Assembly: GCA_013331795.1 (NCBI GenBank)
Contig: DUFP01000029.1
Span: 1-59,175, forward strand
DNA length: 59,175 nt
Source of the DNA: Nanobdellota archaeon
Lineage (GTDB): Archaea > Nanobdellota > Nanobdellia > SCGC-AAA011-G17 > GW2011-AR17
Reading direction: 5' to 3'
The position numbers and the translations under genes are program-made. Of this stretch, positions 1 through 59,175 are shown one piece after another; position 1 is the stretch's first letter, and each line of letters begins with the position of its first letter. The notes under the pieces are model-generated. The model was not told where the DNA came from and ran no database searches. It saw only the letters and a program-made list of their open reading frames with translations.

Positions 1-2
1 AT

Positions 3-80
3 GTTAGAGCCTACTTGTTGTTTCTTATTGAAAAAGGATATGGAAGAGAAAGTGTTCGGCTTACGCCTATTTTCTTTTAA
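3..80 (+). CDS. possible C-terminal tail of an upstream gene (partial)
   Basis: From base 3 a frame is open to a TAA at 78-80 and gives about 25 residues, with a hydrophobic stretch followed by a Lys/Arg-containing segment. It ends before the TATA box of the ribosomal operon, so it could be the tail of a gene lying mainly outside the window. A competing frame from base 1 (TAA at 118-120) is rich in cysteine and looks less protein-like. I do not recognise the product, and the stretch may be non-coding. Confidence 0.25.
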   Translation, partial: VRAYLLFLIEKGYGRESVRLTPIFF

Positions 81-128
81 GACTATCTGTCATATGCCTT
101 TGTGCTACGACAGAAGCTAATACAAAGT

Positions 129-139
129 CTTATAAATGG
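129..139 (+). promoter_or_regulatory. TATA box for rpl21e-rpoF operon
   Basis: CTTATAAATGG matches an archaeal TBP site. It lies about 42 bases before the rpl21e ATG, which predicts a short leader of roughly 15-20 bases. A 6-bp inverted repeat (86-91 with 109-114) lies just upstream and has no assigned role. Confidence 0.6.
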
Positions 140-175
140 CAAATTATTCACCCTTTCTAGGAGTTGTAGAGTACA

Positions 176-472
176 ATGGCACAAAGAACTGGTGGATTAC
201 GAAGAAAAACACGATCTAAACTGAAAAAGAATGTTCGTATGAAAGGTAAGATTAGCATACGAAATTACTTACGAAGTTTCAAACTCAACGATAAAGTAGC
301 CCTTGTTATGGAACCCTCCTTGCATATGGGTATTTATCATCCACGATTTCAAGGGGATGTAGGAGTTGTTATTGGAAAGCAAGGAACGTGCTATAAAATT
401 AGAATTATTGATGGAAAGATGGAGAAACTTTTCATTGTTCATCCAGTTCATTTACGGAAGGTAAAAGCATGA
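176..472 (+). CDS. rpl21e: 50S ribosomal protein L21e (eL21)
   Basis: This 98-residue basic protein belongs to the large ribosomal subunit and is found only in archaea and eukaryotes. The N-terminus (MAQRTGGLRRKTR) and the central G-x-VGVVIGKQG stretch in an SH3-like beta barrel are typical of eL21, and the length is normal. It opens the first operon of the window, and its stop codon overlaps the rpoF start as ATGA. The rpl21e-rpoF-DUF655 order is a conserved archaeal arrangement. The start is supported by a TATA box about 40 bases upstream. Confidence 0.95.
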   Translation: MAQRTGGLRRKTRSKLKKNVRMKGKISIRNYLRSFKLNDKVALVMEPSLHMGIYHPRFQGDVGVVIGKQGTCYKIRIIDGKMEKLFIVHPVHLRKVKA

Positions 473-804
473 GTGAATTTCAAGTATTAGAAGAAGAACC
501 TTTATCTCTTAGTGATTTAAAGAAATCTTTGAAGAGTTTACAAGGGGAAGCAGCACTTACATTTCGCGCTGAGAAAACAAATACTTATTTAGAAGCGTTT
601 CATTTATATGAAAGCAAAGAAGCTGCAGAGTTGTCTAAAAAGATTACTGCACTTACTATTCCTCGATTAAAAGAGAGACATATTATCAAAGTTCTTGATA
701 TTATGCCAAAAGATTTAGATAGCTTACGTTTATTATTAAGTACAGAGACATTAACAATAAAGGATGAAGACTTAAAGAAAATATTAGATGTTATCCCACA
801 ATAA
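469..804 (+). CDS. rpoF: DNA-directed RNA polymerase subunit F (Rpb4 homologue)
   Basis: This 111-residue acidic protein matches archaeal RpoF, which pairs with RpoE (Rpb7) to form the polymerase stalk. An N-terminal region (about 1-45) precedes the C-terminal HRDC-like helical part, with a recognisable ALTIPRLKERH...LDIMPKDLDSLRLLL pattern. The start overlaps the rpl21e stop by four bases. The DUF655 gene follows after an 8-base gap, as in many archaea. No rpoE is present in this window. Confidence 0.93.
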   Translation: MSEFQVLEEEPLSLSDLKKSLKSLQGEAALTFRAEKTNTYLEAFHLYESKEAAELSKKITALTIPRLKERHIIKVLDIMPKDLDSLRLLLSTETLTIKDEDLKKILDVIPQ

Positions 805-812
805 AACTCAAA

Positions 813-1370
813 ATGAATACAGTATCCAAGGAAGAATTTGTAGTTGTGTTAGACTTTCTCCCAAATGGGTATCCATTTGATTCTCGTACTTCTTTTCGAA
901 AAGGGCCTATTGCACAAGCATTAAGCAAGGTTAATTTTACTCTTCTTGAAATTATTCCCAAACAAGGCATTACTTTGCAAGCTGCAGAGGAAGTGTATAT
1001 TGGTGAAGGGAAAAGAGACAAAGTTCATCATGTTGTGGGGAGAATTAGTTCAGAAAGACTCACTCAGACTGCGAAAGGAGAATTAGACATTCTTGTTCGA
1101 AAACTTGTCCTTGAATGCCCTGAAAAGTTTGTTGCATTTTTTAACAAAGCAGGGCCAATTAGCACTCGTATGCATCAGATTGAATTGCTTCCAGGCATAG
1201 GAAAAAAACATATGTGGGAAATTCTTGAGGCACGGGATGAAAAGCCTTTTGAGAGCTTTGAGGATATAAAAACACGTGTTAGTCTTATTCCTGATCCAGT
1301 GAAATCTATTGTAAAAAGGATTATTATGGAAATTAATGGAGAGGATAAATATAAGATTTTTGTACGATAA
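813..1370 (+). CDS. DUF655 family HhH protein
   Basis: This 185-residue protein is of the archaeal DUF655 family, a probable nucleic-acid-binding protein of unknown function that commonly sits next to rpoF. An N-terminal OB-like part (about 1-75, beginning EEFVVVLDFLPNG) is followed by helices and a helix-hairpin-helix motif near residues 125-140 (LLPGIGKKHMWEILEAR). The HhH motif suggests non-specific RNA or DNA backbone contact. In many archaea rsmA follows; here rsmA lies about 7 kb away on the other strand, so the cluster has been split. Confidence 0.88.
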   Translation: MNTVSKEEFVVVLDFLPNGYPFDSRTSFRKGPIAQALSKVNFTLLEIIPKQGITLQAAEEVYIGEGKRDKVHHVVGRISSERLTQTAKGELDILVRKLVLECPEKFVAFFNKAGPISTRMHQIELLPGIGKKHMWEILEARDEKPFESFEDIKTRVSLIPDPVKSIVKRIIMEINGEDKYKIFVR

Positions 1371-1386
1371 TTTCTTTTCTTAGAAA

Positions 1387-1399
1387 GCTTTTTAAAGAG
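1387..1399 (+). promoter_or_regulatory. internal TATA box before rps13
   Basis: GCTTTTTAAAGAG lies with its centre about 30 bases before the rps13 ATG, in the 53-base gap after DUF655. The spacing predicts a nearly leaderless start for the rps13-rps4-rps11-rpoD unit, separate from the rpl21e unit. Confidence 0.55.
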
Positions 1400-1423
1400 A
1401 GGATTTTTAGTCAAGGTATTCCC

Positions 1424-1915
1424 ATGGAAAAAGTACAGCCTAAACCAGAAGTAAAACAAGAAGTGAAACAAGAAGTACGGCAATTGATTCGTATTTTAAA
1501 TACTGATATTCCAGGTAATTTACATATTCGTTATGCTCTTACAAAAATAAAAGGTATTGGAGATAATTTTTCCCATGCTATTTGTGCACGATATAATATT
1601 GATGAATCCAAAAAAGTTCATCAACTCTCAGAGACTGATGTTCGAGAAATTGAAGCAATATTAAAGTCTCTTGATAAAATGGATCATTGGATGTTGAATA
1701 GACAGGAGGATTATGATTCAGGGGCAGATATGCATCTTCTGACTACTGATTTACGATTTCGAAATGATTTTGATATAAAACGATTGCAGAAAATTAAGGC
1801 ATACAAAGGTATGCGGCATTCGGCCGGCCTCCCAGTTAGGGGGCAACGTACTAAAGCTCACTTTAGAAAAGGAAGAGCTGTGGGCGTTTCTAAGAAGAAG
1901 GTAGGAAGTAAATAA
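1424..1915 (+). CDS. rps13: 30S ribosomal protein S13 (uS13)
   Basis: This 163-residue protein is the archaeal/eukaryal-length uS13 at the head of the small subunit. The IRILNTDIPGNLHIRYALTKIKGIG segment carries the N-terminal helix-turn-helix, and the C-terminal MRHSAGLPVRGQRTKAHFRKG is the signature rRNA-binding tail. An N-terminal extension of about 20 residues rich in Lys/Glu (KPEVKQEVKQEV) precedes the conserved core. The rps4 ATG follows 2 bases after the stop, in the universal archaeal alpha-operon order. Confidence 0.96.
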   Translation: MEKVQPKPEVKQEVKQEVRQLIRILNTDIPGNLHIRYALTKIKGIGDNFSHAICARYNIDESKKVHQLSETDVREIEAILKSLDKMDHWMLNRQEDYDSGADMHLLTTDLRFRNDFDIKRLQKIKAYKGMRHSAGLPVRGQRTKAHFRKGRAVGVSKKKVGSK

Positions 1916-1917
1916 GC

Positions 1918-2526
1918 ATGGGAGATCCGAAAAAACAAAGAAAAAAATATAGTGGTCCTCAGCATCCATGGCGTCGAACTAGGATTGAGGAAGAAAAGAT
2001 TCTTGTTGAAGAATATGGATTACGAAACAAGAAAGACTTATGGAAAACTACTTCTAAATTAGGGCATTTTAAAAAACAAGCAAAATCATTAATCGCACGA
2101 CAAGGTGCACAAGCTGAACTTGAAAAAAAATTATTCTTAAACAAACTTCAAAGATTAGGCCTCATTGGAATGGATGCAGGTGTTGATGAAGTTTTGAGTT
2201 TGTCCGCAAAAGATCTTTTTGAAAGACGATTACAAACATTGCTCTATAGAAAAGGCTTTGCTCATTCCACATTACAAGCACGGCAATTTATTGTGCATGG
2301 ACATGTATTTATTGGTGCACAAAAAATGAATGTTCCCTCTTATCTTGTTCCTGCAGGTCAAGAACAACTTATTGTTTTTGATCCTAAGTCTGCTCTTGCA
2401 GATCCGGAACATCCTGAAAGAAAGGTTGTAGAAAAAGCACCAAAAAAGGATGAGAAATCTTCACGAAAGAAAGTTGATGAAGAAGAAGTTGTTGCAGAAA
2501 TTATTAATGAAGAGGTAACAAAATGA
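1918..2526 (+). CDS. rps4: 30S ribosomal protein S4 (uS4)
   Basis: This 202-residue protein is uS4, a primary 16S rRNA binder. The archaeal N-terminus ([17 protein letters not shown]) and an S4 RNA-binding domain around residues 100-160 ([28 protein letters not shown]) are clear. A charged Lys/Glu tail of about 40 residues follows the core. The stop overlaps the rps11 start as ATGA. Confidence 0.96.
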
Positions 2527-2951
2527 ATCCAAATCTTAGTCCAAGACCAAGTATGCAACAAGAAAGATTGAAATGGGGAGTTGCACATATTTATTCTTCG
2601 TATAACAATACTATTATTCATATTACAGACATTTCCGGAGCAGAAACTTTGTCTAAAGCTTCCGGGGGAATGGTTGTGAAAGCACACCGAATGGAGTCAT
2701 CTCCTACCGCAGCAATGGCAGCAGCAAAAATTGCAGCTGAAGGAGCAAAAGATAAAGGAGTTAATGCACTTCATATTCGCGTTCGCGCACCTGGTGGACA
2801 TAATGGACCAAGTAATACAGGGCCTGGAAGTCAAGCTGCTATTAGGGCATTGTCTCGTATGGGATTACGAATAGGAAACATTGAAGATGTTACTACGGTT
2901 CCTCATGATAAATGTAGAAAGAAAGGTGGAAAGCGAGGAAGAAGAGTTTAA
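2523..2951 (+). CDS. rps11: 30S ribosomal protein S11 (uS11)
   Basis: This 142-residue uS11 carries the highly conserved [19 protein letters not shown] strand, the [11 protein letters not shown] segment and the [23 protein letters not shown] signature, with the basic [13 protein letters not shown] tail typical of archaea. It lines the mRNA exit region of the small subunit platform. It overlaps rps4 by four bases and is followed one base later by rpoD. Confidence 0.97.
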
Positions 2952-2952
2952 G

Positions 2953-3735
2953 ATGGAAATTAAATTATTGTCTAAGGATAAAGCAAAAGTTCGTGTTCAT
3001 GTAAAGGGTACTACAGCTGCTGAGATGAATACTTATCGAAGAACAATTCTTGATAAACTTCCTGCTATGGCAATTGATACTGTTGAATTTTTAGAAAATT
3101 CTTCTGCACTCTATGATGAAATGCTTGCTCATCGATTAGGTCTTGTTGTTTTGAAAACAGATGTAGAATCTTATTTTATTCGAGAGAATTGTAAATGCAA
3201 AGGTGTTGGTTGTGCACGATGTACTTTAGATCTTACTTTAGATGTAGAAGGGCCATGCATGGTTTATGCTGAGCAATTAAAATCTAAAGATCCAGCAGTT
3301 ATTCCTGTGCATGGAAAAACACTCCTTGTCAAACTTTTAGCAAATCAAAAAGTGAAACTTATTGCTCACGCAATTTTATCTTCTGGGAATGAACATATTA
3401 AATTTTCTCCTGGAATTATGTATTATCAAGGTTATCCAAATATTAAAATTGCAGATGTGAAAAGCCCAGATGCAATTGCAGGAATTTGCCCTACAGGTGT
3501 TTTTAGTTCTGATCACAAGAAACTTGTTATTAAGAATAAAGAAGCATGTACTTTATGTATGGCTTGTGTTGATGCTTCCAAGGGAGAAGTAGAAGTAAAA
3601 GGAAGCGAAACAGAATTCATTGTTACTATAGAACCCTGGGGTCAATTAACAGCTACTGGGATGGTAGAAGGTCTTGTTGATGCACTTCATGAACAAATTG
3701 ATGCACTCAGTGAGGAGATTAAGAAACTGAAATAA
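2953..3735 (+). CDS. rpoD: DNA-directed RNA polymerase subunit D (Rpb3/Rpb5-like), Fe-S type
   Basis: This 260-residue alpha-like subunit starts assembly of the polymerase by pairing with RpoL. The dimerisation core begins KGTTAAEMNTYRRTILDKLPAMAIDTVEF. Residues about 78-90 hold a C-x-C-x4-C-x2-C cluster (CKCKGVGCARC). Domain 3 carries a ferredoxin-like group, ICPTG followed by CTLCMAC, matching the 4Fe-4S type seen in some archaeal RpoD proteins. The ATG at 2953 is chosen because an upstream in-frame extension would run back into rps11. tRNA-Leu follows after 6 bases. Confidence 0.94.
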   Translation: MEIKLLSKDKAKVRVHVKGTTAAEMNTYRRTILDKLPAMAIDTVEFLENSSALYDEMLAHRLGLVVLKTDVESYFIRENCKCKGVGCARCTLDLTLDVEGPCMVYAEQLKSKDPAVIPVHGKTLLVKLLANQKVKLIAHAILSSGNEHIKFSPGIMYYQGYPNIKIADVKSPDAIAGICPTGVFSSDHKKLVIKNKEACTLCMACVDASKGEVEVKGSETEFIVTIEPWGQLTATGMVEGLVDALHEQIDALSEEIKKLK

Positions 3736-3741
3736 TCCTAT

Positions 3742-3856
3742 GCGGGAGTGGCAGAGCCTGGTCAAATGCGCTAATTCATTTGTTTGTGCAAATGGAGCGT
3801 TTGCTTGAGGGGCTAGTCTCTTAGTGAGTGCGAGGGTTCAAATCCCTTCTCCCGCA
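3742..3856 (+). tRNA. tRNA-Leu(GAG) with a non-canonical 29/30 intron
   Basis: The 7-bp acceptor stem is 3742-3748 with 3849-3855, with discriminator A at 3856. A D-arm pairs 3751-3753 with 3767-3769. The T-arm is 3832-3836 with 3844-3848 around loop TTCAAAT. The variable arm (3818-3820 with 3826-3828) is long, as in class II tRNA. The unspliced transcript has no intact anticodon stem. Removing 3774-3802 joins CTA to GC and creates a perfect CTAGC/GCTAG stem around loop TTGAGGG, anticodon GAG (3807-3809). The mature length is 86 nt, class II, leucine. The gene sits inside the rpoD-rpl18e operon, 6 bases after rpoD and 14 before rpl18e, with no CCA encoded. Confidence 0.9.
3774..3802 (+). other. 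29-nt archaeal tRNA intron (bulge-helix-bulge)
   Basis: The intron is flanked by a good bulge-helix-bulge. The central 4-bp helix is 3768-3771 (GCGC) with 3797-3800 (GCGT). Bulge 1 is 3772-3774 (TAA) and bulge 2 is 3801-3803 (TTG). The inner helix is 8 bp (3775-3782 with 3789-3796) closed by a 6-nt loop. Cutting after the second base of each bulge gives exactly the intron that restores the anticodon stem. The outer exon helix is weak, so this may be a relaxed motif. The position, 29/30 on the 5' side of the anticodon stem, is not the usual 37/38. Confidence 0.85.
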
Positions 3857-3870
3857 GTACAAAGAAAAAA

Positions 3871-4212
3871 ATGAAAACAAATTTACATACACGGACATTG
3901 ATTAGCGAGCTTCAAAAAGCTGGAAAAACAACTCCTTTGTGGAAGAGAGTTGCAGAAGAGCTAGAAAGCTCTACGCGAAGAATGGTTGCAGTTAATCTTT
4001 CAAAAATTGACAAAGTTGTCAAAGCTGGAGAAATTGCTCTTGTTCCAGGGAAAGTTCTTTCTACTGGTTCTTTAAGCAAAAAAATTTCTATTGCAGCATT
4101 TTCCTATTCTGAAGCTGCACGAGAGAAAATTGCAAAAAATGGAGAAACATTATCTTTATCTGAATTATTGAAAAAAAATCCTCAAGGAAAAAAGGTTAGG
4201 TTAGTAAAATGA
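3871..4212 (+). CDS. rpl18e: 50S ribosomal protein L18e (eL18)
   Basis: This 113-residue eL18 shares a fold with bacterial L15. Recognisable blocks are the N-terminal LHTRTLISELQKAGKTTPLW, VNLSKIDKVVKAGEIALVPGKVLSTG, and the C-terminal NPQGKKVRLVK. It follows the tRNA-Leu directly and overlaps rpl13 by ATGA, so it is probably translated from the same polycistronic RNA that carries the tRNA. Processing of the tRNA would set the 5' end of this message segment. Confidence 0.94.
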   Translation: MKTNLHTRTLISELQKAGKTTPLWKRVAEELESSTRRMVAVNLSKIDKVVKAGEIALVPGKVLSTGSLSKKISIAAFSYSEAAREKIAKNGETLSLSELLKKNPQGKKVRLVK

Positions 4213-4637
4213 CAGAACAACATATTGTTATCAATGCAGATGGACTTATTTTAGGAAGACTTTGCAGTTATGTTGCTAAGAAGGCACTTTTAGGGTATAC
4301 TGTTGATGTTGTGAATATTGAGAAAGCAATTATTACAGGAAATAAAGATGTAGTCCTTGCAAAATATAAGCGATTTAGCAGAATGGGCGGACCTTCTTTT
4401 GGGCCTTTTATTGGAAAGAGTTCTCGAGATCTTTTTAAAAGAAGTTTGAAAAGAATGCTTCCTCATAAAAAGGCTCGGGGTATAGAAGCTCTCACTCGTG
4501 TAAAAGCTTATAAAGGATTGCCATTACGCTATAAAGATCAAACATTAGAAACTCTTGAGGACGCGCATGTCTCTAAAGTTCCTAATACAAAATATCTTAA
4601 ATTGGAAAGAGTCACTCAATTTTTAGGTGGAAAATGA
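4209..4637 (+). CDS. rpl13: 50S ribosomal protein L13 (uL13)
   Basis: This 142-residue uL13 of archaeal type has the INADGLILGRLCSYVAKKAL start, the central GPFIGKSSRDLFKRSLKRMLPHKKARG segment and the YLKLERV tail. Both ends overlap their neighbours by four bases (rpl18e and rps9), the classic rpl18e-rpl13-rps9 order. Confidence 0.95.
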   Translation: MTEQHIVINADGLILGRLCSYVAKKALLGYTVDVVNIEKAIITGNKDVVLAKYKRFSRMGGPSFGPFIGKSSRDLFKRSLKRMLPHKKARGIEALTRVKAYKGLPLRYKDQTLETLEDAHVSKVPNTKYLKLERVTQFLGGK

Positions 4638-5032
4638 AAGTAGTTCAGGTATCTGGAAAGAGAAAGCGAGCAGTTGCTCGTGCACGATTGAAAGAAGGGA
4701 AAGGTATTATTCGATTTAATGCACTTCAATTAGATGGTGTTAGTCCTGAACTTGCAAGGCTTATGATTATGGAACCACTTATTCTTGCAGGAGATCTTGC
4801 AAAGAGTGTTGATATTGATGTTCGTGTTCAAGGTGGTGGATGGCATTCTCAAGCAGAAGCTGCTCGACTTGTCATTGCAAGAGGCTTAGTGCAATTCAGT
4901 GGGTCTAAGGCTTTGAAACAGAAATTTATAGAATATGACAGGCATCTTCTCGTTGCAGATACTAGAAGAGCAGAACATTCAAAACCGAATGACTCTAAGC
5001 CTCGTGCTAAACGTCAGAAATCGTATCGTTAA
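4634..5032 (+). CDS. rps9: 30S ribosomal protein S9 (uS9)
   Basis: This 132-residue uS9 begins VQVSGKRKRAVARARLKEGKG and ends with the universally conserved basic tail KKSYR-like sequence (here RQKSYR), which reaches toward the P-site tRNA. The central VRVQGGGWHSQAEAARLVIARGL block is characteristic. It starts inside the rpl13 stop (ATGA), and rpoN follows after 14 bases with its own Shine-Dalgarno. Confidence 0.95.
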   Translation: MKVVQVSGKRKRAVARARLKEGKGIIRFNALQLDGVSPELARLMIMEPLILAGDLAKSVDIDVRVQGGGWHSQAEAARLVIARGLVQFSGSKALKQKFIEYDRHLLVADTRRAEHSKPNDSKPRAKRQKSYR

Positions 5033-5046
5033 AGGAGAACAAAAAA

Positions 5047-5244
5047 ATGATTATACCTATTCGATGTCACTCTTGTGGGAAGCCAATAGCGCAACTCTGG
5101 GAAGAATACAAGAGAAGAACAGCACAAGGAGAAAGTGCGAAAAAAGTCATGGATGACTTAGGTTTAGAGAGATATTGCTGCAGAGCACAATTTATGGGAC
5201 ATGTTGATCTCATTGATGAAGTTGCAAAATTTAAGAAGGGATAA
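5047..5244 (+). CDS. rpoN: DNA-directed RNA polymerase subunit N (Rpb10 homologue)
   Basis: This 65-residue zinc protein matches archaeal RpoN. The N-terminal MIIPIRCHSCGKPIAQLWEEY carries the first CxxC pair, and GLERYCCRAQFMGHVDLID supplies the second (CC) pair. It stabilises the D/L platform of RNA polymerase. AAAGGAG sits 8 bases before the ATG. In many archaea rpoK, eno and rps2 follow; here they are replaced by orphans. Confidence 0.95.
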   Translation: MIIPIRCHSCGKPIAQLWEEYKRRTAQGESAKKVMDDLGLERYCCRAQFMGHVDLIDEVAKFKKG

Positions 5245-5267
5245 TTTCTTAGTGAACTGGAAATTTA

Positions 5268-5906
5268 ATGAGACCAGTAGTTTTTACCGTTGTACATCCT
5301 GAAAGCTATTTTTTTAGTTGGGAGAGCAAAGATGATTCTTGGTATGAACAAGAGTATGGAGATGTTTTAGTTCGACTGAAACTTTTTATAGATAGGGCTG
5401 TTACTTGTGAGTCTCCTCTGATTTGTATAAGGCAACTTCTTTTAGAGGAAGATTCAATGTTTTCTTTGAATTTTCTTCATGCTCTTACGAATCATAATCT
5501 TGAGGCATCTGGTCTTGCTTCTCTTATTGCTTGTGAGAATAAAAATTCTTCTTTCAGAGAATATTTAACTTTAAATGGAGGGGTCCCACTTGCTGATGAA
5601 GCAAAAGCCTTAGATGGGATGGCTAGTATTATTAAACATTATCCTCAATTGCTTTTTCAACATTCTTATCGTGAGGCATTTGTTCCTTATGAAAATGCTG
5701 TTCATTTACTTGCTGGGGGTGTTTTTTCTCGTTGTGTTGTGAATTGGGGAAATGTTCTCAAAAAAACTTTTCCAGAAATTGATCTCTGTTATATTGATGA
5801 ACTCTGTATTGATGGAAATGCAGAAGGTAGAACACAGGCTTTAGAGTTAATTTCACAAACTGGTGGTAGACTCATCTCTTATGATGAAGCACTCACTCTG
5901 TTGTAG
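5268..5906 (+). CDS. hypothetical protein (212 aa)
   Basis: I do not recognise a family. The 212-residue product is soluble-looking and acidic, without a signal peptide or membrane segment. It begins MRPVVFTVVHPESYFFSWES and has helices through the centre and a C-terminal ISYDEALTLL. It lies 23 bases after rpoN on the same strand and may be the last gene of that operon. Codon use resembles its neighbours. Pattern suggests an alpha/beta fold, but no catalytic motif is evident. Confidence 0.6.
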   Translation: MRPVVFTVVHPESYFFSWESKDDSWYEQEYGDVLVRLKLFIDRAVTCESPLICIRQLLLEEDSMFSLNFLHALTNHNLEASGLASLIACENKNSSFREYLTLNGGVPLADEAKALDGMASIIKHYPQLLFQHSYREAFVPYENAVHLLAGGVFSRCVVNWGNVLKKTFPEIDLCYIDELCIDGNAEGRTQALELISQTGGRLISYDEALTLL

Positions 5907-5941
5907 ATATTATTATAAACTTATTTTCTTCAAAAGAATTT

Positions 5942-6382
5942 ATGCGAGATCAACAATGGTTAATAGATCGTTTGGATCATATGTGGATGCTTCTTTTTCC
6001 TGATATAGAAAGAAAGAATACTGTTGTTATACGATGGAAAGGAAAATGGAAGAATAAGTTTGGGCATATTAAAATGCTCAAGAATAAGGACACAGAGATT
6101 GTTGTGAATGCGCTTCTTGCTCATGAAGAAGTGCCTGAAGGTATGATTGATGCAACCATAGCACATGAACTTGTTCATTACATGCATGGTTTCCAAAGCC
6201 CTCATCCACGATTATATAAGCATCCTCATGCAGGAGGCATTGTTACACGGGAACTTAAGAGAAGAGGCTTTGGTCATGTTCTTGTTGTGGAAAGGGAATT
6301 TCTTAAGAATGATTGGTACAAATTACATAGGGAGCTCACTGGACAAAAACCACGATCATTTCTTCAGAAGTTTTTTGGGTAA
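5942..6382 (+). CDS. SprT-like/WLM-type zinc metallopeptidase
   Basis: This 146-residue protein has an HExxH zinc site, AHELVHYMHGF (about residues 77-87), followed by histidines in SPHPRLYKHPHAGG that could give the third ligand. The general layout (N-terminal helix WLIDRLDHMW, beta strands, then the zinc helix) resembles the SprT/WLM group of small metallopeptidases, some of which act on protein-DNA crosslinks. No C-terminal zinc ribbon is present. A TATA box (TATTATAAACTT, 5911-5922) lies about 26 bases before the ATG, so the mRNA is probably leaderless. Substrate unknown. Confidence 0.7.
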   Translation: MRDQQWLIDRLDHMWMLLFPDIERKNTVVIRWKGKWKNKFGHIKMLKNKDTEIVVNALLAHEEVPEGMIDATIAHELVHYMHGFQSPHPRLYKHPHAGGIVTRELKRRGFGHVLVVEREFLKNDWYKLHRELTGQKPRSFLQKFFG

Positions 6383-6435
6383 TCTATTTTGAAGTATATG
6401 AATATTTAAATAGTTGTTTTTTGTTTCTTTTTCCT

Positions 6436-6963
6436 ATGAGTCTCTATCATTTTGAGCTTGAAAGAACACAATTTTATGCTCGTGAAAAAGAAGATATTTT
6501 TGGGGTTATAGATTTTTATAAAGAAAGAGAAAAGAAAGCAAAAAAAGATGAGGGACTTGATTCTTTTTCTAAGAGGATTTCTCCAGAACTTTTAGAGACT
6601 ATTACTTCTGTGGAACAGGGTTATTTTCGTTTTCATGTTGGGCCACTCATTATGCCCGAGGAAGGTTCGGAAGAAGGTAAAGAGGATGTTTTTCAGAAAT
6701 TAGCTATTCTTCCAGATTTTAGCGTTGGTGTTTCTTATGAGGCTTCTGCATATTTTGATATCTTTCGCAGGTCTCTTCCTGCTTTAAGACGAGCAAATTT
6801 GTATAAAGTGCAGGTGGATAATAGCATTTTTGGAGGGCTTACTTATATTCCTCGAGATGTTGTCGATGCAATAGTTGCTTATGATCTTTCTGATCTTCTT
6901 CAGAAAGGAAAAACCTTTCGGGAAAAAATTGCGAGTATACGACATCCCAATATTATGCTTTAA
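6436..6963 (+). CDS. hypothetical protein (175 aa)
   Basis: No family recognised. It is a soluble protein with a Lys/Glu-rich helical N-terminal third (KEREKKAKKDEG), then a mixed alpha/beta region with FRFHVGPLIMPEEG and a C-terminal helical segment (PRDVVDAIVAYDLSDLL). ATG 6436 is preferred over an upstream TTG because the TATA box at 6400-6413 is centred about 28 bases before it, a leaderless arrangement. It converges on the nucleotidyltransferase gene with a 28-base T-rich gap that may serve as terminator. Confidence 0.6.
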   Translation: MSLYHFELERTQFYAREKEDIFGVIDFYKEREKKAKKDEGLDSFSKRISPELLETITSVEQGYFRFHVGPLIMPEEGSEEGKEDVFQKLAILPDFSVGVSYEASAYFDIFRRSLPALRRANLYKVQVDNSIFGGLTYIPRDVVDAIVAYDLSDLLQKGKTFREKIASIRHPNIML

Positions 6964-6991
6964 TTTTTTTTACAGGAATCCTTGTATATCT

Positions 6992-7597
6992 TTAGGAAAA
7001 AATTTCTTTGAATTTGTATTCAATTTTTTCTTTATTGAGCAGATCTATTATTTTCTTAGACTCTTCTTTAGGGATAATAATTATGTTTGCGGCAATTTTT
7101 TCTCCATGAAGTTCTTGTAGCAAAGCCCCTTCTTTGTAGCCTTTCTCTTTTCTTCCAAATAATTCTCTTGTTAGATGTAAATATTTTTTCTTTTCTTTTG
7201 GAAGTTTTATTGTGAGAAGAATTTTTCTTTCTTTTTTTTCAAATATAGGAGTTTTTCTTGCGTAGAGAAGAATGCCTTCTTTTTCAATACTTGATTTTAC
7301 TTCCCAGTTTTTTAATTCTCCTGCTTCAATTGTAATAGGGTATGTAAATTTTAGGATTTTCCATTTTTCGTAGTCTTTAGATTCATAAAATCTTTCTACG
7401 GCAGCTTTTGCTCTTTTTTCTATTTCTCTTTCTTCTTTACAATCAATAAAAATATCTATATCACTATCTTTTTCGAGTTCTTTTCTTGCTCCTGAGCCGA
7501 AGAGATAGATTGTTTCAATTTTTTTTTCGATTTCTTTATCTATGAAAAGAAAACTTAGGAAATTGAGGGCATAAGATACAGCATAGCTTTTATTCAA
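6992..7597 (-). CDS. nucleotidyltransferase (MNT-like) with extra C-terminal domain
   Basis: This 201-residue protein has the polymerase-beta-like nucleotidyltransferase motif LFGSGARKELEKDSDIDIFI at about residues 31-50, with GS-x-AR and the D-x-D metal ligands. The typical antitoxin MNT is about 100 residues; here another 100 residues of mixed alpha/beta sequence follow. Its start overlaps the end of the preceding HEPN-like gene by 8 bases, so the two are translationally coupled. By analogy with HEPN/MNT pairs it could modify (AMPylate) a partner, but a direct nucleotidyl transfer to RNA is also possible. Confidence 0.75.
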   Translation of the reverse strand: MNKSYAVSYALNFLSFLFIDKEIEKKIETIYLFGSGARKELEKDSDIDIFIDCKEEREIEKRAKAAVERFYESKDYEKWKILKFTYPITIEAGELKNWEVKSSIEKEGILLYARKTPIFEKKERKILLTIKLPKEKKKYLHLTRELFGRKEKGYKEGALLQELHGEKIAANIIIIPKEESKKIIDLLNKEKIEYKFKEIFS

Positions 7598-8021
7598 TTT
7601 CTTCTCCTGCTTCTTGTATTTTTTTCTTTAGGATTGTATGAAGCTTTTCAAATGCATTGAGGCTTGCTGTTAGTGTTGCTTGAGATGGTTTTCCATAAAT
7701 CAGTTTGTTTCTTTCTTCTTCAATGGTATACATAAGAGAAAGGATTTTGTCTTTTTCTTCAAATTGCACAGCGAGTTTTCTTTCTGCGAGAGGGAGGATT
7801 TTTTGACCTTCTTTGGGTGCTTTGAACCATTCGTGTTTAATCATTGCTCCGGATGTAATCTTCCCTGTTTTGTGGAGATAGAGTTCAAGGAGTTCAATTG
7901 CACATGCTGAAATATGTAATCCTATCGTTGCTGGTCTCTTTTCAATGCCTATTGTAATGGCATCTATTAGTTCTTGTATGTGTTCTTTAATATGGGCTTT
8001 GTGTATTTCTATGCTTGCCAT
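7590..8021 (-). CDS. HEPN-like helical protein, partner of the nucleotidyltransferase
   Basis: This 143-residue all-helical protein has the general HEPN look: long helices, an IELLELYLHKTG segment and EERNKLIYGKP near residues 102-112 where HEPN RNases carry R-x4-6-H. Here the Arg is present but the His is replaced (Tyr/Gly/Lys follow), so it may be a non-catalytic HEPN that binds nucleotide or partner. It is the first gene of the pair, with a TATA box at 8042-8055 on this strand. A solo regulatory role is possible. Confidence 0.6.
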   Translation of the reverse strand: MASIEIHKAHIKEHIQELIDAITIGIEKRPATIGLHISACAIELLELYLHKTGKITSGAMIKHEWFKAPKEGQKILPLAERKLAVQFEEKDKILSLMYTIEEERNKLIYGKPSQATLTASLNAFEKLHTILKKKIQEAGEEIE

Positions 8022-8093
8022 GGTAGGAATAAAAGTACCACTACTATTTAAATTTTTTGGAATAAATATTCCTCTTTTTAGGAAGAAAAGTCC

Positions 8094-8396
8094 CTATTTT
8101 ATGGGGATTCTCGTATATTTTTTACACTCTTTACAATAGATAATGATGTTTCCATTGCGTATACGTGTTTGTGCATTTACTCCTGAAACAAGATATGTGT
8201 AACAATGTTTGCAAAAAGATCGTTTCTGCTTTTTGCTCATATGAATATTGAGCTTCATTGCTATATGCCTTGCTATATCGATGTAGCGGTTTGCACGTTT
8301 TGTGTTTGGAAATGCTTGTTCTGCCTTTTGAAATAATATCTCAATCCTCTCTTCAGCTATTTTTTTCTGTTTTGCTTGGTCGTTTCTTTTTTTCAT
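8094..8396 (-). CDS. rnp4: ribonuclease P protein component 4 (Rpp21/Rpr2)
   Basis: This 100-residue basic protein matches archaeal RNase P subunit Rpp21. The helical N-terminus includes RIEILFQKAEQAF and RANRYIDIARHIAMKLNIHM. A zinc ribbon follows, CKHCYTYLVSG and then YCKECKKYTRIP. It pairs with Rpp29 on the RNase P RNA specificity domain and assists tRNA 5'-end processing. The gene stands alone on the minus strand; the other RNase P proteins are not in the window. Confidence 0.9.
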   Translation of the reverse strand: MKKRNDQAKQKKIAEERIEILFQKAEQAFPNTKRANRYIDIARHIAMKLNIHMSKKQKRSFCKHCYTYLVSGVNAQTRIRNGNIIIYCKECKKYTRIPIK

Positions 8397-8427
8397 CAGA
8401 AGTTCCTGAGTATTCCCTTTATCACTT

Positions 8428-8523
8428 TTACTCTCTATCTATTTTGAAATCTTTTTGTAGTCTATTGTTGTCAAAAAACACGTTGTCCGCAGTTACAGAT
8501 TTTTGTCCGAACCTGGGTTTCAT
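8428..8523 (-). CDS. possible 31-aa basic miniprotein (uncertain)
   Basis: The 200-base gap between rnp4 and rsmA contains one short open frame on the minus strand, starting MKPRFGQKSV and ending KDFKIDRE. A TTTAAA stretch lies upstream on the same strand. Nothing else argues for translation and I recognise no family, so this may be chance or part of an untranslated leader of rnp4. Confidence 0.2.
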   Translation of the reverse strand: MKPRFGQKSVTADNVFFDNNRLQKDFKIDRE

Positions 8524-8595
8524 ATTATTATCTATGATCTGCAGCTTTAAAAATATTCTGCATCTCTGTAAGGGAAAAGGATTTAAAGTGTTTTT

Positions 8596-9315
8596 TTAAG
8601 AGTTTGAAAATAATTTGTGGATATATTCTATTTCTTTTAAAGATAATGTGAGAATACTTTGCTCTTGTATTTTTGGCCGTAGCTTTAGTGCGATCATATT
8701 TTTTGCTTCTGATTTTGTTTTTCCTTGTTTTGTTAAGATCGTTTCTAGAGCGTTTTTTGTTTTTTTATCATATTGTGAAAGAAATTCCCTTAGAAAAGAA
8801 TTGTTTTCTTTTGATGTAAGTTTAATTAAAGCAGATTGAACTTTTGGTTGTGGGCTGAATGCTGAAGGGTGAATTGTTTCTAAGTATTCTATGTTGTAAA
8901 AGGTATCTACAAGGAGTTTTAATCGTGAAGGTCTTTCGCCTAATAATTTTTCAGTAAATTTATGTGGAACAACAAAAACGCAGAGTGCTTTGTATCTCGT
9001 GAATCTCCAAAGTAAGGGTTCGCAGATTGTATATGGAAGATTAGAAACACATTTATTAAACTCTGGAAATTTTGCTTGTGTTGCATCTTCATTTTGAAAA
9101 GAAATATTTTCTCCTTTTAGTTCTTTTTTTAATTCTTCCAGAAGTTTTTCGTCTTTCTCAATGACATATACATGCTTTACTTTGTTCACAAGAAGTTTTG
9201 TAAGATTCCCTGTGCCTGAACCAATCTCAAGGATTGTATCTGTTTTTTTGAGATCTGCTGCAGAAACTATTCTTTGCAAGAGTTCTTCATCAATCATAAA
9301 GTGTTGGTCAAGCAT
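8596..9315 (-). CDS. rsmA: 16S rRNA (adenine-N6,N6)-dimethyltransferase
   Basis: This 239-residue Rossmann methyltransferase is of the KsgA/Dim1 family. It dimethylates two adjacent adenines near the 3' end of 16S rRNA late in small-subunit assembly. Visible motifs are LDQHFMID at the N-terminus, SAM motif LEIGSGTGNLTKLL (about residues 30-43), acidic VIEKDEKL, and catalytic motif IV NLPY (about 93-96). The C-terminal helical domain contains HPSAFSPQPKVQSALI. It overlaps the upstream kinase gene by 22 bases, indicating coupling. Confidence 0.93.
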   Translation of the reverse strand: MLDQHFMIDEELLQRIVSAADLKKTDTILEIGSGTGNLTKLLVNKVKHVYVIEKDEKLLEELKKELKGENISFQNEDATQAKFPEFNKCVSNLPYTICEPLLWRFTRYKALCVFVVPHKFTEKLLGERPSRLKLLVDTFYNIEYLETIHPSAFSPQPKVQSALIKLTSKENNSFLREFLSQYDKKTKNALETILTKQGKTKSEAKNMIALKLRPKIQEQSILTLSLKEIEYIHKLFSNS

Positions 9316-9836
9316 TTTTTTAGTTCCTTGAATGATTTTTCCGAATAGGCTTCTTTATAATTCTTTGCTTTTTGAAGGAGTTCTTTATTGGGTAAATATC
9401 TGTTGATGAATTGTACTGCTTGTGTGACATTCTTAGGAAATGGAAATTTTTTGCAGCGTTCAAAGTCTAAGAGAATAAGTTTGTTCTTCTTTACAATTGC
9501 ATTTTTCGTTACGCGATGCATTTCTAATTTATTTACTTTGATTGTATCTAAAACATATGCTTGCTCTAGGAGTTGCTTGAAAATTTTTATCTTCTTTTCT
9601 TTGCTTGCAGTTTTGAGAAAGATTTCTAGGTTTGGACCTTTAATGTATTCTAAGTAGAGTTTGTTATCTTTGTGCTTGATATATCTTGGGCCAATCTTAT
9701 ATTTGTTGACAATCTGTAACCAATGTGCTTCATTTTCTATTCTATTTACTGCTTGAATATCTTTTCTTTCTTCTTTGATGATTACATTTCCTTCTTTGTA
9801 GACTAATGATCGTTTTCCTTTTGCAAAGAGTTCCAT
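9294..9836 (-). CDS. COG2112-like small protein kinase
   Basis: This protein of about 180 residues resembles the archaeal lone-domain kinases of COG2112, related to Bud32/RIO kinases. A glycine-poor ATP loop (FAKGKRSLVYK) precedes a lysine strand (NVIIKEE), and a C-helix glutamate lies in RIENEAHWL. A hinge (LYLEYIKGPNLE), the LEMHRVTKNAIV segment in place of HRD, and LILLDFERCK (metal-binding DFE) follow. The start at 9836 is preferred because the TATA box on this strand is about 27 bases upstream; an alternative ATG lies at 9845. Not Bud32 itself, since the HGD/DTS features are absent. Substrate unknown; coupled to rsmA. Confidence 0.7.
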   Translation of the reverse strand: MELFAKGKRSLVYKEGNVIIKEERKDIQAVNRIENEAHWLQIVNKYKIGPRYIKHKDNKLYLEYIKGPNLEIFLKTASKEKKIKIFKQLLEQAYVLDTIKVNKLEMHRVTKNAIVKKNKLILLDFERCKKFPFPKNVTQAVQFINRYLPNKELLQKAKNYKEAYSEKSFKELKKCLTNTL

Positions 9837-9858
9837 TCTTTTCATAATAATGGAAAGG

Positions 9859-9868
9859 TTTATAAAAT
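9859..9868. promoter_or_regulatory. shared near-symmetric TATA box for divergent genes
   Basis: TTTATAAAAT is almost palindromic and sits between the kinase gene (start 27 bases away on the minus strand) and the exported protein at 9906 (about 40 bases on the plus strand, with an AGAGGT ribosome binding site). One TBP site could serve both directions. Confidence 0.45.
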
Positions 9869-9905
9869 AATTCCTCTTAAAGGAAAGAATAAAAGAGGTA
9901 GATGT

Positions 9906-11684
9906 ATGAAACACTTGTATCAATGTATTTTTATTCTTAGTATGTTCTTTCTTCTATCCTTTTTTGTTTATGCTGATGAAACAAATAGTACGGAAGTCTC
10001 TGTAGCTGAAGAAACAACAGGGTTTTCTGCACAAAATGGATTTGATTGGCTGACAGAACAAATTGATAGTGATGGGTCTGTTGATGGTGATGTGAAAAAA
10101 ACCTCTTTTACTTTATTAGCTCTTGATGCTGCCGGCTATGATACCAGCGCTTCCCAAGTATGGCTTGAGACACAATTTTCTTCTGATACTTGTTATCCAA
10201 TGGGAGCATGTAGTGTTCCTGAAACTTCTTATGCAGTTCTTGCACTTTATGAAATGCAGGATGATGCTCATTTTGATGCTCTTTCTTTGTGGTATGCTGA
10301 TGCACTTTCTGCTGCTGATCTTTCTGGGACTTGGAATCTTGAAGTTGTTACGTCTGCAAATGGGACATGCACTGTTTCCTATGAATTAGAAGGGACTTTG
10401 AAAGAAGTAGATATAATAGTTGATGAAGGTGTTTTTACGGCATGTGGTGCTAGTCATTTTCTGGATTTGAATAGTTGTTTACAAGCCGGGTTGCTTTCTT
10501 CTTATCCTGGGATTATTTTAAATGTTGATTGTGGTGATCTTACAGGAAATGTGGTGCTTGCTCATGTCTACAAATCTGTTTCTACGTATTATTTACTTGC
10601 AAATGAAAATGCTGCACAAGCAGAGTTTCAAGTCAATAATGGATGCTTTGGAAAGGCGACTGGAAGTTCTTGTGATGTAGAGAGTACTTTGTATGCTGGA
10701 TGGGCACTGAGCAAACTCGATAGCAGTTTGAATACTCTTGTCTATTTGAAAGAAAATTATGATGATTCTCAGGCAGAACGAATTGCACTTTTTTCTCTTG
10801 TCATGAATGATGAAAGTTATTTAGATGATCTTGTTGCTTTACAAAAAAGTGATGGAAGTTTTGAAAGAGACCATTATACGACGGCATTAGCAATTCTTGC
10901 TTTGGGAGACAGTTCCTTGTATTCTGCAGAAGTTGAAGATGCGAAATCGTATCTTCGAGAAGAGCAAACAAGTGAAGGTCATTGGGGAGAAAATGTAGAA
11001 AATACAGCTTTGATTTTGTATGCTGCATTTTCAGGAGACCAGGTAAGTCCAAGTACTGTTTCTGATGATGAAACAGTTGTTTCTGAGTGTGATACGGATG
11101 CAGATTGTGGATTGCTTTATAGCGAAGGATATATTTGTGATGATGGACAATGTGTTTTTGCTTCTTCTTTTTGTCAGACAGATTCTGATTGTGATACAGG
11201 TGAAGTATGCTTAGATAGTTCTTGTGTTGCAAGTGATTGTGATTATGGTGAATATTGTAAAGCTGGAGAAAGTTGTTGTGATTATGTTGCTGGATATAAT
11301 GAAAATGTATACAATTGCCCAAGTGATTGCAACTGTGGAGATGGTGTATGTGATGGTATAGAATCTGATGCAAGTTCTGGTGATTCAGATTATTGTGCAG
11401 AAGATTGTGGTGGTGAAAAAGAGGAAGAACAAGAAGATGTGAGTGGTAGTCTTGAAGGTGATGTTGAAGAAGATAATGGAAGCGGAATTCTTACTTGGAT
11501 TATTGTTCTTTTACTTTTGATAGGATTGGGTGTTGGTGGATATTTTGCATATAAAAAAGGATATTTGGATACAATCTTACAAAAATTTAAGAAAAGTGGA
11601 GGAAAGGGTCCAAGCCAACAAGTACAGCCTTCTTATAATCCTTTTACAAGTCGTGTGCAGGGACCACCAAAGAGGCCTTATTAA
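9906..11684 (+). CDS. exported alpha/alpha-barrel-like protein with Cys-rich stalk and C-terminal anchor
   Basis: This 592-residue protein has a signal peptide (1-23). Repeats then resemble prenyltransferase/squalene-cyclase type alpha-hairpins, for example NGFDWLTEQIDSDGSVDGD and DLVALQKSDGSFERDHYTT, spanning about 40-390. A cysteine-rich region (about 395-505) contains several C-x5-C-x(n)-C-x4-C repeats such as CDTDADCG and CQTDSDCDTGEVC. It is followed by an acidic linker, one membrane helix (about 528-550) and a basic, proline-containing tail. It is probably displayed on the cell surface. The next gene, another anchored protein, starts immediately after the stop. Ligand or enzymatic role unknown. 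Confidence 0.75.
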   Translation: MKHLYQCIFILSMFFLLSFFVYADETNSTEVSVAEETTGFSAQNGFDWLTEQIDSDGSVDGDVKKTSFTLLALDAAGYDTSASQVWLETQFSSDTCYPMGACSVPETSYAVLALYEMQDDAHFDALSLWYADALSAADLSGTWNLEVVTSANGTCTVSYELEGTLKEVDIIVDEGVFTACGASHFLDLNSCLQAGLLSSYPGIILNVDCGDLTGNVVLAHVYKSVSTYYLLANENAAQAEFQVNNGCFGKATGSSCDVESTLYAGWALSKLDSSLNTLVYLKENYDDSQAERIALFSLVMNDESYLDDLVALQKSDGSFERDHYTTALAILALGDSSLYSAEVEDAKSYLREEQTSEGHWGENVENTALILYAAFSGDQVSPSTVSDDETVVSECDTDADCGLLYSEGYICDDGQCVFASSFCQTDSDCDTGEVCLDSSCVASDCDYGEYCKAGESCCDYVAGYNENVYNCPSDCNCGDGVCDGIESDASSGDSDYCAEDCGGEKEEEQEDVSGSLEGDVEEDNGSGILTWIIVLLLLIGLGVGGYFAYKKGYLDTILQKFKKSGGKGPSQQVQPSYNPFTSRVQGPPKRPY

Positions 11685-12887
11685 ATGAAATTCATCCCTT
11701 TTTTCGTTCTGTTTATTTTAAGTATTTCTTTTGTTTCTGCTGCGGAAATCTCTGTGTTGCAGGAAAATTATCTTGCAGGGGAAACAGTCCAAGTCTATGT
11801 CAATGCATCAAGCTTAGCAAGTAGTGATATTGCGTTGTATGATGTGAATAATAATCCAAAGCAAATAGCTCCTCTCTTTACAGAATATAGAGATGGATAC
11901 TTTTTTGTTTATTTTCATCTTTTTGAAAATTATCTTGAGGGAAAATATACTTTAGAGATTCAGGATGCCAAGGATACATTTTCCATTATTCCTCCAAATG
12001 GGCAGGCTGTTCTTCAAATTAAACCAGGATTTATTCTTTTGGATTCTCAGGATGATACTTTTTCTTTTGAGCTTTCTGATGTTGGTGATAGTTCTAGTAC
12101 GCTCTCCATACTAGAATCCAATGCTGTTCTTTCGGCTAGGAAAAATCAACTCTCTATAGGCCCTGGTGAACAAAAAAATAATTATGTTGATTATTTGTAT
12201 TATCGTATTTCTTTAGACCTTTTTATGAATATTAGTTATGATGATCAATATTATATTCTTCCTGTACTTTATTCTGATCTTGTTGTTGAAGAAGAAGTTG
12301 TTGAAGAAGAAGAAAGTGAAGAAGAGCTTGTAGAAGAAGTTGTTGTTTCAGAGTCCTCTTTTGCTCTTTTAGTAAGCGAAGGTACAGTTGTTTTAACTTT
12401 AGAGCCTGATCAATCCAAATATGGTGATTTGAAAGTACAAAATCTTTTGGAGGAGAGTTTGATTTTAGAGTATAGTCTTACAGGTGATTTAGATGGCATT
12501 GTTACTTTGAATGAAAGTCGTGTGACTTTAGCTGCTGGTGAAATTTATTCGCAAAGAGTGTGGTTTAATCCTCAAAATAATTCTCGTGTTGGTGTGTATA
12601 GCGGAGACATTGTTTTAACTGATGGAAGTTCTTCTGAGAGTATTTCTGTTTCTTTGGATGTTGCTGAAGTTGTTGCAGATGAAGATGTGAATCAAAGTAG
12701 TGGGAGTTTTCCTTTTGTTTCTGATGGTACTCTTGTGCCTAAAGAGAGCAATACTAGCTTGTATGCCGTTGCTGTATTTATGATATTGCTTCTTGTTGCT
12801 TTGATTGTTCTTGTTGTTTTAAAATTGCGACAGAAAGATGAAAAGAAGTTTCATGAATATATTGAAGGGACGAAAAAGAGGAAGTAA
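11685..12887 (+). CDS. exported beta-sandwich protein with C-terminal membrane anchor
   Basis: This 400-residue protein has a signal peptide (MKFIPFFVLFILSISFVSA, 1-19). Two beta-rich regions follow (about 20-190 and 225-330), separated by a very acidic Val/Glu linker (EEEVVEEEESEEELVEE). A single membrane helix lies near 356-378 with a Lys/Arg tail. Several N-x-S/T sites (for example NNSR, NQSSG, NTSL) could be glycosylated. It starts with no gap after the preceding surface-protein gene, so the two are probably one operon. Family not recognised. Confidence 0.7.
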   Translation: MKFIPFFVLFILSISFVSAAEISVLQENYLAGETVQVYVNASSLASSDIALYDVNNNPKQIAPLFTEYRDGYFFVYFHLFENYLEGKYTLEIQDAKDTFSIIPPNGQAVLQIKPGFILLDSQDDTFSFELSDVGDSSSTLSILESNAVLSARKNQLSIGPGEQKNNYVDYLYYRISLDLFMNISYDDQYYILPVLYSDLVVEEEVVEEEESEEELVEEVVVSESSFALLVSEGTVVLTLEPDQSKYGDLKVQNLLEESLILEYSLTGDLDGIVTLNESRVTLAAGEIYSQRVWFNPQNNSRVGVYSGDIVLTDGSSSESISVSLDVAEVVADEDVNQSSGSFPFVSDGTLVPKESNTSLYAVAVFMILLLVALIVLVVLKLRQKDEKKFHEYIEGTKKRK

Positions 12888-12950
12888 TTTCTTTTTGAGG
12901 ACTAGAGGTAAGCTTATAAATACCATTAAATCTTTTTTGAAGTGATTTAT

Positions 12951-13253
12951 ATGGAAAGATTAGAAAAACTTACTCAAGATGAAGATGGGATGTTGTATCG
13001 AGAAAATGGGGAAATTGTTAAAAGATCATATGCAATGTTAATGGGTAAAATAAGACCACTTGTTGTTTCACATCCTTGTATGGATATTTCAAAGATTATT
13101 GATGAAATGGCAGAAAAAGATTCTGTTTCTATTCCTAAAGGTGCTAATGCATATATCACTTCAGATTTTTCAGGGGATACACAGCATTTAAGAAAACTAG
13201 ATGGAAAAGAAAAATTCTATTCCGTGTTTGCAGTTCAGTTTTATTATGTTTAG
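12951..13253 (+). CDS. hypothetical protein (100 aa)
   Basis: Small soluble protein with no recognised family. It begins MERLEKLTQDEDGMLYRENG, has a central helix (CMDISKIIDEMAEKD) and a beta-rich end. ATG 12951 is chosen over the upstream in-frame GTG 12942 because a TATA box (GCTTATAAATACC, about 12911-12923) would place the transcript start near 12941. It converges with the YbaK-like gene, overlapping by 4 bases at the 3' ends. Confidence 0.6.
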   Translation: MERLEKLTQDEDGMLYRENGEIVKRSYAMLMGKIRPLVVSHPCMDISKIIDEMAEKDSVSIPKGANAYITSDFSGDTQHLRKLDGKEKFYSVFAVQFYYV

Positions 13254-13732
13254 ATTTCTAAAATTTTAAAATTACTTGATAAAGTTGTAATCAATCTATG
13301 AAAATTATCTTTTGTAAACTCTAGGGATTCTGTGTTGATATTTGGATGAAAATTTACTGTTTCTGCAGCCCATATTTCTTCATCTATAATTACTCTCGTT
13401 TTTTTCTCTTTATCATTGAGCAATCCTAAAGGGGAAACTGAGCCAGGTGTTAGCCCCAGTATTTCTTTGAGTTCATTTTCGTTTGCAAATTTCAGTTTTT
13501 TTACGTTTAGAACTGGAGCAAGAGAATTCATATTGAGTTTTTTGTGGGCTGAAAGGATAACTAAAAAGAATTGATTTCCTTTCTCTTCTTTGAGAAAAAG
13601 GTTTTTCCCAGGGGTTCCAGGTACGTGTTTACAATGGATGTCTGCTTCTTCACAGCTAAAAACGGCTGGATGTGTATGTAAAATATAAGAAATATTATTA
13701 TTATCTAAAAATTGTTTGATGTATTGTTCCAT
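13250..13732 (-). CDS. YbaK/ProX-type aminoacyl-tRNA deacylase
   Basis: This 160-residue protein is of the YbaK/EbsC/ProXp family, trans-editing enzymes that hydrolyse mis-charged tRNA (often Ala- or Cys-tRNA-Pro). It begins with the helical IKQFLDNNNISYILHTHPAV. A central FLVILSAHKKLNMNSLAPVL segment precedes the conserved GLTPGSVSPLGLLND loop (about residues 100-114). The tRNA-Ile gene ends only 10 bases upstream on the same strand, so the two probably share a transcript. Amino-acid specificity cannot be read from the sequence. Confidence 0.85.
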   Translation of the reverse strand: MEQYIKQFLDNNNISYILHTHPAVFSCEEADIHCKHVPGTPGKNLFLKEEKGNQFFLVILSAHKKLNMNSLAPVLNVKKLKFANENELKEILGLTPGSVSPLGLLNDKEKKTRVIIDEEIWAAETVNFHPNINTESLEFTKDNFHRLITTLSSNFKILEI

Positions 13733-13742
13733 AGTGAAAAAA

Positions 13743-13850
13743 TGGGCCCAGTGAGATTTGAACTCGCGACCTCCGGCTGACTTCAGCCATCATCCAAAGT
13801 GAATGAAGGTCATATAAGACCGGCGCTCCACCAAGCTAAGCTATGGGCCC
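13743..13850 (-). tRNA. tRNA-Ile(UAU) with a 37/38 intron
   Basis: On the minus strand, GGGCCCA (13850-13844) pairs with TGGGCCC (13750-13744), with discriminator A at 13743. The D-arm (GCTT...GAGC) and T-arm (GCGAG/CTCAC around TTCAAAT, with one C-A mismatch) fold normally. The anticodon stem CCGGT/GCCGG forms only after removal of 34 nt (13779-13812). The loop is then CTTATAA, anticodon TAT (UAU), which reads the isoleucine codon AUA. The acceptor stem and general body resemble archaeal tRNA-Ile. The mature length is 74 nt. A TATA box lies 25 bases upstream, and no CCA is encoded. Confidence 0.85.
13779..13812 (-). other. 34-nt canonical-position tRNA intron
   Basis: Intron between positions 37 and 38. 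The expected bulge-helix-bulge is imperfect: the core CTTA/GAAG has three pairs and one A-G mismatch. Bulges are ATA-type at the 5' site and TC/A at the 3' site. The inner intron hairpin pairs nine positions with one U-U mismatch around an ACTTT loop. A37 and A38 flank the junction as expected. Confidence 0.75.
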
Positions 13851-13872
13851 ATATAAGAATTGGTTTTTTGAC

Positions 13873-13884
13873 AATTTAAATAGC
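13873..13884 (-). promoter_or_regulatory. TATA box for tRNA-Ile / ybaK-like unit
   Basis: On the minus strand the sequence reads GCTATTTAAATT, centred about 28 bases before the first base of tRNA-Ile. On the opposite strand another TATA element (AAATATATAAAG, about 13893-13904) serves ychF. Confidence 0.6.
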
Positions 13885-13925
13885 TTATGGTTAAATATAT
13901 AAAGTTATGAAAAAGCATTTTTCTC

Positions 13926-15116
13926 ATGTTAATAGGCGTTGTAGGAAAACCTAGTACAGGAAAATCAACATTTTTTAAAGCAATTACTTTGGCAGAGGTG
14001 GAGATAGCAAATTATCCTTTTACAACGATCAAACCAAACCATGCTGTGGGATACATTCGCATAGCTTGTGCTGATAAAGATTTTGCTACACAATGTCATC
14101 CTCGTATGGGCTATTGTATAGATCATCAGAGATTTCTTCCTGTAGATCTTCTTGATGTTGCAGGATTAGTGCCTGGTGCAAGTGAAGGATTAGGAATGGG
14201 AAATGCATTTTTAGATGACCTTAATCAAGCTGATGCATTGATTCATGTGATTGATCTTTCTGGCTCTACCAATGAAAAAGGAGAGCCTGTCATTGCTGGA
14301 AGCTATGATCCTATCAATGATGTGCTTTTCTTAGATGAGGAATTGGATTTATGGTATTTGCGTCTTTTGAATAAAGGCTGGGAGAAGTTTGCACGGCAAG
14401 TTAAGCAGGAGAATGCGAATATCTTCAAGGCGATTGCAAAGCAACTTTCTGGGTTGCGAGTTACTGAAGACATTGCAAAAGAAGCAGTAAAGCATTTACA
14501 ATTATCTGATGTGATTGAACAATGGAATGCTGCTGATTTGCGAAGACTTGCATCTTATTTACGAAGCGTTACAAAGCCTATGATTATTGCGGCGAATAAA
14601 GCTGATATTGCTGTTGCAAAAAATAATTTGAAGAGGTTACAAGAACGTTTTCCTGAGAGAATGATTATTCCTTGTTCTGCAGAGTCTGAGCTTGCTTTGA
14701 AAGGTGCTGCAAAGAAAGATCTTATTCGTTATGTTCCTGGAAATGGGAACTTTAGCTATACTGCTTCTGTGAGTGATGTACAAAAGAATGCTTTAGATTT
14801 TATTGATAAAAATATTCTTCAACAATATGGGAGTACGGGTGTACAAAAAGTTTTGGATTCTGTTGTTCTTGATGTTTTAAAGTACATTGCAATTTTCCCT
14901 GGTGGAGTGAATAAACTCGAGGATAAAGATGGAAATGTTCTTCCGGATTGTTTCCTTATGAAAGATGGTTCGACTGCGTTGGATTTTGCCTTTCGATTAC
15001 ATACAGATATAGGAAATGCATTTATTCGAGCGATTGATGTGCGAACGAAGAGGACTGTAGGAAAAGAACATTTATTAAAGCATAGAGATGTTGTGGAGAT
15101 TATTGTAAGGAAGTGA
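13926..15116 (+). CDS. ychF: YchF/Obg-family GTP/ATP-binding protein
   Basis: This 396-residue protein is of the archaeal YchF branch of the Obg family, translation-associated P-loop NTPases that often prefer ATP. Motifs are G1 GKPSTGKST (7-15), the YPFTT effector segment, G3 DVAGLVPGASEGLGMGN, G4-like NKAD (about 225), and a C-terminal TGS domain ending KHRDVVEIIVRK. It has the archaeal insert with GYCIDHQRF before the G3 motif. Promoter: TATA box 25-30 bases before the ATG. Likely ribosome-associated in the cytoplasm; precise role not established for archaea. Confidence 0.93.
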   Translation: MLIGVVGKPSTGKSTFFKAITLAEVEIANYPFTTIKPNHAVGYIRIACADKDFATQCHPRMGYCIDHQRFLPVDLLDVAGLVPGASEGLGMGNAFLDDLNQADALIHVIDLSGSTNEKGEPVIAGSYDPINDVLFLDEELDLWYLRLLNKGWEKFARQVKQENANIFKAIAKQLSGLRVTEDIAKEAVKHLQLSDVIEQWNAADLRRLASYLRSVTKPMIIAANKADIAVAKNNLKRLQERFPERMIIPCSAESELALKGAAKKDLIRYVPGNGNFSYTASVSDVQKNALDFIDKNILQQYGSTGVQKVLDSVVLDVLKYIAIFPGGVNKLEDKDGNVLPDCFLMKDGSTALDFAFRLHTDIGNAFIRAIDVRTKRTVGKEHLLKHRDVVEIIVRK

Positions 15117-15169
15117 TTCTAGAAAAATATCTGATGGATTTTCAAAATGATATTTAGAACCAAGGAAAT

Positions 15170-15574
15170 TTAATGATATCTTTTAAACTCTTCTACTTTT
15201 TTGAGTAATTCTTTTCCTTGTGGGAAGGTGAGAAGGTGCATTGCTTCTTGATAGGAGAGCCATTGATAGCCTGTGTGTTCTTTAGAAAGTGTTATTTCTT
15301 CTTCCCTTGTTTCTGCAAGAAAATACAACACTTCTTTATGTATAGTTTTTCCTTCTTTTTTATAAAAATATTCTTCTTTTTCTTGAAAATCTTTTACGAG
15401 AAAAAATGATTTGATGCCTGTTTCTTCTTGCAGTTCTCTTCGTGCAGTATCTTTAGATTCTTCATTTGCTTCTACCTTACCTTTCACATAACCCCAATGT
15501 CCAGCGTTGTAATGCAAGAGAAGATATTTGTCTTTATTAAAAATGATAATTCCTACTGAATGTTCTTGGGGCAT
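15170..15574 (-). CDS. Nudix hydrolase, Ap4A-hydrolase-like
   Basis: This 134-residue protein has a perfect Nudix box, GKVEANEESKDTARRELQEE followed by TGI (about residues 32-54), matching G-x5-E-x7-REU-x-EE-x-GU. The start (SVGIIIF...YLLLHYNAGHWGYVKGKVE) and the short length resemble diadenosine-tetraphosphate hydrolases. It would cleave a nucleoside diphosphate linked to another moiety using Mg2+. The ATG lies 25 bases from the TATA box at 15594-15604, so it is probably leaderless, and it is divergent from a second Nudix gene. Confidence 0.85.
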   Translation of the reverse strand: MPQEHSVGIIIFNKDKYLLLHYNAGHWGYVKGKVEANEESKDTARRELQEETGIKSFFLVKDFQEKEEYFYKKEGKTIHKEVLYFLAETREEEITLSKEHTGYQWLSYQEAMHLLTFPQGKELLKKVEEFKRYH

Positions 15575-15593
15575 ATTATTAGAATATCTTTAT

Positions 15594-15628
15594 TCTATAT
15601 AAAACTTCAGCATCACAATCTATAAAAA
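15594..15628. promoter_or_regulatory. back-to-back promoters for two Nudix genes
   Basis: Minus-strand TATA box (GTTTTATATAGAA, 15594-15606 region) and plus-strand TATA box (ATCTATAAAAAC, about 15617-15628) each lie about 25-28 bases from an ATG (15574 and 15651), giving two leaderless divergent transcripts from a 76-base gap. Confidence 0.55.
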
Positions 15629-15650
15629 CATATTCATTCTTTATGAAAAT

Positions 15651-16160
15651 ATGCCTGCGAAAGAAATTAGTCTGAGTAATGCCAGCCATAATAAATTGTT
15701 TTATTTTGTTGCAAATGTGGTAGTGTATAGAGATGTTGATAAAAAATGCCTTCTTTTAAAACGAAGTGAGAATGAGAAAGTGCATCCTGGAAAATATTGT
15801 GTGCCTGGTGGGAAATTAGAATGGAATGATCTCCCTTTAGATATGCCTACGAGAATAAATGGAGATGTTCTGGATTATCAAGATACTATTGAAAAACTCC
15901 TTTTACGCGAAGTAAAAGAAGAAACGGGTTTACTTATTCATAATAAATTATGTTATATTAATAGTGTTGGATTTATTCGCCCAGATGGAATTCCAGTTGT
16001 TTTAACAAAATTTGCTGCGCGGTATAAAGCTGGTGATGTTGTTCTTGAAAAAGGTTCTTTTACAGATCATGCTTGGGTAGATGATTCTGATGTTGGGGAG
16101 TATGATTGTATTCAAGGGATTGCACAAGAAATACAAGAAGCAATAGCAATGTTTAAATAG
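15651..16160 (+). CDS. Nudix hydrolase with an insertion inside the Nudix box
   Basis: This 169-residue Nudix-fold protein begins with a typical first strand (LFYFVANVVVYRD) and KYCVPGGKLEW. The helix half of the box is LLLREVKEETGLLI. About 20 extra residues (DLPLDMPTRINGDVLDYQ region) separate the GG-K-L-E start from the REVKEE helix. The metal ligands REVKEE are intact, so catalysis is plausible. DoxX follows after 32 bases in the same direction. Substrate not predictable. Confidence 0.8.
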   Translation: MPAKEISLSNASHNKLFYFVANVVVYRDVDKKCLLLKRSENEKVHPGKYCVPGGKLEWNDLPLDMPTRINGDVLDYQDTIEKLLLREVKEETGLLIHNKLCYINSVGFIRPDGIPVVLTKFAARYKAGDVVLEKGSFTDHAWVDDSDVGEYDCIQGIAQEIQEAIAMFK

Positions 16161-16192
16161 ATTCTTTTCTTCTCTTTTAGGGAGGTGTTTTT

Positions 16193-16543
16193 ATGAAAGG
16201 TGGAGAAATTGCAGTAAAAGTAAATCAAGTTCTTCTTGGACTTGTGATGCTTATCCCTGGGCTCTATAAATTATTTGTTCTTGGGCCGAGTGCAGTTGTG
16301 GCAATGTTAGAAAGTTTTGGATTTCCTGTAGCACTGCTTTTTGCATGGCTTTTGATTGTCTCTGAGATTTTCTTTGGAGCAGCAGTACTTATAGGGTGGA
16401 AATTGAAGTATACAACGCTTGTTCCAGCAGTGATTTTAGTGCTTGCAGGCTTGTTGGCATATAGAAATGATTACCCTAGTTTGTTGTTACACTTTGTGAC
16501 TGCATCTAATTTTGTTGCTTTCGGGATGATGCATAAAAAGTAA
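16193..16543 (+). CDS. DoxX family membrane protein (1)
   Basis: This 116-residue protein has four predicted membrane segments (for example VNQVLLGLVMLIPGLYKLF and VALLFAWLLIVSEIFFGAAVL) and the GLYKL motif of the DoxX/SURF4-like family. These small proteins associate with quinone or thiol redox chemistry in some organisms. GGGAGG precedes the ATG. It follows a Nudix gene in the same direction and precedes the IMPDH-like gene, which has its own TATA box. Confidence 0.75.
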   Translation: MKGGEIAVKVNQVLLGLVMLIPGLYKLFVLGPSAVVAMLESFGFPVALLFAWLLIVSEIFFGAAVLIGWKLKYTTLVPAVILVLAGLLAYRNDYPSLLLHFVTASNFVAFGMMHKK

Positions 16544-16607
16544 ATTATTTTTTCTTATTTTTTAGTTTCTATATCTTTTTAAAGGGAAAAAGGAGATGTT
16601 TTTCTCT

Positions 16608-18035
16608 ATGGAAATTCGAACTGGCCTTACGTATAATGATGTTCTTCTTATTCCAAAAAAAACTCCTTTAAGCTCTCGGAGTGAAACAGAGCTAAAAACT
16701 ATTTTTACGAGAAATATTTCTTTGAATGTTCCTCTGGTTAGTTCAAATATGGCTTCTGTAACAGAGCATAAAATGGCAATTGCTATGGCACGAAATGGTG
16801 GCCTTGGGGTTATACACCAGTTTGGGACTATTGAAGAGCAAGTGGAAGAAGTGAAAAAAGTAAAAAAAAGTACAAGTTATATTATTGAGCATCCTTTGAC
16901 TGTACAAGAACATATTACTCTTGCACAGGCCATTGATACTATGAAAAATGAAGGTGTTACTAGCCTTCTTGTTTTACGCGGGGATGAATTGGTTGGCATT
17001 TTTACTTTTCGAGATTATTTATTTGAAAAGGATATGAATAAGAGAATTTCTGAAGTCATGACAACTAAAGAGAGACTGGTTACTGCTGCGTATGGAATTA
17101 GTTTAGAAGAAGCAAAAGAGATTTTACACAAACATAGAATTGAGAAATTGCCTTTGATGCAACATGAAAGATTATTAGGGCTTATTACGACGAAAGATAT
17201 TATGAAAATTGAAACATGGCCTCAAGCGAATAGAGATTCTAAAGGAAGGTTGCGTGTTGGGGCTGCTGTTGGTGTGAAGGATACTTTACAAAGAGCAGAA
17301 GCATTAATTGCTGCTGGTGTTGATGTACTTATTCTTGATATTGCACATGCACATTCTGATTTTGTGATCGAACGATTAAAAGAACTCAAGATGCATTTTT
17401 CACATATTGATGTTATGGTGGGAAATATTGCAACTGCAGATGCTGCACGAGATCTTATTGAAGCGGGTGCGGATGGATTGAAGGTGGGAATTGGGCCTTC
17501 GCCTGTCTGTACTACACGAATTATTTCTGGATCTGGTGTACCACAACTTACAGCAGTTATGGATGTATATAGTGTTGCAAAATTATATGGTGTGCCAGTC
17601 TGTGCTGATGGTGGTATGAAATATCCTGGAGATGTGCCCAAGGCTTTGGGTGCAGGTGCAACAAGTGTGTATTCTGGCAGTTTCTTTTCTGGTACAGATG
17701 AATCCCCTGGAATGATTATTATGAAAGATGGAAAGAGATACAAAAGATATATGGGTAGTGCTTCCTATGATAGTAATCATGAGAGAAAAGAGAGTCAGGA
17801 TGGGAAAAAGGTGAAAGAAAAGCTTGATGTCTTTGTTGAAGGTGTTGCGGCACTTGTTGATTATAAGGGACCAGTGGAAGAAGTGATTAAGGGAATTTTG
17901 AAAGGCGTACAAAGTGGCTTTAGCTATTGTGGTGCACGGACTATTCAAGAAATGCATGAAAAAGCTGAGTTCATTCAAATTACTACAAGTGCTTGGGAAG
18001 AAAGTCTTTCGCATGGGATGAAGCTGAGTGATTAG
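16608..18035 (+). CDS. guaB: IMP dehydrogenase / GMP reductase family protein with CBS pair
   Basis: This 475-residue TIM-barrel enzyme has a CBS-domain pair at about 90-200. It starts MEIRTGLTYNDVLLIPK, has NIATADAARDLIEAGADG(L)KVGIG and the catalytic-cysteine loop GIGPSPVCTTR, and ends in KAEFIQITTSAWEESLSHG. IMPDH converts IMP to XMP with NAD+. The flap carries HERKES where IMPDH has the Arg-Tyr dyad, so Tyr is replaced by Lys, and the loop has SP instead of GS. GMP reductase activity is therefore an alternative. ATG 16608 is chosen because the TATA box (16573-16584) is about 27 bases upstream; ATG 16596 is the other candidate. Confidence 0.8.
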   Translation: MEIRTGLTYNDVLLIPKKTPLSSRSETELKTIFTRNISLNVPLVSSNMASVTEHKMAIAMARNGGLGVIHQFGTIEEQVEEVKKVKKSTSYIIEHPLTVQEHITLAQAIDTMKNEGVTSLLVLRGDELVGIFTFRDYLFEKDMNKRISEVMTTKERLVTAAYGISLEEAKEILHKHRIEKLPLMQHERLLGLITTKDIMKIETWPQANRDSKGRLRVGAAVGVKDTLQRAEALIAAGVDVLILDIAHAHSDFVIERLKELKMHFSHIDVMVGNIATADAARDLIEAGADGLKVGIGPSPVCTTRIISGSGVPQLTAVMDVYSVAKLYGVPVCADGGMKYPGDVPKALGAGATSVYSGSFFSGTDESPGMIIMKDGKRYKRYMGSASYDSNHERKESQDGKKVKEKLDVFVEGVAALVDYKGPVEEVIKGILKGVQSGFSYCGARTIQEMHEKAEFIQITTSAWEESLSHGMKLSD

Positions 18036-18178
18036 GCAAAAATGCTTTTTATTCTTTCTACGATCCTTAGATATATTTCTACACCTGTTGGCGTTAATGA
18101 AATAATTAAAATCCAAAATAATATGAAAGCAAGTATAAGTAAATAATTCTCTTTTATCCAAAAAAATAATTTATTCAT
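18032..18178 (-). CDS. small membrane protein (48 aa)
   Basis: This 48-residue frame starts MNKLFFWIKENYLL, has one strong membrane helix (LLILAFILFWILIISL) and an amphipathic C-terminus (GVEIYLRIVERIKSIFA). AGGAGA lies 7 bases before the ATG. Its start overlaps the stop of the upstream small gene by 8 bases, and its end overlaps the IMPDH-like stop by 4 bases. The overall hydrophobic/charged layout argues strongly for a real gene. No family recognised. Confidence 0.65.
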   Translation of the reverse strand: MNKLFFWIKENYLLILAFILFWILIISLTPTGVEIYLRIVERIKSIFA

Positions 18179-18326
18179 TTCCTTTCTCCTCTTTTTTTAT
18201 TTTTTCTCTTCCACAATTCATAATAATGAGCCAAAAAGAGATATAGATTAGTTCAATATAGATAACATATAAGATAGAATTTATAAGTATTGCTGAAATA
18301 TAATATCCTATAGCTCCTGCTCTCAC
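18171..18326 (-). CDS. small membrane protein (51 aa), GTG start
   Basis: This open frame, bounded by TAA at 18171-18173, has GTG at 18326 as the best start; no in-frame ATG exists upstream. The product starts (M)RAGAIGYYISAIL, has a long hydrophobic stretch through IYIELIYISFWLIIM and a charged tail (GREKIKKEEKGNE). A TATA-like element (about 18364-18374) lies roughly 40 bases upstream. It forms an overlapping pair with the 48-residue gene. No family recognised. The start is uncertain. Confidence 0.5.
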   Translation of the reverse strand: MRAGAIGYYISAILINSILYVIYIELIYISFWLIIMNCGREKIKKEEKGNE

Positions 18327-18428
18327 TACAAAGGTTGTGTAGGTTCTTGTAAGATCTGAAAGGAATTATATTTTACTTGTTTCCATGTAATATCTATAAG
18401 AATTTTTTTAATAAAGACTTCTAAGAAA

Positions 18429-18457
18429 ATTCCGAAAGATTTCCGAAAAATCCGGAA
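18429..18457. promoter_or_regulatory. TTCCGAAA repeats / inverted ATTCCG-CGGAAT element
   Basis: Two direct copies of TTCCGAAA (18430 and 18441 regions) are followed by TCCGGAAT, which inverts the first copy. The block lies about 20 bases upstream of the TATA box (GTATTTAAG, 18475-18483) of the FAD oxidoreductase gene and downstream of the promoter of the divergent small-protein pair. Possible regulator-binding site. Confidence 0.4.
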
Positions 18458-18505
18458 TATTTTCTGAGACAAAGGTATTTAAGTGATTCTTTTTTATCTA
18501 TTCCT

Positions 18506-19555
18506 GTGAAAAGAGTTGTTGTTATTGGTGGTGGTTTTGCTGGTGCGTATATTGCTCGGCGTTTAGAAAAATATTTTTCTGTTACTCTTATTGATACAAA
18601 GGATTATTTTGAGTTTACTCCTGGAATCTTACGAACTATTGTGCATCCAAAACATATGAAAAAGATCCAAGTCTTGCATAAACATTATCTTTCTCAAACA
18701 AAATTTGTGCATGGTGAGGTTAAAGAGTTTACTACAAAGGAGGTCATTCTAGGGAAGAAAAAAATACCTTATGATTATCTTTTTGTTTGTTCTGGCTCGC
18801 GATATAATATGCCTATTAAAGAAAAAAATATTATTCTTCCTAATAGGGGAGATACTTTACGAAAGGCTCATGGTGCAGTTCTGGCTGCGAGAAATATTCT
18901 TATTGTTGGTGGAGGTGTTGTTGGTGTAGAGCTTGCTGCGGAAATTGTTGATTTTTTTCCTGAAAAAGAAGTTCTTTTACTCCATGGGAAAAATGTTCTC
19001 CTTGAGAGATGTCCTGTTAAGGCGCAAGACTATGTTGAAAATTATTTGAAAAAAAGAAAGGTAGAAATTATGTATAATCAACGTATGGAGAAACAGGATG
19101 GAAATCTCCTTTTTACTGATGCGGGAAGAAAAATACATGCTGAACTTTGTTTTCTTTGTACTGGAATTGTGCCTAATACTGACTTTTTTCAAAAACATTT
19201 TTCTTCTTCTCTTAATGATAAGAAACAGATAAAGGTTGAGCATACTTTACAAATGAAAGGCCAGAAGACTATTTTTGTTGTAGGTGATTTAAATGATATT
19301 TGTGAAGAGAAGACTGCACAAAGTGCTGAGAAACAAGCTTTTGTTGCTGTACAAAATATTTTTGCGTTAGAAAAGGGAGAAAAACTCTATTCTTATCATA
19401 CCCTGCCGAAAGTAATGGTTATTAGTTTAGGAAGGTTTGATGGTATTTTGATATATAAGAATCTTACTTTAACGGGTATACTCCCAGCTTTATTGAAAGG
19501 GGTTGTTGAATGGAAAACTATGATTCATTATCGTTTTAGAGGAATCTTTCCTTGA
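18506..19555 (+). CDS. FAD-dependent NAD(P)H oxidoreductase (NDH-2/FSP1-like)
   Basis: This 349-residue flavoprotein has two Rossmann dinucleotide motifs: VVVIGGGFAGAYIARRLE (4-21) for FAD and ILIVGGGVVGVELAAEI (about 130-146) for NAD(P)H. A GDLND FAD-binding motif lies near 260. Overall size and layout fit the type II NADH:quinone oxidoreductase / FSP1 / AIF-like group, which move electrons from NAD(P)H to quinone or other acceptors. GTG start, 28 bases after the TATA box, so leaderless. The 3' end overlaps the convergent DCC gene by 20 bases. Confidence 0.8.
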   Translation: MKRVVVIGGGFAGAYIARRLEKYFSVTLIDTKDYFEFTPGILRTIVHPKHMKKIQVLHKHYLSQTKFVHGEVKEFTTKEVILGKKKIPYDYLFVCSGSRYNMPIKEKNIILPNRGDTLRKAHGAVLAARNILIVGGGVVGVELAAEIVDFFPEKEVLLLHGKNVLLERCPVKAQDYVENYLKKRKVEIMYNQRMEKQDGNLLFTDAGRKIHAELCFLCTGIVPNTDFFQKHFSSSLNDKKQIKVEHTLQMKGQKTIFVVGDLNDICEEKTAQSAEKQAFVAVQNIFALEKGEKLYSYHTLPKVMVISLGRFDGILIYKNLTLTGILPALLKGVVEWKTMIHYRFRGIFP

Positions 19556-19934
19556 GTTCCTTTGTTGGCGTTCTACACACTTTTCTTTTTCCAAACAATT
19601 TATATCTATTTTTTCCTATACATTCATAGATATAATCCCTAAAAAATTTTGGGACTATAATTCCTGCATGTAAAAGAAAATATGGAAAGGTTAAATATTT
19701 TACAATATGAAAAAAAGCTGTTGATCTTGTTGTGTATTTCTCTCCTTCAATCAAAATAAGACTATCTACTATCTTATTATGAGAAATTTTGTATTTCTTT
19801 AAAATTTTTTTTGCATTTTTCGATTGAGAAGCAAGAAATTTTATCCTCTTTTTTGGATCATGATCAATAATAAAGTTAACAAAACCATTACAAAAATTAC
19901 ACACCCCATCAAAAATAAAAATAGCATACTCCAT
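19536..19934 (-). CDS. DCC family thiol-disulfide protein (DUF393)
   Basis: This 132-residue protein has the DCC signature FDGVCNFCNGFVNFII (about 8-23), where D-x-x-C-x-x-C resembles a thioredoxin-like redox site. The rest (RSTAFFHIVKYL, CIGKNRYKLFGK) is typical of DUF393. It probably participates in thiol redox chemistry in the cytoplasm or at the membrane face. A TATA box (about 19958-19970 on this strand) precedes the ATG by about 28 bases. It overlaps the oxidoreductase gene tail to tail. Confidence 0.82.
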   Translation of the reverse strand: MEYAIFIFDGVCNFCNGFVNFIIDHDPKKRIKFLASQSKNAKKILKKYKISHNKIVDSLILIEGEKYTTRSTAFFHIVKYLTFPYFLLHAGIIVPKFFRDYIYECIGKNRYKLFGKRKVCRTPTKELKERFL

Positions 19935-19998
19935 CTTTTTAGAATATCATGCTCTTTGTCTCTATAAATGTTTCGTAAATTTAAAAAAATAAAAAAAT

Positions 19999-20484
19999 TT
20001 ATTCTACAATGATCGTTCCTGTACGTCCAGGGTTTAGATGGTCGTGATATTTCCATTCACCTGCTTCATTAAAAGTAAAATCAAAGCTTTCACCTTGTGC
20101 AAGACCCTTACATGCATCAAATGTTGATCCAATACATCCCCCTGTAGTTGGATATACTGTATGACTTGGGTGTGATGCGGATGCTGGCCAGTATGTTCCT
20201 TCGTCCATGATAATGAAAGTTACTGTTGTTCCAGCTGAAACTGTAAGTATACTTGGGCTAAAACCTGAGGATGTTATTTGGATAACATTGTCTTCTTCTG
20301 GAACAGATGGTGTTGTATCGTCAGTTTCTCTACTTGTTTCTTCTTCAGATGATTCTACAGTTATTGTTGGTTCAGTTCCTGTATCTGTTTCTTCTGTTGT
20401 TGTCTCAGAGACTTGTTGTGTACATGCACTGAGTATAAACAATGCGACTCCTAAAAATAGTATTAGTTGCAGATTTTTTTTCAT
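19999..20484 (-). CDS. cupredoxin-like lipoprotein
   Basis: This 161-residue protein has a lipoprotein signal ending LSAC (Cys 21), a Thr/Glu-rich linker (about 24-68) and a cupredoxin fold (NVIQITSSGFSPSILTVSAGTTVTF). Candidate copper ligands are the histidines of ASHPSHTV, the Cys of FDACKG, and the pair in KYHDHLNPG near the C-terminus. The typical blue-copper C-x-x-H is replaced by H-D-H, as in several secreted cupredoxin_1 proteins. It would sit outside the membrane as an electron carrier or copper binder. TATA box at about 20505-20517, leaderless. Confidence 0.8.
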   Translation of the reverse strand: MKKNLQLILFLGVALFILSACTQQVSETTTEETDTGTEPTITVESSEEETSRETDDTTPSVPEEDNVIQITSSGFSPSILTVSAGTTVTFIIMDEGTYWPASASHPSHTVYPTTGGCIGSTFDACKGLAQGESFDFTFNEAGEWKYHDHLNPGRTGTIIVE

Positions 20485-20521
20485 AGAAATATCTTAAAGA
20501 TAAATTATTTAAATAGTTTGC

Positions 20522-20704
20522 TTAACAGCAGCCTTTACAATCCTTGTCTGTGTGTTTGTGTGTCAAAGGCATTTTTATTCCGCAACAAAGAATGGGTTCC
20601 GTTGAACGGGACCAGCAGTGCACACATTCGTATTCTTTGATATGCACATACCGTGTACGAATTTTCTCATAGTTTTTAGGGGCTTTGATTACTCTTTTCA
20701 TCAT
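20522..20704 (-). CDS. cysteine-rich miniprotein (60 aa), probable metal binder
   Basis: This 60-residue basic protein has seven cysteines and several histidines: C-x2-C (YECVHC), CC (LCCGIKM), and a C-terminal HKHTDKDCKGCC. The arrangement suggests binding of zinc or another soft metal. It lies 37 bases upstream of the cupredoxin gene on the same strand, with a TATA-like AAATTTAAAA about 25 bases upstream. Alternative start at the second Met (20701). Family not recognised. Confidence 0.6.
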   Translation of the reverse strand: MMKRVIKAPKNYEKIRTRYVHIKEYECVHCWSRSTEPILCCGIKMPLTHKHTDKDCKGCC

Positions 20705-20773
20705 TTTATTTTATCTTTTCCTTTTTTTAAATTTTTGCTAAGCTTTAAATACTTGTTTTGCTTGTAGTTTGTT

Positions 20774-21148
20774 ATGGCATTAGGAACTGTTGATTTTGGT
20801 TTATTCTTTCTTCGGCTGATTTTAGGAGTTATATTCTTTTATCATGGTTCGATCAAAGTTTTGAGCCCTGCTGTTGTAGCAAAAGGTTTAGGGTGGAAAA
20901 ATTCTTTTGTTCTTTTGTTAGGTATAGTTGAAGTTCTTGGTGCTTTGTCTGTAATTTTAGGGATATATCCTTCTTTGGGCGCTTTGTTTCTTTTGCTTAT
21001 TATGCTGGGAGCATTATGGTACAAGATTTTCAGATGGAAAGTGCCTTTTGCAAGTATGCAAGCGACAGGGTGGGAGTTTGATTTGATTCTCTTTGCAGTG
21101 GCTCTTGTTGTTTTCCTTGGTGGAAGCGGTGCTTGGGTTCTTTTGTAA
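20774..21148 (+). CDS. DoxX family membrane protein (2)
   Basis: This 124-residue DoxX-like protein has four membrane segments. The N-terminus (GLFFLRLILGVIFFYHGSIKVL) carries the family's G-x-x-F-x-x-HG-x-x-K motif, more canonical than in the other DoxX gene at 16193. It is divergent from the Cys-rich and cupredoxin genes. The TATA box (GCTTTAAATAC) lies about 27 bases before the ATG. It forms part of a local redox neighbourhood. Confidence 0.82.
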   Translation: MALGTVDFGLFFLRLILGVIFFYHGSIKVLSPAVVAKGLGWKNSFVLLLGIVEVLGALSVILGIYPSLGALFLLLIMLGALWYKIFRWKVPFASMQATGWEFDLILFAVALVVFLGGSGAWVLL

Positions 21149-21181
21149 AGATTTTTAAATACATGTTTTCTCTTTTTCTTT

Positions 21182-22147
21182 ATGATTGTATTAGCTGTTG
21201 AGTCGAGTGCTCATACTTTTGGAATTGGTATTTTTGATGGAAAGAACAAGAAAATAGTAGCGAATGCTCGAGATGTTTTTTCTACGGAACAAGGTGGAAT
21301 GATTCCTACAAAAGTTGCAGAGCATCATATAGCTGTGAAGGAAAAGGTTCTTGCGCAGGCGTTGAAAGAAGCAGATCTTGAAATGAAGGATATTAGTTTG
21401 ATTTCCTATACACAGGGGCCTGGCTTAGCACCTGCACTCCTTGTTGGAAGAGATTTTGCTGTTGCTTTGGCAGAAGAACACAAGATAAAACTATTGGGTG
21501 TAAATCATATTGCTGCACATTTAGAGATTGGGTTGTTTTGTACCAAGGCTAAAGATCCAATATTTCTTTTTTGTTCTGGAGCAAATACACAAGTTATTGT
21601 CCATGAAGATAAATATAGAATTTTTGGAGAAGCACTTTCCATTGCTGTGGGTAATGCTCTTGATAAGTTTGCACGAGAAATAGGTTTAGGTTTCCCAGGT
21701 GGACCAAAGGTTGAGGCATTGGCAAAGAAAGGAAAATATGTTGCGCTTCCTTATTCTGTGAAGGGGATGGATGTGGATTTTTCTGGGATTGTTACAAGAG
21801 CTGTGCAATTGTATAAGAAAGGTGTTGCAAAAGAAGATCTGTGTTTTTCTTTACAAGAGACGTGTTTTGCTATGCTTATTGAAGTTACTGAACGAGCATT
21901 AGCACACTGCGAGAAGAAAGAAGTGCTGTTGATTGGTGGTGTTGCTGCGAATAAGCGATTTGCAGAAATGCTTGATGCAATGTGTTCACAACGAGGAGCA
22001 AAAGCGTACATTGTGCCATTGATGTATGCAGGGGATCAAGGTGCGATGATTGCATATCAGGGCTGGCTAGAAAGAAAACGAGAACAAAAAGAATTTGATA
22101 TCAATCCAAAGTGGCGTGTAGATGAAGTAAGTACTTTTTGGAAATAA
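21182..22147 (+). CDS. kae1: tRNA N6-adenosine threonylcarbamoyltransferase (Kae1)
   Basis: This 321-residue ASKHA-fold enzyme transfers threonylcarbamoyl to A37 of tRNAs reading ANN codons, as part of KEOPS. It starts VLAVESSAHTFGIGIF. The iron-binding H-x3-H lies in NHIAAHLEIG, and GLGFPGGPKVE and VLLIGGVAANKRF are conserved. It is not fused to Bud32, unlike in some archaea. The TATA box lies about 25 bases upstream. One expected substrate, tRNA-Ile(UAU) with A37, is in the window. Its 3' end meets a convergent orphan with one base between. Confidence 0.93.
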   Translation: MIVLAVESSAHTFGIGIFDGKNKKIVANARDVFSTEQGGMIPTKVAEHHIAVKEKVLAQALKEADLEMKDISLISYTQGPGLAPALLVGRDFAVALAEEHKIKLLGVNHIAAHLEIGLFCTKAKDPIFLFCSGANTQVIVHEDKYRIFGEALSIAVGNALDKFAREIGLGFPGGPKVEALAKKGKYVALPYSVKGMDVDFSGIVTRAVQLYKKGVAKEDLCFSLQETCFAMLIEVTERALAHCEKKEVLLIGGVAANKRFAEMLDAMCSQRGAKAYIVPLMYAGDQGAMIAYQGWLERKREQKEFDINPKWRVDEVSTFWK

Positions 22148-22148
22148 A

Positions 22149-22403
22149 TTAAAATGTTATTCCGCTTAATCTTTCTATATAATATACATCACTATTTTTT
22201 GTTGTGTATATGACGATTCGATGATTATCATATACAAGAGGACTTTTTAAACTTAAAAATAATTTTTCTCCTTCTTCAACTGTTTTTGTAAGCCCATATA
22301 TATAGAATGAGACTCCTATGCTATTTAGAGTACCTTCATTTGTATTTCCAGTAGGGAGTAAACAGTCTTCTATCCTTTGTTCTCTTGTTGCTCCGAATTC
22401 CAT
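22149..22403 (-). CDS. hypothetical protein (84 aa)
   Basis: Small protein of unknown family. N-terminal REQRIEDCLLPTGN, a beta-rich middle (GVSFYIYGLTKTV) and VIYTTKNSDVYYIERL at the end suggest a compact alpha/beta domain. No signal peptide. TATA box (AAATTTATAAAG, about 22425-22436) precedes the ATG by about 27 bases, supporting independent expression. The end is within a few bases of the kae1 stop. Confidence 0.5.
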   Translation of the reverse strand: MEFGATREQRIEDCLLPTGNTNEGTLNSIGVSFYIYGLTKTVEEGEKLFLSLKSPLVYDNHRIVIYTTKNSDVYYIERLSGITF

Positions 22404-22442
22404 ACTTTTGTTTTTTTTCTTTTCTTTATAAATTTTATTCTA

Positions 22443-23066
22443 TTATTTTAAGGCAAGTCTGTTAAAATAATATTGTTCTTTATCATAATGGTGCATTGGA
22501 AGGAACCGTTCTTCTCCTATTGCAAGATAATATTCTTTTGAGCCAACAAATACTGGTGCCATATAGAATGGTATTTTAGGATTTTGTTTTGCTATAAATA
22601 CTAAAGGTATTCCTCTTCCTTCATGATCAAAGAAGTTTTCTAAACCTTCTCTTTTTCTTATAAGAACTCTCATTCTAAGAATGCTTCTTTTAATAAGACT
22701 TTTTAGGACTTTATCATCCATCCCATTTTCTATTGATCCTTCTTTTTTATATTTCCATTTACCATCTTTTGGGTCTGTAGTACATTCAAACTCTTCTCTT
22801 TGCAGGTGATTGTATTGATCCCTACTTATTGGAAGAAAACCATCTTCTAAATTTTCTCTTTTGAGATATTTAAAAAATTCATTTCCATCAGTTATTTTAA
22901 ATTTATTTCTATCATTAAATGAAACAAAAGTTCTTGTACATGTTGGTGTTTTAAAAGGATGGAAAGAATTGTTTTCTTCTAAACAAGCTTCTTGAAATGG
23001 TTGTATTTTTCTTTCTGATCTTATATATAAACCATCAAGATAAGATACTAGACAATCTTTTTCCAT
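22443..23066 (-). CDS. hypothetical protein (207 aa)
   Basis: No family recognised. The 207-residue charged protein is soluble-looking, with LKRENLEDGFLPISRDQYNHLQREEFEC, a helical RSILRMRVLIRKREGLENFF and a C-terminal strand-rich region (FYMAPVFVGSKEYYLAIGEERFLPM). AAGGAG lies about 9 bases before the ATG. It is unlike the neighbouring housekeeping genes in having no obvious homologous pattern, so it may be a lineage-specific gene. Confidence 0.5.
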   Translation of the reverse strand: MEKDCLVSYLDGLYIRSERKIQPFQEACLEENNSFHPFKTPTCTRTFVSFNDRNKFKITDGNEFFKYLKRENLEDGFLPISRDQYNHLQREEFECTTDPKDGKWKYKKEGSIENGMDDKVLKSLIKRSILRMRVLIRKREGLENFFDHEGRGIPLVFIAKQNPKIPFYMAPVFVGSKEYYLAIGEERFLPMHHYDKEQYYFNRLALK

Positions 23067-23126
23067 TTTTTATAGTTCTCCTTAACTTTTTATTTTGTTT
23101 ATGAAATATAAGAAAAAAATAAAAAA

Positions 23127-24467
23127 TTAATAATATGTTTGTCCTTCTTTTGGCTCTAATTCATCACCATCATCGTCATCTTTGAGTTTTCGGAAAGCAA
23201 CAATCAATCCAATTAAGATGATTAAAACGATTAAGATGATAAAGCCTATTTTTAATAGAGAGTTACTATCACCAAAGAAGCCTGTTTGTTCTTCTACAGA
23301 CATACTCATGTCAATCTCTTCTTGAAGTTCCCCTTTTGCATTTAAAATTTGAATGCTGAAGTCATAGTCGCCAGAGGCATCTTTCTCAGGTGTGAGATAT
23401 ACTGTGACTTCTTCGGATGCACCAGGAGCTACTGTTACTGAGCTAGGGGATATATCGCTTTCTGCCCAAAGTTCTTCACCATTGACATTTACTGTATAGT
23501 CTTCAGATGCAGAACCTGTATTTGTAAAGGTTAACGTAAGAGATTTTTCTTCGTCTGCTTCTCCTTCAAGTTCTGTTGAGCTTAGGCTAATGCTTGCTTC
23601 AGCTTCTCCAGATTCTTCTGTGTTTTCTTCAGTAGAAATTTCCGTATTTTCGCCTTCTATATGGACAGTATAACTTTCTTCAAGCTCATCATGACCTCTA
23701 TTATAGGTTACTTTGATTGTTAGATCATAGTCCCCAGTTGTAGCATCGTCATCAATGTTTAGATTTACTTTTGCTGATGCAGATGATTCTTCGTCTTCAT
23801 TGTCTTCTTCAAATGCTGCGAGTTCATCAATATATACAGCAGCTGTTTCTAGATCGCCCAATGTTACTTCAACTTTGAGATCTTCTTCTTTGTCTTCTCC
23901 AAGATTTTCTACACGTACTTCAACAGATGTTGTTTCTCCTGCGTTTAGAGAAGAGTCATAAATAACATCGATAATTTTTACGTTGTGACTTGATCTCTCT
24001 GCAAAGAGTTCAAAGTCTTCTCTTTCGCTATCATCACTATCATAGACTTCTACATAGAGAGTGTATTCATTATCTTCTACATCTAAATCTTCTGGAATTT
24101 CTAAAGTAAGAGTTTTTTTGTAACTCACTCCAGGTTCAATATCGAATTCCCCAGAAGTTGCTTCAATATCATCATATTCATAGCCGCCAATCCATGCTTT
24201 TACACGGACTTCTACAGCACAATCATCTACATTGCCGCCAGGACAAAAGGTAGAATTTCCTGTTCCATCAATATAAACTTCTATTTCAGTAGATTCATCA
24301 AGCTCTACTTGTGTTGTGGTTGATCCACCACTGGTCATTTCTACATCATTTACTTTTACTTTTGTAATGTCATAGAAATTACTATCTGCACTTACTAATA
24401 CAGATAAACTTAATAGTCCAATGAGTAAGACTAGTGCAGCACTGAGTGCTTTTAGATTTTTGCTCAT
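23127..24467 (-). CDS. S-layer-like exported protein with repeated CARDB/Ig-type beta domains
   Basis: This 446-residue protein has a signal peptide (about 1-27). At least three beta-sandwich segments resemble COG1361/CARDB-type repeats, with recurring EIPEDLDVEDNEYTLYVEVYD-like and TSVEVRVENLGEDKEEDLKVEV stretches. An acidic Glu/Ser linker leads to a final beta domain with PEKDASGDYDFSIQ, then one membrane helix (about 402-425) with an acidic tail (KLKDDDDGDELEP). Very acidic overall. It is probably a cell-surface scaffold. TATA box at about 24519-24530; G-rich ribosome binding site before the ATG. Confidence 0.78.
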   Translation of the reverse strand: MSKNLKALSAALVLLIGLLSLSVLVSADSNFYDITKVKVNDVEMTSGGSTTTQVELDESTEIEVYIDGTGNSTFCPGGNVDDCAVEVRVKAWIGGYEYDDIEATSGEFDIEPGVSYKKTLTLEIPEDLDVEDNEYTLYVEVYDSDDSEREDFELFAERSSHNVKIIDVIYDSSLNAGETTSVEVRVENLGEDKEEDLKVEVTLGDLETAAVYIDELAAFEEDNEDEESSASAKVNLNIDDDATTGDYDLTIKVTYNRGHDELEESYTVHIEGENTEISTEENTEESGEAEASISLSSTELEGEADEEKSLTLTFTNTGSASEDYTVNVNGEELWAESDISPSSVTVAPGASEEVTVYLTPEKDASGDYDFSIQILNAKGELQEEIDMSMSVEEQTGFFGDSNSLLKIGFIILIVLIILIGLIVAFRKLKDDDDGDELEPKEGQTYY

Positions 24468-24571
24468 TTTTAGGTTCCCCCGTAATTTTTTATCTTGGAA
24501 GTTCTAAATCAGAGTCTTATAAACCTTATGGTGATGACAATGAGAATTCCTTACCATACTGTACGGATAAA

Positions 24572-25303
24572 TTATTGTTTCTTTTTATCCCTCAAAAGAA
24601 ATAAATTTTCTTTGAGTTCTTCTTGAAGAATTTCCTGCATTTCTTTTTCTGAAACAGCACAGCCTTTGAATCGCATACTCCAAAGCAATGCATCAAGCAG
24701 GTCTTTTCTTGCTTGCTTATCCCATTTTAGGAGATAACTATCGAGAATTCCTAGTTCATATGCGGCTACTCCAATTTCTACTGAACGAATAATTGGGAGT
24801 GCTCCAATATTTTCTTTGAAGAGTTTTAAATTTTTTTGGTCCATTTTAATATTTTCTTTAAATTTGCTTTTGAAAATATTGTTTAGATCATTTGGTGCTT
24901 CAATAAGAAGCCTTGTTGTTCTTTCATCGATAACTAGAGCTTCGGCATGTATTTTTTTTGCAAGCACTAAAGCAGTGAGTTCTCCTTCATCAATAATTTT
25001 TAGATAATTATTTTTTTTCCCTATGAATATTCTATTTGCAATCATGTTTAGCTCTTCAATTTCTCTTCCAAGATCTTGTTCTTGATAGACTTTAAGTACC
25101 CCCTTTTCAATTTCCTTACTAATTTGAATTGCTTCTAATTTAAAACGTTTGATTTGAAATGGTCTATCTATGATTTCTTTCTTTATGCTTTCTGTAATGT
25201 AAAATTCTCCCTTATATTTTTCTTTTAGTGGCTGGAGAATCCAAAGTAAATTGTTTAGTGCAAGATTAATAATTGTACTTGAATCGAAGATTATTGCTTT
25301 CAT
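24572..25303 (-). CDS. PIN-domain ribonuclease-like protein
   Basis: This 243-residue protein has PIN-domain acidic residues: IFDSSTIINLAL (Asp near residue 7), IDEGELTALVLAKK (Asp/Glu near 104-107) and ALVIDERTTRLL (Asp near 123). About 100 additional residues follow, with a Lys-rich helical C-terminus. PIN enzymes cut RNA with Mg2+. The start overlaps the upstream gene by four bases, and that gene follows the XPD helicase by 8 bases, so a three-gene transcript is likely. The role (toxin, rRNA maturation or quality control) is open. Confidence 0.7.
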   Translation of the reverse strand: MKAIIFDSSTIINLALNNLLWILQPLKEKYKGEFYITESIKKEIIDRPFQIKRFKLEAIQISKEIEKGVLKVYQEQDLGREIEELNMIANRIFIGKKNNYLKIIDEGELTALVLAKKIHAEALVIDERTTRLLIEAPNDLNNIFKSKFKENIKMDQKNLKLFKENIGALPIIRSVEIGVAAYELGILDSYLLKWDKQARKDLLDALLWSMRFKGCAVSEKEMQEILQEELKENLFLLRDKKKQ

Positions 25304-25869
25304 GTTTTAAATAATTTCCTCGTTAATTGTATTCTTTGTTTTGTAGATACTGTTGTTTCTTTACTTGTGATATTTAGTTTTGTTTCTCCAAGGTAAGACA
25401 TAAGCTCCCAAGAAGAAATTCCAAGTAATTGAGAAGCCATACCTGCAGAAAATCCATGCTCATACATTCTTCCCCCTTTTTTGATCTTTGCATGTGAAAG
25501 GACTTCAGTAATGTACATGCCAAATTTTTTTTCAAAGGAGGAAATTCTTTGGAAGATTCTTTTGATTGCATTTTGATATTCTTTTTCATTCTCTCTTTCA
25601 AGCTCTTTTTTTGTGGTGAGTAATTCTTTGAGAATGTCTTCTTTGAAACGTGCTACAGCTTGGTTCTCTAAAAGCCTTGGTCGATTGAATATTTTTGATA
25701 GAGAAAAAATAATTACAGAAATAGAAAAAGAATCGGTGTCTTGAAAAAGGCCTGCATTGTGGAGAGTTTGATTGGAGAGAATTTTTAATTTTGCTATATC
25801 TTCTTTTCTTAGTAATGGCTGTACTCTCTTCAATACTATAAGAATATCTTTCTTCACCTCTTTATTCAT
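25300..25869 (-). CDS. helical protein with HTH-like C-terminus, PIN partner
   Basis: No named family recognised. The 189-residue protein is almost entirely helical, with a Lys/Glu-rich coil in the middle. A C-terminal segment (ASQLLGISSWELMSYLGETKL) resembles helix-turn-helix or antitoxin-like segments found before PIN genes in archaea. It overlaps the PIN gene start by four bases, indicating coupled translation. The stop of XPD is 8 bases upstream. Likely regulator or adaptor of the PIN protein. Confidence 0.6.
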   Translation of the reverse strand: MNKEVKKDILIVLKRVQPLLRKEDIAKLKILSNQTLHNAGLFQDTDSFSISVIIFSLSKIFNRPRLLENQAVARFKEDILKELLTTKKELERENEKEYQNAIKRIFQRISSFEKKFGMYITEVLSHAKIKKGGRMYEHGFSAGMASQLLGISSWELMSYLGETKLNITSKETTVSTKQRIQLTRKLFKT

Positions 25870-25877
25870 ACTTTTTC

Positions 25878-27779
25878 TTAAGGATTTGTTTTTAATAAAT
25901 CTTCCTGTTCAAAGAATTTTTGAATTAATGTGAGAGGATTCTTTTCTATTCTTATATTCATATCAGGGGAAAAACATTTTTTGTAATTTTGCCAGACATA
26001 GCGTTCGTCCATGAAAATAACAACACCTCTATCTGTTTCACTTCGAATGCATCTTCCTGCGCTTTGCAATGTTTTTATGAGTGCAGGTATGGTATAGCCA
26101 TAGTCCCATCCACGGGCAAATCTTTTATCATAGTAGTTAATGAGCTCTTGTGTTTCTAAGTCTGGCTTTGCTAATGGAAGACCAACGACGATAACACATT
26201 TCAATAAATCCCCTGGAAGATCTACTCCTTCCGCAAAAGAACCACCTGCAACAGCAAGAAGTATTGCTCCTCGATCTTTGTACTCTTTGAATCTCTCTAA
26301 AAGGTCTCCTCTTTGTTCTTTACTGAGCTCAGAGTCTTCAATAAACATTGTTTTTGTGGATTTATCTCTGAAAAAATCATATACTTGTTCTAGGACATAA
26401 TAGCTGGGGAAAAAAATAATGGAATTTCCAGGAATGGTATTTGTAATGTCTGCAGATTTCTTTGCAATGGTTTCCCACATCATTGCTGTTCTTGTTGTAT
26501 ATTTTGTTGATGTTTCTGGAATAATAATATTGAGCCTGTTTTCTTGCGGGAATGGATTTTGGTATTCTATAGTGATAGCCTTGTCTTTGTTGACACCAAA
26601 AAGATCAGCATACATTTCTATTGGGGTGAGGGTTCCTGACATCATCATCACTGCATGTGCTCCTGTCATTAGTTCTTGCAAAGTAATTGCCGGATCAAGG
26701 CAGCGATATGCAATGGTTAGGACCCCTTTTCCTGTTTTAGAAAAACTGCGACTAAGAATTCTTGTAAAGCCTTCATCAGGACCGAGCCAATGCTCTAAAA
26801 AGCCTGCAATGGATTGTGTGAAACTCCTTTTTTTATGTTCGAGTACTTGGTCTGCAATGAAAACACAGTTGCCCATAAGCTCTTCATAATTTGCAATCTT
26901 TTCCAGTTCTTTTCTGAAATCTTCTTTTGTAATAAGTACTTCTTGTTTGTCTAGAGGTATCTTTTTTGCAAGTTTTTCTAAAACTTCCTTTATTTTTAAA
27001 ATATCATCGCCTATTTCATTGTAACCAAGCGTTTTTGTTTCTTTTGAAGCAGCTTCAATGATAAAATTGGAAAGCATTGCAGTGAGAAGATCTCTTGCAC
27101 GTGTAGGAATGTTATGACCCTCATCAAAAATAAGAATACAATCTCCCAAGCTTTTATTTATTCTTTTCAATAGGCCATCTCGAATATGTGCATTGAGCAT
27201 ATAATTATAGTCTGCAATAATAACTTGTGCTTCTTTTCCAAGGAAAGCGGCCATTTCATAGGAGCAAAGGTCAGCATTGAAATTAATACTATTCATTTCT
27301 TCCACATGCATAGGAGATTCTTCCTTGAGCTTTTTTAGAACGTTTACTGCTTCTGGAGAAACTTTTCCTTTAAGCCTAAGATTATCATAATATTGGCATT
27401 GCCCTTTTTCACGAAGATCTTTACAGTATTCCATAAATTCTCCTGAACGTAGCATTTGTACTCCTGATTGATTGCACATACCTTTTTTCCCAATGAGATC
27501 TACAGTAATGAGTTCTATATTGTATTTCTTTTTTATTTTCTTTAATGTTTCAATTGCAATAAGATGCTGCGTATTTCTGGAGGTGAGAAAAAAAATTGTT
27601 TTGTTTTTGTTTTCTTTTATTATGTAGGTCAATGCAGGGGAAAGTGCTGATGCAGTCTTTCCAATGCCTGTAGGTGCATGCACGAGAAGCTGACCTTTAT
27701 TTTGGATCGTTGTATAGACCTGATTCATAAAAGCCTCTTGAATTTTTCTATATTCTTGATGGGGAAAAAGAAATTCCAT
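25878..27779 (-). CDS. XPD/Rad3-type Fe-S DNA helicase
   Basis: This 633-residue superfamily-2 helicase is of XPD/DinG type. Walker A is HAPTGIGKTASAL (about 35-48) and the DEAH box is DEGH in FDEGHNIPTRARD. Four cysteines (GMCNQSG, EYCKDL, GQCQYY, DLCSYEMA) fall between motifs Ia and II and match the 4Fe-4S pattern of XPD. The C-terminal motif VI is QSAGRCIRSETDRGVVIFMD. It unwinds DNA 5' to 3' during repair; the archaeal role is not settled. The Fe-S cluster could be supplied by the SUF operon in this window. It heads the operon with the PIN pair. Confidence 0.9.
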   Translation of the reverse strand: MEFLFPHQEYRKIQEAFMNQVYTTIQNKGQLLVHAPTGIGKTASALSPALTYIIKENKNKTIFFLTSRNTQHLIAIETLKKIKKKYNIELITVDLIGKKGMCNQSGVQMLRSGEFMEYCKDLREKGQCQYYDNLRLKGKVSPEAVNVLKKLKEESPMHVEEMNSINFNADLCSYEMAAFLGKEAQVIIADYNYMLNAHIRDGLLKRINKSLGDCILIFDEGHNIPTRARDLLTAMLSNFIIEAASKETKTLGYNEIGDDILKIKEVLEKLAKKIPLDKQEVLITKEDFRKELEKIANYEELMGNCVFIADQVLEHKKRSFTQSIAGFLEHWLGPDEGFTRILSRSFSKTGKGVLTIAYRCLDPAITLQELMTGAHAVMMMSGTLTPIEMYADLFGVNKDKAITIEYQNPFPQENRLNIIIPETSTKYTTRTAMMWETIAKKSADITNTIPGNSIIFFPSYYVLEQVYDFFRDKSTKTMFIEDSELSKEQRGDLLERFKEYKDRGAILLAVAGGSFAEGVDLPGDLLKCVIVVGLPLAKPDLETQELINYYDKRFARGWDYGYTIPALIKTLQSAGRCIRSETDRGVVIFMDERYVWQNYKKCFSPDMNIRIEKNPLTLIQKFFEQEDLLKTNP

Positions 27780-27898
27780 CTTTTTTTTGGGTTTAAGCTT
27801 TCATTTAAACTTATGGGTGTCATTTCTCCAAAAGATATTTAAAGCTCTTGATCTTAGAAAATGTTCAGATAAATAAATTTTAAAAAAGAGGTGTATCT

Positions 27899-30800
27899 AT
27901 GCTAAATAAAATAATAAAAAAGATGAGTGTTCTTATTATGATGATAGTACTTCTATCTTCAATATTTTCTGTTGCTTTTGTTCAGGCAGGAGCATTGAAT
28001 CAAGGATGGAATTTCCTTATTACAGGATATGCTGTTGATGATGTTAATGAGGCGAGTGCAATAGAAGTAGATACCACACTTTATTCTGGATCTGCTGGTA
28101 TTACTCCTGATTCTCCATTCTATTTTGTTGATACACTCTTTGATACTTTTCAATCACCTGAATCCCTTTCACAGGAAAAATTAGGTGAGATGGGTGTTAT
28201 GATCTCTGATGGAAGTTATTCTAATGCAGGTCAAGCTGCAGGATATTATACACAAGCTCTACAAGAATATAGGGAAGATGTTATTGTCTTTGAAAATTCT
28301 GATGAGTTTTTTCAAGATGAACAATTTGTTTATGAACAAGAGAGTTATGTTCATTATTTAAAATTACAAATGGTGGATGGAATTAGCTCTGGACTTATTA
28401 GTGAAAGTGAGGCTTCTTCAACTGGGGTTGATTCTGTTCAGGATTCTACTGTTGATTTGAAAGTTGATCTTATAGAAACGCGGCAGGAATATGTTCTTAC
28501 TTATGCTGAAGAGCAGGGTGTGAGTAGTATTGAAGCTGAGTTAGCCTTTCATGAACAGGAAATTGCCTCTGGTGTTGGGGATTATCAATCACAAAGCCTT
28601 GAAGAGAGTCTTCCAGCTGCAGGAGAATCTTATGTTGCTATGAAGGATGAGTTAGAAACTCTTCTTGTGAATAGTGAGTTATCTACTGAAGAAAAAATGA
28701 TTTTAGAAAATCTTCTTGGTGAAGTTGAATTACATATTGAGGAAGCTGCTACATCATATCAGGATGGATTTGTTGGTGATGCACAAAGTGAGTTGGCAGA
28801 TGCAGAAGATCTTCTTCTTTATACTGATGAGATTATTGGTAATTGGCCTATTGATGATGTTTCTGCTGTTGAAGAAAGAATACTGATTGAAGAAGAGGAA
28901 AGACAAGAAGAAGTAACTTTGGAACATGCTGAGTATGATCAATATTTAGAGCGAATGCTTGAACAATATCCAGATAGGGCCGAAGAAATTCAAGCTGAAG
29001 CTGAACGAATGCAAAGAGTGAGTGATCTTAATATATTATATCAAGAACAGTATGGAGATCTTTATGATGGTCTTGTTACTGAGGGAAGAACTGATGCTGA
29101 GGCTGCTCAACTTATGGGTCAAAGATGGGATAATTTATACTTAGAAATTTATGGAGAACCAAATATACCTCCTGGTTTTTATGAGGATGATTTCCAGGAT
29201 GAAGAGGATGAGCTAGAAGTTATTCCTGTAAGAAGAATAGATTATGAATCACAAGCCGAACGTGCAAATGAGTTGACTTCTCAAATATCTGAAGAATTAA
29301 AAACAGAATATCAACGATTTATTGATGAAGGCTTGGATGAACATGATGCAAATGTGGGAATAGGAAAATTCTGGGATCAAAGATATTTAGAACTCTATGG
29401 TGAGCCTTACTATCCTTCCGGAATGGGAGATATAGAAGGAGGAGTTGTTGGTATTGATGATGGAAGTGTTCTTCTTGATGAAGAAGAATTAGATTCTCAA
29501 GAGATGGGAGGTTTTTTCTTAGATCAAAAATATTATGATTTTGTTACAGGAAATACGTATACCTTTACTGAGAATGGATATACTTATATGGATTTCCTTG
29601 GAGAAGAACATGAAGTCCTTTATGATGAGAGTTTTGTTCCAAGTGAAGAAGTTGAAGGATTTCAAGATGGTACAGAGGAATATGAATATACTCTTATTCA
29701 AGATGGACAAGAGTTAACTTATAGTTATACTGTTACTGGATATAGTGTAACAGATGATGAAGGTGAGCTTGTTGATTCAGGAGTCTATGATGAGGGAACG
29801 TATGAGACAGTTGGAGGAGATGCAGAAGTTGCTATTGATACTTTTGGATTTGAGATTGATCCTGTTGAAGGAGATTCAGTGATTTATGAGTATAGTCCAG
29901 AGTTCAAAAACTATGTTTCTGTCAATGGGCAGGTCTATGTTCCTTCACAAGGAGCATCTTATCATTCTAATTCGGTAGAGTATAAGAATGGAGCGTATGG
30001 ATATACCTCTGGATCTGAGAGATGGGCATATGATTCTGCTGCAGGAGTTTGGACATCAACGAAAGGAGAGGTATATACTCCTTATGTTATGAGTGTTGCT
30101 CCAGCAGGATATGAAAATTATGGAAGATATGAATCTGATAGTGGAAAGGTATGGAACTATGATTCTTTTCGTGGTGAGTGGAGATCAGATGTAGGAGATG
30201 CGTGGGCTTACTATGGCGGTGAGGGGACATGGAAGAATACAGAGACAGGAGTTGCGTATAATCCTAGTTTGAGTTATCAGACTTATAATTATAATTCTGC
30301 TGGGTCTTCAGGAAGAGATGCATATCAGAGTTATACTGGCTATGGTGATACAACTTGGTCTTTTGATGAAGAGACAAATGCTTGGGTCTCTACTAGTGGA
30401 CAAAACTATTATGTTCCAGATTATAGAACTTATGATATGGGATATAAGAGTGCTGCAGAAACTGGTGGAAGTACAGATGGATATTCCTATAATTATTATG
30501 GATATCATACAGATTATTCTGCATCAGGTTCTGGCTCCTCTTCTGGATCACAATGGAGTTATGATAGTGCAACTGGAGGTTGGAAGTCTTCTACAGGAGA
30601 AACATATTATACACCAGTCTCTACAAATTATTATTCCCCAACGTATACGGCTGGAACAGGAACAGCTGATTCAAGTGGAAATATTTGGAATTATGATAGT
30701 AGTAAAGGACAATGGGTCTCTCCAACTGGAGAAGCATATACGCCTACTTATTCTACCTATTCTTCTGGAAGTTATACTGGTGGTGGAGGATATGATTCTA

Positions 30801-31363
30801 GCGGGAAATATGTTGGTGGGGAATATGGAGGATATGATTCCAGTGGTGCCTATGTAGGTGGAGCAACATATTATAGTTCCAGTTCTAGTGGGAGTTATCC
30901 AGGATATTATGGTGGAACGTATGATTCAGCTACTGGGACATATAGTGGAGCAACAGGTTGTAGCGGTGGAGGATGTTATACGGATGGGTCGTATAGTTCA
31001 GATGGAACCTATACTTATACTGGTGATTATTCTACTACTGCCACTGGTGGCGGTACTGGTTCTACTGCATATGGAAGTCCAGCACAATCAGGAGGCTATT
31101 CTAGTGGAAGTTATAGTACTTCAGGAGATTCAGGAACGAGTTATTCTAGTGGTAGTTATAGTACCTCAGGAGATTCAGGGAGTAGTTATTCTAGTGGAGG
31201 GGATTCTGGAAGTTCTTCTTCTTCTAGTAGTGGAGATTCTAGTGGAAGTAGTTCTAGCAGTGGTGGGGATTCTGGAAGTTCTTCAAGTGGAGGAGATAGT
31301 GGTGCTTCGTCTACACCAACTGGATATGTCTCTTTAAGTCTCTATAGGACTTTCCGAAGGTAA
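27899..31363 (+). CDS. giant Tyr/Gly/Ser-rich repeat surface protein
   Basis: This 1154-residue protein has a signal peptide (about 1-30) followed by LITGYAV. A DUF5667-like segment (TPDSPFYFVDTLFDTFQ, about 57-73) and a long acidic helical region come next. Two copies of an approximately 60-residue motif end in YLE-x-YGEP (about 370-430 and 455-512). At least five W-x-YD-x4-G-x-W-x-S-x-x-GE-x-Y-x-P repeats follow (about 700-960). A Gly/Ser/Tyr low-complexity tail holds 15-residue DNA-level repeats. No C-terminal membrane helix is visible; the end is GYVSLSLYRTFRR. It is probably an extracellular filament, adhesin or wall-like protein. SD AAGAGGTG and a TATA box (about 27832-27844) precede it. 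Confidence 0.75.
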   Translation: MLNKIIKKMSVLIMMIVLLSSIFSVAFVQAGALNQGWNFLITGYAVDDVNEASAIEVDTTLYSGSAGITPDSPFYFVDTLFDTFQSPESLSQEKLGEMGVMISDGSYSNAGQAAGYYTQALQEYREDVIVFENSDEFFQDEQFVYEQESYVHYLKLQMVDGISSGLISESEASSTGVDSVQDSTVDLKVDLIETRQEYVLTYAEEQGVSSIEAELAFHEQEIASGVGDYQSQSLEESLPAAGESYVAMKDELETLLVNSELSTEEKMILENLLGEVELHIEEAATSYQDGFVGDAQSELADAEDLLLYTDEIIGNWPIDDVSAVEERILIEEEERQEEVTLEHAEYDQYLERMLEQYPDRAEEIQAEAERMQRVSDLNILYQEQYGDLYDGLVTEGRTDAEAAQLMGQRWDNLYLEIYGEPNIPPGFYEDDFQDEEDELEVIPVRRIDYESQAERANELTSQISEELKTEYQRFIDEGLDEHDANVGIGKFWDQRYLELYGEPYYPSGMGDIEGGVVGIDDGSVLLDEEELDSQEMGGFFLDQKYYDFVTGNTYTFTENGYTYMDFLGEEHEVLYDESFVPSEEVEGFQDGTEEYEYTLIQDGQELTYSYTVTGYSVTDDEGELVDSGVYDEGTYETVGGDAEVAIDTFGFEIDPVEGDSVIYEYSPEFKNYVSVNGQVYVPSQGASYHSNSVEYKNGAYGYTSGSERWAYDSAAGVWTSTKGEVYTPYVMSVAPAGYENYGRYESDSGKVWNYDSFRGEWRSDVGDAWAYYGGEGTWKNTETGVAYNPSLSYQTYNYNSAGSSGRDAYQSYTGYGDTTWSFDEETNAWVSTSGQNYYVPDYRTYDMGYKSAAETGGSTDGYSYNYYGYHTDYSASGSGSSSGSQWSYDSATGGWKSSTGETYYTPVSTNYYSPTYTAGTGTADSSGNIWNYDSSKGQWVSPTGEAYTPTYSTYSSGSYTGGGGYDSSGKYVGGEYGGYDSSGAYVGGATYYSSSSSGSYPGYYGGTYDSATGTYSGATGCSGGGCYTDGSYSSDGTYTYTGDYSTTATGGGTGSTAYGSPAQSGGYSSGSYSTSGDSGTSYSSGSYSTSGDSGSSYSSGGDSGSSSSSSSGDSSGSSSSSGGDSGSSSSGGDSGASSTPTGYVSLSLYRTFRR
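30009..30762 (+). repeat. five W-x-YD...G-x-W...GE-x-Y repeats (coding)
   Basis: Copies begin near 30010, 30150, 30350, 30550 and 30680. Cores read WAYDSAAGVW, WNYDSFRGEW, WSFDEETNAW, WSYDSATGGW and WNYDSSKGQW, each followed by S/T-rich residues, a G-E/D and a Tyr-Pro. Spacing is irregular (about 45-65 residues), so this is a diverged domain repeat rather than a perfect tandem array. The pattern recalls OCRE-type Y-x-YD-x-x-TG-x-W/Y motifs, but homology is not shown. Confidence 0.7.
31097..31200 (+). repeat. 45-bp tandem repeats in the surface-protein gene tail
   Basis: TATTCTAGTGG starts at 31097, 31142 and 31187, an exact 45-base period, encoding YSSGSYSTSGDSG-type 15-residue units. The third copy decays into Ser/Gly-rich sequence. 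Near-identity of the first two units at DNA level suggests recent slippage or recombination. Confidence 0.8.
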
Positions 31364-31391
31364 TCTTTTTCTTTTTTTTTCGTTAGTTTTT
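31364..31391 (+). terminator. T-rich archaeal-type terminator after the surface-protein gene
   Basis: Immediately after the stop there is TCTTTTTCTTTTTTTTTTCG followed by more T-runs. Archaeal polymerase often stops at such U-tracts without a hairpin. The next gene (31418) has only a weak upstream TATA, so partial read-through is possible. Confidence 0.4.
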
Positions 31392-31417
31392 TATATTCCT
31401 AGATTATTTTTTATTCT

Positions 31418-32326
31418 ATGAAGAGAAGTGTTATTTTGATGGGAGGGAAGACTTTTGTTCTTTCTTTGCCTTCTGCTTGGATAAAAAAATATCAAATTAA
31501 AAAAGGAGAAGAACTTGATCTTGAGGAGAAGGAAAATAGTATTATTGTACGGACTGAGAAGAGACTTGGAGATAAAGAAATTAGTGTAGATTTTAGTTGT
31601 ATGGAGGTGATGCTGGGAAGGGCTCTTGGATCTTTGTATAAATCAGGCTATACTCGAGCAAAGATTTCTTATGGTACAAAAGAACAGTTGCAGAATATTG
31701 AAGATGTGTTGCAAAGGAGTCTTGTTGGCTTTTCTATTACGAAGCAAGAAGCAAATTATATTGTTATTGAAAGTATTGCAGAAGCGAAGGTAGAAGAGTT
31801 TGATGTGTCCTTAAAGAGACTTTTTTATTCTCTTGAGCTTATGAATGAAGAACTTGTTACTGCTTTAGGATCTTCGAACATACAAGCCTTAGAAAAAGTT
31901 ATTGAAAAAGATGGACAGATTAATCGACATGCAGACCTTTGTCGAAGGATTATTGTGAGCGGGCAGACACAGTTTCTTTCAAAACCTGCTGTTTTGTATT
32001 ATGTTGTTGAGCAATTGGAGAGGATTGGGGATTTTTACAAGGCATTTGCACAAAAAGCTTTAGAAAAATCTTTTGTGTTTAGTTCTTCTGCAAAAAAAAT
32101 ATTTCAAGAAATACAAAAAATATTTATCCAGTTTCGTACACTTTTTTATAAGTTTAGTTTTGAGGGTTTTGAGGATTTTGGAAAGAATTTTTATACACTT
32201 CGGATAGAGATAAAGAAACTTATTAAGGATTCCTCTTCAGAAGAAAAGGTGCTTTTTCTCCAGCAGAGTTTTCTTTTAGAGACTATCATAGATATGAATG
32301 GTGCACTTCCTATGCTTTCTCTCTGA
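31418..32326 (+). CDS. AbrB-PhoU regulator (phosphate-uptake regulator-like)
   Basis: This 302-residue protein combines an N-terminal SpoVT/AbrB swapped-hairpin domain (MKRSVILMGGKTFVLSLPSAWIKKYQIKKGEELDLEE pattern, 1-45) with PhoU-type helical bundles (about 110-300, for example YYVVEQLERIGDFYKAFA). The AbrB-PhoU fusion is common in archaea and is linked by name to phosphate signalling, although experimental evidence is limited. No pst transport genes are in the window. It converges with the APH-like kinase, overlapping by 17 bases. Confidence 0.8.
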   Translation: MKRSVILMGGKTFVLSLPSAWIKKYQIKKGEELDLEEKENSIIVRTEKRLGDKEISVDFSCMEVMLGRALGSLYKSGYTRAKISYGTKEQLQNIEDVLQRSLVGFSITKQEANYIVIESIAEAKVEEFDVSLKRLFYSLELMNEELVTALGSSNIQALEKVIEKDGQINRHADLCRRIIVSGQTQFLSKPAVLYYVVEQLERIGDFYKAFAQKALEKSFVFSSSAKKIFQEIQKIFIQFRTLFYKFSFEGFEDFGKNFYTLRIEIKKLIKDSSSEEKVLFLQQSFLLETIIDMNGALPMLSL

Positions 32327-33896
32327 TACTTTCCAAGTAGTGATCAAATTTTTCTTTGAGATTGTATTCTTCATATGCATACATTTTTTCTTTGGTTCTT
32401 TGGGTAAAGTAGTTTACTAATACAGGGTGTTTGTTGCCTATAGAGAAACTTCCTATTTGACAAAGAGAGACATGAATCTTATAGAAAATATCTCCAGCAT
32501 CTTTTAGTTGTCTTTTTGTTCTATAGCTTTCAAGGAGTTCTTTTTGGTTGAGGGCTTGGAGATATGGTGCGCCAAAAAATGTTTCTATGTCAAACCAAGG
32601 GCATGCATGCATTCTTTTTTCAAAGTCGATAAGAATTCCTCCTTCGAGAACATTTGAAGGATAGAGATCTCCATGTGCTGTGACATATTCCTCTCCTAAA
32701 GTTCTTCGTGCGTGAAACTCTTTGTAGGTCTCAAAAAAGATTTCTGCTTCCTTTGTTGTTTTGCCTATACGATCGATAAGCCTTCGTTTCATTTCAGGGA
32801 TAGGATTGTATGGAGGTGAGTATAGCTTTAGATTATGGAATTTTGCAAGGTTTTTTAATGCAGCTTTGCATTCTTGTTCTTTCTTTTCTTTAGATGTTTC
32901 TTCTGGGAGAATTCTATTTAGGTCTTGTAGTTCTGCTTTTCTTTTTGTGAGGAGTGTGTCTTTTTCTTTCGTTGTATAATATGCAAGGCCTGTGACAGAA
33001 ATTTTTTCTTTTTCTTTGTATCTTTTTTTGAGTGCCTGAAGAGTTTCCCATTCTTTTTCAAATTCTCCTTCTTTGCCTTCTTTAATGAGTATTATTTCTT
33101 TGAAATGTGGGGTTTTAAATTCATAGACTTTATTTTTTGATTCTCCAAAAAGAATTTTTTCTGGGCTCTTTTCTTTTTCAATTTCTTTCCATGTTTCTTG
33201 TGCTTCCGGCATGTTGCATATGCTTAGAAAACTTGCATAGACAATTCGTATCTCTAAAGAAGAATCTTTTCTGAGAATTTTTTTCCAGTCTTGCTCGAAA
33301 AGTCTTGTTTTATTCCCCTCTTTTAAGTCAAAGAATGCTTCATTTAGGAGATCATAAAGATTATTTCTTCTTGCTTTTGCCCGTATTATTGCTTCTACAA
33401 CACTACTAAAAAAATATTCACTAAAGTCTCTCTTTTTTTCTGGTTCTGCATCAAGATATTCCAAATAGTATTCCATTGCGGTATCTAAATCCTTTCCTTT
33501 TCTTATAAGATCTTTTGCTTCTGTTAATGATTCTAGCTTTCCTTGAGGATTATGGAGATATTTTATGAATGTTCTTTCAGACTTTATACTTTCTTCTGTG
33601 TTATCTCTCAAATAAGCAATACTTCCTCTAAATGCAATTGATGTTGCTTTGAAAAAATTTTTTATTCTTGGTATTTTTATTTTACCAAAAAGGCTTAGGT
33701 AATATGCACTTGCCATGAAAACCATTATGTTTAATTCTAGAGGAGGATTCCAGTAATAATTACTAATAATTCCTCTTTCATTAATAGAGAGTTCACCATT
33801 TCTTATGCTTGGAAGATTAAAGAGTGCTAAAACTAATGCAGAGGTTTTCCATTTATTTTCAAATGGCCAGTCCCAGAGTGATTTCTTCTCTTCCAT
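32310..33896 (-). CDS. membrane-associated APH/choline-kinase-like phosphotransferase
   Basis: This 528-residue protein has one or two hydrophobic segments near its N-terminus (about 16-32 and 52-70) and a long helical central region rich in Lys/Glu. The C-terminal domain carries the phosphotransferase Brenner motif AHGDLYPSNVL (about 418-428) and LIDFEKRMHACPWFDIETFFG, the metal-binding DFE. The APH family phosphorylates small molecules such as choline, aminoglycosides or sugars. The upstream helical region might be a TPR-like scaffold. Substrate unknown. Confidence 0.65.
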   Translation of the reverse strand: MEEKKSLWDWPFENKWKTSALVLALFNLPSIRNGELSINERGIISNYYWNPPLELNIMVFMASAYYLSLFGKIKIPRIKNFFKATSIAFRGSIAYLRDNTEESIKSERTFIKYLHNPQGKLESLTEAKDLIRKGKDLDTAMEYYLEYLDAEPEKKRDFSEYFFSSVVEAIIRAKARRNNLYDLLNEAFFDLKEGNKTRLFEQDWKKILRKDSSLEIRIVYASFLSICNMPEAQETWKEIEKEKSPEKILFGESKNKVYEFKTPHFKEIILIKEGKEGEFEKEWETLQALKKRYKEKEKISVTGLAYYTTKEKDTLLTKRKAELQDLNRILPEETSKEKKEQECKAALKNLAKFHNLKLYSPPYNPIPEMKRRLIDRIGKTTKEAEIFFETYKEFHARRTLGEEYVTAHGDLYPSNVLEGGILIDFEKRMHACPWFDIETFFGAPYLQALNQKELLESYRTKRQLKDAGDIFYKIHVSLCQIGSFSIGNKHPVLVNYFTQRTKEKMYAYEEYNLKEKFDHYLESIREKA

Positions 33897-33931
33897 AAAG
33901 AATAAGAAATTATTCTTTGATTTAAAAATGT

Positions 33932-34312
33932 TTATTTTTTCTTTTTCATTTCTGTATGAAAAGTGCTTGGAATGTCAATGACATATTTCCCTTCTTCTAA
34001 TTTTATCACTAAGGGTTCTCCTCTGAATAGATCAATTAAATCAATTTCATACTTTCCAGGTGCTGTTGCACGGATGCTTTCAAAATCAAGTATGACTGCT
34101 TGCTCATTGTCTGTATTTCCTACAAGCTCTAGAATATCCTCTTCTAGCTCTTGTTTTTCTTCCATAGAAAGATTTTGCGTTATTTCTTTCGCTTTTTCTA
34201 TTGCTTCATCTTTTACAAAAAAGAAAAATTTTCCCCCGCAAGTACAGCCTGAGAGGAGCTCTTTACAACCTGCTGGATACAATTTTGCACAGCGAACACA
34301 TTGGTGTGGCAT
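33932..34312 (-). CDS. archaeal zinc-ribbon protein (COG3364-like)
   Basis: This 126-residue protein begins with a zinc-binding part, CVRCAKLY, then GCKELLSGCTCGGKFFFFV, supplying CxxC and CxC pairs. A helical linker and an acidic, beta-rich C-terminus (KYEIDLIDLFRGEPLVIKLEEGKY) follow. It is the last of a tight three-gene set with DUF2073 and an Era-like GTPase that recurs in archaea. Function unknown; nucleic-acid or protein binding are plausible. Confidence 0.75.
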   Translation of the reverse strand: MPHQCVRCAKLYPAGCKELLSGCTCGGKFFFFVKDEAIEKAKEITQNLSMEEKQELEEDILELVGNTDNEQAVILDFESIRATAPGKYEIDLIDLFRGEPLVIKLEEGKYVIDIPSTFHTEMKKKK

Positions 34313-34711
34313 TTATTTCCCTCCAAGGTTTTTTCGAGAGTTAAGATTATGTGTCAGAAGTTCTATTTTATCTGGATTTCTTTTAATTTCTTTTACGACA
34401 GTTGCAGGGCCAATAATCGTTAAACCTTCTCTGTCTCCCATGAGCATTTTGACTACTGCTTGTTTTATTTGTTTACTTACTTTTCCATTTTTATCGAGAG
34501 TTGGATAAATAGTGCAAAGTTCAATTCCTTTGAATTCTCTATTTACTTCTTCCATGGTTTTTTCAATGAGACCAGCCTCTTCTGTTGCTTTTAAACGACC
34601 TTGCATAAGAATAATTTTATTTTTCTTGACTATAGCCATAAGCTTCGCTATTCTTCTTTCTGAAGAAAGATTTTCTATTTCATTAAAAGGTATATATTGT
34701 AGTGTTAACAT
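34313..34711 (-). CDS. DUF2073 family protein
   Basis: This 132-residue archaeal DUF2073 (COG3365-like) protein has alternating strands and helices: MLTLQYIPFNEIENLSSERRI, KKNKIILMQGRLKATEEAGL and GLTIIGPATVVKEIKRNPDKI. The stop directly abuts the Zn-ribbon start, and its own start lies 3 bases after the GTPase stop. The conserved co-occurrence suggests a complex or common pathway with the GTPase. No experimental function is known to me. Confidence 0.8.
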   Translation of the reverse strand: MLTLQYIPFNEIENLSSERRIAKLMAIVKKNKIILMQGRLKATEEAGLIEKTMEEVNREFKGIELCTIYPTLDKNGKVSKQIKQAVVKMLMGDREGLTIIGPATVVKEIKRNPDKIELLTHNLNSRKNLGGK

Positions 34712-34714
34712 TGT

Positions 34715-35353
34715 TTATTTTACCATTTTTACGATACTTTCATAGAGCTCTTCCATATTTGTTCCTTCTTCTGCGGATATCCCAATAACTGGATATTGGG
34801 GGAAGGCTGCTTCTATACTTTTGACGTTTGCTTTCTTTAAATCTATTTTGTTTGCTGCAATAACTACGGGGATATTTCGTGCTGCTAAATTTCCAATAAT
34901 TGTAATGTTTACCTGTGAGTATGGGTTTGTTGTAGAGTCAAGCACAACAATAACACAGTCCATGTTGTCAAGCCATTTAATTGCTTCGATAACTCCTTTG
35001 GTTGCTTCTTTTGCTCGTTCTTTTGCTACTTTTTTGTTGAGTTTATGTTTGAGAAAATCTTCATAGTCTATTTTCGTTGCAATTCCAGGGGTGTCAATAA
35101 GATTAAATGTCAGCTCTTTCCCTTTTTTCTTCATGTGAATATTTTCTTTTGTTTGGATTTCTCTTGTTTCGTGTGCAATTTCAGAGACTGTGCCCATGAG
35201 TACATCTTCACCAAGCCAATCCTTACAGATACGATTTGCAGTAGATGTTTTTCCTGAGTTTGGAGGCCCATAAAGACCTATTTTCATATGCTTTTTCTTT
35301 GCAAAAAGGCTTGGAATCAATTTATTCAGAAGTGCTTTGAAGGTGTCAATCAT
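34715..35353 (-). CDS. Era/Der-like small GTPase
   Basis: This 212-residue TRAFAC GTPase has G1 GPPNSGKTS (about 29-37), a switch region, G3 DTPGIA, G4 NKID (ANKIDLKKA) and G5 ISAEEG. It lacks the KH domain of Era. The start at 35353 (MIDTFKALL) is chosen because a TATA box (TTTTTAAATAC) and AAAGAGAG ribosome binding site lie just upstream; an in-frame N-terminal extension would run through the promoter. It leads the DUF2073/Zn-ribbon operon. Probably a ribosome- or RNA-linked GTPase, by analogy only. Confidence 0.82.
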   Translation of the reverse strand: MIDTFKALLNKLIPSLFAKKKHMKIGLYGPPNSGKTSTANRICKDWLGEDVLMGTVSEIAHETREIQTKENIHMKKKGKELTFNLIDTPGIATKIDYEDFLKHKLNKKVAKERAKEATKGVIEAIKWLDNMDCVIVVLDSTTNPYSQVNITIIGNLAARNIPVVIAANKIDLKKANVKSIEAAFPQYPVIGISAEEGTNMEELYESIVKMVK

Positions 35354-35459
35354 CTCTCTTTTTCCTCTTAAAAAGTTCTTTGGGAAGGAGTATTTAAAAA
35401 GATTTCTGTAGTGTCTTTCCATCGCTATCTTTATAAGGACTTTTTCTTTAGAGATTTCT

Positions 35460-36182
35460 ATGAGTTTTTTTCGTTTCCTTTCCAAATCTTTCGGTTTTTG
35501 TTTGTTATCTCTTGCTTTGTTTTTGGTGTTTGTCCTTTTTTTTTATGCCCAAATACTTGCTACTTTTCCAACACTGTCTGCTTCAGTGCCTGGGAATATC
35601 AGCTTTTTTGTTGCAACACATCAGGATGAATTGAAAGCATATGTAGAAAATATGACTGGTACCCCTGATATTTGTAATGAAGGTAATCAAAGCTTGGAAA
35701 TGTGCCAGTTGCTTTCTAATACAAGTATCATTACGCAACAGTTTGGAGCATTGCCACCAGAGTTTTATACAGAAGAATATTTTCCTGCTTTTACAATAGC
35801 TTCAGAGTATAAACCCTATGTAGTCTTAGGCGCGATTGTTTTTTTTCTCTTAGGAATACTTTTTGTATTTTTTGGGTATACAAAAAAGCTTTCTTTTTTT
35901 CGCGCTTTGAATTTTTTCTTTTTCTTTTCTTTTTTTCTTTATGCAGTAGGAGTTTTTTTCTTTTTACAATTGGCACCAGAAGATTTCCTTCCTCTTGTGG
36001 AGCTTTTGCATATTCCTATTCATCCTCTTCTTGTTCTTTTTGCCTTATCTTTAGTGCTTCCCTATTTGCAGTCTCTTATTCAGACCTTTTTCTTGCCTCT
36101 CTGCATTCTTTCTGGGATTTTTTTGTTTCTTTTTGTTGGTATATGGCTTTACCAATGGAAATATGGTGGTAAAAATATTTAA
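35460..36182 (+). CDS. multi-pass membrane protein (240 aa)
   Basis: No family recognised. One N-terminal membrane helix (about 11-33) is followed by an extracellular-looking loop with two cysteines and N-x-S/T sites (NMTGTPDICNEGNQSLEMC). Four more hydrophobic helices fill residues 115-235, ending GGKNI. A possible role is as a small integral membrane protein with a glycosylated loop. The TATA box (CTTTATAAGG, about 35426-35436) lies about 28 bases before the ATG. Confidence 0.6.
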   Translation: MSFFRFLSKSFGFCLLSLALFLVFVLFFYAQILATFPTLSASVPGNISFFVATHQDELKAYVENMTGTPDICNEGNQSLEMCQLLSNTSIITQQFGALPPEFYTEEYFPAFTIASEYKPYVVLGAIVFFLLGILFVFFGYTKKLSFFRALNFFFFFSFFLYAVGVFFFLQLAPEDFLPLVELLHIPIHPLLVLFALSLVLPYLQSLIQTFFLPLCILSGIFLFLFVGIWLYQWKYGGKNI

Positions 36183-36212
36183 AAAATAAAATCTGATAAT
36201 TGTTCAGAGTTC

Positions 36213-36500
36213 TTAGACTCCAAGCATCTCTCGTAATTCTTCAGAAGGTTCCCAAGGAGGATCAAATGTAATTTCAATTTCGACATTTTCTACACCTTTT
36301 GCTTGAATTCTTCTCTTTAACTCCGCAACCATTTCTGGTCCAAATGGGCACATAGGTGAGGTAAAGGTTAACAGTATTTTTACATGACTGTTATCTACTA
36401 TTTCAATTTTGTAAATCAAGCCTAAGGTCCATACGTCAATGTTTAGTTCAGGATCATCATAGCCTTTAAAGACTTCAATGAGTTCTTCTGATGTTATCAT
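36213..36500 (-). CDS. sufT: SufT / MIP18-like Fe-S assembly factor (DUF59)
   Basis: This 95-residue DUF59 protein has KGYDDPELNIDVWTLGLIYKI, a central TFTSPMCPFGPEM with the reactive Cys typical of the family, and EITFDPPWEPSEELREMLGV at the end. The homologues SufT and MIP18/CIA2 assist maturation and transfer of Fe-S clusters to target proteins. It is the terminal gene of the SUF operon, with the start overlapping sufC by four bases. Confidence 0.9.
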   Translation of the reverse strand: MITSEELIEVFKGYDDPELNIDVWTLGLIYKIEIVDNSHVKILLTFTSPMCPFGPEMVAELKRRIQAKGVENVEIEITFDPPWEPSEELREMLGV

Positions 36501-37237
36501 TTGTTTATCACTCCTTCAAATCCTTCTTTTTCAATTTGCTTTGCAAGTTCATAATTTCCTTGTGCAATAATCTTTCCTTTGTATAAAATGCTGACTTCAT
36601 CTGGTTGTAAGTATTCTAAAATTCTTTTATAGTGCGTAATAATAATAATTGCCATCTCTTTATTCTTTCGTACTCTTTCAATACCTTCAGATAGAATTTC
36701 AATAGCATCTCTGTCTACTCCGGAATCTGGCTCATCGAGGATTGCATACTTTGGCTCTAAGAGTGTAAGTTGTAAAATCTCTGCTCGCTTCTTTTCTCCA
36801 CCAGAGAAGCCTTCATTGACATATCTTTTGCTAAAAGAAGAGTCCATCTGCAGCTCTTTCATTTTTTCTTTGAGAAGCGTATGAAATTCGACAATTGAAT
36901 ATTTCTTTTCTCTTTTGGTATTCACTGCAGTGCGCAAGAAGTTTGCCATAGTGACTCCAGTAATCTCTGTTGGGTATTGGAATGATAAAAAGAGACCTTC
37001 TTTTGCTCGAATGTTTGCTTTCTCCTTCGTAATATCTTTTCCATCAAGAATGATCTGTCCCTTGGTGATCTTATATTTAGGATGGCCCATCAGAGCATTT
37101 GCGAGAGTTGATTTTCCAGAGCCATTTGGACCCATAAGGACATGTACTTTTCCTGGATGGAATGTTAAGGTAATTCCTTTGATGATTTCTGTTCCGTCTA
37201 CTTCTACATGAAGATCTTTGATTTCTAATTTTTTCAT
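36497..37237 (-). CDS. sufC: SufC Fe-S assembly ATPase
   Basis: This 246-residue ABC-type ATPase of the SufBCD scaffold has Walker A GPNGSGKST (about 34-42), signature FSGGEKKRAEI, Walker B YAILDEPDSGVD and the H-loop IIITHYKRIL. ATP binding drives the SufBC2D opening needed for cluster assembly. The start at 37237 (MKKLEIKDLHVEVDG) fits the family; longer in-frame extension runs into sufU. Four-base overlaps join it to sufU and sufT. Confidence 0.95.
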   Translation of the reverse strand: MKKLEIKDLHVEVDGTEIIKGITLTFHPGKVHVLMGPNGSGKSTLANALMGHPKYKITKGQIILDGKDITKEKANIRAKEGLFLSFQYPTEITGVTMANFLRTAVNTKREKKYSIVEFHTLLKEKMKELQMDSSFSKRYVNEGFSGGEKKRAEILQLTLLEPKYAILDEPDSGVDRDAIEILSEGIERVRKNKEMAIIIITHYKRILEYLQPDEVSILYKGKIIAQGNYELAKQIEKEGFEGVINK

Positions 37238-37656
37238 TGTGTTTCCTCGACTTCTTTCTGTAAGACTTTTAATGAGAGTAATGCGCATTTCATTCGGACA
37301 AAGCTAATAGGGATGCCTAACATATGTAGGATGTCTTCTTTTTTGAGATTCTTTGCTTCTGAAAGAGGCATATCTTTAATTTTTTCTGTGAGCATGGATA
37401 TAGATGCTTGAGAGATTGCACAGCCTTTGCCCATGAAACTTGCTTCTGTAATCTTTCCTTTGTTTACTTTCAAATATAAAGTAATATCATCACCACAGAG
37501 AGGATTTATTTCTCTGTGTTTATGGGTATAGTTTTGCAATTCACTTTTATTTTTAGGATGTTTGTAATGATCAATAATATTCTCTTTGTATATTTCTTGC
37601 TCTTCTGTTAATGGGCTTGAAGTAATTTCATTTCTATCAATTTGCTGTAATTTCAT
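37234..37656 (-). CDS. sufU: SufU/IscU-type scaffold or sulfur-transfer protein
   Basis: This 140-residue protein is of the IscU/SufU family. Three conserved cysteines are INPLCGDDITLYLKV, FMGKGCAISQASISML and RMKCALLSL, and the Asp after the first Cys is present. The N-terminus (ENIIDHYKHPKNKSEL) is standard. In Gram-positive bacteria SufU relays sulfur from SufS; an archaeal scaffold role is also possible. Positioned between sufS and sufC with ATGA overlaps on both sides. Confidence 0.9.
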   Translation of the reverse strand: MKLQQIDRNEITSSPLTEEQEIYKENIIDHYKHPKNKSELQNYTHKHREINPLCGDDITLYLKVNKGKITEASFMGKGCAISQASISMLTEKIKDMPLSEAKNLKKEDILHMLGIPISFVRMKCALLSLKVLQKEVEETQ

Positions 37657-38858
37657 TTGAATATGTCCTGTGCTTTTTGTATTGCTTTGACTAATGCGTC
37701 TATATCTTGTTTGTTATTGTATATATGAAAGGAAGCTCTATTTGTTCCGTTAATTTTCAAGCTTGTCATGAGAGGCATTGCACAATGGTTGCCTCCACGA
37801 ATTGCGATGCCTTCTTGGTTTAGGATTTCTCCGACATCATGGGGATGCAAACCTTCTAGGGTAAATGAGATTACTGCTGCTCGGTCTTTATTTTCTTTTG
37901 GACCAATGATTGTTAAATTTTTTATTGCTGATAATTGTTTGATTGCATATGCAGTGAGTTCTTGATTATGTTTTTCTATATTTTTCATCCCAATCGTATT
38001 GATGTATTCAATTGCTTTTGCAAGGCCTATTGCACCTTCAATATTAGGAGTACCTGCTTCAAATTTCCAGGGGAGTTCTTTCCATGTTGTTTTTTCTAAA
38101 GTGACTTCTTGGATCATCCCACCACCATATTGGAATGGTTGAAGTGTTTCTAGGAGTTTTTTCTTTCCATAGAGGACACCAATGCCTGTTGGAGCGAACA
38201 TTTTGTGGCCAGAGAATGCAAGGAAGTCACAATCGAGATCTCGTATATCCACTTTCATGTGCGGGACAGATTGTGCTGCGTCCACGATAAGAAGTGCTCC
38301 CATGTTATGTGCTTTCTTTGCTAGTTCTTTAATAGGGTTGATTGTTCCGAGAACATTAGAACAATGTGTTATAGAAATAATTTTTGTTTTTTTTGTGATA
38401 AGTTTTTCTGCAGCTTTCATATCTAATCTAAAATCTTTTGTGAGTGGAATACATTTTATTTTTGCTCCTTTTTCTTTTGCAATTTGTTGCCAAGGAACAA
38501 AATTACTATGGTGTTCCATCTCTGAAAGAAGAATTTCATCATCTTTCTTTAGTGTTCTTCCCAGACTATAAGCTAAAGTGTTAAGGCTTTCTGTTGTGCC
38601 TTTTGTGAAAATAATCTCTTCAAAGTCTGCATTGATGAAGTCTGCAACAACTTGATGCGCGTTTTCGTATGCCATTGATGCGCGCATGGATAGTTCATGG
38701 ACTCCTCTGTGGACATTTGCATTGTCTCTTTCATAATAATCTTTTAATGCTTGAATGACTTGCTTTGGCTTTTGTGTGGTTGCAGAGTTATCTAAGTAAA
38801 TCAATTCTTTTCCATGTATTTTCTGTTTCAATATTGGGAAGTCTTGTTTGATATTCAT
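37653..38858 (-). CDS. sufS: SufS cysteine desulfurase
   Basis: This 401-residue PLP enzyme is of group II (SufS). It has IYLDNSATTQKPKQVI at the start, EMEHHSNFVPWQ, the DAAQSVPHMKVD segment and the PLP lysine in FSGHKMFAPTG (about residue 222). The sulfur-accepting cysteine lies in IRGGNHCAMPLM (about residue 360). It releases sulfur from cysteine for cluster assembly by SufU/SufBCD. Overlaps sufD and sufU by four bases each. Confidence 0.95.
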   Translation of the reverse strand: MNIKQDFPILKQKIHGKELIYLDNSATTQKPKQVIQALKDYYERDNANVHRGVHELSMRASMAYENAHQVVADFINADFEEIIFTKGTTESLNTLAYSLGRTLKKDDEILLSEMEHHSNFVPWQQIAKEKGAKIKCIPLTKDFRLDMKAAEKLITKKTKIISITHCSNVLGTINPIKELAKKAHNMGALLIVDAAQSVPHMKVDIRDLDCDFLAFSGHKMFAPTGIGVLYGKKKLLETLQPFQYGGGMIQEVTLEKTTWKELPWKFEAGTPNIEGAIGLAKAIEYINTIGMKNIEKHNQELTAYAIKQLSAIKNLTIIGPKENKDRAAVISFTLEGLHPHDVGEILNQEGIAIRGGNHCAMPLMTSLKINGTNRASFHIYNNKQDIDALVKAIQKAQDIFK

Positions 38859-40003
38859 TTTGTTATTCTCTCTGTGATATTTTTTCGAATATGCTCTTGG
38901 ATTTCTTCTGTTGGGAATTTATTTATGATAGGCTCTAAAAATCCAGCAATAATCATTTGTTTTGCAATGTTTTCTTCAATGCCTCGAGCAGTAAAATAAA
39001 AAATATTTTCTTCATTGAGTTTTCCAATTGTTGCTCCGTGCGAACATTGCACTTCATCATTTTCTACTTCTAGGATTGGGACTGCGTCACAACGAGCATG
39101 CTCATCAATAAGAAGGTTTTCTGATTTTTGTTTTGCTTTACAGTTTTTACTATCTTTCTCAATGAGTATTCTTCCCTGATAGATGGTCCGTGCATTTTCT
39201 GTAATTACTCCTTTGCATAGCATATTGGAATTTGTTTGTCTGGTTTTATGTAAGGATTCTGTGTTTAGATCAAAAATTTGTTTTCCTTGGTTGAAGTATA
39301 AAGAATAATTTTCTGTGTTTGCATGTAATGATGTAAGATGTGTTTGCACTCGCAAGTGTGTATATTTACTACCTAGGGTTGCATCCAGCCAAGTAATGTT
39401 TGCATTTGCTTCGACTTTTCCTCGTTTTATGACAAAATTATAGGTCTCTGGTGAAAGTTCTTGTATTGAGGAAAACATAATATGTGCATTTTCTTTTGCA
39501 AAGATCTGCACTGTTTGACTTTTGTAGTATGCCTCTTCTGTAGATGAGCTTCTTTCAATAATTTCTGCTTTGGCATTCACTTCTGCAATCACAATAATAC
39601 TTTCTGCCTTTGCTTTCTTAGAAATGTGCGAGGTAATAATAATGGGCCCTTTGACTGTCATGTCTCTGGGTATAATAATAATTTTCCAGTCGTCTAGAAT
39701 CGCAAAGTGCAATGCAAGGAATTTGTTTTCTGTTGCAGAGATTAAACTTGTGTAGGTTTCTAATTCTTCTTGATTTAATTCTTGGATTGAGCGAATGATG
39801 ACTCCTTGAGGGGCTTCAATGGTCATTCGTTCTTCTTCGTTTACTTTTGCAATAACCTGATTTAAGTCTAATTCTTTGAGTAATACTTGAATTCCTTGTC
39901 CATATTTTAAAAGAGGAGTTTCCAAATTATTGAAAAGCTCTCGAGCTTCTTTCTTTTGCAGCTCTTTATTCATTCCAAAACTTTGCATTGTCTGTGTTTT
40001 CAT
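38855..40003 (-). CDS. sufD: SufD scaffold subunit
   Basis: This 382-residue beta-helix protein is of the SufB/SufD family, with a C-terminal segment typical of the pair (CDAVPILEVENDEVQCSHGATIGKLNEENIFYFTARGI). It is shorter than SufB and diverges at the N-terminus. The conserved His of SufD (SHGATIG) is retained. Together with SufB and SufC it forms the scaffold on which clusters are built. It follows sufB after 10 bases. Confidence 0.92.
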   Translation of the reverse strand: MKTQTMQSFGMNKELQKKEARELFNNLETPLLKYGQGIQVLLKELDLNQVIAKVNEEERMTIEAPQGVIIRSIQELNQEELETYTSLISATENKFLALHFAILDDWKIIIIPRDMTVKGPIIITSHISKKAKAESIIVIAEVNAKAEIIERSSSTEEAYYKSQTVQIFAKENAHIMFSSIQELSPETYNFVIKRGKVEANANITWLDATLGSKYTHLRVQTHLTSLHANTENYSLYFNQGKQIFDLNTESLHKTRQTNSNMLCKGVITENARTIYQGRILIEKDSKNCKAKQKSENLLIDEHARCDAVPILEVENDEVQCSHGATIGKLNEENIFYFTARGIEENIAKQMIIAGFLEPIINKFPTEEIQEHIRKNITERITK

Positions 40004-40013
40004 GAGAGAAAAA

Positions 40014-41405
40014 TTACGTGCCTTCCATTTCCAGTTCGATGAGTTTGTTTAACTCAACTGCATATTCTAATGGAAGTGCTTTTACTATCGGTTCAATAAA
40101 GCCATTGACGATCATTTGCACTGCTTGCTCTTCGTCAATGCCGCGACTCATGAGATAAAATATCTCTTCTTCACCAATTTTTCCCACTGTTGCTTCATGG
40201 GTTACTTCAGATTCATTATTGTTTATTTTCATGAATGGGTATGTTTTTGAAATGGATTCATTATCGATAATGAGTGCATCACATTTTACTGTGGATTTTG
40301 TGTTCGTTGCATTTTCTGTGACATGAACAAGACCTCTGTATGTGGAAATGCCTCCTCCTTTGCTGATAGATTTTGCTTTTATAATAGAGGAAGTGTTTGG
40401 TGCGGCGTGAATTGCTTTTGCACCAGTGTCTTGGTCTTGGCCTGGACCTGCGAATGCGATACCAAGGCTTTCAGAACGTGCGCCTTCACCAACTAATACT
40501 GAACATGGGTAGAGCATGGTTCTTTGGCTTCCCATGTTTCCATTTATCCATTCGACAATTGCATGTTCATGCACCATTGCACGTTTCGTGTTTAAATTAA
40601 AAACATTTTTGCTCCAATTTTCTATAGAAGAATATCTCATGCGTGCGCCTTTCATCACATGGAGTTCTACGCAGCCTGCATGCAAAGAATTTTCGCTGTA
40701 AATTGGACTTGAACATCCTTCAATATAGTGTAATTCTGCACCTTCATCAACAATAATTAATGTATGTTCAAATTGCCCACCTTTTTGTGCATTCATTCGG
40801 AAGTATGCTTGAAGGGGAAGATCTACTTTTACATTTTTTGGGACATAAATAAATGTACCTCCAGACCAAACTGCTGCATGCAGCATAATAAATTTATGAT
40901 CATGAATAGGAATACAATTTGTCATGAAATATTTTTTTACTAAGTCAGGATATTTTTGCACAGCTACATCCATATTTTCGAAAATGACTCCTTTTTCTTC
41001 GAGAGACTTTTGGATGTTGTGGTACACAATCGAGGAATCGTACTGTGCACCTACTCCTGCAAGAGCAGTTTTTTCTGCTTCAGGAATCCCTAAACGATCA
41101 AATGTTTTTCTAATTTCAGGAGGGACATCTTCCCACATCTTTGTTGCTGTTGCATTTGGATCTGCAAAATAAATAATGTTATTGAAATCTAAACTTGATA
41201 AATCTGGACCCCAAGTTGGAGTTCTTGTTTCTCCAAATAATTTTAATCCTTTCAATCTTTTTTCGAGCATCCACTCTGGTTCATTTTTTGTTTTAGAGAT
41301 CAAACGAACAATTTCTTCATTTATTCCAGGCTTCGCTATAAAACGTGATGTATGCTCATCTGCATCATCATATAATGCTCTACTTACTGAGATTTCTTTT
41401 TTCAT
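40014..41405 (-). CDS. sufB: SufB Fe-S scaffold subunit
   Basis: This 463-residue SufB has KPGINEEIVRLISKTKNEPEWM at the N-terminus. The central CVELHVMKGARMRYSSIENW and TMLYPCSVLVGEGARSES blocks lead to KCDALIID and ESEVTHEATVGKIGEEEIFYLMSRGI. ATG 41405 (MKKEISVSRALYDD) is chosen because it overlaps the upstream regulator stop by four bases. It provides the main cluster-building site with SufD and SufC. Confidence 0.95.
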   Translation of the reverse strand: MKKEISVSRALYDDADEHTSRFIAKPGINEEIVRLISKTKNEPEWMLEKRLKGLKLFGETRTPTWGPDLSSLDFNNIIYFADPNATATKMWEDVPPEIRKTFDRLGIPEAEKTALAGVGAQYDSSIVYHNIQKSLEEKGVIFENMDVAVQKYPDLVKKYFMTNCIPIHDHKFIMLHAAVWSGGTFIYVPKNVKVDLPLQAYFRMNAQKGGQFEHTLIIVDEGAELHYIEGCSSPIYSENSLHAGCVELHVMKGARMRYSSIENWSKNVFNLNTKRAMVHEHAIVEWINGNMGSQRTMLYPCSVLVGEGARSESLGIAFAGPGQDQDTGAKAIHAAPNTSSIIKAKSISKGGGISTYRGLVHVTENATNTKSTVKCDALIIDNESISKTYPFMKINNNESEVTHEATVGKIGEEEIFYLMSRGIDEEQAVQMIVNGFIEPIVKALPLEYAVELNKLIELEMEGT

Positions 41406-41803
41406 GCTGTTTTTTCTTTGAGGATGTGTGTATGGCAACCTGTTACTGGTTGTTCACAGCCTTCTGGAACGAGAGATACTTGTCTGTGAATTTCGCAAAT
41501 ACTCCCTGAAATACGAATAAATTTGAGGATTCTTTGTGTTTCTCGAATGTAAGAGATTTGGTCATGAATATTTTCTGCAGATTTTTTTATTTCTTTGAGT
41601 GTGAATTCATTGAATGAAATCTTATTTCCTCTTTTGCTACTTGTATATTGGCTAATTGTTGCTGAGTTGATCATGAGGAGGTGTGCAATGTCTTTTTGTT
41701 TCATCCCTCTTTCTTTTAGGAAGCGTGCAAAATAGCTTCTCAGCGTTGGAAGTATATAGAAAGTTTCTATCTCCTGTGGGTGTAAAAACATTTTGTTAAC
41801 CAT
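41402..41803 (-). CDS. Cys-containing HTH regulator of the SUF operon
   Basis: This 133-residue protein has an XRE-like helix-turn-helix (MKQKDIAHLLMINSATISQY, about 36-55). A C-terminal part holds cysteines in GSICEIHRQ, PEGCEQPVTG and GCHTH, suited to Fe-S or metal binding. It resembles archaeal COG2522 regulators and could act like SufR or IscR, though it is not homologous in detail. ATG 41803 is chosen because the TATA box (41826-41836) is about 27 bases upstream. The ATG itself lies inside a TTAAC-N4-GTTAA palindrome, which suggests autoregulation. It is the first gene of the operon. Confidence 0.78.
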   Translation of the reverse strand: MVNKMFLHPQEIETFYILPTLRSYFARFLKERGMKQKDIAHLLMINSATISQYTSSKRGNKISFNEFTLKEIKKSAENIHDQISYIRETQRILKFIRISGSICEIHRQVSLVPEGCEQPVTGCHTHILKEKTA

Positions 41804-41809
41804 AGTTAA
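41796..41809 (-). promoter_or_regulatory. TTAAC-N4-GTTAA operator on the suf start site
   Basis: Five-base arms TTAAC and GTTAA are separated by CATA, spanning the predicted transcription start and ATG of the regulator gene. A protein bound here would block initiation; by position the HTH regulator itself is the leading candidate. Confidence 0.5.
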
Positions 41810-41825
41810 TTTTGCTTTTTTGGAG

Positions 41826-41836
41826 TTTATATAGTT
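41826..41836 (-). promoter_or_regulatory. TATA box of the suf operon
   Basis: On the minus strand AACTATATAAA lies about 27 bases before the regulator ATG at 41803, the typical spacing in this genome for leaderless transcription. Confidence 0.6.
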
Positions 41837-41974
41837 TATGGTCATATTTTTCTCTCTAGATATGTTTATATTATAAGTTCTTTTTTTCCTGTTTTATAGT
41901 TTTTGAAGAAAAATTATATATATCTGTAGATGCTTATATAATTATCAAAATCTTTCTAGACCCTTGACTCCCAT

Positions 41975-41988
41975 AAATTATATAAACT
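41975..41988 (+). promoter_or_regulatory. TATA box of stt3-1
   Basis: AAATTATATAAACT is centred about 28 bases before ATG 42010, so the mRNA is likely leaderless. The gap to the suf promoter (41837-41974) is AT-rich with no gene visible. Confidence 0.6.
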
Positions 41989-42009
41989 GTGTAAAAAATT
42001 TACTCATAA

Positions 42010-44646
42010 ATGGGAGAAGAACTTTTAGAAGAAAGAAAAACTAAAATATTTAGCTATTTTAAAGGTTATCCTTTTATTTTTGTTTATATTGTTCTTGGGC
42101 TTATAGCTGCTTTTGGTTTTTATGTTAGAACTCGAAGTTTAGGTTTTCTTATTGATGTAACAACTGGAGATTATATGCCTTCAGATCCTGATGCTATAGG
42201 AATATTGAGATATGTACAATATGTTGTAGATCATGGACAGCTTATGGCTATTGATACGATGAGGTATTTTCCTACAGGGTTTGCAAATGTTGATGAGTTT
42301 TCTGTGCTTGTGCATCTTATTGCTTGGTTTTACAAAATCTTTCATTTTTTTGTTCCTTCGGCAAGTGTTGCATATGCTGATGTGATTTATCCTGCCTTTG
42401 CTTTTGTTGTTGGTCTCGTGTTCTTCTTTCTTTTTGTCAGAAAGATTTTTGACTGGAAAATTGCATTGCTTGCTTCTGCTATTTTGACTGTGCTTCCTGT
42501 GTATCTCTTTCGAACTTTAGCAGGTGTTTCTGATAAGGAAGCCTTAGCAATGGTATTCTTTTATGCTGGCTTGTATTTTTTCATTGCATTTTTTACTGAG
42601 AAAAAATTATGGAAAGGTATTTTGTTTAGTATCCTTGCAGGAATTTCTGTCGGAGCTGTATGGAGTATTTGGGGTGGTGTTGTTTTTATTTCATCTACAA
42701 TAGGAAGTTTTATTTTTATTCTTCTTCTGATGGGAAAGTTAGATGAAAAGCACCTTTGGTTCTATACTTTATTTCTGGCAGTTGCTGTTGGATTCTTAGC
42801 ACTATTCTTTCCTATTCGTGCAGCACCAATAAGTCTTTTGACTGCACCAACTTCTGGTATACTTTTTCTTGCTCTTGCTTTAGCAATCGTTCATCACTAT
42901 GTGTATACAAAAGATCGTTTCCACTTAAAAAAATATTTTATAAGGATTCCTGTGCTTCCTATTTTTGTGAGTCTTTTTTCCCTTCTTTTTGTAGGTGTTC
43001 TTGTTCTCTTTTTTATGTATGGAAGTACTTTTTTCATCGATAGAATTGCAAATCTCTATATTGATCTTATTGAGCCTTTTGGAAGAAATCGATGGGCTCT
43101 TACTGTTGCAGAGTCTCATCAACCTTATTTTGTTGATTGGATTGGACAATTTAGCTTAAGGTACTTAGTAATTGTTTTTGTTGGTGCTGTGCTTCTTTTT
43201 TATGAAACGTTCAAGTCTTTAGGAAGAAAAGCATATAGTTTTACAGCTGTTTTTGCTGCATTGTTATTAGCAATTAGCTTGAATCGTTATGCCTCTTCTG
43301 CATCAATTCTGAATGGTGAGACTCCTCTTTCGATTACTCTTTATTTAGGCATGATTCTTTTTTTCTTTGGATATTGTGTGTACTTTTTTCATCGTTTGTA
43401 TACAAGGAATCATGATAGTTATGAAGCACTTCTTTCACATCTTCCTTATGGGTATCTTTTTTTATGTATCTTTTTTGTATTTATTTTATTAGGAGCACGA
43501 AGTGCAGTACGTTTACTTTTTGTTTTTGCTCCCGGAACAGCAATCCTTGCAGCGTTTTTTGTCTTTATTCTTGTTGAATATAGCAAAAAAATTTCTCTGA
43601 AACCTTTGCGTTATGGCTCTTGGTTAGTTTTAGGAATTTTTGTGCTTATTCTTTTGAATGGTTTTTCTCAGACTGTGCTTGCTCAAGCTGGGTCTACTGG
43701 TTCTGGGTATAATGAACAGTGGCAGTACGCAATGGATTGGGTGCGAGAGAATACATCTGAAGATGCAGTTTTTGCACATTGGTGGGATTATGGTTATTAT
43801 GTGCAGACTGGTGGCCAGAGAGCTACATTAAGTGATGGAGGAAATGCGCATCCAACTATTAATTATCTTACTGGGAGATATCTTCTTACTGGGGCAAATG
43901 ATACTGATGCATTGCAATTTTTAGCTTCCAAAAATGCAAGTCATGTGCTTGTGGTGAGTGATGAGATTGGAAAATATGGAGCATTTTCTGCAATCGGAGC
44001 GGATGCTGATTATGATAGATATTCATGGATTAGTGCGTATACTTTTGATCCTGCGCAGAGCAGTCAGGTGAATGAAACTTTGACATTAGTGTATACAGGT
44101 GGAGCAGTTCTTGATGATCCTGTCAGTTATCAAGGTACAGAATTCCCTGTGTATGGCGCAGCTGTCGTTGGATTTATTATTCCTATGCATACAGATGCAG
44201 ATACAAATTTTAAGGGTTTTGAAAATCCCAGTGCGGTTTTGGTTTATAATGGGAATTATTACAATATGCCTTTACGATGTGTGTTCTTAAATGGTGAGGA
44301 ATATATTTTTGGTGAAGAAGACTTTGAAGGTTTAGATGCATGTTTACAAATTATTCCTACATACCAAAATAATCAATTTAATGGGCTTGGAGCTGGTTTA
44401 TACCTTTCCCATGACGTGTGGAACACATGGTTTACTAAACATTATCTTTTTGGGCAGGATTCAGAATATTTTACTACTGTTTATACTGATGAAGGTTCTG
44501 TGCCTCTTGCTGTATATAATGGAAGAATTATTGGACCACATAAAATTTGGGAAGTTCATTATCCTGAAAATCTTACTATAAGTGAGCAGTTTTATATTAC
44601 TGAACTTCCAGAGGGTGTAAATACTGTACGGGAAGATTTACAGTAA
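42010..44646 (+). CDS. aglB: oligosaccharyltransferase STT3/AglB (copy 1)
   Basis: This 878-residue membrane enzyme transfers lipid-linked oligosaccharide to Asn of N-x-S/T sites on exported proteins. About 11-13 membrane helices fill 20-570. The first luminal DxD is SDPDAIGI, a TVAE motif (SVSE-type) lies in TVAESHQPYF, and WWDYG is present (AHWWDYGYYVQTGGQ, about 597-611). A DK-type motif (SDEIGKYGAFSAIG) follows. The globular C-terminus is beta-rich. Near-identical in length to the second copy directly downstream. Confidence 0.93.
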   Translation: MGEELLEERKTKIFSYFKGYPFIFVYIVLGLIAAFGFYVRTRSLGFLIDVTTGDYMPSDPDAIGILRYVQYVVDHGQLMAIDTMRYFPTGFANVDEFSVLVHLIAWFYKIFHFFVPSASVAYADVIYPAFAFVVGLVFFFLFVRKIFDWKIALLASAILTVLPVYLFRTLAGVSDKEALAMVFFYAGLYFFIAFFTEKKLWKGILFSILAGISVGAVWSIWGGVVFISSTIGSFIFILLLMGKLDEKHLWFYTLFLAVAVGFLALFFPIRAAPISLLTAPTSGILFLALALAIVHHYVYTKDRFHLKKYFIRIPVLPIFVSLFSLLFVGVLVLFFMYGSTFFIDRIANLYIDLIEPFGRNRWALTVAESHQPYFVDWIGQFSLRYLVIVFVGAVLLFYETFKSLGRKAYSFTAVFAALLLAISLNRYASSASILNGETPLSITLYLGMILFFFGYCVYFFHRLYTRNHDSYEALLSHLPYGYLFLCIFFVFILLGARSAVRLLFVFAPGTAILAAFFVFILVEYSKKISLKPLRYGSWLVLGIFVLILLNGFSQTVLAQAGSTGSGYNEQWQYAMDWVRENTSEDAVFAHWWDYGYYVQTGGQRATLSDGGNAHPTINYLTGRYLLTGANDTDALQFLASKNASHVLVVSDEIGKYGAFSAIGADADYDRYSWISAYTFDPAQSSQVNETLTLVYTGGAVLDDPVSYQGTEFPVYGAAVVGFIIPMHTDADTNFKGFENPSAVLVYNGNYYNMPLRCVFLNGEEYIFGEEDFEGLDACLQIIPTYQNNQFNGLGAGLYLSHDVWNTWFTKHYLFGQDSEYFTTVYTDEGSVPLAVYNGRIIGPHKIWEVHYPENLTISEQFYITELPEGVNTVREDLQ

Positions 44647-44682
44647 CTAAATATTTTTAAATCCTTTTATTTTCATTTCTGT

Positions 44683-47319
44683 ATGGATATTTTTGGGGAT
44701 ATAGAAAAGTATTATCATTCTTTTTTACAAAGTTCTTTTTATCAATGGGCTGAGAAACATCTTTGGTTTGTGATTCTTTTCTTTCTTTCTTTGATAGCTT
44801 GGTTGGGTTATTATATCCGGACGAGAAATCTGGTTCACCTTATTGATTCTACTACTGGTATTTATATTCCTGCTGATCCTGATGCTGTTGGTATTTTTCG
44901 CTATGTCCAATATGTTGTGGAGCATGGGCAGTTAATGTCTGTTGATTATCTTCGTTATTATCCTACTGGTTTTTCTGGTTTAGAAGAGTTTGCGTTGCTT
45001 TCCCATCTTATTGCTTGGTTTTACAAAATTTTTCATTTCTTTGTTCCTACTGTAAGCGTTGCTTATGCTGATGTTGTCTATCCTGCCTTTGCTTTTGTTG
45101 TAGCTCTTGTATTCTTTTTTCTTTTTGTGCAAAAAGCGTTTCACTGGAAGATTGCACTTTGTGCTTCTGCATTCCTTGCTGTTGTTCCAGCATATATAAC
45201 GAGGACTATTAGTGGAGTTTCTGATAAAGAAGCAATGGCTATGATATTCTTCTTTTTGACTTTATATCTTTTCCTTTCTTTTATTCTTGAAAAAAAAAAT
45301 TGGAAGAGCTTTTTGTTTGTATTAGGGGCTGCACTCTCTGGAAGTGCTTTGTGGTTTCTTTGGGGAGGCTTTGTATTTGTTTTCTTGACTATCGGAGCTT
45401 TTGTTCTTCTTTTGGTTTTTTTAGAAAGAATTAGTCTTCGGCAGCTTTTTCTCTATATGATATTTTTTATCTTACCTTTGTTTTTATTAAAGATTTTTTA
45501 TCCTGAAAGATATGATTTTTGGGGTTTGGTTATGACCCCTGCAATTGGTGTACTCTTTTTTGCTCTTCTTTTAGGTTTTATTCATTATTTTTTGTTTGTC
45601 AAAGATTTTTTCTCTTTGCGATCAAAAATCTCTTTTCCTCCTATATTCTTTAGTCTTGGTGCTGTTTTTCTGTTGGGAATTATTTGGTTGGCATTTTATT
45701 TTGGGCCTTTTGAGCTTTGGAATAGAGTTGCTTATACCTTCTCAGATTTTCTTCATCCTTTCTCTGCAACGCGATGGTCTGTTACTGTTAGTGAAAATCA
45801 ACAGCCATATTTTTTAGAATGGATTTCTAATTTTGGCTGGGAATATCTTTTTGCAGCACTTTTAGGGGGAATTTTGCTGTTTTATGAAACAGTTAAAGCT
45901 CTTGCTTGGAGAGTATATATCCTTTTATCTGCGTATATCTTTATGATTCTAGGAATATCCTTGAGTAGATATTCACCAGAAAGTATTTTTAATGGGACAA
46001 CTTTCCTTTCTCAAGTCTTTTTTGTAGGTGGGTTTCTTGTTTTTTTTTGCTATCTTTCTTTTTTACTTTTTCAACTTTATAAAAAAGATAAGGGATTATA
46101 CCAAACGTTTCTTTCTCAGCTTTCGCTTCCTTCACTTTTTATTCTTATACTCTATTTTTTTCTTCTTCTTGGTGCACATAGTGCCTATCGTTTGCTTTTT
46201 GTTTTTGCACCTATTACTGCAATTCTCTTGGCATATTTTATTTTTACCCTTTTTTCTCGCTTTCGTGAAATTCAGAATAGATCTTTATATATATTTAGCC
46301 TTGTTGTTGTTATTCTTCTTGCTTCTTCCCTTTTTGTTTCTTCTTCTCAGACTATTCTTACAATGGCAGAATCTGCAGGGCCAGGATATAATGGGCAGTG
46401 GCAGTATGCAATGACTTGGGTGCGAGAAAATACTGATGAGGATGCAGTTTTTGCTCAATGGTGGGATTATGGATATTATATACAAACATTCGGAGAAAGG
46501 GCGACTCTGAGTGATGGAGGAAATGCAATGCCTGCAATTAATTATTTTATTGGAAGGTATCTTTTTACTGGACAAAGTGATACAGAAGTATTAGAATTTC
46601 TTGCTGCAAAAAATACAACTCATGTTCTTACTCTTTCTGCTGATATTGATAAATATGTTCCTATTTCTTCCATTGGTTCTGATGCAAACTTTGATAGACT
46701 TTCTTGGCTTGAAGCTTTTGTTTTTGATGGGAGTAAAACACAAGAAACACGAAATGGATCTATGGTTGTGTATAGCAATATTATTGCTTTAGATGAGGAT
46801 TTGATTATTGATAATAAAGTCTATCCTGCGTATACTACTGCTATAGATGCTCTTTTCGTTCCAATGGATCTTGATGTAAATGGAACTTTGCTTTCTATTG
46901 GACAACCTGAAATAGAAATTTATACTGCACAGGAAATACGTGTGCTTACTCTTTCTTGTGTCTATTATGATGGAGAAAAGATTCTTTTTGAGGAAAGTGA
47001 TATTGAAGGATGTGTTTTTATTATTCCTTCTTATGATGGGGTACGTTTCTCTCCTGCTGGTGCTGCAATATATATCTCTTCTCGAACTCTAGACTCTTGG
47101 TTTGTTCGTTATTATCTTTTTAGTGAAAATTCAGACTATTTTAAAGAAGTTTATAGTGATGTAGATATGACTCCTCTGATGTATTATTATGGCACGGTTA
47201 TTGGGCCTTTAAAAATTTGGGAAGTGCACTATCCTGAAAATTTGTCTATACCTGAAGAATATTATGGGGCTGTTGTTCCTGAAGGTGTGGATGATCTTGG
47301 AGATTTACCTTTATATTAA
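44683..47319 (+). CDS. aglB2: oligosaccharyltransferase STT3/AglB (copy 2)
   Basis: This 878-residue paralogue of the preceding gene keeps all key motifs: ADPDAVGIFRYVQYV (DxD), TVSENQQPYF, AQWWDYGYYIQTFGERATL and ADIDKYVPISSIG. The loops and C-terminal domain have diverged, so it may differ in acceptor or glycan preference. It has its own TATA box (ATTTTTAAATCC, 44651-44662) about 26 bases before the ATG, so the pair is probably expressed independently. The gap between the copies is 36 bases. Confidence 0.92.
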   Translation: MDIFGDIEKYYHSFLQSSFYQWAEKHLWFVILFFLSLIAWLGYYIRTRNLVHLIDSTTGIYIPADPDAVGIFRYVQYVVEHGQLMSVDYLRYYPTGFSGLEEFALLSHLIAWFYKIFHFFVPTVSVAYADVVYPAFAFVVALVFFFLFVQKAFHWKIALCASAFLAVVPAYITRTISGVSDKEAMAMIFFFLTLYLFLSFILEKKNWKSFLFVLGAALSGSALWFLWGGFVFVFLTIGAFVLLLVFLERISLRQLFLYMIFFILPLFLLKIFYPERYDFWGLVMTPAIGVLFFALLLGFIHYFLFVKDFFSLRSKISFPPIFFSLGAVFLLGIIWLAFYFGPFELWNRVAYTFSDFLHPFSATRWSVTVSENQQPYFLEWISNFGWEYLFAALLGGILLFYETVKALAWRVYILLSAYIFMILGISLSRYSPESIFNGTTFLSQVFFVGGFLVFFCYLSFLLFQLYKKDKGLYQTFLSQLSLPSLFILILYFFLLLGAHSAYRLLFVFAPITAILLAYFIFTLFSRFREIQNRSLYIFSLVVVILLASSLFVSSSQTILTMAESAGPGYNGQWQYAMTWVRENTDEDAVFAQWWDYGYYIQTFGERATLSDGGNAMPAINYFIGRYLFTGQSDTEVLEFLAAKNTTHVLTLSADIDKYVPISSIGSDANFDRLSWLEAFVFDGSKTQETRNGSMVVYSNIIALDEDLIIDNKVYPAYTTAIDALFVPMDLDVNGTLLSIGQPEIEIYTAQEIRVLTLSCVYYDGEKILFEESDIEGCVFIIPSYDGVRFSPAGAAIYISSRTLDSWFVRYYLFSENSDYFKEVYSDVDMTPLMYYYGTVIGPLKIWEVHYPENLSIPEEYYGAVVPEGVDDLGDLPLY

Positions 47320-47332
47320 GTGTTTCTTAGGA

Positions 47333-48250
47333 TTATTTTATTATGTGTTCTGCATCTCTTGCTGAATTATTTGTGATTAGTTCTCCTAATAGACCAATAG
47401 AAATAAATTGAAGACCTGTAAACATGAGAAGTATTCCTAACATTAAGAGTGGACGTGAACCAATGCCAGCTCCACCTAGCCAAATAAAAAATAAATATGT
47501 ATTAATAAGAAAACCAAAAGTACCAGTAATTAATCCGATCGTTCCAAATGCATGCAATGGACGATTTTTATATCCAACTAAATATTTGATTGTAATGAGA
47601 TCTAAAAAACCACGAAGAATTCTACTGGAGCCATATTTTGTCATGCCATATTTTCTAGGGTAGTTTGAAACTACTACTTCTGTATATTTGTAGCCCATAT
47701 TCCCTACTTGCACTGGTATATAGCGATGCATATCTCCATAGAGAAAAAGATCTTTTGCTACTTCTTTTTTGTATGCTTTAAATGGACAATTATAATCATG
47801 TACGTTTACTTTTGTCATAAGATAGGTAAGATTATTAAAAAAAAGAGAGGGCAATCGTTTGATACGATCACCTTTTTCGAGATGTTTGTTTTTTTTCCAG
47901 CCGTTCACAAAATCATAGCCTTCTTGGATTTTTTGCACTAGTAATGGAATTTCTTTTGGATCATCCTGCAAATCTGAGTCCATTGTGATGATAATATCTT
48001 TTGTTGCTTTTTGAAAGCCTACATATAATGCAGTTGCTTTTCCCATATTTTTTTTGAGTGTATACACTTTGATGTATTTTTCTTTGTTTAGCTGTTTAAG
48101 AATTTGAGGACTTCTATCTTTACTTCCATCATCTACAAAAATGATTTCAAAGTCTTTGGTGAGCTTTGTAATAACGGGGAGAGTTGCATTGAGTAAAGGA
48201 AGAATATTCTCCTCTTCATTGTATAAAGGAAAGACAATTGCAATAGACAT
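47333..48250 (-). CDS. GT2 family glycosyltransferase with C-terminal membrane helices
   Basis: This 305-residue DPM/GtrB/ArnC-like glycosyltransferase starts IAIVFPLYNEEENILPLL. It has the UDP-sugar DDG (FVDDGSKDRS), the DxD region TMDSDLQDDPKEI and a C-terminal pair of membrane helices (about 235-285). It likely charges a dolichol-type or polyprenyl carrier, supplying sugars for the STT3 pathway. Convergent with stt3-2 and divergent from the GlcNAc-1-P transferase-like gene. Confidence 0.85.
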   Translation of the reverse strand: MSIAIVFPLYNEEENILPLLNATLPVITKLTKDFEIIFVDDGSKDRSPQILKQLNKEKYIKVYTLKKNMGKATALYVGFQKATKDIIITMDSDLQDDPKEIPLLVQKIQEGYDFVNGWKKNKHLEKGDRIKRLPSLFFNNLTYLMTKVNVHDYNCPFKAYKKEVAKDLFLYGDMHRYIPVQVGNMGYKYTEVVVSNYPRKYGMTKYGSSRILRGFLDLITIKYLVGYKNRPLHAFGTIGLITGTFGFLINTYLFFIWLGGAGIGSRPLLMLGILLMFTGLQFISIGLLGELITNNSARDAEHIIK

Positions 48251-48371
48251 AGATTTGCTTTATTTGGGTTTATTTTTAATTCTTTTGTTTTCCTTTTTAT
48301 CCCTTCCTGTGGGTGATTTTTTTAAAAGAAGTTCCATAATGTTTATAATGTGAAATTTTTCTTTTTGTTCT

Positions 48372-49358
48372 ATGAAATATGTCTTATTATTTTCTCTTTT
48401 TATTTCTTTTTTTATAGTTTGGTTTTTGACCCCTTGGTTTATTCGTTATTTGACGCGTATTGGGCTTTTGGTCAAGGATCAACATAAGGATGGAAAACCA
48501 CTTATTCCTATCTCTGGAGGATTGCCTGTACTTGCAGGTGTTTTTTTTGGCGTCATGTTTGCTATTTTTATTCAGACTTTTTATTATCATTCTACAGATA
48601 GATTAATTGATCTTCTTGCTTTTACTAGTTCTCTCTTTGCCATTACTCTTGTGGGATTTTTTGATGATTTACTTATACGAAAAGATAAAGAAGAAAGTTC
48701 TGGATTAAAACAATGGCAGAAGCCTCTGCTTACTGCAATTGCTGCTGTTCCACTTATGGTAATTAATGCAGGAGAAACTGTATTAGCTGTTCCTTTCTTT
48801 GGATCTCTTGATGTTGGGCTGTTGTATCCGCTTGTGTTGATTCCTTTAGGAGTTATTGGTGCTTCTAATATGGTAAATATGCTTGCTGGATATAATGGGC
48901 TTGAAGCAGGGCTTGGGATTATTTATTTAGGTAATTTAAGTGTCTACGCATATATGCATGGATCTGAAGTTGCTGCATTGATTGGAGCGATCTCTTGTGC
49001 TGCATTGTTTGCATTTCTTCTTTTTAATTGGGTGCCTGCAAAAATATTTCCTGGGGATTCTTTGACGTATCTTTTAGGAGCAGTGCTTGCTTCTATGGCA
49101 ATTATTGGGAATATTGAAATGGCAGCATTGCTTGTTTCTTTTCCTTTTTTTATAGAAGGTGTTTTGAAATTACGTGGAAGATTGAAAAAACAAAGCTATG
49201 GGATGTATTATAAAGATGGAAAAATAAAATCTCTTTATGAGAAAGTGTATTCTATTCCTCATTTTTTTACTATTGATGGAAAGTTTACAGAAAAACAGGT
49301 GGTTGTTTTTGTGTATTTTATAGGACTGCTCTTTAGTGGGTTGATATGGCTACTTTAA
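48372..49358 (+). CDS. UDP-GlcNAc:polyprenol-phosphate GlcNAc-1-P transferase-like (GT4/MraY family)
   Basis: This 328-residue polytopic enzyme is of the MraY/WecA/ALG7 superfamily. It has VGFFDDLLIRKD with the catalytic DD, SNMVNMLAGYNGLEAG with the N-x-x-N motif and WVPAKIFPGDSLTYLLGAV with the FPGD loop. It starts lipid-linked glycan assembly by transferring a HexNAc-1-phosphate. Leaderless promoter: TATA box centred 27 bases upstream. The flippase-like gene starts 13 bases before its stop. Confidence 0.88.
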   Translation: MKYVLLFSLFISFFIVWFLTPWFIRYLTRIGLLVKDQHKDGKPLIPISGGLPVLAGVFFGVMFAIFIQTFYYHSTDRLIDLLAFTSSLFAITLVGFFDDLLIRKDKEESSGLKQWQKPLLTAIAAVPLMVINAGETVLAVPFFGSLDVGLLYPLVLIPLGVIGASNMVNMLAGYNGLEAGLGIIYLGNLSVYAYMHGSEVAALIGAISCAALFAFLLFNWVPAKIFPGDSLTYLLGAVLASMAIIGNIEMAALLVSFPFFIEGVLKLRGRLKKQSYGMYYKDGKIKSLYEKVYSIPHFFTIDGKFTEKQVVVFVYFIGLLFSGLIWLL

Positions 49359-50248
49359 AATATTGGAAAAGTGTTTTGCAATGGTTTTTTATTCTTCTTA
49401 TAATTGGATTTCTTTTGTATACACTTTATATGAATTGGGAAGAATTAAAAGGATATCATTTTCAGATTTCTTGGGGCTATTTTCTGATTTCTTATATTTT
49501 TCTTTTTTTGCATTTTGTACTCGTTGCTCTTGCATGGGGTTTGTTATTACGTGCATTGCAGAGGCCTGGCGTGCCACTCTTGCAGGCATTGCGTATACGG
49601 ACTATTTCTGACTTTGCTCGCTTTCTGCCTGGGAAATTTTGGTACGTGATGTTTCGTATTCATCTCTGTAAAAAGTATCATTTGTCATCAGCAACTATAG
49701 CAGTGAGTGCTTTGATGGAGGAATTCTTGAATATTTTTAGTACGCTGCTTCTTTATGTGTGTATTTTCTTTTTGGTGAGTCATGCAACTCTTAGTAGTTA
49801 TGCATTTTATTTATTTCTTTTTTTGCCTATTCCTTTTGTTCTTATGCATCCAAAAATCTTTCAATGGTTTATTCATTACATTGCAAAACTCTTCAAGAAA
49901 GAATATGTTGCATCAAATATCCAATATAGTTATCTCCTTTCTCTCTTAAGTATTTTTTTTCTTGCATGGATTATTTTAGGATTTGGTTTTTATCTTATGG
50001 CTTATGCGGTTTCTCCTGTTGATATAAGATTATTTTTACCACTTACAGGCATATTTGCTATTTCTTGGGCAGCTGGTTTTTTGGTTATTATTCTTCCTGG
50101 AGGTTTAGGGTTGCGAGAAGCAGTACTGGGTTATTTGCTGGCATTTTATTTACCTGTACCTATTGCTATATTGCTTTCTTTGCTGTCACGGCTGTGGTTA
50201 GTTAGTGGAGAAATATTTACTGCTTTTATTTTCCGTTTTATTAAGTAA
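49346..50248 (+). CDS. YbhN/LPG-synthase-TM family protein (flippase-like)
   Basis: This 300-residue protein has eight or so membrane helices and the UPF0104/lysylphosphatidylglycerol-synthase-TM signature GFLVIILPGGLGLREAVLGYLL near residues 235-256. It has no catalytic aminoacyl domain. Such proteins are often near glycan-lipid genes, where a role as lipid-linked sugar or phospholipid transporter is proposed. Overlaps the GlcNAc-1-P transferase gene by 13 bases, so they are probably translated together. Confidence 0.75.
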   Translation: MATLKYWKSVLQWFFILLIIGFLLYTLYMNWEELKGYHFQISWGYFLISYIFLFLHFVLVALAWGLLLRALQRPGVPLLQALRIRTISDFARFLPGKFWYVMFRIHLCKKYHLSSATIAVSALMEEFLNIFSTLLLYVCIFFLVSHATLSSYAFYLFLFLPIPFVLMHPKIFQWFIHYIAKLFKKEYVASNIQYSYLLSLLSIFFLAWIILGFGFYLMAYAVSPVDIRLFLPLTGIFAISWAAGFLVIILPGGLGLREAVLGYLLAFYLPVPIAILLSLLSRLWLVSGEIFTAFIFRFIK

Positions 50249-50296
50249 TGGTTCAAGTATATGAATGATTATAAATGAAATTTCTTTATGGTGTTT

Positions 50297-50938
50297 ATGG
50301 GAAAAGATGATATGGTGATTATGGCTTTGCCTGTAAAAACACTTTTCTCTTTGTATCCACTTTTTGAAGGATTTCAAGCAGATGATGCTTTTGATTTTGA
50401 ATCTCATATTATCAAACACCATTTATATGGAAGAAGAGGAGATCTTGAAATTGATGCAACACACAAACACCCTATTCCTTATGTTCTTATTGTGAATTCT
50501 CAAAAGGGATTAGTGTATGCATATCAGCGTTCTTCTAATAAAACTGAAGCACATGAGAGTCGTTTGCACGGAAAATGGTCTTGGGGTGTTGGAGGACATG
50601 TAGAACAGGTTGATGGAGTAGATAAAAATCCTATTCGATTCTGTTTAGAAAGAGAAGTTGATGAAGAAGTACAAATAAATGGGAATATTTCTTCCATTTC
50701 TTTGTTAGGGTATATTAATAATTCAGATCCTGTTGGACTCGTGCATTTCGGTATTTTGTATCTTCTTGAGACAGATGCAGTTGAAGTTTCTCCAGCTGAT
50801 AAGGAAATGAAGCAGGGAAAATTTATGTGCCTCTCTGAGTTGGAAGAAATTTGTGTTTCACCTGATTGTACTGTTGAAGCTTGGTCACAGATTGCTTTAG
50901 ATCCTTTGAAAAGATATTTTGCTTCTTTACAGCATTAA
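50297..50938 (+). CDS. Nudix-fold phosphoesterase (COG4112-like)
   Basis: This 213-residue protein has a divergent Nudix box, VGGHVEQVDGVDKNPIRFCL followed by EREVDEEV, and an N-terminal extension (DMVIMALPVKTLFSLYPLF) typical of the COG4112 type. The REVDEEV helix keeps the metal-binding glutamates. ATG 50297 is preferred because the TATA box (ATTATAAAT, 50268-50276) would put the transcript start there; ATG 50288 is an alternative. The 3' end overlaps the convergent GT39 gene by four bases. Confidence 0.7.
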   Translation: MGKDDMVIMALPVKTLFSLYPLFEGFQADDAFDFESHIIKHHLYGRRGDLEIDATHKHPIPYVLIVNSQKGLVYAYQRSSNKTEAHESRLHGKWSWGVGGHVEQVDGVDKNPIRFCLEREVDEEVQINGNISSISLLGYINNSDPVGLVHFGILYLLETDAVEVSPADKEMKQGKFMCLSELEEICVSPDCTVEAWSQIALDPLKRYFASLQH

Positions 50939-52464
50939 AAATATCCTTTTGTTTCGTAGATAATTACTACAGGATATTCTCCTTCATAATACACTTGTAC
51001 TGGTGTAAGATTTGCTGCTCGTTCTGCTGCATAGTTTACATTGCAATCTTGGATATAGCCATCTAAAATGAGATACGGGACTGTCCAATTCTTAATCTGT
51101 TCATCTACTTCTGAAGTATTATATCTAAATGTAATTGCTTCTCGTTCTGAATAATAGACAAAGGGGACTACTTGAGAACATGCAAGTAAAATATCTCCTT
51201 CTTTTGTATGTTCCTTTAGCCATTCTCCTGCAGGACGCTCTTGTGAAAAAGAATATGCTTTGTTTTCAATGAGTGGAGCTGCCCAAGAGATCTGGGAATA
51301 TGCTGAAAGGAGAACAATGATAATGATTGCTGCTGTTCCTAGATATTTTTTTTGTTTTTCTAAAAAGTCTGCGATATATACTACACCTTGTGCAGCAATG
51401 AGGAAAAGTATAGGATATGCTGGCATAATATATCTTTGTTCATAGTATGCTTCTGTTACCGCAAGATATGCTCCAAAAAAGAGTAATATAGAAACCCCCC
51501 ACCAGAGAATATAAAAATCTTTTTTGAGCTTTTCATCTTTATTCTTCCATACTAAATCAAAACCAACAATGAGATTGAGGTAATACACTAATCCTATGAG
51601 GAAGGCGATCAATATGACCCAGTGGAGATAATCTAACATATTTTTAAAAAAGATAAACGTTGTGAAAAAAACAGGGAGGATACCTTTCCCTTCTAATTTG
51701 GCATCTAATTCTTGTCCTTGTAATAGAGAACCATCAATAATGTGGTATACCCTTGGATAAATCTGCCCATAAAGATCATAGTAATGCCCAAAGACAAAGC
51801 TTAGAGCGATTGCTAAACCGAGTATGCCCCACCAAAATTGTTTGTTTTTCAAAAATTTCCATCGTTCTGTACAAAAGAGAAAGACTGCAAGGAAAACAAA
51901 GATAGCCCCTACGGATTCATAAAGAAAAATTCCATAACCAATAAGTAAGCCAGAGAAGATCATATACCATTTGCTTTCCTTCTTTACATAGCCTTTCCAG
52001 AAAAAATATGCAGCTAAAGAATAAAATACCAATGCAAAGGTTTCTCCTGAAAAGCGCAAGGCCCAGAAAAGATGTACCCAAAGAAAAGACATAAAACATG
52101 AGGCTATTAAAGCAATTTTTGCATCAAAGAAGTCTTTTCCTATAATGTAGGTAATCCATACTGCTGCAACTGAGAATAGAATAACTATAAGCCTTTGAAA
52201 TATTTCATTTGCTCCAAAAAAATAAAAAACTCCAAAAATGAGAGACATTCCACGTGCACGCCATGGCGCAGCAACTTCTGGAGTTCCCCAAGCATAGCTT
52301 TTTGCAATGCTCATATAGTCTGCTTCGTCCCACCAGAGTGCTTGATTATATGTTTTGAAGAAAAAATAAAGTCTTAGCGCAAAAGCAAAGATAAGAATGA
52401 GTAAAAATATTTGATTTTCTCTTTGGCTGAGAAAATGTTTTACTTTGCTCTTCAGGCTTTCCAC
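50935..52464 (-). CDS. GT39-type (PMT/ArnT-like) glycosyltransferase
   Basis: This 509-residue polytopic protein is of the GT-C class, with about 11 membrane helices. The first luminal loop contains YNQALWWDEADYMSIAKSYAWG, where Asp-Glu fits the catalytic pair of GT39/ArnT-like enzymes. It would use a polyprenyl-phosphate sugar donor outside the membrane. Acts alongside the STT3 genes. GTG start (52464), with the TATA box (ACCTTATATAGG, about 52484-52496) 26 bases upstream. Confidence 0.78.
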   Translation of the reverse strand: MESLKSKVKHFLSQRENQIFLLILIFAFALRLYFFFKTYNQALWWDEADYMSIAKSYAWGTPEVAAPWRARGMSLIFGVFYFFGANEIFQRLIVILFSVAAVWITYIIGKDFFDAKIALIASCFMSFLWVHLFWALRFSGETFALVFYSLAAYFFWKGYVKKESKWYMIFSGLLIGYGIFLYESVGAIFVFLAVFLFCTERWKFLKNKQFWWGILGLAIALSFVFGHYYDLYGQIYPRVYHIIDGSLLQGQELDAKLEGKGILPVFFTTFIFFKNMLDYLHWVILIAFLIGLVYYLNLIVGFDLVWKNKDEKLKKDFYILWWGVSILLFFGAYLAVTEAYYEQRYIMPAYPILFLIAAQGVVYIADFLEKQKKYLGTAAIIIIVLLSAYSQISWAAPLIENKAYSFSQERPAGEWLKEHTKEGDILLACSQVVPFVYYSEREAITFRYNTSEVDEQIKNWTVPYLILDGYIQDCNVNYAAERAANLTPVQVYYEGEYPVVIIYETKGYF

Positions 52465-52505
52465 TTTTAAGAAAAAAATCTTAACCTATATAAGGTTTTA
52501 GCTTT

Positions 52506-54860
52506 CTATATTCTTTTTACTGCTGCTTGGATATCTACGTCTTTCCAGCCTTTTTTTCTCAGTGTTTCTATGAGCTGTTCTTTTTTCAAACCTTTTGCAA
52601 ATCCTCTTTTAAAGAAATTTACTAAAGGATCATTTGCTGTACTTTCTTTTGGTTTAGATATTTTTTTTCTTAGGAAGAAAAGAAGTGCAAGGAAGATAAT
52701 TATAGCTAAAGGAATTATAATATACCATAGGGATAAGCTTTCTTTTTCTTCTTCACAATCTGCAGGGCAGGATTCCGTATCTTCTGTTCTCTCACAGACA
52801 AAATTCCCACATGTGGAAGCTTCTTCTGTTTCTGAAAGGATAAGGATTGATTGAAAGTCAGAAAGAGATACTGCTTCTGTTGTTAAGTAGTAAAGTTCTT
52901 TTGTTTCTCCCTCTTTGAGATTAATGATATATTCAGCTTGTGTGCCTGTCGTACTTTCCGGTTTTTCTGAATAGAGAAGTTCATTAAAAGAAATAGGGCT
53001 TTGTTCATAGAGTGTTGCAGCCTCTATATCTTTGTTTGCAGTTATTTCTTTTTTGATAAGGATATAGCTCGTTTCTTCTTCATTATACTTTGTTATCGTT
53101 ATTGTTTTAAGTGTTGTTTTGACCGTGATTGCATCTTGCATGGAAAGAATTTCTTTTTGGTCTCCAAGTGTTTCTGGAATATCTGTTATTTTTAGTTCTG
53201 TTGTTTCAGATTTGGTTTGGCTAGTTGTTAGCTTCCATGGGATTTCAGAAAGTGTCTTTTCTATCTCTTCTACAAGAAGACTTTCTTCTGTAAATCCTAT
53301 TTTATTTTTGTATTCTCCTATATCTTTTTGTGTTTGTTCGATTGTAGATATTTTATCTAACATCAGGAGAATAGAATATTCTTCTGTTGTTTCTTCTAAG
53401 AATGTATCAAACGTTTCTGTTGCCGTTTGTATGAGAGTTGTTGCGCTAAGAATTTCGGAAGCATCTTTTATACTCAATGCAGCGTTTGTTGTGCTTGATA
53501 AAAAAGAAATTTCTAAAAGATAGTCTCCTCTTGTTTCTTCTTTCCATTCAAATAATTCTAAAGGAATTTCTATAGTTGCACCTTCTTTTAAAATTTGATC
53601 TTCAATGGCAGTAATATCTGTATCTGGAATGCTTACATCATAAAAAATATTGGAACCTTGTGTTATATCATTATATTCATAAATTAAAGAGAGATCTTTG
53701 AATGTTATTATTCCTTCACTTTCTACACTGATATTTATTGGTACAGTACAGGTATTTGTTTTACAAAGTCCATTGTAAGGGGAAGAGCCTACATAATATT
53801 TTATCCCTGTGAGGACTGCATCGGTGAATGTTTCCCAGTCTTGTGCTGTTATTGTTTTTGGAAGAGTGTTATTGTATCTCCCTGCTTGTGCAGAAATAAA
53901 AAAGTTATTAAAATTTGTTTCTGTGCAAATAGAATTTTCTTCTTGGGGGCAGGTATATGCTGTGTCCGTTTCTTGAGAGTTGTCAAGAGGAATTTCGTAG
54001 AGTGTTTTTCCTGCGTCATAGTCTCCAGATGCAAATATACATATAAGATATTCTCCTTCAATGATATGCTCCATTTCAATCACACAGCTCTTTGTTGTTC
54101 CTGATTCAGGGAGATCACAGCTATCAGAACCACCAGTCCAGCCTATTTTAGGATTTCCTGTAGGAACAGAGAGTGCAAGTGCTTGCAGGTCTCCTTCTGT
54201 AGAGAGCTTTGTATAGTTTGCTGCAATGGTGAGATGTTTTGTTCTTGGAAGATTCAAAAATTCACAGTAATAGGTATTTCCTTTTATATATCCTGTTCCT
54301 TCTTTCGTATTATCAAAGTCTTCTGAGAAAATTTTTGTGGTGTTGTATGCAAGAAATGAGCCTAGGTAATACCAATCTATGGTTCCTTCATTCCCAAAAT
54401 CCATGCTGAGTGCTGTTGGTGAAGTTATTGCTTCTATAGTGAAAGAAACATCGGATACTTCTGCGTATCGAGGAATTTTTAAGCTTAAAAATTGTGAAGC
54501 TGCGTTTGAAAAAGAAAGGGTTTTTATTGTTGCTTCGTTTGTTCCGTTTAGTTCTGAGGATTCATATTCAATGGAATAATTTGCTTTTTTTAGGATTTCT
54601 TCTATAGTATAAGAATAACTTTTTGTTGCAGTTGCGATTGTTATTGTTTCTGTTGGCTTGATATTCTCAGAAAGTTCTAGGAAGAGTGTTCCTTTTATAG
54701 GTGCGTTTATTGCAATCTTGGTGTTGTCTAAGCTTATACTTAGAGGAGATTTTGTTGCTTCAGATACTGTAAAACCTGTGAGTTCAGGGTTTGGAATACA
54801 AAAAAAGCTGAGTGCTAAAATCAATATAGCAATGATAAATAGTATTCTCTTTTCTTTCAT
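52506..54860 (-). CDS. large exported protein with Cys-rich stalk and C-terminal anchor
   Basis: This 784-residue protein has a signal peptide (about 1-21) and then LTGFTV, followed by a mostly beta-rich body with many Thr/Ser/Glu. N-x-S/T sites are numerous (NYSIE, NGTNE, NTTKI). A Cys-rich element (CGNFVCERTEDTESCPADC, about 680-700) precedes one membrane helix (LWYIIIPLAIIIFLALLFFL) and a cytoplasmic helical tail (LKKEQLIETLRKKGWKDVDIQAAVKRI). ATG 54860 is chosen since it follows GAGGATG and the upstream frame crosses TATA-like sequence. Divergent from secF. Confidence 0.72.
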   Translation of the reverse strand: MKEKRILFIIAILILALSFFCIPNPELTGFTVSEATKSPLSISLDNTKIAINAPIKGTLFLELSENIKPTETITIATATKSYSYTIEEILKKANYSIEYESSELNGTNEATIKTLSFSNAASQFLSLKIPRYAEVSDVSFTIEAITSPTALSMDFGNEGTIDWYYLGSFLAYNTTKIFSEDFDNTKEGTGYIKGNTYYCEFLNLPRTKHLTIAANYTKLSTEGDLQALALSVPTGNPKIGWTGGSDSCDLPESGTTKSCVIEMEHIIEGEYLICIFASGDYDAGKTLYEIPLDNSQETDTAYTCPQEENSICTETNFNNFFISAQAGRYNNTLPKTITAQDWETFTDAVLTGIKYYVGSSPYNGLCKTNTCTVPINISVESEGIITFKDLSLIYEYNDITQGSNIFYDVSIPDTDITAIEDQILKEGATIEIPLELFEWKEETRGDYLLEISFLSSTTNAALSIKDASEILSATTLIQTATETFDTFLEETTEEYSILLMLDKISTIEQTQKDIGEYKNKIGFTEESLLVEEIEKTLSEIPWKLTTSQTKSETTELKITDIPETLGDQKEILSMQDAITVKTTLKTITITKYNEEETSYILIKKEITANKDIEAATLYEQSPISFNELLYSEKPESTTGTQAEYIINLKEGETKELYYLTTEAVSLSDFQSILILSETEEASTCGNFVCERTEDTESCPADCEEEKESLSLWYIIIPLAIIIFLALLFFLRKKISKPKESTANDPLVNFFKRGFAKGLKKEQLIETLRKKGWKDVDIQAAVKRI

Positions 54861-54947
54861 TTCATCCTCTTTTTGCTTCTTATTGTCTGTTATATATAAA
54901 AAGCTTGTGCTAAAACTTATAAAGGCTAAGTTGTTTTTTGCAGGATT

Positions 54948-55835
54948 ATGTGGGAGAAATTTCAAGAATTTTATTATCAACATTATAAAAAACTCTTTTT
55001 TGTACCTTTGTTGATTGTCCTTTTGGCATTAGGATCTTTAGTGTATACTTATTCTACTACAGGAGATATTGTTGCAAAAGATGTTTCTCTCAAAGGTGGA
55101 ACTACTGCAACTATTTATAGCTCTGAAAGCTTTCCAGATTTAGAATTGAAGCTTTTAGAAAAATTTCCTGAGGGTGATTTTACTGTTCGAAGTTTAGAGG
55201 CATTTGGTTCTGATACTTCTTTGGGAGTTATTATTGAAGTGAGCACGATTGATGCAGATGCTTTAGAGCCTGCATTGGAAGAAATTACTGGTTTGGAATT
55301 AAATGGGGAGAATTATTCTGTAGAATTTATTGGTGGGAGTTTAGGCGCAAGTTTCTATAAGCAAATGGCAATTGCACTTTTATTGGCCTATATATTTATG
55401 GGAATTGTTGTTTTTGTTACTTTTCGCGTTCCTATTCCTTCATTTGCTGTTATCTTTGCTGCATTTGCAGATATGATTTGTACGCTTGCAGTGTTTCCTC
55501 TTTTTGGCATCAAGCTTTCTACGGCAGGAATAGCTGCATTACTTTTGCTTGTAGGTTATTCTGTTGATACAGATATTTTGCTTACTACTCGTCTATTGAG
55601 AAGACATGATGGAACCTTGTTTGTACGGCTTATTGATTCTATGAGAACAGGTTTAACTATGACTGCTGCTGCAATAGTTGCATTAGGTGTTGGATATATT
55701 TTTTCTAGTTCTTATGTTCTTCAGCAAATGTTTCTTATTATTTTGATAGGATTAGTTTTTGATGTGATTATGACTTATGGTATGAATGCAGGACTTTTGA
55801 TTTGGTATCTTCGAAAGAAAAAGGTGGAGGCATGA
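54948..55835 (+). CDS. secF: protein translocase subunit SecF
   Basis: This 295-residue protein has six membrane helices of the SecD/SecF/RND family. The N-terminal KGGTTATIYS loop and the periplasmic-side domain precede the conserved TM4 region (STAGIAALLLLVGYSVDTDILLTTRLL) and DSMRTGLTMTAAAIVAL. It uses the proton-motive force to complete protein export through SecYEG. TATA box (AACTTATAAAGG, 54914-54925) about 28 bases upstream. The stop overlaps secD as ATGA; secF before secD is the usual archaeal order. Confidence 0.93.
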   Translation: MWEKFQEFYYQHYKKLFFVPLLIVLLALGSLVYTYSTTGDIVAKDVSLKGGTTATIYSSESFPDLELKLLEKFPEGDFTVRSLEAFGSDTSLGVIIEVSTIDADALEPALEEITGLELNGENYSVEFIGGSLGASFYKQMAIALLLAYIFMGIVVFVTFRVPIPSFAVIFAAFADMICTLAVFPLFGIKLSTAGIAALLLLVGYSVDTDILLTTRLLRRHDGTLFVRLIDSMRTGLTMTAAAIVALGVGYIFSSSYVLQQMFLIILIGLVFDVIMTYGMNAGLLIWYLRKKKVEA

Positions 55836-57568
55836 GAAACTATTTTACCTGGAGAGTGTGGATTCTTCTTATTGCTCTTCTTTTAGGGGCTCTTGCTCTT
55901 GCACCTAATCCTTGGGCGAGCGGCGTAGAGATTGTAAGTATAGATGCTTCTAGTGATGCTGCACAGTTTGGTTTGCAAGTTGGACAAAAGATTCTAAGCA
56001 TTAATGGACAAAAAGTTTCTAACGAACATGATGTTGTTCAAGCTTTAGCTTTATTTGATTATCCTGAACAGGAAGTTATTGTTAAAACCTCAGAGGAAGA
56101 AATAAAATATACTGTTACAAATGATCTTGGCTTTTTTGTTGATGAGAATTTGACTATTGTTGAAAGTTCTGTGAATGTTAGTGAAGGAAGTACTTTGCTG
56201 TCTATTAATAGTGAAAAAATTTCTGATCTTGAAGCGTTTGAAGTGTTGTATGATACTCTTATTCCTGAAAAGGTTATTAAAATTGATACTGATGAAGGGC
56301 TTATTGCATATCTTTCTAGGGAAATTCCCCCTCTTGTTGTAAGCGAAGCAACAAAAACAAATCTTCGATTTGGTTTAGATTTTACTGGGGGTACAAGAGT
56401 ACTTTTACATCCAGTCAGCAGTGAGGAGATTACAGATGAAGATATTACTACTCTTATTGATGTTTTAAGCAATCGCTTGAATGTGTATGGACTCTCTGAT
56501 ATTAAAATTCGAAGTGCTTCAGATTGGGAAGGAAATAAATATGTTCTTGTTGAGTTGGCTGGGGTTACAGAAGAAGAAGTAAAATCACTTATTTCTCAGC
56601 AAGGAAAGTTTGAAGCAAAAGTTGGTGAAGAAGTTGTTTTTGAAGGTGGAAAAAGGGATATTCCTTATGTTTGTAGAAATGATGGGAGCTGTTCTGGAAT
56701 TCGCAGTTGTCAACAGTCTACAGAATATTGGAGTTGTACTTTTGATTTTAGTATAACTTTAAGCCAGGATGCAGCGGAACAACAGGCAGCAGCAACAGAA
56801 GATCTTGATGTCGTTTCTGAATCTGGACAAAGGTATCTTAGTGAGCCATTAGATCTTTATCTTGATGGAGAGCTTGTTGATTCTCTTTTGATAGGAGAAA
56901 ATTTGAAAGGGCAGGCAACGACTGGGATTTCTATTTCTGGACCAGGGTATGGAAACACCGAAAGTGCAGCTGTTGAAGATGCAACTGCAAGTATGAATAC
57001 ACTGCAGACCATTCTTATTACTGGTTCTCTTCCTTTTGATTTGGAAATTGTAAAACTTGATACTATTTCCCCTGTTATGGGAGAATCTTTCTTGAAAAAT
57101 ATGCTTTTTGTTGGATTGCTTTCTATTCTTGCAGTAGGGGTTGTTATTCTTGTTCGATACAAAAAATTTTCCTTCTTTTTTCCTGTGATGTTTACTCTCT
57201 TAGCAGAGTTGTTTTTGATTTTGAGTTTTGCTGCGGTTGTTGGATGGAATTTAGATATTGCTGCACTTGCAGGAATCCTTGCAGCTATTGGGACTGGTGT
57301 TGATGATCAGATTGTTATTCTTGATGAAGCTGTACGAGGAAGAAAAGAAACGACTAATACCAAAGAACGATTAAAGAGAGCATTCTTTATTATCTTTGCA
57401 GCATATGCAACAACGGTTGCAGCAATGTTGCCTTTATGGAATGCAGGTGCTGGTTTACTTCGTGGCTTTGCATTGACCACCATTGCTGGAGTCACTATCG
57501 GTGTGTTCCTTACACGGCCTGCATTTGCTTCTTTTATTGAGAAATTAGATGCAGAAAAGAAAGAATAG
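55832..57568 (+). CDS. secD: protein translocase subunit SecD with PDZ-like N-terminal domain
   Basis: This 578-residue SecD has a PDZ-like segment after the first membrane helix (VEIVSIDASSDAAQFGLQVG with SINGQKVSN, about 32-75), and then a second related repeat (VNVSEGSTLLSINSEKISDLEAF). The standard P1 part (LRFGLDFTGGTRVLLHP) and five C-terminal helices (LAGILAAIGTGVDDQIVILDEAV) follow. ATG 55832 is inside the secF stop. Internal cysteines (SCSGIRSCQQSTEYWSC) lie in the extracytoplasmic loop. Confidence 0.92.
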   Translation: MRNYFTWRVWILLIALLLGALALAPNPWASGVEIVSIDASSDAAQFGLQVGQKILSINGQKVSNEHDVVQALALFDYPEQEVIVKTSEEEIKYTVTNDLGFFVDENLTIVESSVNVSEGSTLLSINSEKISDLEAFEVLYDTLIPEKVIKIDTDEGLIAYLSREIPPLVVSEATKTNLRFGLDFTGGTRVLLHPVSSEEITDEDITTLIDVLSNRLNVYGLSDIKIRSASDWEGNKYVLVELAGVTEEEVKSLISQQGKFEAKVGEEVVFEGGKRDIPYVCRNDGSCSGIRSCQQSTEYWSCTFDFSITLSQDAAEQQAAATEDLDVVSESGQRYLSEPLDLYLDGELVDSLLIGENLKGQATTGISISGPGYGNTESAAVEDATASMNTLQTILITGSLPFDLEIVKLDTISPVMGESFLKNMLFVGLLSILAVGVVILVRYKKFSFFFPVMFTLLAELFLILSFAAVVGWNLDIAALAGILAAIGTGVDDQIVILDEAVRGRKETTNTKERLKRAFFIIFAAYATTVAAMLPLWNAGAGLLRGFALTTIAGVTIGVFLTRPAFASFIEKLDAEKKE

Positions 57569-57616
57569 TTTTCATTTCCTAAATCCTTTTAAGTTTCTTT
57601 TTCTTTTTGTGTGTTT

Positions 57617-58423
57617 ATGGAAGAAGATAGGCCATCTCATGCTAGGGAAATTCTTTCTTCTTGTTTTGAGAGATTGCTTCAAAAATATCCAGAGAGATCT
57701 TCTTCTTTCGTTCCATGTATTCATTTCCCTGTTTATACTGAGGCAGATGAATATGGAAAAAAAGTTTCTTTGGATTCTGGTTCTCCTTTCACTTTGCATA
57801 GGATGAATACACAGAACTTTGAATTCCTTGATTATGCAAAAATACTTTTTCTTCCTGCGGTACGCAATAAAGTTCTTGCTGTTGCACTTGGGGAGAAGTA
57901 TCCTTCAAAGGAAAGTGTTTCTCTTGTTATTCAAAATCAACTCTTTGCTATTCTTCCAGAAACTCCTTATTCTGCTCTTTTTCTTGAATATATCCCTGCT
58001 TCCTTTGCAGAGCAGATTCTTCATTTGAAAGAAACCTCTTCACATGTGAGTGGTTTTGCAGTAACTCGCTGCCTTGAAGAGATTCTTGCTGATGGCACAA
58101 GGCATTTTCGTGCCATTCCTTTTTTTGCCTATGATTCTTCGCATGCTACAAAAGTTCCCTTTTATGTCAAACAGTCTCCTTTTCATAAAAAAATTCAATA
58201 TGTTGATCCTATTTATTCTTCTGCTTGGTTTCATTCTTATTATGGTACTCCTTCAGAAAAAATGAAGCTTGTTGATTTTTTTGAGGATTTTATTTCTTCT
58301 CGTGCTTTTGAGTCTCCTTTTTATGAAACATCTTTTTCTTTTGCACAAAAAACAGCTCTTTTAAGGAAAAAAGCTTCTACTTCTATCTCTCGTTTGTTAG
58401 AATTAGCAAAATTAGCACCTTAA
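57617..58423 (+). CDS. hypothetical protein (268 aa)
   Basis: Soluble-looking protein with no recognised family; begins MEEDRPSHAREILSSCFERLL. The centre (LPAVRNKVLAVALGEKYPS) and the C-terminal helical end (ISRLLELAKLAP) give no motif. It has several FHSYY, HLKETSSH and Tyr/Phe-rich stretches. ATG 57617 is preferred over GTG 57611 because a TATA element (CCTTTTAAG) is about 27 bases upstream. It follows secD on the same strand with its own promoter. Confidence 0.5.
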   Translation: MEEDRPSHAREILSSCFERLLQKYPERSSSFVPCIHFPVYTEADEYGKKVSLDSGSPFTLHRMNTQNFEFLDYAKILFLPAVRNKVLAVALGEKYPSKESVSLVIQNQLFAILPETPYSALFLEYIPASFAEQILHLKETSSHVSGFAVTRCLEEILADGTRHFRAIPFFAYDSSHATKVPFYVKQSPFHKKIQYVDPIYSSAWFHSYYGTPSEKMKLVDFFEDFISSRAFESPFYETSFSFAQKTALLRKKASTSISRLLELAKLAP

Positions 58424-58906
58424 TTATTTCTTTTCCACATATTCTTTGATCTTTTCTATTGTATCATAGAATTCTTTTTGTTGTCCCACATCTGCCCAGC
58501 CATCAAGATAATCATCCATTCCTATTAGGGTAAAATCTTTTTGTTTTTTTTCTTTTACAGATATTGCAAGATAATCTGCTTCACTTGGAAGGATACCTCT
58601 TGTTTCATCTTTTCTTTGCTCATTTTGATTGAGAACGGTTATTCGGTAGATATTTTCTCCTAGACCTATTTGTACTCTGCATGCTTGGTATTTTATGTCT
58701 GGATTATCAAATCCTTTTTTATCATTACTGAGATCTGTCCAACATATTTCTTGTGGGATTTCATTTTCTAGGATGTATGTAGCTAGGTTCCTTGCCTTTT
58801 CTGCTTTGTCTGGATGCCTTAGTTCATTTGCTGGACTCCAAGGGAGAGTTGTTGCGTAGGCATTTGTTGTAAGAAAGAGGGTAAGACTTAGGTTTTTTCT
58901 TGGCAT
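58424..58906 (-). CDS. small exported hypothetical protein (160 aa)
   Basis: This 160-residue protein starts with a plausible short signal peptide (MPRKNLSLTLFLTTNAYA, about 1-18). Two cysteines (EICWTD and YQACRVQIG) could form a disulfide outside the cell, and GMDDYLDGWADVG is near the C-terminus. No family recognised. It directly abuts the preceding convergent gene (stop at 58423). The start is uncertain, since no strong ribosome binding site is visible. Confidence 0.5.
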   Translation of the reverse strand: MPRKNLSLTLFLTTNAYATTLPWSPANELRHPDKAEKARNLATYILENEIPQEICWTDLSNDKKGFDNPDIKYQACRVQIGLGENIYRITVLNQNEQRKDETRGILPSEADYLAISVKEKKQKDFTLIGMDDYLDGWADVGQQKEFYDTIEKIKEYVEKK

Positions 58907-58998
58907 ATTTTTTCTTTTCTTTTCTTCCTTAAAAACATCTTATGCTCTACGAAAACTATTTAAATAAATAGAGGTTAGAGAATGATTGAGGTGGTTGT

Positions 58999-59166
58999 AT
59001 GGCTAGTGTTGAAAATCAAATCCTGCTTATTGCTTATATAACTCTTGCAGCAGTTATTGCTATGATCTATGGTATGCGAAGAATTTTCTTATTAGAAAGT
59101 AAAATTGTGAGCTTAGAAAGAGCAATTCTTGGTGATAGAGCAGCTAAATTGAAAAGGAAAAGATAA
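58999..59166 (+). CDS. small membrane protein (55 aa)
   Basis: This 55-residue frame begins MASVENQILLIAYITLAAVI, has one membrane helix (LLIAYITLAAVIAMIYGM) and a charged helical tail (LLESKIVSLERAILG, then DRAAKLKRKR). GAGGTGG precedes the ATG, and a TATA box (ACTATTTAAATAAAT, about 58954-58968) lies upstream. The membrane-helix plus coiled tail pattern looks like a real gene. It runs to 59166, close to the window end, and the TAA is complete. Confidence 0.7.
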   Translation: MASVENQILLIAYITLAAVIAMIYGMRRIFLLESKIVSLERAILGDRAAKLKRKR

Positions 59167-59175
59167 TTTTTTTTA

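Follow-up and report, generated by a model that had tools for sequence, protein, structure and literature searches.

A tRNA-Leu(GAG) gene with an intron at 29/30 in a Woesearchaeales archaeon and its candidate alpha4-type splicing endonuclease

Does the sequence between rpoD and rpl18e at 3742–3856 of the window (the whole stretch of DNA analysed, 59,175 nt, contig DUFP01000029.1 of assembly GCA_013331795.1) encode a leucine tRNA that is spliced at a non-canonical position, and what kind of endonuclease would remove its intron? The source genome (G000; 89.7% complete, 41 contigs) was compared with the other members of its genus (G001–G006) and with further Woesearchaeales relatives (higher G numbers). 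The source organism is a member of the order Woesearchaeales, its named relatives being mostly Candidatus Woesearchaeota MAGs; the initial annotation, made from the letters alone, had guessed correctly at a DPANN host.

The tRNA-Leu(GAG) gene and its intron

Gene detection: The gene was absent from the ARAGORN output and from the whole-window Rfam scan; in narrower searches the unspliced gene was found with the Rfam tRNA model RF00005 (38.9 bits, cut-off 29 bits). In the generic Rfam alignment CTA was paired with the wrong TAG, the one in the variable arm, the anticodon stem was misplaced, and this alignment was replaced by a class-II tRNA-Leu model (R1) derived from seven tRNA-Leu(GAG) genes in the family that have no intron. 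R1 gave 85.1 bits (E 1.2e-17) and placed a 29-nt insert right after CUA, within the anticodon stem. Of the covariance-model fold proposed beforehand as a check, the lineage model thus agreed with the annotated structure and the generic one did not.

Table 1: Features of the tRNA-Leu(GAG) locus (positions of the window).
Feature	Coordinates	Strand	Basis or detail
tRNA-Leu(GAG) gene, class II, intron-bearing	3742–3856	+	Rfam RF00005, 38.9 bits; lineage model R1, 85.1 bits
5' exon: acceptor strand 3742–3748, D arm, anticodon stem bases 27–29 (CTA, 3771–3773)	3742–3773	+	sequence, splice search
29-nt intron at 29/30	3774–3802	+	splice search; empty site in two congeners
3' exon	3803–3856	+	variable arm, T arm, acceptor strand, discriminator A 3856
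Anticodon loop TTGAGGG	3805–3811	+	anticodon GAG 3807–3809
Anticodon stem, 3' strand GCTAG	3812–3816	+	in 3' exon
Core helix (4 bp), 5' strand GCGC	3768–3771	+	splice search, shuffle test
Core helix (4 bp), 3' strand GCGT	3797–3800	+	splice search, shuffle test
5' bulge TAA, predicted cut 3773/3774	3772–3774	+	splice search, congener comparison
3' bulge TTG, predicted cut 3802/3803	3801–3803	+	splice search; internal loop in minimum-energy fold
Inner helix 3775–3782/3789–3796 with loop, plus U.G pair	3775–3796	+	compensatory changes in congeners
rpoD (RNA polymerase subunit D), 6 nt upstream of tRNA-Leu	2950–3735	+	NF001988, 6.1e-77
rpl18e, 14 nt downstream of tRNA-Leu	3871–4212	+	NF003079, 2.5e-36

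Structure: The sequence was read as acceptor GCGGGAG/CTCCCGC, T arm GAGGG TTCAAAT CCCTT and discriminator A. No anticodon stem can be formed with the intron present; after removal of the 29 nt the stem CTAGC/GCTAG, the loop TTGAGGG and the anticodon GAG are obtained in a spliced tRNA of 86 nt. In an exhaustive search of all single deletions flanked by a bulge-helix-bulge (BHB) motif, the deletion of 3774–3802 was the top solution (59.0; runner-up 45.2), and the stem, the anticodon and the motif with its 4-bp core, 3-nt bulges and 8-bp inner helix were recovered as initially annotated, the inner helix being 8–9 bp long. When the intron was shuffled 200,000 times by dinucleotides, a full 4-bp core with at least 8 bp of inner helix came up 24 times, so that the motif is expected by chance at about 1e-4.

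The intron has the 4-bp core between two 3-nt bulges that carry the splice sites, its removal gives a full tRNA, and intronless orthologs exist, as is the case for archaeal BHB introns. The strict hBHBh' form is not reached: no contiguous outer-helix pairs were found beside the 3' bulge by the splice search. The fold contains a 2-by-4 internal loop at the 3' bulge and a 4-bp TCAA/TTGA outer helix offset by 2 and 4 nt; as modelled, the motif would be a relaxed HBh'/BHL-like form, which also lies within the wider BHB family. The minimum-energy fold of the spliced tRNA gave no cloverleaf and was counted neither for nor against. The analysis confirmed 3742–3856 as a real tRNA-Leu(GAG) gene with a 29-nt intron at 29/30. 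The intron is another case of an already known class, 29/30 standing among the published non-canonical positions (PMC4090602, PMC4033280, PMC8450103, PMC11291895). This tRNA-Leu is the only GAG gene found in the genome, and CTT plus CTC make up 149 of 326 leucine codons counted in the window; in the Woesearchaeales, a large archaeal group, essential tRNAs are overlooked by standard annotation.

Conservation of the intron and of its genomic context

Comparison within the genus: The Leu intron was observed at 29/30 in five of seven members (G000–G004); G005 and G006 have a clean empty site, and their 86-nt tRNAs align gap-free with the spliced tRNA of G000. The annotated position 29/30 was supported alike by the splice search, by the R1 insert and by these empty sites. 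Between G000 and G002, 85 of 86 exonic and 26 of 29 intronic nucleotides are identical. In G001 and G004 both sides of three intron helix pairs were changed (T-A to C-G twice, G-C to A-T); the comparison covered four species, and such double changes are expected for a structure retained by covariation. The intron of G003 is of other sequence and length and retains the fold, with one C-A mismatch in the core. The pair 30/40 across the splice junction is G30-C40 in the intron-bearing species and C30-G40 in the intronless ones.

Comparison within the order: The tRNA-Leu of the rpoD locus carries a 27-nt intron at 37/38 in G008 (same family) and, in other families, introns in the D arm (G029, G035) or at 30/31 (G022); introns of this tRNA have been gained and lost repeatedly. 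As a separate observation, the tRNA-Leu between rpoD and rpl18e has the anticodon AAG (A34) in six relatives from other families (L052, L053, L059, L060, L164, L177); A34 tRNAs are almost missing from archaea, and no PF00383 deaminase was found in G022 and G038.

Genomic context: The gene order is S13, S4, S11, rpoD, tRNA-Leu, L18e, L13, S9. By hand count, a tRNA-Leu lies no more than 250 nt downstream of rpoD in at least 35 of the 57 relatives in which rpoD was found; it stands directly 3' of rpoD in all seven genus members save G003, which has an ORF in between. The placement is therefore old within the order, and, 29/30 being a known site, both context and position are ordinary. The flanks noted initially are real (NF001988, NF003079); the oddity ascribed to them did not hold. 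The tRNA-Leu is likely processed from a shared ribosomal-protein transcript. By the account of Kromer and Arndt (1991), the S9 operon of Haloarcula is likewise reported to begin near a tRNA-Leu.

Two further observations were made at this locus. The ORF between rpoD and the intron-bearing tRNA-Leu of G003 (L036, ~2335–3015) encodes a LAGLIDADG protein (PF14528, 9e-9), which suggests a homing element near the tRNA-Leu site. RpoD itself (window 2950–3735) has a ferredoxin-like Cys cluster at about residues 177–209, with a weak match to the HgcB ferredoxin.

Splicing enzymes and the intron repertoire

EndA: The sole EndA gene found in G000 lies at C16:9849–10409 and encodes 187 aa with the N and C domains (PF02778 and PF01974); a second subunit was not found by searches with PF01974, PF02778 and the EndA protein itself. 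Among solved structures the best relative was 3iey_A (1.2e-36), which is the catalytic chain of the N. equitans enzyme; a plain sequence search with the G000 protein also reached the beta chain of that enzyme (2.1e-13). The M. jannaschii alpha4 enzyme (1a79) was aligned over residues 44–187 with one gap of one residue (6e-34); by sequence comparison with 1a79 no inserted CSL or ASL was seen close to the active site, and in 27 homologs of the order, all of which retain Tyr, His and Lys of the catalytic triad, the length is constant around the place of these loops. The enzyme thus shows the single gene, both domains and the catalytic triad of the alpha4 type; neither a second subunit nor the three-unit form of the (alpha-beta)2 and epsilon2 enzymes was found in G000 or order-wide. 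As far as profile and sequence searches and the 1a79 alignment indicate, G000 EndA is of alpha4-type architecture and has neither the specificity loop of Crenarchaeota nor that of ARMAN, which answers the earlier call to identify the subunit type.

Among 71 Woesearchaeales genomes at least 85% complete, one EndA was found in 67, none in four and two in none; two were found in one genome among 60 relatives, and that genome is 6% contaminated. The single-contig genomes G047 (829,411 bp) and G022 (736,702 bp) have one EndA each. No EndA was found in the assemblies of G001 and G003, though both have the Leu intron; G003 is rated 100% complete, yet consists of ~70 contigs. The initial annotation had deduced an endonuclease of broadened specificity; none of the known kinds was found. 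It was thus only partly right: its structure is correct, but no broad endonuclease of a known kind was found and the operon location is ordinary for the order.

RtcB: Two copies are present in G000 (C21:448–3249 and C12:16302–17324). In one of them, a frame of 1010 aa, the match is interrupted by a large internal gap, likewise in G002, G003 and G006; the gap is such as an intein would give.

Other non-canonical introns: At least eight tRNAs of G000, tRNA-Leu(GAG) included, were found by the splice search to have non-canonical introns: Arg(TCT), 28/29; Lys(TTT), 30/31 and 37/38; Ala(TGC) in the 16S–23S spacer of the rRNA operon (L026 1501–1608), T-loop intron 59/60, also kept in three further species (G002, G003, G005); Gly(TCC), D arm and 37/38; Gln(TTG), D arm; for Asn(GTT) and initiator Met(CAT), three putative introns each are the best explanation. 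For Gln, Gly, Tyr, Asn and initiator Met the boundaries are not unique. The repertoire varies within the genus: Arg(TCT) has 28/29 only in G000, 28/29 and 37/38 in G005 and 37/38 only in G006, and in Cys(GCA) a non-canonical intron is confined to G002. In G047 introns were found in Lys(CTT) (53/54) and Leu(CAA) (30/31); in G022, in Ser(TGA) and Leu(TAA) (30/31 and 37/38) and in Ala(GGC) (53/54). In several of the other non-canonical introns the outer helix is 0–2 bp or the inner helix 0–1 bp long.

Other unusual tRNAs: A tRNA-Ile with anticodon UAU and a 34-nt intron at 37/38 was found in the window (13743–13850, minus strand), also in G003, G005 and G006 and apparently in G047; a tRNA-UAU was reported in merely 2 of 167 archaeal genomes surveyed (PMC6000648). 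A further group of tRNAs combines a Ser-like body, with G73, a Ser-type D loop and a class II arm, with a Leu anticodon (UAA or CAA) and a 32–35-nt intron at 37/38, and has up to seven copies in G006 (L114, L127, L136–L138, L143; possibly L028, L115, L140–L142); odd decoding or tRNA-like elements are possible explanations.

Interpretation and comparison with known systems

The locus is best explained, with a probability of about 0.88, as a functional tRNA-Leu(GAG) with a BHB intron at 29/30 that is spliced by an alpha4-type EndA and RtcB. The precursor would presumably be released from a polycistronic ribosomal-protein transcript; intron and exon edges are predicted to fold into the 5' bulge, the covarying 4-bp core and, on the 3' side, a relaxed bulge or an internal loop; the single EndA would cut in both bulges, and RtcB would join the exons to the 86-nt tRNA with the stem CTAGC/GCTAG. 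The Leu intron would be one of many recently gained and lost across tRNAs of the order. Against this explanation stand the weak outer helix, the presence of the intron in G001 and G003 with no EndA in the assembly, and the C-A mismatch in the core of G003.

A degenerate or inserted pseudogene that stays unspliced is very improbable: standard finders did overlook the gene, but the identities to G002 (exonic versus intronic), the fit of all 86 exonic bases to tRNA-Leu, the genus-wide conservation with covariation, and the heavy use of codons for which no other GAG gene was found speak against decay. The motif might instead be strict enough for any alpha4 enzyme, its position being irrelevant and broadened specificity unneeded. 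Archaeal EndA recognises the motif whatever the mature tRNA domain (PMC8707768), the geometry of the core and of both bulges is perfect, and the inner helix is a long one; the outer helix missing beside the 3' bulge, the 2-by-4 internal loop, and the short or nearly absent helices of other introns in G000 and its relatives make this reading somewhat doubtful.

It is unlikely that a known broad-type enzyme (with a beta-like second subunit, or as an EndA that has a specificity loop) was overlooked through genome gaps or divergence. G000 is incomplete and fragmented, gaps matter, as the two intron-bearing genus members lacking any EndA indicate, and the best solved relative belongs to a two-subunit enzyme; yet two EndA genes were never found in the 71 more complete genomes, and the N. 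equitans beta subunit was within reach of a plain search with the G000 protein. Since G047 and G022, on single contigs, combine one EndA with non-canonical introns, incompleteness alone is not the cause of the missing subunit.

With splicing by the alpha4-type EndA as the preferred reading, the many non-canonical introns of the order point to two variants: its EndA would handle relaxed motifs with none of the known specificity loops, or it would be aided by a helper that sequence comparison does not reveal, a protein without detectable similarity being possible. According to reviews, alpha4 enzymes are strict and relaxed motifs are removed efficiently by two-subunit or epsilon2 types alone; one paper added homodimeric EndA to the types for BHL-like motifs. 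The relaxed introns of G000, G047 and G022 would imply that alpha4 EndA is not confined to strict motifs. We give even odds to the wider claim that in the Woesearchaeales a single-gene alpha4-type EndA without CSL or ASL excises relaxed and multiple non-canonical tRNA introns. If it is true, the published link of broad intron repertoires to two-subunit or loop-bearing enzymes breaks, and G000 would be a case from nature against the rule that the tRNA intron repertoire is set by the architecture of EndA, which outweighs the Leu intron itself. G047 and G022 allow a direct test of the rule, with a single small protein and a handful of precursor RNAs. In the papers searched there was no prior report of such a repertoire with an alpha4-type EndA; an earlier one for Woesearchaeales is possible.

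The non-canonical BHB introns of Thermoproteales, Nanoarchaeota, Thaumarchaeota and Atabeyarchaeia/Freyarchaeia share the motif with G000 (PMC4090602, PMC4033280, PMC8450103, PMC11291895), as they do multi-intron tRNAs and fast gain and loss; where the enzyme of those lineages is known, it is mostly a two-subunit or loop-bearing EndA, whereas only a single-gene, loop-free one was found in G000. ARMAN-2 epsilon2 and crenarchaeal (alpha-beta)2 EndA also occur in genomes rich in non-canonical introns (PMC12397907, PMC6379350), but they are three-unit or two-gene enzymes with an 11–18-residue specificity loop, neither of which was seen in G000. Nanoarchaeon Nst1 (PMC3655853), a nanoarchaeal relative, resembles G000 in having an alpha subunit with no beta gene found; unlike G000, it has two intron-bearing tRNAs only (Ile, Tyr), at positions common to N. 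equitans. M. jannaschii alpha4 EndA (1a79) resembles the G000 enzyme in build, being likewise encoded by a single gene, ~180 aa long, with N and C domains and the catalytic Tyr-His-Lys; its type is described as confined to strict canonical motifs, whereas the introns of G000 are often not of this kind.
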